Shown here: positions 1 to 64,000 of the stretch, in pieces
How positions within the stretch are numbered: position 1 is the first letter of the stretch
How the letters are laid out: the number at the start of each line of letters is the position of its first letter
Assembly: GCA_949152475.1 (NCBI GenBank)
Contig: OX424561.1
Span: 6,882,001 to 6,946,000, forward strand
DNA length: 64,000 nucleotides
Source: Terebella lapidaria
Taxonomy: Eukaryota; Annelida; Polychaeta; Terebellida; Terebellidae
Direction of reading: 5' to 3'
The notes under the pieces: generated by a model
Databases searched by the model: none
What the model was told of the DNA's origin: nothing
Seen by the model: only the letters and a program-made list of their open reading frames with translations
Position numbers and translations under genes: made by a program

Positions 1-259
1 GGTACCGCTGGTTTGGAGAGAAAGCCTGCAACAGGGAAAACAGGTACATGTACATTATTATAAAATTCAATGGATGTGTACAAGACATATGACCTTATTA
101 AGAACTTTGGCTCTTTTACATCATGGATATAGGTACATGATCATGAATTTTTTTTTCAATCCATACATGTATACTACACTGAAAGTTGATGTGCCGAATT
201 TACCCGGAACATTTTGCCATTATTCATTGCTAAATGCAGAATGTATAAAATATACTCAC

Positions 260-3200
260 CACAACATTGATGCCAAACTTGTGACCTTTGAACTCTGCGA
301 CCTGAGTCTGTTCTTCCACATCCCAGACCCGCACTGCCGGCTGGTGGCCACACTAGAAACCAAAACAGAGGGGGCAGCACTTGTTATACACCAAGTCATA
401 ATGGCAGACAGAACATGCTGAATTACGATACCATGCTATTGAAACTTATCGTCGATTCATACAGTTATCTAATTTGGGTGAAATTCAACAGCAACCTACC
501 ACAGGGCCCGATGTATGTGTATTAAAAGTTTCGTGATGATATCTTGGTACGTTTTGGAATAAAGTGCGTGACGTCGTTTTCCCGAAAAAAATAAAGATTT
601 TTTTGTGGCGGCCATCTTATTTTTCCGATTCGGCTGGAATTCAATAGCAACCTACCTCAGCGCCCGATGTATGTGTACAAAAAGTTTCGTGATGATATCT
701 TGGTACGTTTCAGAATAAAGTGCATGACGTCTTTTTCCCGAAAAAAATAAAGTTTTTTTTGTGGCAGCCATCTTATTTTTCCGATTCAGCTGGAATTCAA
801 TAGCAACCTACCACAGGGCCCGATGTATGTGTACAAAAAGTTTCTTGATGATATCTTGGTACGTTTCAGAATAAAGTGCGTGACGTCTTTTTCCCGAAAA
901 AAATAGTTTTTTTTTTTTGTGGCGGCCATCTTATTTTTCCGATTCGGCTGGAATTCAATAGCAACCTACCTCAGGGCCCGATGTATGTGTACGAAAAGTT
1001 TCGTGATGATATCTTGGTACGTTTCAGAATAAAGTGCGTGACGTCTTTTTCCCGAAAAAAATAAAAGTTTTTTTTTTTGTGACGGCCATCTTATTTTTCC
1101 AATTCGGCTTGAATTCAAAAAACTAGAAGTCCCCCCTCCGGAGGACATAATGACTTTACTGTACCTCCCCAGTTGCGAGGTACTGTCCATCTCGGGAGAA
1201 TGCCAGACATGTGATGGCTTTCTTGGACGCATTCACCAGGTGGCTCTGCTTGTTCTTGCGTGGGTTGTAAAGTACAATCACACATCTGTAGGATATAAAC
1301 GACGATTATCTGATAATGCTGGTCAAATTTGGTATTCCGACGTGTCTGCAAATCATAAACTGAATCTGTATTCCATGTATGAAACTGCTTTAGATTATGA
1401 ACTGTATTTGTCAATAGATCTGTACTGGAAGCATAGGGTGTCACTTTCTAGATTTCGTTGTTCGAATCACAAATTAGCCATTGAACGTGGTAGATATATA
1501 AACCAGGACAGGAGCGTTTATGTGGGTATTGTAAAGATCGCGGTTAGGAAATTGTTGAAGATGAAATTCATTTTCTCTTAGTGTGTCCACTTTTCGATGA
1601 GATACGTGAATATTATATTGGAAATTATATTGTGCGGAATCTCAATGTAACCGAATATTTTGTTAGAATATTGTCATCAACAAATCACAAAAGCATCGAA
1701 GATTTAGCGGCTTACATTTACAATGCATTTACTTGTCATCGTGAATTTTATAATCTGTAAAAAGGATCTGTTAGCATTTTGCTTCGCTCATACTTGCACT
1801 TTCTTGTAAATGCACATGGGCCCGAGGCCTTTGGTGAAATAAAGTATCGATCAATATATACATGTGAGGACATAAGGCGTGACCAGTTATGATACTAGTA
1901 GATGTATAATGGTGAAACTCAGTTTGAAAACTCAGTTTGAAACATGACCTTAAAAGCAGAACTTTCCCTTGTTTCTGATTTGTCACAAATCACCCCATAA
2001 AATTGTACTGATGATATCTGCAAAGTGTACTGTATAAAACACATCTACAGTGGTCCCTGTAAGACAAGACCTCACCTTTTGCAGGAAAAGTGAGGTCTTA
2101 TCTTACAGGAAGTCTTATTTCACAGGTTCATTTACATGTTAAACTGATCTTTGGGGAACATAAAAAGGTCTTTACAGACAGGGAAGTCTTATTTCAGAGG
2201 GGTCTTATCATACAGGGACCACTGTAAAATGGTTCAGGTGTCTAGATGTATGTGAATATATCATTCACACAAATATTAATTACTTTTTTTGTAGCAATAC
2301 AATGAATAAGTACAACTGCATACCCCATGTACCCTACATCATGTACATGTACATATTTTGTCATAGAAATACTACTACTACTATGCCCGGGCAGTCAGGA
2401 TTTATGACACCCCACATCAGGTAAATGTTTAGGGGCACACAACATGGACAAGACTGTCAAGAACAGGTCACCGCTTATGTTTGTAGGCCCCCAACACCTG
2501 ACAGAGTCTGTCGTACTCAGGGCGTCTAGAGGATAGAGTACTGTAAAAGTACTAATTTTCGCGCGGTACTTATTTCGCGTATTTCGCGGTAAGGGTAGAT
2601 CCGCGAAATTAAATACCTCGCTAAAATAAGTCTCCCGCGAAAATTAATTTTGAGGTTTGTGGCCGTCCATAGCACAATACGCTGTTGCTAATCATAACGC
2701 GCAGAATTACGTTAGTTATAGTGCCCAGATACCGGTCGCTAGCGTCTGCATGGCACGTGCTTGAACTTGGTGCCGATGACATCTGCACCAAGTTCAAGCT
2801 TTCGCAGACTAAGCATGACTTGTTTGACGTTTGTGTTTAAAATTTCAAATAAAATCTGATTTGATTTCCTGTGACTTTCCATTTCTCACACCAATTGCAT
2901 TGATATACTATGATGTCCATCAACTGCAAATTCTTTACGCGATTACTGGCAATCACTGAACCGCGAAATTAAATCCCCGCGAAATTGCCTGGGGGTAAAA
3001 ACCGCGAAATTTAATACCCGCGAAAAAAAGTGTTTTTACAGTACTTAACCTGTCAACAAGATCAACGCTATATATATATATATAGTATTTATCACCTGAT
3101 TGTGGTCAGTGAGGGAAACTTTATGTGAATATATATACCAGTATGTCATGCATCATGTATGAAGATGTATACATAACTAGACATAAAAGCCTATAGGCTT

Positions 3201-4233
3201 TGTGGCATCCCCCAATTTTTCTTTTCTTTTCTAATGGTGAAACTTGACTGTTATTATAATACATATACCAGGATTATTGAACACAGGTGGGAGTGAGAGT
3301 TCAAATTATAGCAGTTGCTCACTAGACAAATGTCCATCAGATATTTGTTTTAATCTCAATAGGTATTAAATGTACAGACATGACAGACATTCATAATACA
3401 ACCCAAAAAGGAAATTATTCTGGGTTCTGGCTAAGTAAAACAATGATAATTTGGTCACTGCATGTGAAATACAGCTAGAAAACAAAACAATGCATGTAGT
3501 TTCATCCAGATAAACACAGTGCTGTTTTAACTGAATACAATGAACAATTGACCGGCAACCAAGGCCCAGGCAGACCTTCAAAGCTGTTATCTTCAGTTTG
3601 GGTCATCATTATATAACCACCTATTGTTTTCTTTAGAAAGGGAAGGAGGGCATTGTTCCAACTTGTTCGTGTTAGTATAGTGAACTGGGGTGAGGGGACA
3701 GGAGAGGGGGGGGGGGGGGGGGGAAGAGGGGCAGTGCATACAAGTCACTGATACATTGCTACATTCATATGCAGATTAGACTGGCTGACAGTGGAGGTGG
3801 GGGAGGGAGAGGGGGGGGGGTATTGCCTTATCACAGGCATTACTGAGCAGGGCTCTCATATACTGCACTGGCTGAGAGGGCAGAGCCTAGCCTCATGCTG
3901 GACATGCAGGCTGCAGTCAGTGAATACAGTAGCATGGCTCAGTCACAGTATTACATCTGCATGGGGGCAGGCGAGGGAAAAATTCTAAGTCCAAAAAAAA
4001 ATACACCCAAAAAATTTTTTCCCCCTGGAAATGGCCTGAATCAAATTATGACATTGACAGGAATCGCCCGATTTTTTTTTCCAAAATGGCCGCTGGCGGC
4101 CATCTTGGATTTCGGGTCTCGACGAAAAACAATAGGGGTTAGGAGCAAAGTATTTCGGATGAGCTGTGAAAATTTCGGAAAGATAGATTAAGGCGTTCAA
4201 GAGTTATGATCCGGAAACCGAACGGCGGAAGAA

Positions 4234-4266
<33 letters not shown>

Positions 4267-7200
4267 AAAAAAAAAAAAAAGAAGAAAAAGGCCTCCCGAT
4301 TTTCAATCGGGATGCCTAAATATACAGGCATTGTGTTATGTAGCCCACACAAACAGACAAAGAAATGTACTGGTGCTAGTTACTAGTAGTCAATTAATCA
4401 TATTTATAAAACCACATAGCATGCTGAATGCTAATACCAGTATATGACAAGTGATATGGACCGGAAATAACAAGATCTACAATGAAGGTAAACACTCTAG
4501 TGGGGTGTTGTAGATTGATTGCCGACATGTGGTTCTGTCTTATCATCACATTTATACGTAGAGTCTTGGTTAACTAACTACAGGACACTAATATTTCTGT
4601 GCTACATGTCAACGAGGATGATGTCTGTGACCTAGTACAGCGAACAGTGTTATTTCTCAAATTCACCCATGAAAATTTATGAACTAAAAATTGAGAAGCT
4701 GACAGAGCTATTTTTCTGCACTAGAGCAATTGTTTTAACATGCTAACTTATTGAGACTTTAATCCCATCGACTTTAATCACAAGAGCATTGTTGATGAGG
4801 TCCATGTGTACACATGTAATACAATTTTCTTATTGTAGTTAGTGTACTGTAGATCTACAACACACAAGCACCAGAGCACTGAGTCTACTGACAACAATTT
4901 ATTTTCATACAGGTAGCAATGATCCTCTGTGTGTTATTCTGACATTTGACAGACATGAGTATTTCTGATGGGGGTTATGATTGTTGAAGCCTTGAACTCT
5001 CAAACCGCATCTTCCCAGGGCTGTCAATGTCTGCCCAGGGTAGTGATATAGAGCCTGCTAAGGTTACCATAACATATACCGGGTATATACCTCATACTGT
5101 ACATGTACCTAGAGCTGTCAATATGAATGGATTGAAGATAATGTTGACAGCATGATACATGCAAAGATCACTGGAAATATTTGCAGAAATTGCAGCAATA
5201 AATGAAATACATGAAGCCTCCAGAAAATACATGTACACATGGAAAACTAGCGTGCCAATTCCAAACTCATACATTATGCAATAACCCTCCTTCATCCAAT
5301 ATCATATTCTACCAGAAACATTGTAAAAATGAAGATTTTCCCGATTCTTTTCATGTAACAAGGTGTGTTAAATTTTGTATCCAGTTCTCAAAACAAAATA
5401 TGTGGCCAAGAATTATACCTGAAACATTACATTGCACGTGTATGTAGAGAAATGTGTTGTCATGGTTACCAACAGCTGTGTGTGGGGCCCACCTGGCCAG
5501 GTACATGTAAACACACCACCCAGCCAGGCATGTCTGTTACCAAGGTAACAACTTCCCTGGGAACACACCATCCCCAGCACAGCCAGACTATCAGCAGAAT
5601 AATTGAAACATCTTGCTCTACAAGTTCATGTAGATAGTGTAATCTGAAATTTCATTCATTTTATAAAATTTAATGTTCATGATAAAATTAATAACATTTG
5701 ATGAAAAATACTTATGATGACAATATTATCAGAACGTGGGTGTTCTGATATTTGATATTGTAGAATTTAAATTGGGTTTAATCCAGTTTATTTTATCCAG
5801 TTATTTAGGCTTAGTCCGAGAAACATACAAAACGCCGTGTCCAGTTCGATCTTAATTTATTGATAGTCCGACTTCGTTATTGATGGTGAAATTATGGTTC
5901 ATACAGTACAAATATTGAGACACTGATCTTTTGTGTCTAGTCCCGATTGTGCCGCCAGCCGAACTGACGCTACCAAGATTTTTGGCGGCCGTTTCAGAAA
6001 CAAAGAATTCGTGTGCCAGCCAATCAGATTATCGCGGGGACCAGTGAGATATGGATCAGCCAATGATCACCTATTGTTTTAAATTCTGGAGTACTGAGTC
6101 GAACGCTTACAACAAATATGGACATGGAAATAAGTGTTACCATGGAAACATCGGGTGACTGGGGTCTGGCTGGTACTAGGTAGTACCAGGCACAGCTCAC
6201 ACACAGAGGTTAGAGTACTAGTAGTATAATACATGCTATGGGGGGTGAGATACAAGTTGAAAACACTAGAGGATTTAAGTTTGTTTGACTGGCCCCGCGA
6301 TATAAAACATTGATGGAACTGTTGTTTGGCACAATATAAAATTAATAAAGTATTTTGTGACTGTTCACACTTATAAGTAATGATTGAAATAACATTGACA
6401 ATCAATGTGTAAGTATTACATAATAAAGATACTAATAATAATTAGTATGTAATTATCATATTACATAACAAAACAGCAATTAAAATATGCAACTCTGATA
6501 ATATCAACATGACCGAGTTACACATACCAGAAAACACTCCACATTTTAATAGGGGTAAATCTCAACATCAGCATGGTATGAGACAAGTCACAGGACATGG
6601 ATACCATTGTAATTTTCTACCAGTATGTGTTGTCAAGAATAGCTCGCTCAATAAATGCGTATTTGATGTATTTAGATGTGACATGTACGTCAGCTCTGAG
6701 CACCACGAAGCAGTGAAATCATCATCGCTCACTCAAGAAACACAATAGACACGCAAGCTGATATCAACACACAATGTACATGTACATGTAAGTTTGCGTG
6801 CATGATTGGGTACAGGCAGAAATCCATAAGAGATGGCTTCTGGTACATGGGTACAGGTGAATAAAATAAAATGTGAGCAAAACCATAATGATTCTTATCC
6901 AGATCATCAATTCACAAACACATGTAACCAGCCTTGATGTATTGTTTGTATAAAACCAATGATGTGTCAGCGACTGACTCAACCCACCTACATACAGATT
7001 ACAGAACCTCGCCAAGATATATTTACAACGTATTTACATTTGATTGGTACATGTACTAGTAACGCATTCTTATTCATCAAATAAATTGAAGGGTTTTTGT
7101 TTCGTTTCATAAAAATCTGATACAGTACAGTCAACTATCTCCATGATCTTGGATGGATGGCTAATCGTACATGTGGCTTTGTCTCTGGAGGATTGGAACC

Positions 7201-8617
7201 CAAACAGTTGCTTCACGAGTCAATAAATTCTAAACTCCTCTTTTTCATCCCATTGATAATTGTACAATGTAGGCTCTGTGAACTCAAGACTATCTTTTTG
7301 CCAATATTTCTTTTCGGAAGTTTTCTGGAACCACACCATCAAGTTTTTCAGCCACGACTGAGTTGACGGCATGTTAGTTTACTGAGGGATCAGACAAAAC
7401 CCAGAGATACTGGAGCAGTGAGGCATTACAAGCCACCTCACCCAGCACTGAGCAATCCTGCATCCATTGAGCCGCAAGTTTACAGCTCCCGGATCAATAC
7501 GCAGCTTTGGGGCTCTCATCATGACTAACACAACATCTTAGTAACAGGGTCTGTGTGAGATCTGTACATAATGTTACACCGTGGGTGATGTGTATCAAAG
7601 CTATGACCTAACTGCCGTGGGAGGACGCTAGCCTATAGACACAGAGAAACCCATAACTCCAGAGAAATTGATCAATCAATCTCCAATTCATTGGCAGCTC
7701 TGATCTTTTGGCTCAGCCACATGCTGATCAAATGATTGATCTGTAAATTGCAAGATATATGGAAGAAATGCATAGATTCTGAGAATTATAATTACCCAGG
7801 TATAGTGTTGCATGGAAGTTTGCAAGATACATGTACATGATGTACTCGTGACTTGTGAGCTGCGCCTTTCTGACAGATGTAGACATTGTATACTAACATC
7901 CACAGATATTACCTATACATAAATGTAATCAGAGAATTTATAGGAAAGTAAATGAATGCATCATTATCACCTGACCCTACAAAGAATAGAGAGTATCAAT
8001 CAGTACATTATGTAACTGGGCTGACAATACTGATATGAAAGCTTTAGATCTATGCAATGTCCTACATTGTACTCAGCACCGGTATCTATGATTCTATATA
8101 TGTAATTGAGGTCAGTCACTGGTGGTACTTGTCAGTTGTCACTGTGTTATAATGATTGTAGCTGACATGTCCTTATAATGAGTTTGCTCCAGGAGCGATG
8201 AGAACAAAATACAGACAATAACTGGCTGTATGATTGCTCCAATTATGGACACAAGTGTGTGCAGTGACTGTGATTGGGGGTGTATGTTGTCATGACATGG
8301 TGTCCAGGCTATATATGGACTCAACACTCTGCAGGGACCTACTGGGACTCTGTCATGTGATCAGAGATAGCATTCTACTGTAAAAGTACATGTATTTACT
8401 GACTAGTTGTCAGCAATAGAACGGTGAGCAGTCATGAGTTGGTAGGTGAGGAAGGCGACCATGAGACTGGGTGTGGAGAGGATGGAGGGGAGAAGGAGAC
8501 GAGGGGGGAGAGGTGTACAACTTACCCTGCTGGGTAGGCCACTAGGCCGGTGTTAGGGTCACTTGCAAGTGCAGCGTTGTTTGCGACTGTGAATCCCAGA
8601 ACCCTCTCCAACTGTGC
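260..8617 (-). CDS. WDR62/MAPKBP1: WDR62/MAPKBP1-type WD40 scaffold protein, three 5'-proximal exons (partial)
   Basis: Minus-strand exons in transcript order are 8617-8526, 1285-1165 and 352-260. Phases join exactly: 92 bp ending in two bases of a Gly codon, 121 bp, then 93 bp. The product reads [14 protein letters not shown]..., then [17 protein letters not shown]...[17 protein letters not shown], then [20 protein letters not shown].... This is the conserved start of the first WD40 propeller of the MAPKBP1/WDR62 family, including the AVRVWDV blade. Acceptors (CTGCAG, CTACAG, TTTCTAG) and donors (GTAAG, GTACAG, GTGAGT) are good. Family members are centrosome/spindle-pole and JNK-pathway scaffolds. 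Invertebrates usually have one gene for the two vertebrate paralogues, so I do not choose between them. The initiator exon, expected above 8617, was not found, and all later exons lie beyond the left edge. The introns (7.2 kb and 0.8 kb) hold a satellite, a LINE relic and inverted-repeat elements. Confidence 0.9.
470..1120. repeat. Tandem repeat, about 156-bp unit, four copies
   Basis: The phrase GCCCGATGTATGTGTA starts at 506, 662, 818 and 976, giving a period of 156-158 bp. Each unit also carries a TTCGTGATGATATCTTGGTACG block, a GTGACGTC block and GTGGCGGCCATCTTATTTTTCC next to a T/A-rich run. The array fills most of the short intron between two WDR62-type exons. Unit-to-unit differences are few, so the array is fairly young. 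Confidence 0.85.
1290..1760 (+). pseudogene. LINE reverse-transcriptase 3' relic
   Basis: The plus strand reads ...[20 protein letters not shown]... and [18 protein letters not shown] up to about 1500. After a frame shift it continues as a CGYCKD...[19 protein letters not shown] block and ends at TAA (1758-1760). This pattern (FR-S-H-LAIE-GRY, a Cys-x2-Cys pair, then EDE-HFLL-CP) is the C-terminal tail of non-LTR retrotransposon polymerases of the CR1/Jockey type. The copy is truncated at its 5' end and frame-shifted, so it is dead. It lies in the WDR62-type gene, opposite to that gene, and overlaps nothing coding beyond the exon at 1165-1285. Confidence 0.7.
2048..2224. mobile_element. Non-autonomous inverted-repeat element with TA duplication (copy 1)
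   Basis: The ends are CAGTGGTCCCTGTA and its complement TACAGGGACCACTG, flanked by TA on both sides (2046-2047 and 2225-2226). The 177-bp body has no coding capacity. Internally it repeats words such as GAGGTCTTAT, AAGTCTTATTTC and GGTCTTTACAGACAGGGAAG. A diverged copy lies at 49648-49818, inside an SRR intron. Confidence 0.8.
2538..3044. mobile_element. Inverted-repeat element with TTCGCG-rich ends
   Basis: The left end is GTACTGTAAAAGTACTAATT and the right end is the near complement ending GTTTTTACAGTAC. The subterminal DNA is rich in TTTCGCGG / CCGCGAAATTAAAT blocks in both orientations. It contains a perfect 15-bp stem, 2759-2773 with 2785-2799 (GCTTGAACTTGGTGC and its complement). It is non-coding. 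Related but diverged copies occur at 13547-13758, 14130-14240 and 16463-16572. Confidence 0.7.
3640..3830. repeat. Purine-rich low-complexity stretch with long G runs
   Basis: This holds a run of about 20 G near 3705-3723 and a second G-rich block at 3798-3820 among GGGAGG words. It has G-quadruplex potential on the plus strand. It is intronic and shows no reading frame of interest. Confidence 0.75.
3975..4318 (+). mobile_element. Repeat with poly(A) and terminal hairpin
   Basis: It starts with AAATTTTTTCC...GGAAATGGCC, which resembles the family at 15.1-15.9 kb. It then has a palindromic TGGCCGCTGGCGGCCA. The end is a TTATGATCCGGAAACCGAAC block, GGCGGAAG, about 60 bp of A-rich DNA, then a hairpin: TCCCGATT at 4294-4301 pairs with AATCGGGA at 4305-4312. 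The same end order (CCGGAAACC, GGCGGAAG, A tract, hairpin) closes the composite repeat at 13380-13531. The class is uncertain. Confidence 0.6.
4320..8525. other. Intron of the WDR62-type gene, no further features
   Basis: This is AT-rich DNA with scattered ACATGTACATGTA words. I checked both strands for exons of the flanking gene and found none. Short open frames here have no recognisable product. Confidence 0.6.
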
Positions 8618-9931
8618 CTGCAGAAAACGAATCATTCAACTCAAATATATGTGAAATGTTACATGGTTTTGCATGAGAAATATCCCCAAAGGGCACTCCA
8701 CAGATCTACAATTCGTTGGAGTTTTCATAATTCAAAACAAATTATATGTTTATATGATATTTCTATTTAAATGTCTTATAATAACATTTATAGTTTTCAT
8801 TCCTTTTCATCATATTCTGACATACATATATTGTATACAGTACATGTACACGTACATCTTTCAAAAATGGTAATACCTACGTGCAATAAATCAACAAGTA
8901 GTATACTTGTCAAGTACAGATATCGAATAGGTCTAGTAAATAAATAGTAATACTAGATTTTCAGTAAATATCCTATATGATTTCCAATCAATCAATTCCC
9001 CTTTATCAGAAAATGGACAACTTCAAAGTATGTTTCGAGGACCCCACACTGTGTTGCCCTCATTGAGGCAGGAAACACTCGACAATCACGACATTCACAC
9101 TGACAAGGTAGTATCGTGTAGCTTGGTAAATACACCCCTAGAAACAGATAGAGACCACTACTGAATTGACAATAGATTTATTGATGATCACTTTCATCAG
9201 TAAGTGATCAATATACTCAGAGGCTCTTGTAACCAAACACTCAAATATACTCTAGCTGCCAATAGATAGATCACTATGAAAACAAAAAATTATAAATATC
9301 TCATACAGCAGTTGTCCGAAACAAGGTTTGAGTGCCACACATGCATGTACACAATTTGTACTTTAGTACATGTTATATTTTCATCCAGTTGATAATGTCA
9401 TACTTATTGAGAGATCCATTAAACATGTTAAATTTCTGCTGTTCTGATCATTTATTTTTTGATCTGGTCCTGAAGCAGGAGAGTTTGTGGCTGACTGAGA
9501 GATCACTGTGGTTTAGTGTACCCAGTACCAGGTCATCAGCAAACAGGATAGCTGGAGTTGATCAACCACCCAACGCACATACATGTAAAGGCCACACATC
9601 AGTGGGCAAATATAACAAGACCAGCGCTCGTCCTTGACGAACCAACATCATCATCTCAATAGTGACCGTGTAGAACGTTGTGAACCGAAATGATGTTTCC
9701 AAATGCGGCTTTTGTACTTGTATTTAGTAAAATCTTCAACATGTTATTAGAAGTCTGGCAAATCTATTCACCTTGTTCATTTGTTTGCATCTTTACCACT
9801 GCATATTGTATGAAATTATTGTGAATTGAAACTTGAAAGTGATAATTGATAATGTGATAAAACTGAATCGATATATACTAGCAGAAATCCATCAGAGAAT
9901 ACTCCCCAATACATGCAATATGGTCCTAAAC
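8618..9931. other. Upstream region of the WDR62-type gene, nothing recognised
   Basis: This should contain the intron 1 start of the WDR62-type gene and perhaps its initiator exon. I saw no open frame with the expected basic leader followed by a donor site. Nothing else can be supported. Confidence 0.4.
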
Positions 9932-12900
9932 TAGACGTCAAGGCCTAAAGATGCCTTGGAGGCATTTCGGTGTGATGATTAATTTATAATATATACTAGA
10001 TATCGACGAAAATGAAAAATGTCGACTCCGCAAAAAAATTTACCGTTAAAATAATACCCCTTAGACATGTTTGTCTAGGGCGACGAGTCCGAAAAAAAAG
10101 TCCGTTTCGCTCTACGACTCACCGTTTCCGAGATATCGACGAAAACGAGAAATGCCGACTCGGCAAAAAAATTTCAGGTCAAGGTCAAAGTCCATCCATA
10201 ATACCCCTAGGGCGCCGAGTCCGAAAATAACGTCCGTTTCGCTCTACGACACACCGTTCCCGAGATATCGACGAAAACGAAAAATGCCGACTCGGCAAAA
10301 AAATTTCGGGTCAAGGTCAAAGTCCATCCATAATACCCCTTAGACATGTTTGTCCAGGGCGACGAGTCCGAAAATAACGTCCGTTTCGCTCTACGACACA
10401 CCGTTTCCGAGATATCGACAAAAACGAAAAATGCCGACTCGGCAAAAAAATTTCGGGTCAAGGTCAAAGTTCATCAATAATACCCCTTAGACATGTTTGT
10501 CTAGGGCGACGAGTCCGAAAATAACGTCCGTTTCGCCCTACGATGCACCGTTTCCGAGATATCGACGAAGCCGACTCGGCAAAACAATTTCGGGTCAAGG
10601 TCAAAGTTCATCAATAATACCCTTAAGACATGTTTGTCTAGGGCGACGAGTCCGAAAATAACGTCCGTTTCGCTCTACGACGCACCGTTTCCGAGATATC
10701 GACGAAAACGAAAAATGCCGACTCGGCAAAAAAAATTCGGGTCAAGGTCAAAGTTCATCCATAATACCCTTAAGACATGTTTGTCTAGGGCGACGAGTCC
10801 GAAAATAACGTCCGTTTCGCTCTACGATGCATGGTTTCTGAGATATGCAGGAAGCCTCAAGGATGAATCAGCAGAAAATTATTTCGACCTCTAGGTCAAA
10901 GGTCGTTTGACGGACCAATCCCAAAATCAATAGGGTTCTTCCCTGGTGGCATATGAACCTCCATGCAGAGTTCTGCAACTATTGCGTAAATATTTTTCCA
11001 GTTATCGTCCGGAAACCAAGTCTCAAAATTAGCCTTGATTTCATCCTCACGGACCTCACGGACCTCACGGACCTCGGATCCGGCTCAAAAAGAATAGGGT
11101 TCTTCCACATATCATTTCTGACTTGTGGTGAAAATTTGACTAGAATCCGTCAAGGCAATCTAAAGTTATCGTCCGGAAACCAAAAGTGGCGGAAGAAGAA
11201 AAAAAAAAAAAAAAAAAAAAACTAGACGTCAAGGCCTAAAGATGCCTTGGAGGCATTTCGGTGTGATGATTAATTTATAATATATACTAGATATCGACGA
11301 AAATGAAAAATGTCGACTCCGCAAAAAAATTTACCGTTAAAATAATACCCCTTAGACATGTTTGTCTAGGGCGACGAGTCCGAAAATAACGTCCGTTTCG
11401 CTCTACGACACAACGTTCCCGAGATATCCACGAAAACGAGAAATGCCGACTCGGAAAAAAAATTTGGGGTCAAGGTCAAAGTCCATCCATAATACCCCTT
11501 AGACATGTTTGTCTAGGGCGCCGAGTCCGAAAATAACGTCCGTTTCGCTCTACGACACACCGTTCCCGAGATATCGACGAAAACGAAAAATGCCGATTCG
11601 GCAAAAAAAATTTCGGGTCAAGGTCAAAGTTCATCCATAATACCCCTTAGACATGTTTGTCTAGGGCGACGAGTCCGAAAATAACGTCCGTTTCGCTCTA
11701 CGACGCACCGTTTCCGAGATATCAACAAAAACGAAAAATGCTGACTCGGCAAAAAAAATTCGTGTCAAGGTCAAAGTTCATCCATAATACCCTTAAGACA
11801 TGTTTGTCTGGGGCGACGAGTCCGAAAATAACGTCCGTTTCGCTCTACGAAGCACCGTTTCCGAGATATCGACAAAAACGAAAAATGCCGACTCGGCAAA
11901 GAAATTTCGGGTCAAGGTCACAGTTCATCAATAATACCCCTTAGGCATGTTTGTCTAGGGCGACGAGTCCGAAAATAACGTCCGTTTCGCTCTACGACGC
12001 ACCGTTTCCGAGATATCGACGAAAACGAAAAATGCCGACTCGGCAAAAAAATTTCGGGTCAAGGTCAAAGTTCATCCATAATACCCTTAAGACATGTTTG
12101 TCTAGGGCGACGAGTCCGAAAATAACGTCCGTTTCGCTCTACGACGCACCGCTCCCGAGATATCGACGAAAACGAAAAATGCCGACTCGGCAAAAAAATT
12201 TGGGGTCAAGGTCAAAGTTCATCCATAATACCCCTTAGACATGTTTGTCTAGGGCGACGAGTCCGAAAATAACGTCCGTTTTGCTCTACGACGCACCGTT
12301 TCCGAGATATCGACGAAAACGAAAAATGCCGACTCGGCAAAAAAATTTGGGGTCAAGGTCAAAGTTCATCCATAATACCCCTTAGACATGTTTGTCTAGG
12401 GCGACGAGTCCGAAAATAACGTCCGTTTCGCTCTACGACGCACCGCTCCCGAGATATCGATGAAAACGAAAAATGCCGACTCGGCAAAAAAATTTGGGGT
12501 CAAGGTCAAAGTTCATCCATAATACCCCTTACACATGTTTGTCTAGGGCGACGAGTCCGAAAATAACGTCCGTTTTGCTCTACGACGCACCGTTTCCGAG
12601 ATATCGACGAAAACGAAAAATGCCGACTCGGCAAAAAAATTTGGGGTCAAGGTCAAAGTTCATCCATAATACCCCTTAGACATGTTTGTCTAGGGCGACG
12701 AGTCCGAAAATAACGTCCGTTTCGCTCTACGACGCACCGTTTCCGAGATATGCAGGATGCCTCAAGGATGACTCAGCAAAAAATTATTTCGACCTCTAGG
12801 TCAAAGGTCGTTTGACGTATCGATCCCAAAATCAATAGGGTTCTTCCCTGTTGATATATAAACCTCCGTGCAAAATTCTGCAACTATTGCCTGAATATTT

Positions 12901-13540
12901 TTCGAGTTATCGTCCGGAAACCAAGTTTCAAGATCAGCATCGATTTCATCCTCAAGGACCTCACGGACCTCGGAGCCGGATCAAAAAAAATAATACACCC
13001 TAGAGATGTTTGTCTGGGGCGACGAGTCCGAAAATAACGTCCGTTTCGCTCTACGATGCACGGTTTCTGAGATATGCAGGAAGCCTCAAGGATGAATCAG
13101 CAAAAAATTATTTCGACCTCTAGGTCAAAGGTCGTTTGACGGATCGAGCCCAAAATCAATAGGGTTCTTCCCTGGTGGCATATGAACCTCCATGCAGAGT
13201 TCTGCAACTATTGCGTAAATATTTTTCCAGTTATCGTCCGGAAACCAAGTCTCAAAATTAGCCTTGATTTCATCCTCACGGACCTCACGGACCTCGGATC
13301 CGGCTCAAAAAGAATAGGGTTCTTCCACATATCATTTCTGACTTGTGAAAATTTGACTAGAATCCGTCAAGGCAATCTAAAGTTATCGTCCGGAAACCAA
13401 AAGTGGCGGAAGAAGAAAAAAAAGAAAAAAAAAAAAAAAAAAAAAAAAATTCTGCTAAAACCATAAAGGCATTTCTGCCGAAATGCCTTAATTCTGCTAA
13501 AACCATAAAGGCATTTCTGCTGAAATGCCTTAATTATGGA
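9932..13540 (+). repeat. Composite repeat: two head-to-tail copies carrying a 147-bp satellite
   Basis: The opening block ACTAGACGTCAAGGCCTAAA occurs at 9932 and again at 11221, directly after the A tract of the first copy. Each copy runs from this opening, through a satellite (6 then about 10 monomers), through a block with ACCTCTAGGTCAAAGGTCG and CACGGACCTC words, to a CCGGAAACC..GGCGGAAG end with an A tract. The second copy also has an inserted partial repetition at 12985-13180. It is followed by two hairpins with arms AAGGCATTTC / GAAATGCCTT at 13466-13489 and 13508-13531. The two copies are very similar, which suggests recent tandem duplication. Confidence 0.8.
9996..12760. repeat. 147-bp tandem satellite, two blocks
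   Basis: The word AGATATCGAC and variants starts at 10131, 10263, 10410, 10557, 10694 and 10841 in block one. In block two it starts at 11422, 11569, 11717, 11864, 12011, 12158, 12305, 12452, 12599 and 12746. The spacing is 147 bp almost throughout; 132 and 137 reflect small deletions. Each monomer carries CGACGAGTCCGAAAATAACG, CGTTTCGCTCTACGAC and GGGTCAAGGTCAAAGT. Because 147 is divisible by three, open frames run across several monomers on both strands. They look like a by-product, with no gene signals. Confidence 0.92.
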
Positions 13541-13546
13541 CGATGG

Positions 13547-13758
13547 ATGTACTGTAAACGTACTAATTTTTGCGGTGGATTTATTTTGCGGATTTCGCGG
13601 TAATATCAAAACCGCAAAATTAAATCCACCCAAAACTTTGTCCATATGGGAGAACAAAGTAAAACGAAGGTAAAACCGCAAAATTAAATCCACCGCAAAA
13701 TGTCTGAGGTACAAAGTCGCAAAATTAAATACCTGCAAAATTACGTACATTTACAGTG
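13547..13758. mobile_element. TTCGCG/TTGCGG-type inverted-repeat element, diverged copy
   Basis: It begins TGTACTGTAAACGTACTAAT and ends ACGTACATTTACAGTGA. The interior has GCGGTGGATTTATTTTGCGG and its complement CCGCAAAATTAAATCCACC. It is the same architecture as 2538-3044, with GCGG replacing CGCGG. Confidence 0.65.
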
Positions 13759-13774
13759 AATACAACCAATTAAA

Positions 13775-13965
13775 TACCTGAATATGCTCAGATTCCCACA
13801 ATCCCGTTTTCGGCTGATAGTTAATTTTTCCAATTTTTGCAACAAAAGTCTGAAATTTGGTAGATTATTGCCATTTGACTCCCAGGTGAAGTATTCCAAG
13901 TTAAAACGACGCCAAATAGCATCACAAAAATATCAGCAATAAAACGGTGTAAACAAAAAAACAGA
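13775..13965 (-). mobile_element. Fragment of the TACTC...GAGTA inverted-repeat family
   Basis: It shares blocks with the complete copies at 48246-48660 and 53590-54155: CAGATTCCCACAATCCCGTT, GTCTGAAATTTGGTAGA, TTTGACTCCCAGGTGAAGTA and AAACGGTGTAAAC. The left half is missing. Confidence 0.65.
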
Positions 13966-14445
13966 GTATGATGTACATTCATACCCATATTCATTAATCT
14001 ACTACTAGTTTGAAAGGATGTTGGAAAGCATATGAACTGTTGGTATTTTTTTATGTTGGATTATTCAAAGAAAGTAATGGATATGTTGCTTTCTTTAACC
14101 AAATAATATAACAATATTAACAATACTGTAATCGTATAAAATTTCGCGTGTATCAATGTTCACGTTTTCAACATCTCAACATGTTCGCGTGGATTTAAGT
14201 TCGCGTTTTTATGTTGGGTGTGGGATCAGGTATTTTAAATTGGTAAGTAATTGTACCAATTTAATACACAAGGCCCAAAATTTTTTGATCATAGATGTAT
14301 GTTTGCCATAAACTGCAAATGATTAGTAGTACAATACTTGTACAGTATGTTCACGTTATACTAGTGCTAGTATGTTGCATTACTAGCATACTAGTATACT
14401 AGTATATTCAAACAAGGAACAAAAAAATTAGCCCAAGGGCTAAGA

Positions 14446-16123
14446 TAGGTTACCGGACAACTTTAGTTGAAACAGGACAGGTGAGATATGACGTTAAGAT
14501 AAACCAATCATCTTCGTGAACTTCAATGTCATCATTAAGTGTGCAGCATATAACCTTGTATTCATGTATGTTCAAAATACAAATACAAGGTCTATCTACA
14601 AGTCTTTTGTCTATAAACGAAATTTACACATTTCTTGTTGGACGTGACACTGAGATATAGCACTCAATGTCATCTGACGTCAAGTTCAACGTCACCCAAA
14701 AAAGCCACATATATATGTGGTATACATGTATATGACTTCCAATTCCAGCTATACCTACAAACATTTTTTGGCTGTAAAAAATTTACGACCAAAAATTAAA
14801 TTTGGGGCCTATTCAGCCTAAATTTCTAGCCTTTTGAGCAATTCAAGGCACTTTATACACTATATACATATTTATACACATCATGTCAAAAACCCCAATT
14901 ACTATGTTTTGAAATAAAAATCTCAAAAGTGATCAGACAGTTTTCGATTAAAGACAAACAAGGTGCAAATTTGGGCATTTTTCGACTCAAAAATGGCTGT
15001 TTTGACATTTCAAGGTCATCCAAGGTCAAATTCAAGGTCACCACACAAGTCTTCATATATGACTTCCCATTTGAAAGTGCTAATTTCTAAGCTCTATCTT
15101 CAAGCATTCCATGACTACAGTCTAGGCAGCTCCCATTATGAAGGAAAAAAGTGCCGAAAATTTTCTAAGGCCAAATTTTTTTTCAAAGGGTGAAAAAATT
15201 TTTTTTGCCTAGAAATGGCCCGAAATGGATAGTAACGCGATTTGGGGCAAAAAAAAATTTTTTCGCCGACCCGTAAAAAATTCAAAATGGCCGCCACACG
15301 GAGACCGGCGATTCAAGGGCAACAAAACTTATACACATCATAAAGGTACATAAGGGGAATCTTCTGAAAACTAAAATCTCAAAACTGATCAGACAGTTTT
15401 CGAGAAAAGACAGAAAAGATGCAAATTTGGGCATTTTTCGACCCAAAAATGGCTATTTTGACCTTTCAAGGTCATCCAAGGTCAAATTCAAGGTCACCAC
15501 ACAAGTCGCCATATATGACTTCCCATTTGAAAGTGCCAATATCTAAGCTCTATCTTTAAGCGTTCTATGAGTACAGTCCGGGCAGCTCCCATTATGAAGG
15601 AAAAAAGTGCCGAAAATTTTCTAAGTCCAAATTTTTTTTCAAAGGGTGAAAAATTTTTTTTTGCCTAGAAATGGCCCGAAATGGATAGTAACGCGATTTG
15701 GGGCAAAAAAATTTTTTTTCGCCGACCCGTCAAAAATTCAAAATGGCCGCCACACGGAGACCGGCGATTCAAGGGCAACAAAACTTATACACATCATAAA
15801 GGTACATAAGGGGAATCTTTTGAAACAAAAATCTCAAAACTGATCAGACAGTTTTTGAGAAAATGGCCGCCAAAGTCCAAAATTGGCCATTTTTCGTCAA
15901 AAATGGCCGCCATTTTGAGAAAAATGCGAAAATCAAAAAACTAAAAAAAAACCCCCTCTTGAAATATTTTTAGGCATTTTTGTGCAAAATTTTAGAAAAA
16001 TTCGCTTGTAAACTTTAAAGATACAGCTGTGGACGGACGACGGACGACGGACGCCGGACGACGGACGGACGACGGACGCAACGTGACGGCAATAGGTTAT
16101 CGGACCATAGGTCCGGTAACCTA
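14446..16123 (+). mobile_element. Interspersed repeat with TAGGTTACCGGAC ends and internal duplications
   Basis: The left end reads TTAGCCCAAGGGCTAA (14429-14444, a near palindrome) then TAGGTTACCGGAC. The right end is the complement GTCCGGTAACCTA (16111-16123), preceded by GGTTATCGGACC, so the right end alone can fold into a hairpin. A body unit of about 456 bp occurs twice (GCAAATTTGGGCATTTTTCG at 14965 with one change, and at 15421). It contains ATGGCCGCC blocks and TCAAGGTCA words. GACGGACGACGGACG repeats precede the end. There is no coding capacity. Related copies are at 33668-35846, 28350-29260 (diverged) and inside the 10.6 kb transposon in reverse. Confidence 0.75.
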
Positions 16124-16205
16124 AAAACACAAACGGTCAATACTCAGTAAATCTATTGATTGTTTATTTCTGCCAGAGCACATGAACTAACGGTGGCGAC
16201 ATCAA

Positions 16206-16393
16206 CCAAGGAAGGCATTTGTGAGACAATTATCACCATGTTGTTCTGCCGGCTGGTCATTTCCCGACGAACTACACTGACATAGTGCTGTTGGTCGCTG
16301 TTGGTCAGAAAAGTATCCCACCGTCAGAGTGACACGTGACACATTCAGCGACCTATGGGCGATAATCGTCTCACAAATTTATGCCTTTCTTGG
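16206..16393. mobile_element. 188-bp palindromic MITE
   Basis: The left arm CCAAGGAAGGCATTTGTGAG is matched by the right arm CTCACAAATTTATGCCTTTC TTGG with small gaps. Between the arms lie CTGTTGGTCGCTGTTGGTCA and GTGACACGTGACAC words. It is non-coding. Confidence 0.65.
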
Positions 16394-16462
16394 TGAGCGA
16401 CAGCATGGATGGAACACATTAAAATCTATAATAAGATTTCAAGCGTGATCTGGTCTGCATAT

Positions 16463-16572
16463 GTATTTATTTTCGCCGTTTTTTCGCGTGTATTTATTTT
16501 CGCGTTTTTTTTTTTCAAACGCGAAATTCGCGAAATTAATACATCGCGAAATTTCATACATTTACAGTACAT
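16463..16572. mobile_element. Short TTCGCG-type palindromic element
   Basis: TATTTATTTTCGCGTTTTT faces AACGCGAAATTCGCGAAATT in inverted orientation. It ends in CATACATTTACAGTACATG, like the other members of this group at 2538 and 13547. Confidence 0.6.
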
Positions 16573-17379
16573 GCGTATATGTATCATGTGTATCAGCATG
16601 ACCAAAAATCAGCATGTAATTCAATAGCTGACTTTCGAATAATTATCTAATTAACTTGTGGTTCAGGGCAGTCACTCTCCAAGTTGGATTGTATTGGATT
16701 TATTCAGAGATTGAACATTCCTATAACGACCTGAAGCAGATCAAAGTACATCTATCAGCTCCCCCATCACCACCACTGGGAATCCCGGTTCAGCAACCGT
16801 AATCCTCACCAAGCACCAAGTTCATTGGGAGGAACTACCTAGCGTGCATGCTCGAATAAAGAATAAGTATCAACTCCTTTATAAATGTTCAGGCACCACC
16901 TGCGAACTGAACTGTCAATGCCTGAACAGTTATTTATTAAAAGAAGTTTATATTTATTATTTATTTGAGCATGTAAAGTAGAGGTGCGCCTTTAAACTGA
17001 CATGGTTGGTTTATTGTCCTCTCCAGGCCGAAGGACAACATACATCAGGTGCTAAATTCCCCAATAAGCGAGACTTAGGATCGAACCAAGGACTACCTCT
17101 GAGCAACTGACACCCGACAACGAAATTGAATGAATACTTAATTGACTTGACTTACGAGTTGTCAAATACCGGGGATCCCCATATTTGAGCCCCTCTTTGG
17201 ATAAGCCCATGGGCTGATACAAGGGGAGTACTACTCTTGTACAGGCCCATGGGCTTATAAACGGAATATAATTTTGTCTTGCTTTAGACTTTTTCGTACA
17301 TTGTAGTGTTGGTACCTGGAATAAGCTACTGAAATGAAAGTGATAAAAGATGTACATGTGCCTTGTCCAGGGCTACTAA

Positions 17380-17488
17380 CACGCAGGGTAAGCGAGAATG
17401 CCGAGTTGCGCACAAAATACGTTGCTTTGCCGAGTTGCGCACAAGAAATACCGAGTTGCGCACAGGAAATGCCGAGGCGCGCCGAAAT
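17380..17488 (+). repeat. Left terminal inverted repeat of the 10.6 kb transposon
   Basis: 109 bp, 108 matching the complement of the right end. It contains an internal direct repeat GCCGAGTTGCGCACA at three positions with 20-40 bp spacing, plausibly multiple transposase-binding sites. A weaker subterminal relative, GCTGGGTTGCGCACA, lies at about 17892. Confidence 0.93.
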
Positions 17489-17585
17489 CAGGCTATGTGC
17501 ACTACGCTCCGTGCGAAAAGTAAGTAAATATGGGTGTTTATATCAACAATATCGGATGAAATTCATGTCTATCCGGATCTCCTGA

Positions 17586-17699
17586 TATGTCAAGTGCCTA
17601 CATAGTTGGATGTAGAACGATCTGTAAAGAAATGATGGAGCACGAAGTGGAAAACTTTGTCGCTACTTCCCCGATTCCCCTATTATCACCCAGTGCACG
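17586..17699 (+). CDS. Candidate first exon of the transposon's YqaJ gene
   Basis: ATG at 17586 opens a frame reading MSSAYIVGCRTICKEMMEHE... with no stop to beyond 17699. It is the only reasonable initiator I see between the left terminal repeat and the nested repeats, and the main exon at 20504 needs an upstream exon ending in phase 1. Possible donors are the GT at about 17632 and the GT at 17700, both mediocre. It is an inference only. Confidence 0.25.
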
Positions 17700-18797
17700 T
17701 TTCACAAGCTTATGGTGTATCTTAAATAGTTGAACAGATACGTTATATTGTTTAATTGCTTTTATATACATATATTAGAGCTATTCTTGTCATATATGCA
17801 ATCATATCTTGACATATACAAACAATATATTGGTATTCAAAAATAATTCCGTGACCCCTGCCGAGTAACGCACGGCAAAGTGTTGGTAACTGCTGGGTTG
17901 CGCACAAATGAATAAATATATGCTAACTTGCTCAGACAAAAGTATAAAACGTCCATTTTACTTTGATCATATGTTTATTTATTTATAGTCAGTTATGTAT
18001 TCTGAAAGGGAAAACCAGATAGTACACCACAGTATGCCTGCTACCCCTAGGGCCTTGTCTGTGTCTGGGACACTATGCAGATAAAATCCTTGTAGCCTAG
18101 ATAGCGTACGTTTGTGTTGTGCACCAGTCACACCAAGGCCCCTGACGTCTCCGGACCATCCCGGCCTGAAAGTAGTTGGTCAAATTCTTGCTGGGTCCAT
18201 GACGATCAATGGTGATCCTGGGTAGTCCGAGACTGTTTTTTTTAAATCCTTGGTAGTCCGGGAAGGTTCGTTTGGGTCTGGGACAATCCTGGAAAGTCTG
18301 TTGACAACGTCTTGAATCTGAGGTGTTCCAGGGATAGTTTGTGGCGCTGTCGTGCTGATTGCCGTGTTGGATCCGTGTTCATCCTTAGTGCTGTTGGGTG
18401 GGGTCCTGATGAAGGGATACAGGGACAAATACTGCCGATACATTTTCACCTCGATCACCCCGCACCACCCAGGATCACCATGGACCAAGGAATGGCTAGA
18501 TCTGGGATGATCCTGGGTGTTCCTGTCTTTGGTGTTACTGTTGCTTTATGAGCGAACGTGTATAGGATGTCATATCTTATGGCACACCTAATGGTCATTT
18601 TGAAATAGACGTAATGTGAATTGAGTGTTAAAAAAACTCATTGTCATGTGTGTTGTGAAATGTAGGGCCTATACATTAGATCCTGTGCCCAAAACACTTG
18701 TAAGATCATATCTGGGGACTTAGAGTTTTTCGTACCTCCGCACATCTTGCCCTCCGCAGTGCGGAGCCCCAGACTCCATGTATGGGAAATGTAACAG

Positions 18798-19590
18798 GGA
18801 AGGGTGTGGGTCCTAGATGATGACAATCGTATGAATCCATTCCAACGGCCCCTCAATATATGAACCCCGGCCCACTTGACTTACAGCTGACGGCAAGGCC
18901 GCGATCTCTTCTTGCACAGTGGTGCAAGCGTGAGGGAAGTCTCTGGTGAACCTCCGCAACCCGCGGACCTGTGAGGGACGTCTCCGCAGTAAACGAACCT
19001 CAGCATCCGCGGACTTGTGAAAGAAGTCTTTGATGACCTATCGCCATGGCGTTGTGTCCGTCGTCAGTCTACATTTTTATTTTACTCCTAGAACGCATGA
19101 AGATAGAGCTTAGAAATTGGCACTTTCAAATGGGAAGTCATGTTTGGCGACTTGTATGCTGACCTTGAATTTGGCCTTAGGTGACCTTGAAAGGTCAAAA
19201 CAGCCATTTTTGGGTCGAAAAATTTCCAAATTTTCACCTTGTTTGTCTTTTCTCCAAAACTGTCTAATCAGTTTTGAGATTTTTGTTTCAAAATATTCCT
19301 CTTATGTAACTTTATGACGTGTATAAGTTTTGTTGCCCTTGAATCGTCGATCTCCGTGTTGCGGCCATTTTTGACGAGTCAGCGAAAACCTTTTTTTTCG
19401 CCCCTAATCGCATTACTATCCATTTTGGGCCATTTCTAGGGCAGAAAAAAATTTCACCCTTGAGAAATTTTTTAGCTGCCTTGCCGTCAGCTGTAAGTCA
19501 AGAGGGCCGGGGTTCATATATTGAGGGGCCGTTGGAATGGATTCATACGATTGTCATCATCTGGGACCCACACCACACCCTTCTTTTTTT
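18798..19590. mobile_element. Fold-back with about 97-bp arms inside the transposon
   Basis: The segment near 18802-18898 (GGGTGTGGGTCC...GACGGCAAGG) recurs inverted at about 19481-19578 with about three differences. Both arms include the phrase CCGGGGTTCATATATTGAGG or its complement. The arms enclose about 580 bp with TCCGCGGAC words and part of the AGGTCA-rich repeat family. It is non-coding and probably a nested insertion in the first intron of the YqaJ gene. Confidence 0.75.
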
Positions 19591-20460
19591 CAAGATTTGT
19601 TTCCTTCATAATGGGAGCTGTCGGGACTGTACTCATAGAACACTTGAAGATACAGGTTAGAAATTGACACTTTCAAATAGGAAGTCATATATGGCGATTT
19701 GTACGGTGACCTTGAATTTGACATTGGATGACCTTGGAATGTCAAAACAGCCATTTTGGGGTAAAAAATGCCCAGATTTGCTTCTATATATGAAGTGCTT
19801 GCAGATAGAGCTCATGTTTGCATTATGAACAAATAGGAAGACACATATGGCACAACTAATGATGACCTTGAACTTGACGTCAGATGACCATGAGTGCCAA
19901 ATGTCTGACTAGGAATGTGTAAATTGACCTGAGCGGCCTAAACGATTCCACCCAGTTATATCTTTGTAATATGAACATATAGAATATCAAATTCCGCACA
20001 CATACATGCAATGGTGACATCGCAGTTCACACGGATGACCTTGATTGGTAAATCTCAATGTCATATGTTCACACTGTGAACCTTGATTGGGAAATCTCAA
20101 GGTCTGTTACCTGCCATTGCTGCCATGGCCAAACCAAAATTGTTCGGTAACTTGTCTCAACCTTTGGGCTAATTTTTAAAGTTTGCGGACAGACCTTTTA
20201 GCAATTTTGCACAAACATGTCTAAAAAATTTAAAAAGGGAGTTATTTTTCAGTTTTTTATTTTCGATTTTGTTTTCAAAATGGCGGTCATTTATGGTGAA
20301 AAAGGGCCAATTCTGGACTTTGACGGTCGTTTTCTCAAAATCTGTTCAGTAACTTTTTTTCTGATTTATCCATAAAATTCCTCATATCCTGTGACGTTTA
20401 TAAGTTTCGTTAGCCTTGAATCGCTCGGGATGGGCCATTTTGGCCCCAAATGGGACAATA
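19060..20460 (-). mobile_element. Reverse-oriented AGGTCA-rich repeat nested in the transposon
   Basis: The complement of this stretch matches the family at 14446-16123. It includes GACCTTGAATTTGACATTGG, AACAGCCATTTTTGGGTCG, the ATGGCCGCC block reversed, and near 20133-20175 GTTCGGTAAC..CAACCTTTGGGCTAAT, which corresponds to that family's left end. A second partial unit follows to 20460. It lies just upstream of the acceptor of the YqaJ gene's main exon. Confidence 0.65.
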
Positions 20461-20503
20461 ATGTGTTCCATTATTATTTGACCTTTGGTTCATATTTCCC
20501 CAG

Positions 20504-23500
20504 TGGATAATACAAAGAGGAAAAGAAAAAATAGTCAACTCACTCTATATCTTGCTCGGAAGAGGAGAAGGCGAGAATCTGAGGGTGCAAAATCTATTCC
20601 GGGATCTTCTACAGAAGGTAGCACACGGAAAGCAGACAAAACACCAATTACTTCAATGTCGGAATCTTCCAAACAAGTCTTGTCTCGAGCACCAGTTAAG
20701 AAAAGACGTCTTAGAAGATGGAGACGACTATTTGACGTATCACACCCAGATCAATGTGCCAAGCAGCTGTCTCAGGACGCAGGACAACTCTGTCACTTAC
20801 TATACCAAGCAGGGGTGCTGAGCGATTTCATGACCTTGATTAACGTGCTTTGTGATGGTCGCCTACAACCGGATAATTTATCGTTACTGTTGTGTCTGGA
20901 GCGGGCTAAGTATTCTTCTCTGATATCAACTACCTACATGACCTATTCAAAACAAACTCTAAAATTCTGGAAAGTTGTGTTCAGACTTCTGAAAGGAAAA
21001 GCCCTCCGTCTATTTGCTGGACCAAAAAATGCAGGTCAAGGGGGTAAATGTAGTGACAAGAGTTACGATCCAGTGCAATCCAAATGCAATTTTGCTGTAC
21101 CAAGTCAGAGCGTTCTTCGAACTAATGATGCTTCAAATCCAGTACCAAAGGAAATAAACCCTGGCATTCTTCCAGACGTTCTGGCTCTTCTTGAACCTGA
21201 TAAAGACAAAAAAGAGTTTGTCATCGCAGTTGATGGCAAGAAAGTTGCTCAGGGGTTAGACGACACTCGTGGAGATATTGACCTTTGGGGTCATGAGATG
21301 CCAAACAAAAAAATGAAGCAAGAACAGATTGCAGAAAGCTTAGCACTATGTTCAGAGATAGCCGAAGCAGTTAGTGACCTAGAATCCTCAAAAGTTCTCA
21401 TGGACTTTGACACGGAACTGAAGCAAAGTATCAAAGGACAATTGGCAAAGCTAGTTACTGCGACGAGCAACAACTTGCAGAATTTGAGGGAACTTGAGTT
21501 TCAACAGAAGAAACTGAGACAGAAGCTTGAAAATCTTGCTGATCGTAACCCAGATATGAAGGTGAGAGTTAAAATGATGATCTTTCAGAAGTAAGTGACG
21601 AATAATATATGATTCTTGTTCTGGTCCATATTCCACGTGAATATCCAACTCTGGTACCAATGTTCTATCAGGATATAAATGTCTAGTTACCCATTCGATG
21701 GTAGTTAGCACCACGTCACATGTATCGGTGTTTGCCTTTCAGGACAAGTACAAGTATGCCCTCAGCAAAACACAAGCGACAGTATATCAGTCAAAATCTG
21801 CGATCACAACTGGTCTGTCAGTCAACAGGTCTATATGTTGCATTGGCAGTGAGCTCGGACAGGCACACCATGCATATGTGCCAGGGTCGTTTGTTGATAT
21901 GAGTCATCAAGAAAACGTTTTGCTGTTGAAGAAACCTGAAGATTTGCCTCCTGAATTTCAGCTTCCCGAGTACACAAAACAGAGGACCCCTGAGTGGCTG
22001 AATTACCGAAAGGAAGCACCCGTAAGTGGCAGCACATTGCATAAAGCATTGGGATTGCGGCAATTGAAAGATCAGAAAGAGCACATAAAAGTCTTGCGAG
22101 GCGACAAAGAGCCAGAGGAAGTCACACCTGAACTCCAGGCAAGATTCGATCATGGTACAGAAAATGAAGACAATGCCATTGCAACCTTTGCATCACTGGT
22201 GGTTCCATTCCTATTCGATGACTGTTATGTTGTTGAAGAAGGCTGCAGTTTCATCACAAAGGAAGGTGGTGAAAAACTCATGGTCGTGTCAACGGACGGC
22301 ACTCTGAGACTACCGAATCAAGATATTATCAGTATCCTAGAAGTGAAATGTCCTATCGATTCGGATTACAAGTTGCCAGTGTACTACAAGCTTCCAAAGT
22401 GGTATGTGTGCCAGATGATGGCTGAGATGGCTTCCAAGTCGACATCGAGTGGTATATTCATCAGTTATTGCAGTAGTAGTTGCACCGTCCTGGAGGTCAC
22501 ATTTGATGAAGAACTCTGGCGACTCGTCAGAGAAGAGGTGGATCGAGTATATGGCAATGGGCGCAGTGCTCTCAAAGTGCCAACCAGGAGGAGTGATGCA
22601 GTGTCTATGATCAACCATAAGATCGAGCGTTTCATACACGAAAATGTGAAACTCATTCTCGAAGTTCCATCCCTGAAAAAATCAGACAACCCAGAGGAAC
22701 GGATACCTGGCAATGAGTCACCGTTCCTGCTACCAGACACAGACGTGGATTCAACAACTGAACAGCTCACAGTAGCAGACGTGGTCATGGCTATGAGCTC
22801 CACCGAAAAATTCATCAGGGAGGCTAATTTCCTGTGCCGCCGTAAAGCATCAGAGCTCCTGGCATTCGTGCTGACGGATACAGATCGTCTTGCAGACCCC
22901 AGTATTCCACATCATCTTCCGCTGGCATATGCATTGAAAGGCTACAGCTTAAACAACGAGACCGTCAGACAGATGACAGATGAAGTCAAACAAACTTGCC
23001 ACGAGAATGGTATCAGCATTTTATGTGAATGTTTCGATGGCCAATGGCACAATATATGTGTGCGTGATATTGAAGGGCAGCCACTGAACAAACTGGAGTT
23101 GCAGAAAGATGTGTGGAAAAATGCATGTGCGATGAAGAAGACAGCGCAGGTCACCTACTTCAAGTCCCTCTATGTTGGCGAAGCTGTTGCATCTAAGACA
23201 GAAGATGGCCCACTGCTGGTGAGGACGAAAGACGGCAACATGCAGAAGGTGAAAACCTACGTCATGTCAGACAGAAAGCAAAAGTCCACCAAAGAGAAGA
23301 TTGATCAACCAATTCTGTCTAGTGATCTTGACGCTGCTGTTACTTGTGATGTCGTCGCTGAAGTTGTTCTGGACCAGCCAGATACCCCTAGAAATGATGA
23401 CATAGTCACAAACGCCCTTGCGGACATTGATAATGATGATGAAGATGATGATGTGACAACCAGTGATCGAAACAACGTTGGGAGATTATCACTTATCACA

Positions 23501-25320
23501 AATCCCCTTCTGGATGTAATAGTGGAGAAACTCCAATCAGCTAATCAGAAAAAATGGAAGAATGTGACTATCAAATATCTCGTTGACCTCTTACAAACGA
23601 ATCAACTTTCAAAATTCACAAAGAACGAACTGCGAATCATTATATGCGAGATGACACATGACCGAAAAGAGCCACGTGGCAACTGTGACAAAGCGTCACT
23701 GATTGCAGTACTCTCCACATTGCTGGGACATCCAACTACTCCAACAGAACCTAACAAGAAAAGGAGCAAAAAACTACTGACGCTACGAGAGCTGTGTACA
23801 CGAGAATTGAGTGCCAAGACCTACCCCAAGTTTGCACTGTCAGTAGCAATTGCAACTCATCAATATGAATCTGCAGAACAAACGTGGAAATGCAAAACAG
23901 GGGCCCCGATGTCCATTGAAGTTGGTGATGATACGTATGATATGTTCTCTCAGCCAGAGTTCAGCCAAACGAGGAAAAAGTATGAACCATGCATCATTGA
24001 CCCAAGTCATCTACTGGTGAATAACAGGGTACGTATTCTTACCAGAGGAATTGATGGTGTAAAACCAAGTGCTTTCCACAAAATACCAGAAACACACCCA
24101 AACGTGATCAACAGGTCCTTCGTAGTCGACATAGTCGACAAGCAAAACGTTGCACATGCACAGAAGGTTTTCTCAGAAGACATGGAACAGGCCCTGCGTG
24201 ATAATGGCGACACTAGTGAGGCCGACTATGTCAAACTAGTACGACAGTGGTATGAAGCAATTGATGCTCCAGGAATCCCAGCGCAACGGAGAGTGACACA
24301 AATGAAGAATCTGAGAGATTACTTACTGAAGAATGTGGCTTTTGACAAATTCCCACCACAAGGTTTATACCTGAAAGGTCTGCCAGTCGTGCAGTTTTGT
24401 GGCTTCATACAAAACGTGGAGACACGAGTTCGTTTGTACATGCTTTCGAAGAATGGCACATACAACCATCGAGCTATTGGAACTCTGGCTGTGGAATCTT
24501 TCTTTGGAGACTTAACAGAAATGGATGCAACTGGGTGCCCACAAGCTGTCAGAATCCCGAGGATGATGTCACATGTGACAGAATTGAACCACTTCCGATA
24601 CAATGATGAAGACCGGTAGATAATCTTTATTGCTCTTGCATTTTTTAATGTGCTCTAAATATCAACACGTGTTGTAATAATAATATACAAGTAAATAAGG
24701 ATATTTACTTGAATATTAAGATGTGATCGTTTCGTGGGTTGCTCTGATTCACGCCCGAGCCCGTTCCCAATCGGAAAAAGTAATTCTACTGTTTAGAATC
24801 ACAGGTATTGGTACAATGATTGTTAGGTTACGACATGTATGAACATGTATGTATTACTTTTGTGTTGTATTGCTGGTGTGTATCATCAGGTGCTTTCACA
24901 TGGCGACGAAGAAAACATCGGTGTATCCATTCAAACCCCTCACACCTCAAATCTCAACAGATGCACCCCATGGGTTGCCAATCACTCTGCCACCACCGTC
25001 AGAAAGGGCAACACTATTCATTCAGTAAGTATTAAGCAACAACAGTAATGACATTGTCTAATAACACGTTCATTTCACAAATAATCACTCTCACACGTAT
25101 GTCCTGCCGCAGGGATCATTTCTTCGACACTGAGGAGAGACGACATGAGAAGAGACGCATGAAGTCGTCATCGGTGTCCAAACCATACCAGCCACAGAAA
25201 GGTGTCCAGCCTGTCAGAAGTCAGCGTTACAAAACTGACGAATCAAAAATTTTGGCGACGAACAAGCTCGGGGCCAGTGTGAACGATATCGAGAACGTTA
25301 CAATTATGAAGCATCTGTAA
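20504..25320 (+). CDS. Transposase-like protein with internal YqaJ (lambda-exonuclease fold) nuclease domain
   Basis: Four exons join in frame: 20504-21561, 21743-24615, 24890-25024 and 25113-25320 (TAA), about 1,423 codons. The upstream initiator exon is uncertain, because the frame starts at an acceptor (TTTCCCCAG at 20495-20503). Donors are GTGAGA, GTAGAT and GTAAGT. The N-terminus is very basic (KRKRKN, RKRRRRE, KKRRLRRWRR), then comes FVIAVDGKKVAQGL...DIDLWGHE around residue 245 and a coiled coil. The YqaJ domain (about 21980-22560) has RTPEWLNYRK, GTENEDNAI, STDGTL and LEVKCP, so its catalytic D and E-x-K are intact. Then follow CECFDGQWHN (Asp codon 23036-23038), an acidic linker, and LAVESFFGDL (Glu codon 24494-24496). 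The three acidic motifs resemble D, D and E of P-like transposases; that is inference. Poly(A) signal AATAAA is at 25498-25503. Confidence 0.85.
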
Positions 25321-25497
25321 TGGAAGCTGATATAAGTATGAAACCATGACCATGACCATGAAACCGAGAAGGTGTGTCAAAACAATACGCTTTAATTTGC
25401 TTCAAAAAGTACAAGTATCAGGAACTTTCAGTTCATAAGTGCAACAATGGTCGTTACAATAATACATTGTAAAAGTATTGTATGAAGTCCATCCATT

Positions 25498-25503
25498 AAT
25501 AAA
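25498..25503 (+). terminator. Poly(A) signal of the YqaJ gene
   Basis: AATAAA, 178 bp after the stop codon at 25320, and before the convergent zinc-finger stop at 25844. Confidence 0.6.
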
Positions 25504-25843
25504 AAGATCTCTACAGTCTCATCGACACCACAGAAGTACATTGCCAGAAAAATACAATGATATCACCATTATCACAATGTGTCAAGAAAATGCTCAGCCT
25601 CGCATAAAAAGTACATAATCACACACGTTTTACATTCACAACTGTCACAATGGTCGTCATAAAAAACATACTTAAAAGTAATTCCGCCCGACGCGAATTA
25701 AAAAGTAACGAGAAAGCTCTTCAGATGTCTCCAACTTATCAAACTTGTCATATTGAACAAATGATGAAAGTGATATGATATATACAAAATAAAACTGTTT
25801 TTTACAGTTTAGTCCATGTACATTGCACCCAATGGTAACCGAT

Positions 25844-26666
25844 CTATTCCACGTGGGATTTCAGGTGTTTGTAGAAGGAAGAGCGATGTTTGTAACATTT
25901 TCCACACTTCTCACATGTTTTCTCATCATCTGATGTGTGGAACTTTAGGTGTTCCCTAAAGTACGCCTCACACTTGAATTTCTTCAGACAGAAGTTACAT
26001 TCCACCTTTTCAGTATCTGAGTTTACACTACAAACCAGTTTATGCCTTTGAAGGTCGGATTTGTGTCCATAGGATTTTCCACAATCGTCACATATGTATG
26101 GCTTTTTATCACTATGTGAGTTTATGTGGCCATCTAACCCGCTACTACTACAATACTGTCGGCCACAGATATGGCAAACATACTTGCAAGCACCCTCGTG
26201 TTGGAGGACGTGTTCTTTCAATTTAGATTTCGATTGATACGTCTTACAACAATCGCCATACTCACATCGAAACAATAACCCCATATGTTTAACCTCTACA
26301 TGGTTTACCAGCTTATTCTTTTCGAAAAACTCAGCTGGACACAAGTTGCAACGAAGCGGAGACCCGTCGTGTCGTTTCAGGTGTCGTCGGAGGGTGGATT
26401 TAGAGCTGAGCGTGATCTCACACTTAGGGCATCTAAAGGGGTTCACTGGTATTTCATCTGTGGCTGGAATGTTGCTCGCAGTTGCCGTGATGGGGAGAGC
26501 GATCGCCTCATCTTCCATGACGGTGTTCCCCTGGTCAACCTGCTCAGTTACGCACACCACGTCAACGACTTCGCTGTGTCCACTCTCATTCAAAACTTCC
26601 ACTTGTGACACATCTCCCAGCTGCACCTCTGACGGGAGCTCCCGACACCCGAGGTCGAGTAATATA
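25844..26666 (-). CDS. C2H2 zinc-finger protein, terminal exon, inside the transposon
   Basis: The open frame runs from an acceptor (TTTTGTCCTACAG, complement of 26667-26679) to TAG at 25844-25846. It starts in phase with ILLDLGCRELPSE. The N-terminal third is acidic and valine-rich. Then come seven C2H2 fingers: FRCPKC..HLKRH, LRCNLC..HVEVKH, FRCEYGDC..HVLQH (Cys-x4-Cys), YVCHIC..HINSH, YICDDC..HKLVC (last His is Cys), VECNFC..HLKFH and KTCEKC..HLKSH. Linkers are not TGEKP. Upstream coding exon(s) must lie above 26680 but were not identified. It is convergent with the YqaJ gene and within the same terminal repeats, so it is either a component of the element (DNA-binding partner) or captured cargo. 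I cannot say which. Confidence 0.8.
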
Positions 26667-27901
26667 CTGTAGGACAAAACAAACATTACAAAGGGTAAAT
26701 TATGAGTAGTTCAGTGACAGATCAGACCGAACTGCCGCCCGAGGCGAATTATAAAAAATGCCGCCTCCGTATAGACATAAAATGAACTCTATGCGAATGA
26801 CCTTAGGCTTTATGAGGTTTAGGTTTGTATGATTTGGGCCTATCGTTTTGTTTGAAAATATGCGACCGCTAATATGCTAGCTTTTAAGTATCTTCTTCTG
26901 TTCTCGAGAAAATTATGATTTACCCTTGCATATAAGCAAAATAATACCACAACAGAGAATAACATAGCTTACTTATCGTGTTTAAGCTTATATTCATAAG
27001 ATGTATCTGGTCACCATAGCAACCATACTCTATATTATGGTCCAAAGCAAAGTGGATGCCTGGGCTTCAACTGGGGTCTTGCAAGCAAAACTATGTTAAA
27101 ATGCCCTTAATTTTGTTGTAGGCTACGGAGCAGCTTTGCCTCCTAATGAAATTCCCCATGTGGCCTACTGGTATGGTATTAGTATTCACCCTGCTGATAA
27201 TAATTCTGAATTAACTACAATTAAAATACGGTGGGGTGGGAGGGATATATAACATCTCATCGGTGAACAGGGGAAGTGAGGAAAATTCAATACACACACA
27301 AATTGAACACGTGCTTAAGTTTTATAAATAAACGGTAAAGCGATCGTCTTACGTGTGTGTGCATAATTTATAACTGTTGTTGTGAAGAGAAAAAATATCA
27401 GGCATATTCCGCAGAAGGAAACAATTGACATGGGTCTCCATTAGGCCTACATGTGCCTCCGTCCCTCAACATATTTGGGTTGCGCAACCGTGCAGTTGCC
27501 AGTGAGCGCGCCCGAGCAGTTGCCTATCGGATTTTGCCACTTCACACAAACACACATAAATAACTTTTCAAAATACCATCTACACGATGTTGACAATAAT
27601 TACTAATGATTATTCGCATTTGATAAGCAAGTTCCATCACTGTCAGCGATAAAAACGACCGGCGTTGTGTCTTAATTGCTTGGTTCAGTGAGCGATATAT
27701 GGAGGTTTTCACTGAAAACAACCCTGGTCAGTCAAATTTGACGAGTTCTATGAACTGCTCTGTGGTCAACTGATATTTCCGTGATCACCAATATTACTTA
27801 GAATGTTCATATATCCGGATGAGACTTTCAATATATACACACCTGTCTTCCATTCTTCTCAAACTCTTGAGAAAGGACAGATGAGAGTCCACGAACAAAC
27901 A

Positions 27902-28010
27902 ATTTCGGCGCGCCTCGGCATTTCCTGTGCGCAACTCGGCATTTCTTGTGCGCAACTCGGCAAAGCAACGTATTTTGTGCGCAACTCGGCATTCTCGCTT
28001 ACCCTGCGTG
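27902..28010 (-). repeat. Right terminal inverted repeat of the 10.6 kb transposon
   Basis: Complement of 17380-17488 with one mismatch. It is followed by ACTAA (28011-28015), the second copy of the 5-bp target duplication. Confidence 0.93.
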
Positions 28011-28349
28011 ACTAATACGTATATATACCTGACTGGATTTCATCCGGTACATGATGAATGCATACTGTAGGCATATGTATATACATTGTATGTGTACCTT
28101 TTTATTCGTCATGCGTGCGTTCAATCTGTTAATATGACAATGAATATTTGTGATTAAACACTGGAATAAATGTTTGTATAAATAAGTTATTACGCATATA
28201 AGACGTGGTTAAGAAGACTAATCCATTGCAAACTCAAGCGAACAAAAACAAAGTCGTAGAATAACTAGACGCTTCCGGTCGCCTACGACCGCTTGGGTGT
28301 ATCCCCCGTAGCCCTATCATCTCTGTTGCCTCAAATATATCACTGTCAA

Positions 28350-29260
28350 GTGTGAAAAACTAGAGCAAGGGCTAAAAAAGATTACCAGAGAAATGTTAAA
28401 TCCCAAGTCACAACTGTTTTCTTTTCCCCACCAAAACTGCTGCACTGATTTTCCGAGGTTATTGAAGGTCGAATTCAAAATCACCACTGAAATCTCTTTA
28501 TATGAATTTCCATTCGACATGTTTGATAAAATAACGAAAATACAGATAGATCAATCTTTTCACCTATTTATATTTCAACTCAGAATATTTTACAAACTTG
28601 GTTCCAAGTTGAAATTCAAAGTAAAATTTGACCAAAAATGCATTTCAAGATGACGAAATTGGAGCTAGATTGAACTTCTCACCATAAGTTATATTTCGAT
28701 TCATAATACATGTATGTGCCAAACATGGTTTCAAGTTGAAATTCAAAGTAAAAGTTAATCAAAACTGCATTTCAAGATGACAAAATTGGAGCCAGATCAA
28801 ACTTTTCGTCATGAGTTATATTTTAACTCATAATACCTGCCCAACTTGATTTCCAGTTGAAATTCAAACTAAAAGTTGACCAAAACTGCATTTCAAGATG
28901 ACGAAATTGGACCCAGATCAAACTTTTTGCCTTGAGTTATATTTCAACTCATAATATGTGCCAAACTTGGTATTAAGTTGAAATTCAATGTAAAAGTTGA
29001 CCAAAACTGCATTTCAAGATGACGAAATTGGAGCCAGATAGAATTTTTCGTCATAAGTTATATTTCAACTTATAATATGTGACAAACATGCTTTCAAGTT
29101 GAAATTCAAAGTAAAAGTTGACCAAAATTGCATTTCAAGATGACGAAATTGGAGCCAGATCGAATTTTTCACCATATATAGTTATATTTTAACTCATAAT
29201 TTGTGCCAAACATGGTCTCAAGTTGAAATTCAAAGTAAAAGTTGATCAATGTTTTCATAA
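28350..29260 (+). repeat. Diverged TTACCGGA-family start plus 121-bp tandem repeat
   Basis: It starts with AGCAAGGGCTAAAAAAGATTACCAGAG, a decayed form of the left end seen at 14429 and 33668. The word CATTTCAAGATGACGAAATT and variants then starts at 28641, 28768, 28889, 29010 and 29131 (periods 127, 121, 121, 121). Units share TTGAAATTCAAAGTAAAAGTTGACC. It is non-coding. Confidence 0.8.
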
Positions 29261-29269
29261 AAAGCTATT

Positions 29270-29440
29270 GTGATCAATAATAGACTTAACTAGCAAAAAA
29301 ATAATGTTAACTTATTTGGTCACAAACATAAAATCTCTACTGGACAAAGCCTTCACCTTGTTGAGCCCAATAATAAATATTTCTTGTCTTAACTATTTTC
29401 ATTGTGGTCAATAATAGACTTAACATGTAAAAATAAAGTA
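29270..29440 (+). repeat. Single copy of the 132-bp unit arrayed at 32.8 kb
   Basis: It contains CAATAATAGACTTAACTAGC, ATGTTAACTTATTTGGT and CCTTGTTGAGCCCAATAATA, the same blocks as the array at 32790-33490. Confidence 0.75.
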
Positions 29441-32400
29441 AAGGGGTTGTTACCCTCGCCATATTTTAGTCAGTGATGCGCACTGAATATTTTTGAAAAT
29501 GTTTTTTCTTCAAGAAATGAACACATATTTCACATAAATGTTATATTATCATGTTAATAACTAATTTAAAGCATTCTACGCGCAGTCATTATGCATCTTA
29601 TGTTAAAATTGGTGAAATTGGCTACCAAAATTTCGGGACATCCGTTCTAATGGAAAGAGTCGATTACGAATGTTCCAAGTATTTTTCTGAGCATTACTAC
29701 ATATGCTAGTTTATGAGCCGAGAAATATTTTTTTGAAATTCAAATCCATTGCATCACAAATGATTTTTGAAGTTCAGACATTCATTGACAACTGAAAATT
29801 TTTCCCAAGTGGCCAGCACAGGCACTATTTTTTAACCCTTCAAGACACTGCCACAGTGAGAGGGAGACTTCAATATCATACATTGTATGCTCCACTGTGC
29901 ACACTTCACACTGGCTTTTACATGTAGACTGCTACATGCTAGGGCTTCTGTGTGCATTGGGCCATGACACTACTCTATTCACCTGATCAATGCAAATAAT
30001 AACCCGTATTTCCAAAGTGACAGTTATAAGTTTAAAACTTCTGGGGAAGTAACATCTTCTTGCATTTGGCATAATTCATAACACTCTGTGTTCATCAAAT
30101 AACTAACAGTACATGTATGTATTCACTGACCCTATTGTGCATAATGCTTGTGTCTATGCATACAAAGAACACAAACCCCAAGCTAGATACAGGATACATC
30201 CTGATCCCAATAACATGTAAATGTAAATATCACCAGGCTTTTGATTCATTGTCATCATGATTACATGTGACATTAAAGTATCATTATTGCACATGGGTTG
30301 TGTCAACATAATTGATGTGAAATTCACACAGTGGTAGCATTTTATTAGTACAATTCATGAGTTATGAATTGGAGCACTTCATCTTTTGACATACATGGAT
30401 CACAGGTATGATATCAAACATACCAGACAAGAAATGTCATGAATAAATAGTGTATTTGGTAGTATACTCCTTATCCATATGTTTATCTTACAAAGTTTGT
30501 ACATGGAAGGTAAACAAGAACAAAATAAATCAAATATAATACCAATGAAAAAGATTATGAATTTATCATAATTGGCAAACAATATTGCACATGGCCACTT
30601 GATACACTGCCATTCAAATCTTCATAATGTATTTCTGACCTACACATGTGTATCAATAACAAATTTTTGATACATACAATGTGTTGGCCACTTTATCCAT
30701 TAAAATATAAAATATGGAAATATTATTAATTGGCCATTGAATCCCCAAATTGCTGTTGTATAAGATATCCAATTGTCTTATAGTGACAATACAATACCCA
30801 AAATGGTGGTGTGCAATTCTGTACAGGTTTTTCAGAATCACAGATCCAACATGCACTTAATTTGAATTTATATATATATTGTTTTAATATACATGTATAT
30901 ATTGGTGCAAACTTTAAAACACAAGTTTTTGTTATGCTTTGACATCCATATTGTTGGCCAACTGAATGATTGCTCCTGGGTGCCTGTCATTGGGGGATCA
31001 GTCAAGTGGTGTGGAGCTGCTATTGCCTGTCTTCTGATTGAGACTTGAATCAGGATTTATGGAGCTTCTGGTTGTGTTGTCTTCTGGCTGAGCTGTCAGG
31101 AAAGTGGTGTGGAGTTGTCAGCAACATCTGGAGTCATCTGGAGTCAGAAAAATATGAGATGATGGATTTGTCAGATGGCACTCTATTCTGTTGCTGATAC
31201 CAATCACATTGCCTTGAATTGATCATTGGAATATTACAATCAAGTAAACTTCTTGATTTAGAGAAATATATATATGTTGGTGATATGAATAACTCATATA
31301 GCTGCTTATTGATAATTACCTCATATACTTGTGCCAATCAGGGCACCTGATTTAAATTTCTTGACATACATATAGATATACATCTACATACAGTTTCATT
31401 TTTTTATCGAGATGTATTTAACCACGAACTTATGGAATAGGTACTCATAGATACTTGATCAGTGTTGATAGAGACGGGGCTCCAATTACAGAATGCTTAG
31501 ATTACGTGTACGTACCTGAACAAATATAGTATTATATTACCTATTTGTGAAAATGAACTCCCAATGTGCAAGAAGGGTTGAAAGAGGGTTAATAATCCGC
31601 CCCAGGACATGTGCTCGACGATTTTCCGTGTGGTTCCATGCGATCACTGACCGAGACTGGACTTGAGCAGCTAGTGAGTATTGCTCTTCACATTGAACTC
31701 AAAACCCTGTGCACGGATTTCAACGGCTTTCTCACCGGAGCGAATACAAAGTCACGTGGTGAGCGATATGTTAGTTATCGTCTGGAAACATGGTTTTCAG
31801 TGTTTGTCATTCCCCGATCTACAACAATTCTTTGTCTATGAACTAATATGTCTTCGATTATGTACATATTTCTGGGATTACCTCCGTCATATGCCGATAT
31901 ACATGCATAACACATGGGACTGTTGGTGCCTCGCGGGAAAACATTTGGAGACGAAGCTACCGAATCTCATAGTCGCAAAATATGGTCTTCACAACCGAAG
32001 GAAATATTCCGAGGATGACCGCTACCAATTGATATCACGAAACACATGTAATGTGTCGTACTGCGAACATTTTCTGCCGTAGTCCCGTTCAGTATTCAGA
32101 AAGTGGATTATTTGGTGTGATCAATGGATTATACAGATTACCAGAATCGACATGACCAAAGATAAGTCTCGCGTAAGGATACATTAAACTTTGACCTGGG
32201 AAATATGTAAACACGATTTCGTGGCACCTGACGTTGAAAGTAGCCGATGTTCAGACTCAATTTTACGGGGGAAAACGCATTGTCACATGGCTTTGGATAG
32301 CTCGTTATGGAGTCTACGATGTACCAATCCCAAGTAAGTCAGCTATTCTTTGAAAATCATCAAAATAATAGATGATATTTCAAGTCTGTGTGTTGTCCAA

Positions 32401-32789
32401 ATCCACGTGATATTTTGAAAATGGCGCACTTCGTAAATGTGTCAAAGACAGTCGGGCGTTTTGTGACAAATGTAGGCGGTAAATTCAAAAAGTAATTCTC
32501 GGCTCATAGACACTGACTGCTCCACTATGTAAAAAGTCGATGTATTCTAAAGATTACGTGGTTGATATTGAGAACGGATGTACCAACTTTATCGTTATGA
32601 TCCGGAATGATCCAGACGTTTCAGGTCGAAGATTGTATTTTTCTAAAACAAGAAAATGACTCCTCTATTCACTCCAACTGCAAAAAGTCACTTCGGACTA
32701 CCAGAAGTTTTATGACAAATGCTCAGATTTTGTATGCGGTACTAAAGTCGTGAAATTTACTGCCAACAATCGGCAGGGTTTCACCATCT
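29441..32789. other. Intergenic, no gene recognised
   Basis: This is AT-rich DNA. The plus-strand open frame at 31611-31841 (RSLTETGLEQLVSIALHIEL) and the overlapping one at 31681-32082 have more balanced composition than their surroundings. They carry a GTGAGT donor-like site after the L-E-Q-L codons (near 31674). I recognise no family, so they are recorded as unsupported. ATGGAGTCTACG at 32308 is followed by a consensus donor CAAGTAAGT, which could be a first exon, but no partner exon was found. Confidence 0.4.
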
Positions 32790-33490
32790 TAACTTATTCG
32801 GTTACACCCAGAAATTTCTACCGGACAAAACCTTAACCTTGTTGAGCTCAATAATAATTGTTTCTCATCTTAACTATTTTTATTGAGGTCAATAATAGAC
32901 TTAACTAGCAAAAAAAATGTTAACTTATTTGGTTACAGACATAAAATGTCTACTGGACAGAATCTTTACCTTGTTGAGCCCAATAATAAATATTTCTTGT
33001 CTTAACTATTTTTATTGTGGTCAATAATAGACTAAACTAGTAAAAAATAATGTTAACTTATTCAGTACACCCATGAAATCTGTACTGGACATACTTTCAC
33101 CTTGTTGAGCTTAATAATAAATATTTCTCATCTTAACTATTTTTATTGTGGTCAATAATAGACTTAACTATTTTTATTGTGGTCAATAATAGACTTAACT
33201 AGTGAAAATAATGTTAACTTATTCGGTTACACCAATGAAATTTGTACTGGACAGAACATTTACCTTGTTGAAGTTAATAATAAATATTTCTTGTCTTAAC
33301 TATTTTTATTGTGGTCAATAGTAGACTTAACTATTAAAAATAATGTTAACTTATTCAGTTACACCCATGAAATTTGTACTGGACAAAACCTTTACCTTGT
33401 TGAGCTTAATAATAAACGTTTCTCGTCTTAACTATTTTTATTGTGGACAATAATAGACTTCACTAATAAAACTAATGTTAACTTATTCAG
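32790..33490 (+). repeat. 132-bp tandem repeat array, five units
   Basis: The word CCTTGTTGA starts at 32837, 32969, 33100, 33263 and 33395. The 163-bp interval contains an extra copy of a 31-bp internal piece (ACTATTTTTATTGTGGTCAA...). Each unit has TTGTACTGGACA, AATAATAAATATTTCT and AATGTTAACTTATTC. There is no coding capacity. Confidence 0.85.
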
Positions 33491-33667
33491 TAATATTGTC
33501 CTGTTTTCACTGAAAACTTCAGTTCTCCAGTCTGAACAAGAAACCAGTGTCATTACCTTCCACTGTACAGGCTATTGGAATGATCGTACATGTCAAAATG
33601 GATATTTCAAAATTCTGTAATAAGTTAGGCTGTTAACATATTAATATTTATATGATCATTCTAAAAA

Positions 33668-35846
33668 ATTAGCCCAATGGGCTAGAAAGGTTACCGGAGA
33701 AATATACAGAGTTAAGCCGAGAAAGTTGAAGGTCAAATTCAAGGTGACCACTGAAATCGCCATATCTCTAACCTTGAAAATGGGATCAAAGGTTAAATTC
33801 TAGATCACCAAACTATTCAGCATACATCATTTCCTATATGTTCACTATGGACCCCTAAGCTGTAAATTTGATAATAAGCGAGATATAAGCCATTTTGTAA
33901 TCTGACTTTGAAAATAGAATGACTGACCTTGAAATTTAGGTCAAAGGTCAAACTCAATATCATTAAAATATTCAGAATATCTCATTTCCTATATGTTCAC
34001 AATTGATTCCTAAGCTGTAAAGTCGATAATAAGCAAGATATTAGCCATTTTGTCCTGTTGAGCTTTAAAATGAGGTCAAAAGTCAAATTCAAGGTCACTA
34101 GAATATTCAGCATATATCATTTCCTATATGTTCACAATTGATTCCTAAGCTGTAAAGTCGATAAGAAGCAAGATATTGGCCATTTTGTCCTGTGACCTTG
34201 AAAATGAGGTCAAAGGTCAAATTCAAGGTCACGAGAATATTCAGCATATATCATTTCCTATATGTTCACAATTGATTCCTAAGCTGTAAAGTCGATAATA
34301 AGCGAGATATTAGCAATTTTGTCCTGTGACCTTGGAAATGAGGTCAAAGGTCAAATTCAAGGTCACGGGAATATTCAGCATATATCATTTCCTATATGTT
34401 CACAATTGATTCCTAATCTGTAAATTCGATAATAAGCGAGATATTAGCAATTTTGTCCTGTGACCTTGGAAATGAGGTCAAAGGTCAAATTCAAGGTCAT
34501 GAGAATATTCAGCATATATCATTTCCTATATGTTCACAATTGATTCCTAAGCTGTAAAGTCGATAATAAGCGAGATATTAGCCATTTTGTCATGTGACCT
34601 TGAAAATGAGGTCAAAGGTCAAATTCAAGGTCATGAGAATTTTCAGCATATATCATTTCCTATATGTTCACAATTGATTCCTAAGCTGTAAAGTCGCTAA
34701 TAGGCAAGATATTGGCCATTTTGTCCTGTTGACCTTGAAAATGAGGTCAAAAGTCAAATTCAAGGTCATGAGAATATTCAGCATATATCATTTCCTATAT
34801 GTTCAAAATTGATTCCTAAGCTGTAAAGTCGATAATAAGCAAGATATTAGCCATTTTGTCATGTGACCTTGAAAATGAGGTCAAAGGTCAAATTCAGGGT
34901 CATGAGAATTTTCAGCATATATCATTTCCTATATGTTCACAATTGATTCCTAAGCTGTAAAGTCGATAATAAGCGAGATATTAGTCATTTTTTCATGTGA
35001 CCTTGAAAATGAGGTCAAAAGTCAAATTCATGGTCATGAGAATTTTCAGCATATATCATTTCCTAATTGTTCACAATTGATTCCTAAGCTGTAAAGTAGC
35101 TAATAAGCAAGATATTGGAAATTTTGTCCTGTGACCTTGAAAATGAGGTCAAAGGTCAAATTCAAGGTCATGAGAATTTTCAGCATATATCATTTCCTAT
35201 ATGTTCACAATTGATCCCTAAGCTGTAGAGTCGATAATAAGCGAGATATAAGCCATTTTGTGCTCTGACCTTGAAACTGAGGTCAGAGGTCAAACTCAAT
35301 GTCACGAGAATATTCAGCATATATCATTTCCTATATGTTCACAATTGATTCCTAGTCTCTAATCTCAATATCAAGTGAGATATTAGGCATAATGTGTCCC
35401 ATTATAAAGCATAGGAGAATTTAACATGGGAAAGTCCCATTTGGGCAGAGTTTGGGCCAAAATGGCCCACTTCGAGCGATTCAAGCGCAACGAAATTTAT
35501 AGACATCATAGAAGTACATATGAGGAGTCTTATGTACCCGGTATCAAAAAGAAAAAAAGTTACTGAACAGATTTTGAGAAAATGGCCGCCAAAGTCCAAA
35601 ATCAGGCATTTTCGTCGAAAACGGCCGCCATTTTGAAAAAAATGCGAAAATCAAAAAACTAAAAAATACCTCCCTCTTGAATTATTTTTAAGTATTTTTC
35701 TGCAAAATTTCAGAAAAATTCGCCCGTAAACAAAAAAGATAAAAATGTGGACGACGACGACGACGGACGACGACGACGACGACGGACGACGGACGCAACT
35801 CCATGCCAATAGGTTATCGGACCATAGGTCCGGTAACCTAAAAACG
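33668..35846 (+). mobile_element. GGTTACCGGA-ended repeat carrying a 134-bp nuclear-receptor-motif array
   Basis: The left end is TTAGCCCAATGGGCTAGAAAGGTTACCGGAG. The right end is GGTTATCGGACC ATA GGTCCGGTAACC (a hairpin), as at 16094-16121. Between them the tandem unit has its marker TATATG at about 33840, 33995, 34130, 34264, 34398, 34532, 34666, 34801, 34935, 35069, 35203 and 35337. This is a period of 134 bp over most of 12 units. Each unit has TGACCTTGAAAATGAGGTCA, AGGTCAAAGGTCA and TCAAGGTCA. After the array come the ATGGCCGCC block and (GACGAC)n before the terminal hairpin. Confidence 0.85.
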
Positions 35847-36346
35847 ACTGGTTTCGTGTGACAGCCCTTCCCAATAACACTTCCAAATATTATCGAGATT
35901 CGTCAAAAATTGCAATCTGTAGAGCGTTCACAAGCCATGTGTCTCAAACAGGCTGTTTTCAATGCAAAATGTGTCCCCAAACGACCAATTCAGTTGCCAC
36001 GGCAACCAAAATCGTTTGGTGTCAGGATCTTACCATAATATATGTGCCTGCAAAAAATAATGGTGATCGGGTGAGAATTGCGGCCTGTAGCGCGTTCACA
36101 AGCCATGTGTCTCAAACAGGCTGTTTTCAATGCAAAATGTGTCCCCAAACGACCAATTCAGTTGCCACGGCAACCAAAATCGATTGGTGTCGGGATCTTA
36201 CCATTATATATGTGCCTGCAAAAAATAATGGTGATCGGGTGAGAATTGCGGCCTGTAGCGCGTTCACAAGAAAATCTCTGCGGACGCGGACGCGGACGAC
36301 GAAGCCAAATCCATAGTATCCGCCGAACTTTGTTCGGGGGATACAA
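35847..36346 (+). repeat. Repeat with about 167-bp internal duplication and 3' hairpin
   Basis: The phrase GCGTTCACAAG occurs at about 35926, 36092 and 36260. Each full unit holds CAAACAGGCTGTTTTCAATG and GTTGCCACGGCAACC. An open frame crosses the units (35858-36316), but it is a repeat by-product. The end is GGACGCGGACGCGGACGACG then a hairpin, GTATCCGCCGAAC..GTTCGGGGGATAC (about 36316-36344). Confidence 0.7.
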
Positions 36347-36514
36347 TTATTCCCCAAATATAAGCCAATGGGCCAATATATGGAGTTAAATTTCATTCGA
36401 CACAACACCCTTTCCGCATTTATAATCCCAGGGCTTAAATACGGGGATCCCCGGTAGCTCTACACTTATTACTACAGGCACAGCGCTGTATTGAATATTA
36501 CGGAAGCCCGTAGA

Positions 36515-37262
36515 GTAGGCATGTAAATCGGTGGGAGATTTTGATATCGATGATCGTTGCCTTCCACCGAGCGATCATCGATCATCGAATCTGACCCTTG
36601 ACTCGGCAATACTCGCGCTTGTTGATGGGCAATATCGGCTGGAACCGCCACGGTCACTGAGGCGCTAGTGCCATGATACGATGGTGGGGTTAGCATGTAT
36701 TATAGGGCACAGGAAGAAATAAATGAATAAACCACAAGGTTTTAATAATAGTCCAAAAAAGTTGTTTGGTAATTGATGATCCGAGTCAAAAATAGCAATG
36801 TTTGAAGAAGTTTCATTCGAATCATCAAATGTGGAGCCATTTCACACCTCATGTGTATCCACACTACACGGTGCACATACGCGGCAAAAATAGTCCTCAA
36901 CAATCCCCAAGATTAGATCATAATTCAAGCAATATACTTCGCCTAATCCTTTTGAAAAATCTGCATAAATTCGTTACGGAAACATGCGGTGAAAACAATT
37001 TGCATTACGGTCGGCACCCACCGGTCTGACACAGGCTGCATAGACGTGCTGTAGGAGTTCTCTCGATGTATTCATACGCGGCTACAAAACAAGAACTAGC
37101 TTTTTAAAAAAAGGCGCACGGCCAAAACTGCCCACTCACGAAAATATCCGAAACAATTTACGATATGAAAAAAATCGATTCCAAGTATTTCACATCGATC
37201 ATCGCTCGGCCCAGTACAATCGATCGATCATCGATATCATCGATTTATCGTTACATGCCTAC
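36515..37262. mobile_element. Inverted-repeat element rich in ATCGAT
   Basis: The left end is GTAGGCATGTAAATCG and the right end is the near complement CGTTACATGCCTAC. The next 30-40 bp on both sides are ATCGATGATCG-type palindromic words (TGATATCGATGATCG left, CGATCATCGATATCATCGAT right). The 750-bp body has no recognisable product. It abuts the element starting at 37283. Confidence 0.65.
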
Positions 37263-37282
37263 CGTAGAGGCCAGAATATGAA

Positions 37283-38542
37283 AGGTGTGAAAATATATTT
37301 ATCTGGCGGCCGCCACTTAATTATCTGGCGGCCGCCACTTAATTATCTGGCGGCCGCCACTTAATTATCTGGCGGCCGCCACTTAATTATCCGGCGGCCG
37401 CCACATTATCATCCGGCGGCCGCCACTTAATTATCTGGCAGCCGCCACTTAATTATCTGGCGGCCGCCACTTAATTATCTGGCGGCCGCCACATAATTAT
37501 CTGGCGGCCGCCACATAATTATATGTAGGACGTGGCTTGAAATATGAGGAGATTCTTGTAAAGCAATATACATATAGCTAATTAGGCCCTAGTATCCAAA
37601 TAAAAGTCGTGACATACTGTATTAATGACTATACTGTTTTTAATGAGACAATGATATATTGGGTATTGTGGGGAGGGAGGGTTGGTTGTTGACATGCAAA
37701 TTATTCAACAAAACTTAACTTTCACACTTAGCATTATATAGGGGTCATCAATGAATTCATGTTATTTGTTGTGGCCATGGCAACTGGGCCCTCTGCAATT
37801 ATGGTTGCTACCATCGATATATAGGTTAAAGGAAACAAATAAAAACAGTGCATATTCGATGGTGGTGACAAATATTCGTCAAATTATCTTATTAATATTG
37901 TGTGTTCCTTCTTTTCTTAGTGTTTCTCCCCTATGGATTATGTATTGAAAGTTGCCCTATGGTCCATAATACCAATCAATGACATGAAAATATGTACACT
38001 TCATCCCCCAAACAAATATTCGTTAATTTTATTGAGGTATCTCGGGCCATATATGTTACAATATAAATCGGCATTGACCGATCAGAGATACTTTGCATGT
38101 TACTGACGCGCACCACTCCTATGGGATGCTGGTATTCAGAGAGGGGGGGGGGGGGGGGGGGAGAAGATTTTTTTTTAAATCCCGAGTTAGTAACTTGATA
38201 ATATCGACTTAGTATATCGATAATGTATCTCAAATAAAATCTAAATTTTATTTTATTTTAAAATGAATTTCTATGGATAGACCAAAATGCTGTGTTAAAG
38301 CACTAAATAAGTGGCGGCCGCCAGATAATTATGTGGCGGCCGCCAGATAATTAAGTGGCGGCCGCCAGATAATTAAGTGGCGGCCGCCAGATAATTATGT
38401 GGCGGCCGCCAGATAATTAAGTGGCGGCCGCCAGATAATTATGTGGCGGCCGCCAGATAACTAAGTGGCGGCTGCCAGATAATTAAGTGGCGGCCGCCAG
38501 ATAATTATGTGGCGGCCGCCACTTAAATATATTTTCACACCT
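37283..38542. mobile_element. Element whose inverted repeats are arrays of a NotI-containing 22-bp unit
   Basis: The perfect 19-bp ends are AGGTGTGAAAATATATTTA (37283-37301) and its complement (38524-38542). Just inside the left end is an array of ten 22-bp units (TGGCGGCCGCCACTTAATTA consensus core), 37302-37525. Just inside the right end is the same array inverted, 38310-38523, also ten units. Nine of ten units on each side keep GCGGCCGC (exceptions near 37437 and 38467). The 780-bp core is AT-rich with a G run at 38143-38162 and no gene. The arms could pair over about 235 bp. Confidence 0.88.
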
Positions 38543-38821
38543 GGCACTAACGGTCTTCCGTAGAAAATGCATCATGATCATATGTATATTCAATGGCAAT
38601 GCAGCGCTTGTGTTGTTGTGAGTTGTGTGTGCAGCCATAGTATTACCAGAAATTAAGAATAATTCAAGATTGACGACGTCAAAAGCATGAAAACTTCAAT
38701 AGGCCTACTGTACAGTAAAGACAAAGTGAATTCATTTTGTGAGTGTGAGTGTTGTTCAACTTCAATGTTGGTAGGCTAGATCTATCAGTCAATGAAAATG
38801 TCAAAACACAACACAACTTAC

Positions 38822-38904
38822 CCTTTCCGTCAACGGGAGCACTTTTTGTTTTCTTTTCAAGTTTGGTAGCGCCTGTTGACGGACTGGCATCATCTTGGTA
38901 ATCC
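38822..38904 (-). CDS. Possible orphan exon
   Basis: On the minus strand, a TATTTTAG acceptor precedes 83 bp open in one frame (DYQDDASPSTGATKLEKKTK...PVDGK) and a consensus donor GTAAGT follows. The composition (Lys/Ser/Thr-rich, charged) is exon-like and unlike the surrounding AT-rich DNA. No partner exons were found and no family is recognised, so it may be chance. Confidence 0.3.
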
Positions 38905-38969
38905 CTAAAATATGACAGATTCGTCCATAAAATGTATCCAGTCATCTGCAAGCATTCTCTCCTTTCCAA

Positions 38970-40205
38970 ACTTCAAACTTCAAAATGAGCAGCACCCACA
39001 GCGAGGGGGGGAATTAAAAATCTCTCGATGGAACACCAGTAGAGCCATAATGGACAAAACAGAAAATTTCAGATCTACACAAGCAGCTCAACAGACAAAT
39101 CATGGTCTGCTAAATATATTTGCAGTTAAATTATACATCACAAAAACCACACACAACCTTTTTATTAGTTATGACCTCTTATACATAAAATCCCCCTGTG
39201 AAATCGGACACAATTTATCTGTTTGTATGTTGACACTGAAACCCTGTCATAGATCAATGTATCATGGGCTGTGATTGGCTGAAGATTTCAAATTTAAGGT
39301 AAGGAGGCCTTGGAGGATATATTGACAGCTTTTTCATTTCAATCCAATTTATTACAACATCAACACATAGTACAAATTCACAATACATTCACAGCAATAT
39401 AGACATTGAAAGGGGATTGCAGGGAAGCTTATACATTTGCTATTCCCCAACTAAAAAAATAAAAGTTTTATTAAGCCTTCCCATATCCCACCCCAAAAGC
39501 CAAAAATAAACAAAAAACAAACCCAACAACAACAATATGGGGAAAAAAATATATATACTTTTATCACATGCAATGTTTTTTTGCCAATGGCATAAACCCA
39601 TGGCATAAATTTCATATTCAACACGTGTAATATAGCGTAACGTAACCATGGTAAAATAACGTAAATACATGGCCTTGCACGGAGCCAAGTCAAGTGCAAA
39701 ACTCGCCAAGAACGTTTATTTTTGCTCGCCAAGGCTCGCAAAAAGCAAACGTTCTTTGGCTCGTTTAATAAATTTGATATCAAATGGGCACTCATTTAAG
39801 ATCCTCTATATATACTGATACCGGTATAACATGATAATTAGACTACAAGTTATCGCTTACAGACCACAAACTGTACTGTACTACAAAAAAATACAAACTA
39901 CAAATTATCGCTCATTATCGCACTCCATCGTTTCCGTCCAATGGTGGGGGCAGTACCAGAATATTTCGATCTGGCACTCATGCTTTGTTTGCCGTGACAG
40001 CTGAAAATTGACATACCGTGCGATAAAATGCATATAACATTGCATTCTCGTGCTAGATCGGTTCATCTAGTACTCTGATCACCATTTACATGTAAGACTC
40101 GCCTGAAAGCTCGGCCTAGATTCGGTGACTAGAAGCTACTGGAGTGCTAGATAAACCGATCTATATAGCACCCCTGATAGCACTCGAAACAATGCCAATA
40201 ATATG
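38970..40205. other. Intergenic, no gene recognised
   Basis: The only structure is an imperfect hairpin near 39703-39764 (GCCAAGAACGTTT against AAACGTTCTTTGGC). Nothing coding was identified. Confidence 0.5.
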
Positions 40206-40728
40206 TACTCTGATTTTTCTAACTCGTGTTGTTTTCTTTGCTGATTGGCAGATTTCACCCGGGAGTGAAACAACAATTCTCTACTGAATTTTAGACTTTT
40301 ATCACGAAAGCTGAAAAAGCTGGGAATCTACCACAATGGTAAATTTAGCCCCATCATTTGATTTCTGGGTTCGCACACGATTTTATGTATTTGCTCGCTT
40401 TTGAAGCTGCACAATCCATCAAAATCGACATGTTTGTGTGGAAAACACCAATTATGTGTACTGATCCAAAATTGCAATAATACCTAAAATCCTGATGGAT
40501 GTATAAAAAAAAACACGTTCAAAACGATGAATATGCTGATATTCCCAAGATCCCGTTGAATAGGCTAATTTAATTGGGGTGGATTGCCAACTTCTTCAAT
40601 TTTCACGATAGAAGCCTGAAATTCGGTAGATAATTGTCGTTCAACTCCCAAGTGAAGGATGTTAAGTTAGAATACGATATCATTTAGCATCGCAAAAATA
40701 TCAACAAAAAACGGTGTAAACGAGAGTA
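40206..40728. mobile_element. TACTC...GAGTA inverted-repeat element, diverged copy
   Basis: The left end TACTCTGATTTTTCTAACTCG and right end ACGGTGTAAACGAGAGTA match the family at 48246 and 53590. The interior shares ATCCTGATGGATGTA and CAATTTTCACGATAGAAGCC. The TA flanks are not both preserved. Confidence 0.7.
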
Positions 40729-40935
40729 TGGATACAATAGTTTTGGTTGTATACCGTACTGTACTGTTCAAGTTATTTTCGAATTGAATTACATGCAATG
40801 ATGATGGTACATTTAAAATTGAACATCATAATTATAACACGACTGGCTGATGTCCTCGTGTGCACACTACAATTCTTTTGGAGAGGATGGACTTTGTCAG
40901 ACAACAATGGCCGGGAAAATATCTCTTTCCATACA

Positions 40936-40970
40936 ATAACCACGTGGTTATATTATAACCACATGGTTAT
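40936..40970. promoter_or_regulatory. Two adjacent 16-bp palindromes
   Basis: ATAACCACGTGGTTAT (40936-40951) is followed by ATAACCACATGGTTAT (40955-40970). The first contains a CACGTG E-box, and both contain AACCAC/GTGGTT Runt-type cores. There is no adjacent gene, so function is speculative. Confidence 0.4.
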
Positions 40971-41212
40971 TCGTATCATGCCTCATTATGCCCGGGGAAA
41001 TGACTTTTTTCCAGGCATTGCGGTCCTACAATGGCCATAGTCAAGAAGTAACCTGTATCAACAAAATTTGACGGTTTTTGAAGAATTGTCTTCGATCATT
41101 TGTCTCGGAGAAAAATTGTTAGGTTGCCTGTCAGACACACGATCTCGGGACAGACTGCCCTCGGTTGTGTGTCTGATAGCAATGTTGCACATACCCAGGA
41201 TCAAACCCTTAA

Positions 41213-42290
41213 AGGGTATATATCACGAAAATTGGATATTGCTTTTTGTTGTGTATGTGAAAGCACTATTTGAACCGAACAGAATGGTTTTTACAGCATA
41301 TTGATATCATGATTCCTTCCAAAGTTATGACACTTTAAACATGTACATATTTACAGAATCTGACAACAGAGTCTGACAGCTAATTAATATGCAAATGAGA
41401 TGTATGACGTCATTGACAGACTGTTTTTTAATTAGGCATTTTTAAATGGAATAATGAGACCGTTTGTATCCATATTTGTTCACCAAAACCCAATTTTTAT
41501 GCCTTTTAGTTAGAATAATCAGTGATTTCAAGGAATTCGCGGTTGCCATGGCTACCATTGGTCTGGCTGGGCCCTTAGCAACCATGGTTGCTAAGGTCAA
41601 TATCTAATTAAAAACAAGATATAGATGTATGAAACCATTTCAGACAATAGAGTAATGACAATATATTGAGGAATATATCATCAAAATGTCTGAACACAAC
41701 CCTTAGCAACCAATACAGGCTTGGGAAACCAGTAGTAATGGTACCATTCATTTGTAATGGCTCTGAACGTTGGTGATTCCTCAGGGCTGTATCGGTTGCT
41801 AAGATGTGTTTTTGAAGTATTTGTTGATCAATTCCACAAAATATAGTCACTACCCTGTTATCTAAAATGGTTTGATACTTACATATCATGTTTTAACTTG
41901 AATACCAGCCTTAGCAACCTGGTTGCTAAGGGCCAAATCAGCCCATTGGTTGCCATGACAACCAAAATTTATATACACTCACTGATTATTCCTACTAAAC
42001 GTTATATCTGATGAGTTTCGGTGACCAAATATGAGCTTAAATGCCTAATTGTGACATGTTAAATCGCCTATTTAAAAAGCAAGCTGTCAATGACGTCACA
42101 CATCTTATTTGCATATTAATTAGCCGACAGATTTTCCAAGACTGTCTGGAGAAATTTGCCGGATTTTCAATATTAAAATAGCTATAACTTTTTAACGACT
42201 CAAGATATCAACATTCTGTAAAGACTGTTCTACTCAGCTCAACGAGTGGCTTCAAATAAGCTGATGTCATATTTTCGTGATATATACCCT
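41213..42290. mobile_element. 1.08 kb inverted-repeat element with TTAA target duplication
   Basis: The ends are AGGGTATATATCACGAAAAT and its exact complement, each flanked by TTAA (41209-41212 and 42291-42294). A TTAA duplication is typical of piggyBac and Kolobok superfamilies. Inner arms are also inverted: ATGCAAAT (41389-41396) and TGACGTCA (41405-41412) face TGACGTCA (42091-42098) and ATTTGCAT (42107-42114). The centre has TTAGCAACC/GGTTGCTAA palindromes. No transposase frame is seen. Confidence 0.85.
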
Positions 42291-42849
42291 TTAAATACAT
42301 TGCTGTATTAAATGCTGCGTTCCATTCAAGTAGTGCAATAATAACAAAATGGTGATCACGAGTGGCAAGTGGTGCAGTACAAGTTCAAAGCGTTCCGTTA
42401 GCAAAACACGCACAAATTGCCATCAGGTGTTTATGAACAGAGAGTATAGAACAGAGAGGTTTCACTCTGCAAATTTCTATTGTCTACCATTTTGTCTCAT
42501 GGAGACCTGTAATCCTGGTGGCTGGATGCGGTGTTGTAGTTTGTCGTCCTCAGGGACGATTGTGAATTACGTCATTACGTTTTGCTAACATATTTTTTCA
42601 TTCATAAATTCATGTCGTAGTAATAATAGTACCACTTTCATTCATAAGGCGCATCCGTCCGCCAGGAGTGCCACCAGTTCAAAATACAAAATGGTGCCAG
42701 TGAAGTGACACCTCTCTGTTATGAGCAAACATAGATCTACATGTATAGGTGGCGATTTTGCTTTTTCACCTACTATTGTTGTTTTGGCCGCTTCAAGCTC
42801 ATGTGTCGCCTAGCGACGCACTGTCAATCCTCTTTCCACTATGCTGTAA

Positions 42850-43712
42850 CAATGGTCTGACGTCACGCCCTTGCTCTCGTGTGCTGGCAGCCCGTCTTAC
42901 TTACTCGGGAGTTATATCAGAGTAGTGAAGGTGGGAGGACGACGGCGGGCATGGCCATGTTCTCCACGTCCCCTTTTCCTGGCTAAGCAGGTCCACTAGG
43001 ACCCCGGGGGCAATTTCCAATCTGGGGCCCAGGAGGGGGCTACTTCGATCCGGGGACGTACACCCTGTGGAACGGTAGTCTCTTGTCACATCAGGCTACA
43101 TTACCGTGATGATGCAATGTCTGAGTTATGTATGTAATGTTTGACGCCCGCTACCTAAGGCGCAAGTGCCCCGTGCGGTGACACGATCACGGTGGGCGTC
43201 GTGATTACTGAACCTACAACCAGGTAACAGTCCGTCCAGACGAATCCGGCCATCATACATCACATCATAACACATCATAGACATACAAAATACATTATAC
43301 ATCAGTTATGGTAATGTAGCCCGTTGTGTGGAGCCTGAGACGCCATGGAAGTGGCGCCCCAGAACCCGCGCACGTGGGCGTATTGCTGACTGGCCTCGCC
43401 GACGGCACTGCCGCAGGGATAGAAAACAGGACAGCCCGACGGCCTGCCAGAGCCTGTGTCACACCATCCCAGGGTGAGAGGCTGGTGATCCACAGGGCGT
43501 GAGCCCCCGAGTCAGCACTGTCCATCGCAATCTGCAGCTATTGCATGGGCCCCCAATTGGAAATCGGGAAGGGGAATCGGAGCACATGGCCGTGCCCTTC
43601 GTCGTCTTCTCGCCTTGCTAGCTCTGAGACAACTCCGAGTAAGCAAAATGGGTTGGAAGTTTTTATACTGCCAGCACACGAGAGCAAGGGATAACGTAAG
43701 ACCATTGTTTCA
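42850..43712. mobile_element. GC-rich fold-back element
   Basis: The left arm CAATGGTCTGACGTCACGCC CTTGCTCTCGTGTGCTGGCAG is matched inverted by CTGCCAGCACACGAGAGCAAGG GATAACGTAAGACCATTG at the right end. A second pair further in (GGACGACG..GCATGGCCATG against CATGGCCGTGCCCTTCGTCG) is more diverged. The core is GC-rich compared with its neighbours. Open frames on both strands are not recognisable. Weak similarity of the inner arms to U1 snRNA was noticed but not accepted. Confidence 0.65.
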
Positions 43713-44124
43713 GTATAGTGGAGCGAGAGAAGGACGGTGGATTGCCTTGACAAGTCACAACACACGACCTTCGAACAGAAGCGGTCAAAACAAGAATACA
43801 CGTAGTATTAACAACCAAACTCCAACCGTGATCCTGGGGCGAAATCGCCACATGTGTGAAGGCTGGATTTGTGTATAGTGTATAGCCGGCTTTATGCAAT
43901 TGGGAATTCGAATTCACCATTAGTCGTATCGTGAATGGAACGGTTCTTCTTAATACTGAAAAACTCATGATCACTATTTGCACGACATGCAGGAATGGAA
44001 TGTAACATATATAGTCCACTGCTTTAAGTCTTTGAATATACAGGTCTTGATTAAGACATTAGCACTATCCCTGACTTGAATCAGTGCATTCTATAGATTT
44101 CTTGAATACAATGGGTGCGTTATT

Positions 44125-46096
44125 AACCCATTCTAACCTGACGTTGCATACAAGCATCGCCGATCAGGTACCTGACGTTGCTTGAATGCATCGCCGCTTA
44201 CGTACCTGACGATGCTTGTATGCAACGTGTGTGTGATTTCACTGTTGATGTGTACAAAACACACGAAATATTACAATAAACACTACGATCATTGCAGAAA
44301 AGTTTTTTGTTGACAGTGCGCCATATTTCTAAGTCGGTGCAGTGCGTATGCGCATTCGCATTACTCGCCAGTTATCAAGAATATCGCGGCAAATTGCGCA
44401 ATTCCCGCCAAATTTGCCAGCAAAATGACACCCGTTTCTCAGTTTGACACTCGCAAAAACGAAAGTTTGGTTGACTAGTTCTGTCTGATAAACTGACCTG
44501 TAACTTTATAGATTGGTTGCCAGATGTATATTGAAGTCCATGCATCTTATATTTTTGAGATATAAGTGAAGAAACAACATTTATTTGACCAAGTTTGTCA
44601 CAACAAAGCAGGACAACTTTGGTGTCAAAGCTGCCATGATCTGATGATGTCATAACACGGGCCCTGGAATCAGGATACAGAAATGGAAAATATGGTGTCC
44701 GAAAGAGGCCATTCAAAATGATTATAATTATATGTGGCAAAAAAAAAACTGTTGGGTTATTTCATCAATGAATAATTACAATTGACACTTGGTTGAAAGT
44801 GCACAACTATTCCTCACATTGGGGGAAGGAAATTCAGTCAAGTTGAATGTTGTCCTACATGAAGCAGGTTTTTAATGACACCTCACGGACTCCATAGGTT
44901 TCTGGGATCTGTTGGACGAATCCATTTATGGAAATCTGAGAGGGGGGTCTGGATTTTAATCTCATTTGCCAAGTTCGGAACAAAACGAAAGTTACTCGTT
45001 TGAAGCTTATACTACGATAAATTAAGGGTAATCATGATTGCTTGCTGCTTCATTCCAAGACAAATACAAATGTACTATAAAGTTGGGCATGCACATCACT
45101 TGTTAGCTATCATCACTATCCTGTACACCCCTGTTGGGAATAATGGGTTATCACAAGCCCCTGCAGAGTGGATACAGTGTTCAGGGAAATTCTAGCACTA
45201 GAACTGTATTTCAAACTTTACAATATGATGAGATCAGAAGCATACTGTGCACTTTGCAGCTTTGGCTGCTCTTATGTCACATATAGTAACTACAGTAACT
45301 ATTTGAATACAATTCATACTAGTACACTATGAAATATCTTATGAGATGTTATTTCTGATAAACAGATAAAGTGTGTTTCTACCAATTTATTGTAAGTGAT
45401 TTGTCATGAAGATTCCAGGATTTTGTGATGTAAAAATATGATGAAAAACTGGCGTTTTTGGGTATATCACCTTCTCGCACGCTGGTTGCCATGGCAACCA
45501 GTTTGTTGTTGGGGCATATTTAAAGATATAAAGTATGTTGAAGATGTATATTCATGTGTGTCTTACTTACTGCTGCATAAACTTACATTACACATTCCTA
45601 TGTACAGGATGACACAAGATATTAAAATCAAGAATTTGTATTCTGGCTATTGTTCAGATTATAATGTTTCGTCTGATGCTTATGATGTTTTTTGGCTATA
45701 TTGGCAGTAACATAGGAGAGCAGCATGTATTCATTAAATCCAAGTATAGAAAATAATTATATTCCATTGAAATGGGGTGTAACAATATTTAGACAGATAG
45801 AATATGATCAAATAGCTGAAAAAAAACATGATTTTGAGCTTTTTGGGTTGCCATGGCAACCAACATAAGGGGTGGGGGTCCATTTCAGTATTCAGTTTTG
45901 GAGAATGGGGTGTCGGGATCATGACCCATATAGGTTATGTGTGCTTGTACAAGAAATAAACAAGTTATAAACAAGTCAATTGATAAATGTCAATTTGCCC
46001 TGTGTCACTGAAATAACCCAGTTTCTGACAGATTGCAGTGAAGGATATGCAGGGTGTGGAGAGAGGCCTTGTAAAAAAGTCAGATTAGAATGGGTT
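44125..46096. mobile_element. About 2 kb inverted-repeat element (nested structure)
   Basis: The left end is AACCCATTCTAACCTGAC (44125-44142). The right end is its complement with one change (46079-46096). Just inside the left end is an 18-bp perfect inverted pair, CGTTGCATACAAGCATCG at 44142-44159 and 44210-44227. A second inverted pair (GGGTTATTTCA at about 44752 and TGAAATAACCC at about 46009) suggests either a nested element or a second arm. Two GGTTGCCATGGCAACC palindromes are at 45484-45499 and 45846-45861. No coding region was seen. Confidence 0.6.
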
Positions 46097-46299
46097 AAAG
46101 TGATCAAAGTAATCAAAAGGGAAAAAATGCTAAATCTGTTTTAAATACTTTAAAACGTCATTCAAATTGTGCAACACATGAAAATGTAGAATTGCGCAAC
46201 ATATGAAAATGTAAGAAGTAGTTTACCGTTCACTCATCTGACAAAAATTCCCTTTTCAAAAAATTTCCCACCTCTATCTTGAAAACTAGAAAAGGTCAG

Positions 46300-46870
46300 T
46301 AGCAATCTACCCCAATGTTAAATTTCAACTCAAACTCGAATTGCGAGTCTGGACACAATTTAGCATGTTATTTGATGTTAGAATTTACATAGTACATTGT
46401 AAAAACAATATTTCATTAGAATATATACGGCCTTTGTGTGTCTTCCAACTCAAACACTTCACAATTATATATACATGTATATTATCTTTGAACTTCTAGG
46501 TCCGCGTATGCTTTTATGCATTTTGTCGCTTTTGTAGCCAAGCAATCTCTACAAATCACCTTAAATTTTCTGTAGGATACTGCAATGTGTGTTCTGGTTG
46601 AAAATTACTGATTAATTCTATACTTCGAATCCTGATGGATGTAAACACGACCAAATCCTAGCATATAGGGTCAGATTCCAGATATCCCATTTTGGGCTGA
46701 AATTGACCATTGGGCCGGGGTAGATTGCATGCCAACTTTTTCTATTTTCGCGATAGAAGTCTGAAATCTGGTAGAAAATTGCCGTTTGACACCCATATGA
46801 AGTATACCATGTCATATACGATACTACTAAGCATCGCGAAATTATCAACAAAAACGGTGTAAATGAGTTT
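46300..46870. mobile_element. Diverged copy of the TACTC...GAGTA family
   Basis: It shares TAGATTGCATGCCAACTTTT, GCGATAGAAGTCTGAAATCT, GGTAGAAAATTGCCGTTTGA and AAAACGGTGTAAA with the complete copies. The left half is decayed. Confidence 0.65.
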
Positions 46871-47556
46871 CAAAAATCAGATTTATAGGTCGTTGACTTG
46901 GTATATAACCAACTGCGCTTCCCCTCTTTTTTCAAAAATTACATGTATGATGAATAGTCGTCCCCATATAGCTGCTATAACTATTTGTCTATAGAATCCA
47001 GTAATTTTCAAGAAAAAATATATCAGTGTATATAGCCTATAGATCTATATTTATGAAAAAAAAATGTATCAGTAATTTTTCTCCATTTAAAAAAAAATTG
47101 AACAATTTAGGCCAACTAGTGTCAGTAGTACGGAAAGCCGGTGGGTACATGGGAATTGGATATTGGGAATTCCATTTAGTACATGTCTCCACCGGTTTCA
47201 GTGTGTACGGAGTGTGTGCTGTGGGGGTTGTTTTTTTTCACACGATTTTTGTCTACTGAATATTCATGAGCTCAGTCGTATTTCCCGTGTGCTGCATGCT
47301 AGCTACAGCGGCCCTAGCGGAGGGACGGAACAACCAGATAACTCATTTTTACCATGATAACCAAGAAAAAATGGACCAATAACCATTGATGTTACATTTT
47401 GAAAACTGTGGATCTAGGAATCCCATATTGTGACCTTGACCTCAAATGTAAATATCAACACGTGCTCGACTGTGTTTACATTTAATTATTGGTGTTATCT
47501 GATAAACATGAACAGTTGATCAACATCAGTTATCAGGTGTATGAAGACAATATGCA

Positions 47557-50137
47557 ATGTTAATATTAAGAAATTTCATATGCAGGGCAAGGCATTTCAC
47601 TACGTTAGCAAACATGTCATTTGAAGGAATATCAGAGGCACAAAACAGAATCAAATCTTTCATACACAAAACCCCAGTGGTAACAAATTCGACTTTCGAT
47701 GAGTTGGTTGGGAGGAAAGTGTTCTTCAAGTGCGAAAATTTTCAGAAAACTGGGTCTTTCAAGGCTAGAGGAGCTCTCAATGCGGTTAGTATGAATGAGT
47801 AAAACTTGAAAAAAAAAATATTCTGATTATCATGCATTGTGTTTGTAAACTTCATGGAGCGGTAATTTTGACAAAAAAATTTTTTTTGACAAAGTCAGCG
47901 CTGGGCAATCATGCCAGTTTGTATCTATCTAGTGTCCTGGATGTACGCGAAATTTATGTCCAGCTAGAAACACGAACAGATTGTGCATGTATACATGTAT
48001 ATGTAGGTAAATGTATGTATTAATTTTGCTCAGGTAATGAAACTGAAAGAATCTGGTTCAACTGCAGCGGGTGTGGTAAGTTATACCTTGCAAGTATGGC
48101 TGAAGTACCGGTGCGCACCTACATGTAATGGATGTGTATTGAAGATTGCATCTATTAAAATCGAATGTATGCAGTCTGCAGATGTATATGTGTACACAAA
48201 TGTTAATATCAATGTGTCACATGATATGTTTTACTACATTACTTATACTCTGATTTTAATAACTTGTTTACACCGTTTTTTGCTGATTTTTGGGTCTGCA
48301 CACGATTTTGTGCATTTTCTTGATTTTCATTGTAGTGGTGATATCTTTCAAAATCGACATGTTCGTGCAGATTACACCCCATGTGTCTTCCTTTCCAAAA
48401 TTACAATAATGTTCCGAATCCTGGTGAATGTAAACAGGACAACATCCTGGAATACAGTCAGATTCTCGAGATGCCGTTTTGGGCTGAAATTTAACAATGG
48501 GATAGATTGCCAACTGCTTCAATTTTTGCGGCAAAAATCTGAACTTCGGTAGAAAAATGCCGTTTGATTCCCAAGTGAAGTGTGCCGAGTTATAGAACGA
48601 CAAAGTATTGGAAAAAATATTTTCAAAAACCGATGTAATCAAGTTAGAAAAGTCAGAGTATACGAAATATTATATGTGTAGAATCTACATGTACGGTGGT
48701 TTTAGGTGACCCACAGTAGCGGGAACCATGGACAAGCGCTAGCCTGGGCAGCCAGGACTACGGGTCTGCCTTGTGCTGTCGTGGTTCCCAGCAACACCCC
48801 GTCAGTTAAGTGCGATGCAATCACGTCTTATGGCGCAGATCTAGTCTTCTGTGAGCCGAACCCTCAGTCCAGGTGTGAACAAGTGCAATCTATTCCTTGA
48901 CACTGTGTTAAATGAAGTGGTTATCGGCATTATACAATAGATTATAAAAACTTATGCTCGTTCATTCCAGAGCAGAGACTTGTGCCTGGGTCTCCACGGA
49001 GAGAAATTACACATTCATTCCACCATTTGACCACGAGGACGTCATCTGTGGACAGGTTCTGTCAAATCATTAACCTATGCCAGCATCGCATTGATTCAAA
49101 TTATATTTCTATGATTGTTTTCCAGAATCAATCTTCCCCGACAATATCGACAGACCTATATATACAGTTGTACCACTTCAGGGTACGATAGCGCTGGAGT
49201 TTTTGGAGCAGGTGCGAGATCTGGATGCCATACTGGTTCCCATAAGTGGTGGTGGTATGACTTCTGGGATTGCCATAGCAACCAAAACTATCAGACCGAC
49301 CACCAAAGTATTTGCGGTGGAACCGAAGGGCAAGGATCTGGAACAAAGCTTGAAAGCAGGTATCGATCCGTCATTGTCATGTATAAAACTTTTTACTTTA
49401 TTTCTCGAGTTTGAATATGGCTACAGGCTCACAGTGTTGACCTCTTACAGGTAAACGAATGTGGTCAGACCCACCACGCTTAGTGGACACCATAGCTGAT
49501 GGTATACGGTTCCAACAAGTGGGACATTTGACATTTCCACTTCTTTGTCAGTATGCTGAGAAAGAGGTTTTCACTGTGGTAAGTACATAATGTTACCTGC
49601 AAAATATTTAAACAAAATATTCGACCGTTTGGTGGTGCATGTCCGTACAGTGGTCCCTGTAAAATAAGATCTCACATTTTGCAGAGAAAATGAGGTCCTA
49701 TCTTATTTCACAGGTTCATTTACATGCTAAATTGATCTTTGGGGAATACAAAAAAGTCTTTACAGACAGGGAAGTCTTATTTCGGAGGTGCCTCACATGT
49801 ATCTTGGAGAGACCACTGTAAACATCTATGGTCTTGTGATGCTGTGTTTTCTTTTGCAGACAGATGAAGAAATGATAGGTGCAATGAAATTTATATGGCA
49901 GAGAGCTAAGGTAACATTTGGTATCGTTCTTATTATTAGAGCTCTGTTATTTATTCACTGAATATGTTGAGTTCTGTGTGTGTTTTTGTATTGTAGCTGG
50001 TGATAGAAGTGAGTTCTGCAGCTGGTGTGGCTGCAGCCCTGTCGGAGAAGATGAGAGCCTTGGATACAAGCATCACAAATATCGGTGTTATTCTCTGTGG
50101 TGGCAATGTTGATATTGACAAACTACCTTGGTATTGA
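47557..50137 (+). CDS. SRR: Serine racemase / PLP-dependent threonine dehydratase-like enzyme
   Basis: Eight coding exons: 47557-47784, 48034-48075, 48706-48872, 48971-49055, 49182-49359, 49451-49578, 49860-49910 and 49997-50137 (TGA). All junction phases agree and the sum is 1,020 bp (339 residues), the family's usual size. Visible fold-type II PLP motifs are QKTGSFKARG (Schiff-base Lys69), SSGNHG (95-99), SGGGM phosphate loop (196-200) and CGGN near the end. It would interconvert L- and D-serine and/or deaminate serine. Aspartate-racemase relatives carry a triple serine, which I do not see in the PPFDHED stretch. ATG 47557 adds a 19-residue basic leader before MSFEGI; ATG 47614 is the alternative start. 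Oddity: Cys327 stands where vertebrate serine racemase has Ser near the PLP ring nitrogen. Introns 2 and 6 contain inverted-repeat elements. Confidence 0.95.
48246..48660. mobile_element. TACTC...GAGTA element with TA duplication, in SRR intron 2
   Basis: The ends are TACTCTGATTTTAATAACTTG and the near complement CAAGTTAGAAAAGTCAGAGTA, with TA on both sides (48244-48245, 48661-48662). It is 415 bp and non-coding. The TA duplication suggests mobilisation by a Tc1/mariner-type transposase. Confidence 0.8.
49648..49818. mobile_element. CAGTGGTCCCTGTA element, copy 2, in SRR intron 6
   Basis: It has the same ends and internal words as 2048-2224, flanked by TA (49646-49647, 49819-49820). It fills most of the intron between exons 6 and 7. 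Confidence 0.8.
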
Positions 50138-50718
50138 TAAAGTGTCACGAGTTAGTACTAATTTATCTTCTGAAGAGAATTTGCTCAACGAAAATATGTA
50201 GACAATCCAAACTTGTGCATCATACCTGACAAATATTAGTATGCATATCAATTTCAATATCATTATTGCAAGTGTATACTTTGTATAGTGGCCTATTTAT
50301 ATAAATTTATGATGAACAATAGTGAAGATAATCTATACTGTATATGATCACCAGGATGTGAGACACAATGCAACAAGACCAGTATACTAGTACTAGTAAC
50401 TATATTTGTAAAGCTGATGACATAGACCTACGTCTCATAAGTCGGAATATACATGCAAAGATACAACGTTGCACAATACATGCACAATATCGCAGACCTA
50501 CATTCAACGAGTGAGCAGGAACCACCTACAGTAACAGTAGTCAATAGTATCTGTACAAACGAAAATATCACGTATATTTCCCACATTAGAAACATAAAGT
50601 GTAGATGTACATAATGATATCCGACGGCGTTTGGTGGGCGCGGAGGCAGAACGTTGTGTACCGGAACTTTATATTTGCGCCCACGCTGATAAAGGCTACG
50701 ACAGTGTGGATACAAGGA

Positions 50719-50956
50719 CTATAATCCATCCTCCGTGCTGTATTTCATCATGAATTCAAAATCTTTGTAGCTGACTCGTCCATCTCCATCTCTGTCAATT
50801 TCTCTGTAAATACAGAAAAACAGAAAAGGGGCACGCCGTGAACACTTTACAATAAACCATGTTTGGTCCGTCAATACATACTCAGGCCTCACAACTTTTT
50901 GCTACTGTATACTGCATACATGTAGTGTACGCACATTAATCTTAACTGGAACAAGA

Positions 50957-50993
<37 letters not shown>

Positions 50994-52082
50994 TACAATT
51001 TTAATAGCGAACATTGCCACTATTTTTAGACAAATGATCAGCGACATATCATCAGTGATAGCAGAAAGGCACGATATGGTTATTTAGATATGCACCTGAA
51101 TGCTGAAGTTATCGTGTGTGCAGGCATGTGAGGAGCAATTTTCCCTAGAACTTTAGCCAGGTCTTCCAGCGTTAGAAACCCTCTACCTGCACATGATACA
51201 TGTTGATTATTACAATAGTTATTACAAGAGTGTTCCTTCGTCAAAATACATTATTTTAAGTAGGACAGTAGGATACAAGGATACATATAGATTATACATG
51301 CTTTTCGCCATAACCTCAGATGTACATTTCATATGGAACGCCTGCCACTACACGTATCGTAACATTTATAAGGAACACCGGACCTCTAACTCCTGAAAAT
51401 TCATTAACACTGAGTCTCTGGTACATGTACTGCAGAACTCAGGGCGTTCATTGGAAGTTTCACTGCATACATACATCCTTACTCACACTGTGAATCAAAC
51501 ATGAGAAATGTCTGTCGAATCACATCATCTTCATCCTGTGAGGCACACTTTAGAGACATGTGTTCCATGAACTTCTCAAGCGATAGAACTAATACGAGCA
51601 AAATCAAAAACAATATTGGAAAACAAATACAGTTGTGTTGACATTTAGATTACCGGGTAACCAAATGTTACGACAATGGTTCTAGCTTACCCTTTCACTA
51701 GTGTATTTACCATTTGTTTCATCTGTGCCAAACATTTGATTTATTTCATACTGGAAATGAAAATTGGGAATTCATCAACCAACAAAGTATTAAAACGGTA
51801 TTTGCACACAACTATCATTGAAAAAATGTAATTGCGTTATTTCATATTGGTAGAAATGTACACCTACATGTGTATAAACTTCAACATGCATATGCTGCAT
51901 GGGATTGAAGAAATATGCATCATCATATATACATTAGATTACTGGATTTACAAAACTAGTTGAATATCAGATAATGACGACATTACCTTTGATGGTTTAT
52001 ATCCAAGTAACGAAATGATGGCGTTTTTAGTATCATTGCGACTCAGGTGTCCCTTGTTATTTTCATCATACTTGTAAAATGC
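50719..52082 (-). CDS. EFCAB11: EF-hand calcium-binding protein, EFCAB11-type (first exon missing)
   Basis: Minus-strand exons in transcript order are 52082-51987, 51750-51711, 51588-51487, 51186-51096 and 50803-50719 (stop TAG). Phases are consistent. The product reads AFYKYDENNKGHLSRNDTKN..., GYKPSK, YEINQMFG..., FLMFDSQCRGFLTLEDL, then AFREIDRDGDGRVSYKDFEF. The GYKPSK motif between EF-hands and the order of hands match EFCAB11. Loop DENNKGHLSRND and loop DRDGDGRVSYKD look able to bind calcium. Loop DSQCRGFLTLED is degenerate. The missing N-terminal exon (about 30 residues in the family) should lie above 52090 but I could not find it. It is convergent with SRR, whose stop is about 580 bp away. 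Confidence 0.9.
50958..50992. repeat. (ATT)n microsatellite
   Basis: About eleven ATT units, in the last intron of the EFCAB11-type gene. Confidence 0.9.
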
Positions 52083-53530
52083 CTGTAAGTTATAAAAAAT
52101 AGCAATGGATTTATTCTATGCATACTGTTGGTATGGTACTGTACAGTATGGTACTGTATATATTTTTTGTGACGCTAAATGATATCGTATTATAACTTTG
52201 CATGGTATTGTACTGATACTGTGTAGATATTTTTGTGACGCTGAATAATATTGCATTATAACTTCGCTCCATCTAAGAGTCAAACGGCAAAAAAAAAAAA
52301 GTGTGTGTGGACCCAGAAGCTCAATGATAGCGATGCCAATGCGGCTAGGTGGCGCGTCAGTCGACCAAAAAAATGGCTCCCTGAAATTGACCCGACCGGG
52401 GTAGGTTAGTGTTACGGGTCATGACACACTTACAGAGCCAATTAGAACAGGTTCAACATGATAGAGTGAGTGAAAAATGAACAAGCTTCGTGAACTAGAA
52501 AAATTGGGGCGAACTGACCCAGAAAAATCGAATTTGAAGCTGCTTGAAGTTTTCATCGAATGATTATTATCGGATTACGGAATAGTTCACGCCTATAAAG
52601 GTTCGATTAAAGACATATAATGATCGCTGAGTCTATTTAGAACAATAAATAAGGTGAACAACGGCGTATTAGTGGTGAAATTTGTCCTCGAAGTGGACGG
52701 GGGTCAGCCCATTCGGTAACTTCCGTTGTGGGAATTTACTCCTATTATCGCTCACGAGCTTGACAATGGCGGATTTCGATGTGAGCGTTTCCAAGCAGAC
52801 AGATACGCATCCGTTCGCATCAGCGTCACTGTCAACTGTATGAAAGTCATTGGAATTTGGTTTTATAGAAATGTGTTTGTTGTTCAATTGATTTATATTT
52901 TCATAATGATATTGCTCGTATTTTTGCAAAAAAAAGTTCCTAAATATTATATCCCCATGCAAGTATGCAGATTGCGTGGTTAAATATAGACAAATTATTC
53001 ACATGGAAAAAATATATAATTAAGAGTAATGGGTTGATGGCAGAATACTAATTAAATTTTTGATTTTTGGTGATTGAATATAAAATCAGAGGTAAAATAT
53101 TGGAACATTTAAGTGGTCGGGATTAGATATGATATGAATTATGTATATATGTGGGTTGGATACTACTTCTTACTTCAACATTGCTGTAAGTCAATAAAAA
53201 CATTAAATATTTTGTAACTTTCAGTTAATTTTAATGAAGTATTGATATCTTGATTCACCAGACACTTAAAAAAATTTTTTTGATGCATTCCCTGATGAAT
53301 ACCAGGCCGGGTCACTTTTTCATGGTTTTCACCAAAAAACGGGTAACAGCAGCCCTTATTTTGGCCATGTTAACTTGACTCCCCTGACCTCAATTTTTGT
53401 CCAATCTTTCCAATTTTTTTTTTATTTTCATACTATAATATAGCTCTGAAAGGATCACACACCATTTGGTCCCTATCCCAATTAAACAATTTTGCCTTGG
53501 CGTCGCTATTGTCAATGATTTGGTGAATGA
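52083..53530. other. EFCAB11 5' region, no exon identified
   Basis: It contains a duplicated piece near 52140-52265 (GGTACTGTA, TTTTTTGTGACGCT, ATTATAACTT), probably a fragment of the TACTC..GAGTA family. On the plus strand ATGGCGGATTTCGAT at 52765-52779 is followed by a donor-like GTGAGC, as if a divergent gene started there, but nothing downstream supports it. Confidence 0.35.
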
Positions 53531-53531
53531 A

Positions 53532-54225
53532 CATTGGGGTAGATTGCCAAATTTTTTCAATTTTCGCGATAGAAGTCTGAAATCTGGTATACTCGGATTT
53601 TTCTAACTCGTTTACACTGTTTTTCGCTGATATTATAGTGATGCTGAACGCTATCGTTCTATAACTTGGCACACTTCACCTGCGAGTCAAACGGCAATTT
53701 TCTACCAAATTTCAAACAGCTATCGCGAAAATTGAAAAAGTTGGCAATCTACCCCAATGTTTAATTTAGCCCTATTATTTAATTTCTGGGCCGCACACGA
53801 TTTTGTGCATTTGCTCGGTTTTGTAGCGGAGCAATTTTCAAAATCAACATGGTTGTGTAGAATACACCCAAGTGTATCTTCTGGTTCAAAGTTACAATAA
53901 TATTTTGAATCCTGATGGATGTGAACATGACCAATTCCTCAAATATGCCCAGATTCTCGAGATCCCGTTTTGGGCTGAAATTTAACATTGAGGTAGATTG
54001 CCAACTTTTTTAATTCTCGCGTTAGCTGTCTGAAATTTGGTAGAAAAATGCCGTTTGACTCCCAGGTGAAGTATGCCAAGTTATAAAACGATAGGGCTTA
54101 GCATCACAAAAATATTAGCGAAAAACAGTGTAAACGAGTTAGAAAAATCCGAGTATAGAAAATTGTCATATGACAAACTCGATGAAGTATACCAAGTTAT
54201 AATACGATACCCATTCAGCATTACA
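53532..54225. mobile_element. Older TACTC...GAGTA copy split by a younger one
   Basis: The left piece 53532-53589 ends ...GAAATCTGGTA, and the right piece resumes at about 54156 with TAGAAAATTG...GAAGTATACCAAGTTAT. Together they give the family's usual GGTAGAAAATTG. The break is exactly at TA. Confidence 0.7.
53590..54155. mobile_element. Complete TACTC...GAGTA inverted-repeat element, 566 bp
   Basis: The ends are TACTCGGATTTTTCTAACTC and its complement, flanked by TA (53588-53589, 54156-54157). Arms of about 175 bp (53590-53764 and about 53982-54155) are inverted with moderate divergence. The middle contains a CACACGATTTTGTGCATTTG block shared by the other copies. It is non-coding. Confidence 0.85.
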
Positions 54226-54261
54226 GAGTATATCGCTGGAACACATGTGGCACAGCACTGT

Positions 54262-54300
54262 GTCCTCCCCCCAGCCCCCCCCCCCCCCCCACCCCCCACC
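54262..54300. repeat. Poly(C) tract
   Basis: C-rich low complexity with a run of about 14 C and CACCCCCCACCC; G-quadruplex-prone on the minus strand. Confidence 0.85.
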
Positions 54301-54862
54301 CTCGTTAATGTTTTTATCGGAATTGTCCAGCTTTAAAACTTAGCCAGTAAACGAATGTATGTTGGATATTATCATGATTATGACACCCGTATTGCTCCAT
54401 ACACCCACCGTCATAATTGCATTCTTTTGTGCTTCACTGACTTTCTGTTGTGTATTATTCCCTATCGACTTTTGTGCAAAAATGCTCACTAACTGTGTCA
54501 TTGAAGCCATTATCTGTGAATCAATTGTCTTCGACTACTAAAATTTAAATATATAATATTATTTAGTCCCAAATTGTCTCCACAGATCGATAAACAGAAC
54601 GGAAGACAAGATCTGTCATGCTTCATTTGTTGTTGATTCGTAATTAGGTCACGGGGAAGCCCTGGGTTTCCCTAGGTTATCTCGTTTGTGATTTGTTGTT
54701 CTCTGCCAAGGGGATTCCGCTCGTACTGTGATTGGTCGGAAACCGGAACAGTTGGCAAATAGAACAAAGTAGATTTTCAACATGGCGGCGGTGTGAATTC
54801 TTTATCTGGAAAATTTCAAGATTTTGTCCGTTTATTGGTTGTTTTAACCAACTATGAGAAAT

Positions 54863-62710
<7,848 letters not shown>

Positions 62711-63251
62711 TCCTCGCACACAGCCTCGTTGTCTATCCATGGAACTGCAGTCATACACAAGTCTTGTTGTTTTCATTTATTTATTGCCATACCACTACCT
62801 CTATAATAAACTCTTTGGGTAATCTTACCTTGGCATTCAAAGAAGAGGAGAGAGAAATGAATGTCACAAGAATTTTCTCAAAATTCCTGACATCCATCTC
62901 GAACTCGAAATTGAAGGAAATTACTCTCACACATCTCAGATTCCCCGCGGTGTAGATGTGACGTCACACCGGTCATATGATTGACCTTAACCGCCATTAA
63001 TTTGCTCCTCCATTGTTGGATGTGCAGCAAGTCTTGCTTTCGGCATTCAAAGTCGAATTTCTTCACGTCTACGATCGTCTTTAGGCTGTTCTTTGCACAG
63101 CTTTTTCTTCAGTAGATCGTTCTTTCGTTGTTAGACTAGCTTAGAGTTAGTGATTTGCGATTTTTTGGGAGGAAATGGTAAAGCCTCCCCAGGCCCCTTT
63201 CCTTCCCCCATTATCGCCCGTTTGTACTTCGATGTTTGATATGTTTCAGAT
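62711..63251. other. FBXO11 3' flank and start of a GC-richer region
   Basis: A GTGACGTCAC palindrome is at 62958-62967. The remainder up to 63251 could be the untranslated leader or terminal repeat of the element encoding the next frame, but I cannot find its other end because the window stops. Confidence 0.35.
62805..62810 (+). terminator. FBXO11 poly(A) signal
   Basis: AATAAA 95 bp after the FBXO11 stop codon. Confidence 0.75.
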
Positions 63252-64000
63252 ATGAAGTGCATCGTTTGCAAACACTACCTTCCTAAGTGGGAGGCTCATA
63301 ACGCCTGCTGGCAGTGTAGGGACACTGTTTATTGCCGTCCTTCAGCCACCTGTGAGTTATGCGCGGATTGGTCCATCGACGAGTGGAAACTCTGTCTTCA
63401 AGGCTTACGGGAGATTCAGGCCCGCAGGTTTGCTGGTTGCCCTACTCCCCCTTCCCCGTCAGATTCTGATAGCGCCAGGCCGCGTCCCAAGGCGTCTGAG
63501 GAACGCAAGCGGCGTTTAGATTTGCAGTTAACCAATGCTGTTTGTGCTGTAAGTTTTGATTTATCATTGTCATTTTCTTTCAGCCAGGTACGGGTCCCGG
63601 GAGCCGCGCGTTCGGCTCTCGGCACCCTAACTTCCCCACAACCTACGGGTTTGTGTGGCTCACTTTTGGCTCCCTCTCTACTGGCCCCTCGTTCTCATGC
63701 TTCTCTGGCTGAACGACCTGGGTTTCAGTGTCCGAGTGTGGTTTCGGGGTCTGCCGGTTCCGTCGGGCTCACGACGGTTCCCTGCGCCCGGGATCCCTCT
63801 GGACAGAGAGTGTTGTTTCCCCCTCCGGGTCGGGCTCCGGCCCCCGGGGCTGGGATTCAACCCAAGAGCCAGGGCGGATTTCGGTCCGGGTCCGTTACGC
63901 CAGTGTTTCGGCCGCCGGTTCCCGAGTTCCCGCCGGTAACTGGACCCCAGGCCGTGGCCCCTTTAGCCGTGGCCGGTAGGGACCGGGAGCCAATGGTTTT
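63252..64000 (+). CDS. Cysteine-rich, proline-rich open frame, probable retroelement ORF1 (partial)
   Basis: ATG at 63252 opens a frame that stays open to the window edge (about 249 codons). The N-terminus has an ordered cysteine cluster, MKCIVCKHYLPKWEAHNACW then CRDTVYC, a single Cys, and CELC, suggesting a zinc-binding domain. It is followed by a Ser/Arg-rich segment and a long Pro/Gly/Ala/Ser-rich, disordered tail. GC content rises sharply relative to FBXO11 introns. The layout resembles the gag-like ORF1 of DIRS or other retroelements, but I see no reverse transcriptase or recombinase, so this is inference. A TTTCAG just before the ATG could also be a splice acceptor, making the ATG internal. 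Confidence 0.45.
   Translation, partial: MKCIVCKHYLPKWEAHNACWQCRDTVYCRPSATCELCADWSIDEWKLCLQGLREIQARRFAGCPTPPSPSDSDSARPRPKASEERKRRLDLQLTNAVCAVSFDLSLSFSFSQVRVPGAARSALGTLTSPQPTGLCGSLLAPSLLAPRSHASLAERPGFQCPSVVSGSAGSVGLTTVPCARDPSGQRVLFPPPGRAPAPGAGIQPKSQGGFRSGSVTPVFRPPVPEFPPVTGPQAVAPLAVAGRDREPMV

Follow-up and report, generated by a model that had tools for sequence, protein, structure and literature searches.

A recently active annelid DNA transposon, probably of a distinct superfamily, with a predicted P element-type core and an inserted YqaJ domain

Introduction

A 64-kb stretch of the Terebella lapidaria genome (contig C7, 6882001-6946000; hereafter the window) contains an element with the inverted ends of a DNA transposon and a gene encoding a YqaJ domain. 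The host genome comprises 761.6 Mb in 438 contigs. Which kind of transposon is this? A first-pass annotation based on the letters alone found no fit to a named superfamily, and our analysis agrees for all superfamilies that were checked. We consider it very probable that the locus holds a cut-and-paste DNA transposon that belongs to a distinct superfamily, looks autonomous, and was active recently, and whose DDE core, of the P element/THAP9 type, carries an inserted coiled coil and YqaJ domain.

Results

Ends, Copies and Target-Site Duplications

The element is delimited by terminal inverted repeats (TIRs) of 109 nt each, which are 99% complementary and flanked on both sides by ACTAA (table 1). 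The near-identical termini and the exact 5-bp duplication of the first-pass annotation are thus confirmed. A genome search with the TIR returned 165 candidate places; 40 were scored and all 40 match at 99-100%, so that the TIR is not a chance pattern. Both termini carry three direct repeats of the GCCGAGTTGCGCACA type, likewise recognized earlier, which are candidate protein-binding sites. Within the long 5′ region of the element lies another inverted repeat, whose arms of 107 nt are 94% complementary; it may stem from an earlier insertion nested in the element.

Contig C9 carries a full-length copy (99.5% identity over 9,818 bp, 99.6% at the other end), which is flanked by AATGT on both sides. 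On C14, a third copy measures 10.6 kb from end to end, with ATCAA on either side; its central 6.0 kb and its ends were read. These copies bear out the description of an intact, autonomous-looking element. Over the ∼6 kb compared, the three copies differ pairwise by 7, 11, and 14 substitutions and by 14, 36, and 36 gapped columns, and these few differences argue for recent movement. At other loci, only the ends are common with the element or the middle is missing, as expected for deleted derivatives, which had been anticipated.

Both ends were found for 15 copies of the window family: those in the window, on C9 and on C14, a 2-kb copy on C1 (ATGGT), and 11 further pairs. An exact 5-bp duplication is present in 13 of them, with one mismatch in L018 and a difference in L009. 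Pooled with the sister families described below, the proportion is 18 of 21, a count that leaves out L010, L012, L020, and L006 (far end outside the fetched piece) as well as L002, L011, family B, and TIR matches read at one end only. A single 5-bp match arises by chance with a probability of ∼0.0012 at the window's base composition. No strict motif is apparent among the duplicated 5-mers of copies with both ends, and in the pairing of ends no partner was found for 4 of 15 TIR ends. Full-length copies without a regular 5-bp duplication, or without the YqaJ gene, would have counted against the proposal of the first-pass annotation; the genome search did not bring out such a pattern. On C16, two TIR ends in the same orientation (L011 and L012, at 1071180 and 1068600) lie 2.6 kb apart and have an identical outer flank, which suggests a local duplication after insertion.

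Table 1. Features of the element, in positions of the window.
Feature	Position	Strand	Basis or remark
Left target-site duplication ACTAA	17375..17379	.	Flank reading
Left TIR	17380..17488	+	Begins CACGCAGGG; 40 scored genome matches
Three direct repeats CCGAGTTGCGCACA	17401..17464 (starts 17401, 17430, 17451)	+	Mirrored at 27910-27988
Internal inverted repeat pair	18796..19581 (arms 18796-18902, 19475-19581)	.	Both arms also in C9 copy
Transposase, first recognized exon	20482..21561	+	From upstream stop; catalytic D1 codon 21232-21234
Transposase, main exon	21743..24615	+	Remainder of coiled coil; YqaJ; codons of D2 (23036-23038) and E (24494-24496)
YqaJ/lambda-exonuclease-type domain	21992..22435	+	PF09588; alignment to LHK-Exo and lambda exonuclease; homologue model
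Transposase, exon 3	24890..25024	+	Splice sites, open frame
Transposase, last exon with stop	25113..25320	+	Splice sites; conserved in two sister families
Seven-finger C2H2 protein, convergent second gene	25844..26710	-	Stop-to-stop ORF; Pfam; counterpart in five sister families
Right TIR	27902..28010	-	Inverted-repeat comparison with left end
Right target-site duplication ACTAA	28011..28015	.	Flank reading

Two Convergent Genes

The element carries two convergent genes, as had been proposed. Pfam identifies a YqaJ domain (PF09588, E 6.4e-13) in the plus-strand gene and C2H2 zinc fingers (zf-C2H2, E 5.6e-20) in the minus-strand gene. Splice sites and an open frame extend the plus-strand gene past the ORF initially reported. 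It consists of at least four exons joined by canonical splice sites and encodes 1,431 amino acids counted from the upstream stop; its last exon shows 53% and 42% identity to those of two sister families. The frame is open in the C14 copy as in the window and broken by one extra base in exon 1 of the C9 copy (one of three copies). No signature of purifying selection is seen in the codon differences among the three copies (1-2 synonymous and 4-8 nonsynonymous per pair). The predicted fold of the N-terminal exon, with a mean pLDDT of 56.5, was set aside.

A Predicted DDE Core Split by an Inserted Domain

Profile and homologue model together indicate that the plus-strand gene product holds a DDE/RNase H core closest to that of the P element transposase. 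The model is that of homologue P0002, which is 42% identical to the window protein, and the aligner gives ranges rather than residue pairs. The P element transposase is by far its best structural match; Transib and RAG1 have the fold in common with the modeled core at lower similarity. The first-pass annotation had described Transib/RAG-like ends around an ORF of a different kind. The first part of this view stands, with CAC ends and 5-bp duplications, but the ORF is not simply of another kind, since its predicted core shares the fold of Transib and RAG1, if more distantly than that of P.

The Pfam family PF21787, which we take to cover P/THAP9-type enzymes, matches the window protein weakly (12.7 bits) and in its second half only. 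Among nine trimmed proteins, one scored above the cut-off, four fell short of it with scores like those of unrelated families in that scan, and four, the modeled P0002 among them, gave no match. A PDB search with the joined core profile and one joined protein did not match the P element chain by sequence. Pfam scans yielded no THAP match, with the window gene known from its first recognized exon onward, and no RAG1/Transib profile; N-terminal pieces of two sister transposases gave nothing at E ≤ 0.01.

In the model, the RNase H fold appears to be split: the strand bearing the first aspartate and a GDIDLWG motif would be followed by an inserted coiled coil and the YqaJ domain, after which the fold would resume with strands toward the second aspartate and a glutamate on a late helix. 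The split is drawn from the profile and the predicted model, and the ends, duplications, copies, two genes, and active-site residues are read from sequence. The proposed catalytic residues of the RNase H core are D193, D734, and E1220, which, gaps set aside, are kept in 26/27, 27/27, and 22/22 proteins, rows that are not independent because close relatives are included. A helical stretch precedes the glutamate in the model, with no Pfam match to a model of the GTP-binding domain (GBD) that P elements insert there.

The YqaJ Domain Retains an Exonuclease Active Site

Compared with the PDB, a family profile matched LHK-Exo at E 5.2e-6 and lambda exonuclease less strongly, at E 0.0043, and the alignment to both pairs the DG, ExKCP, and Q positions. 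At E ≤ 10, a YqaJ match is found for 10 of 11 proteins, and the PD-(D/E)xK site E444, D487, E502, K504, and Q526 is present in 28 of 28 proteins, close relatives included. These positions are presumably the catalytic residues of lambda exonuclease. Its K131 is named in a PDB title. The domain could be a structural spacer only, without DNA cutting in transposition, and its position inside the fold could indeed act as a scaffold. The presence of the five active-site residues in every protein checked makes this reading quite unlikely.

Related Proteins and Sister Families

Protein searches, each of which scored only the ∼8,000 candidates sharing most words, revealed at least 27 related proteins (P0001-P0027), annotated as uncharacterized, hypothetical, or YqaJ. 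Named sources are Branchiostoma lanceolatum, B. belcheri, B. floridae, Mercenaria mercenaria, Ruditapes philippinarum, Dreissena polymorpha, and one symbiont metagenome bin. The latter contributes P0027, a YqaJ protein on a 4-kb contig of Candidatus Thiodiazotropha, a clam symbiont; it may be contaminating host transposon sequence. The amphioxus proteins P0008 and P0013 (B. lanceolatum and B. belcheri) are 79% identical over their full length, as might be expected if the gene had been retained or domesticated.

The host genome itself holds at least 57 protein matches, of which three belong to the window family and the others show 28-47% identity, some in near-identical groups. We fetched the flanks of six sister groups and could delimit five: F_L041 (8,741 bp, 561-bp TIRs, one copy flanked by the duplication AATAT and another by GTACA), F_L048 (8,326 bp, ACAAA), F_L028 (8,950 bp, ACATT), F_L030 (10,737 bp, ATAAT), and F_L034 (7,961 bp, a duplication of only 4 bp, ATAT, and a transposase frame interrupted in the fetched copy). 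Their ends read CACAGTCGTC, CACAGTCGCC, CACAGGGCAC, CACGCTGGGA, and CACTCCCCGC. The CAC start reported for the window element is therefore found in all six families. In F_L030 (L083/L030, C7 near 19882963), a second copy of the left end lies ∼650 bp inside the first and is perhaps a nested short element.

All five delimited sister families also contain a C2H2-finger frame convergent to the transposase, confirmed by Pfam in four cases and by pattern only in the fifth (F_L030). With overlapping pattern hits merged, seven fingers are counted in every one of the six proteins, and in our own reading of the pattern hits Cys replaces His at the end of the fifth finger in five of six. In three of the five sister families, repeated 10-mers (at least three copies within 700 bp) lie close to one end or both.

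For the remaining group, family B, two copies were compared, and their shared stretch stops without recognizable TIRs. Near-identical YqaJ transposase genes of this family are present in four places (L033, L035, L036, and L037 on contigs C3, C8, C3, and C1), three of which have an open frame of 1,175 aa, and repeats of ∼147 bp follow the gene.

Discussion

A Known Kind of Transposon with an Unusual Insertion

The element combines a P-type core lacking 8-bp duplications with Transib/RAG-like ends and a YqaJ domain arranged unlike that of ISL2EU, and we therefore treat it as a distinct superfamily. Within the familiar DDE cut-and-paste kind, this superfamily stands out by its unusual insertion. 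To our knowledge, no known transposase carries a second nuclease built between its catalytic aspartates within the RNase H fold. A more far-reaching proposal, which we advance tentatively and with less than even confidence, is a new superfamily of two-nuclease transposases, with a lambda-type exonuclease between P-type catalytic aspartates and RAG/Transib-type ends; it may link P with the Transib/RAG lineage, and obligate processing of ends by the exonuclease, a chemistry not yet described, would be possible.

Among the literature matches listed, no transposase with an internal YqaJ domain is described, and ISL2EU, with its separate YqaJ gene, is the sole described link. “New” here means not found in the literature searched, Repbase and Dfam entries aside; this literature took in part of the Repbase superfamily table of 2015 (PMC4455052). 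No description was found of the group of animal transposons that the window element appears to be part of.

By our proposed mechanism, the transposase would likely pair the element ends, cut at CAC, and join the cut ends to the target, staggered by 5 bp. As a helper of the transposase, the seven-finger protein would probably bind the GCCGAGTTGCGCACA repeats in or near the TIRs, or else it may have a regulatory role. The exonuclease, acting in cis, would probably digest the 5′ strands of the broken donor ends; such 5′-to-3′ resection could lead to templated gap filling, by which the element would be restored or copied, with a gain in copies. Alternatively, the substrate of the exonuclease might be the non-transferred strand, which it would trim; the 3′ extensions left by P elements measure 17 nt (PMC7776569).

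RAG/Transib-type ends around a P-type core are informative on the relations of P, Transib, and RAG. Because the copies are nearly identical, testing for activity is practicable. In a clam genome, YqaJ expansions have been counted as endogenous viral elements in one study (PMC7826175); some of these may be transposases of the present kind instead.

Comparison with Known Systems

Could the element be a member of the P superfamily that acquired YqaJ and changed its duplication length, so that a separate superfamily is unwarranted? Besides the structural and PF21787 matches, the layout agrees with P/THAP9: an aspartate on the first strand, another just after a later strand, DPSHLL after a further strand, then a helical stretch and the glutamate helix. 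Unlike P/THAP9, the present core has a coiled coil and YqaJ between D1 and D2, the latter matched and conserved across the proteins as described, and no THAP match. P elements duplicate 8 bp (PMC7776569), whereas the duplications here are of 5 bp; the CAC ends and the seven-finger partner gene in six of six families also argue against membership, which we regard as unlikely although worth serious consideration. A distinct superfamily remains our preferred reading.

Transib and RAG elements have CAC termini and 5-bp duplications. Like Transib, ProtoRAG, and RAG1, the present group shows CAC ends (6/6 families), 5-bp duplications (18/21 copies), and the fold at lower similarity, and these ends could stem from common descent with RAG. 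Unlike them, it has a core much nearer to P and an exonuclease domain, and we consider such a relationship improbable.

Kolobok duplications are TTAA, and duplications such as ACTAA, AATGT, and ATCAA set the present element apart. KolobokP and KolobokD resemble it as DNA transposons with an additional nuclease, a His-Me finger or a DEDDh exonuclease, but the KolobokP nuclease is a separate protein of another fold (PMC9587614). ISL2EU elements of the PHIS group likewise place a YqaJ protein in an animal DNA transposon (PMC4482050); however, they have a PIF-type transposase, a separate YqaJ ORF, the target A|AT|T with a 2-bp duplication, and TIRs that usually start with GG. An ISL2EU/Harbinger-type element is therefore hardly conceivable here, where YqaJ lies inside the transposase, the duplications are of 5 bp, and the ends are CAC.
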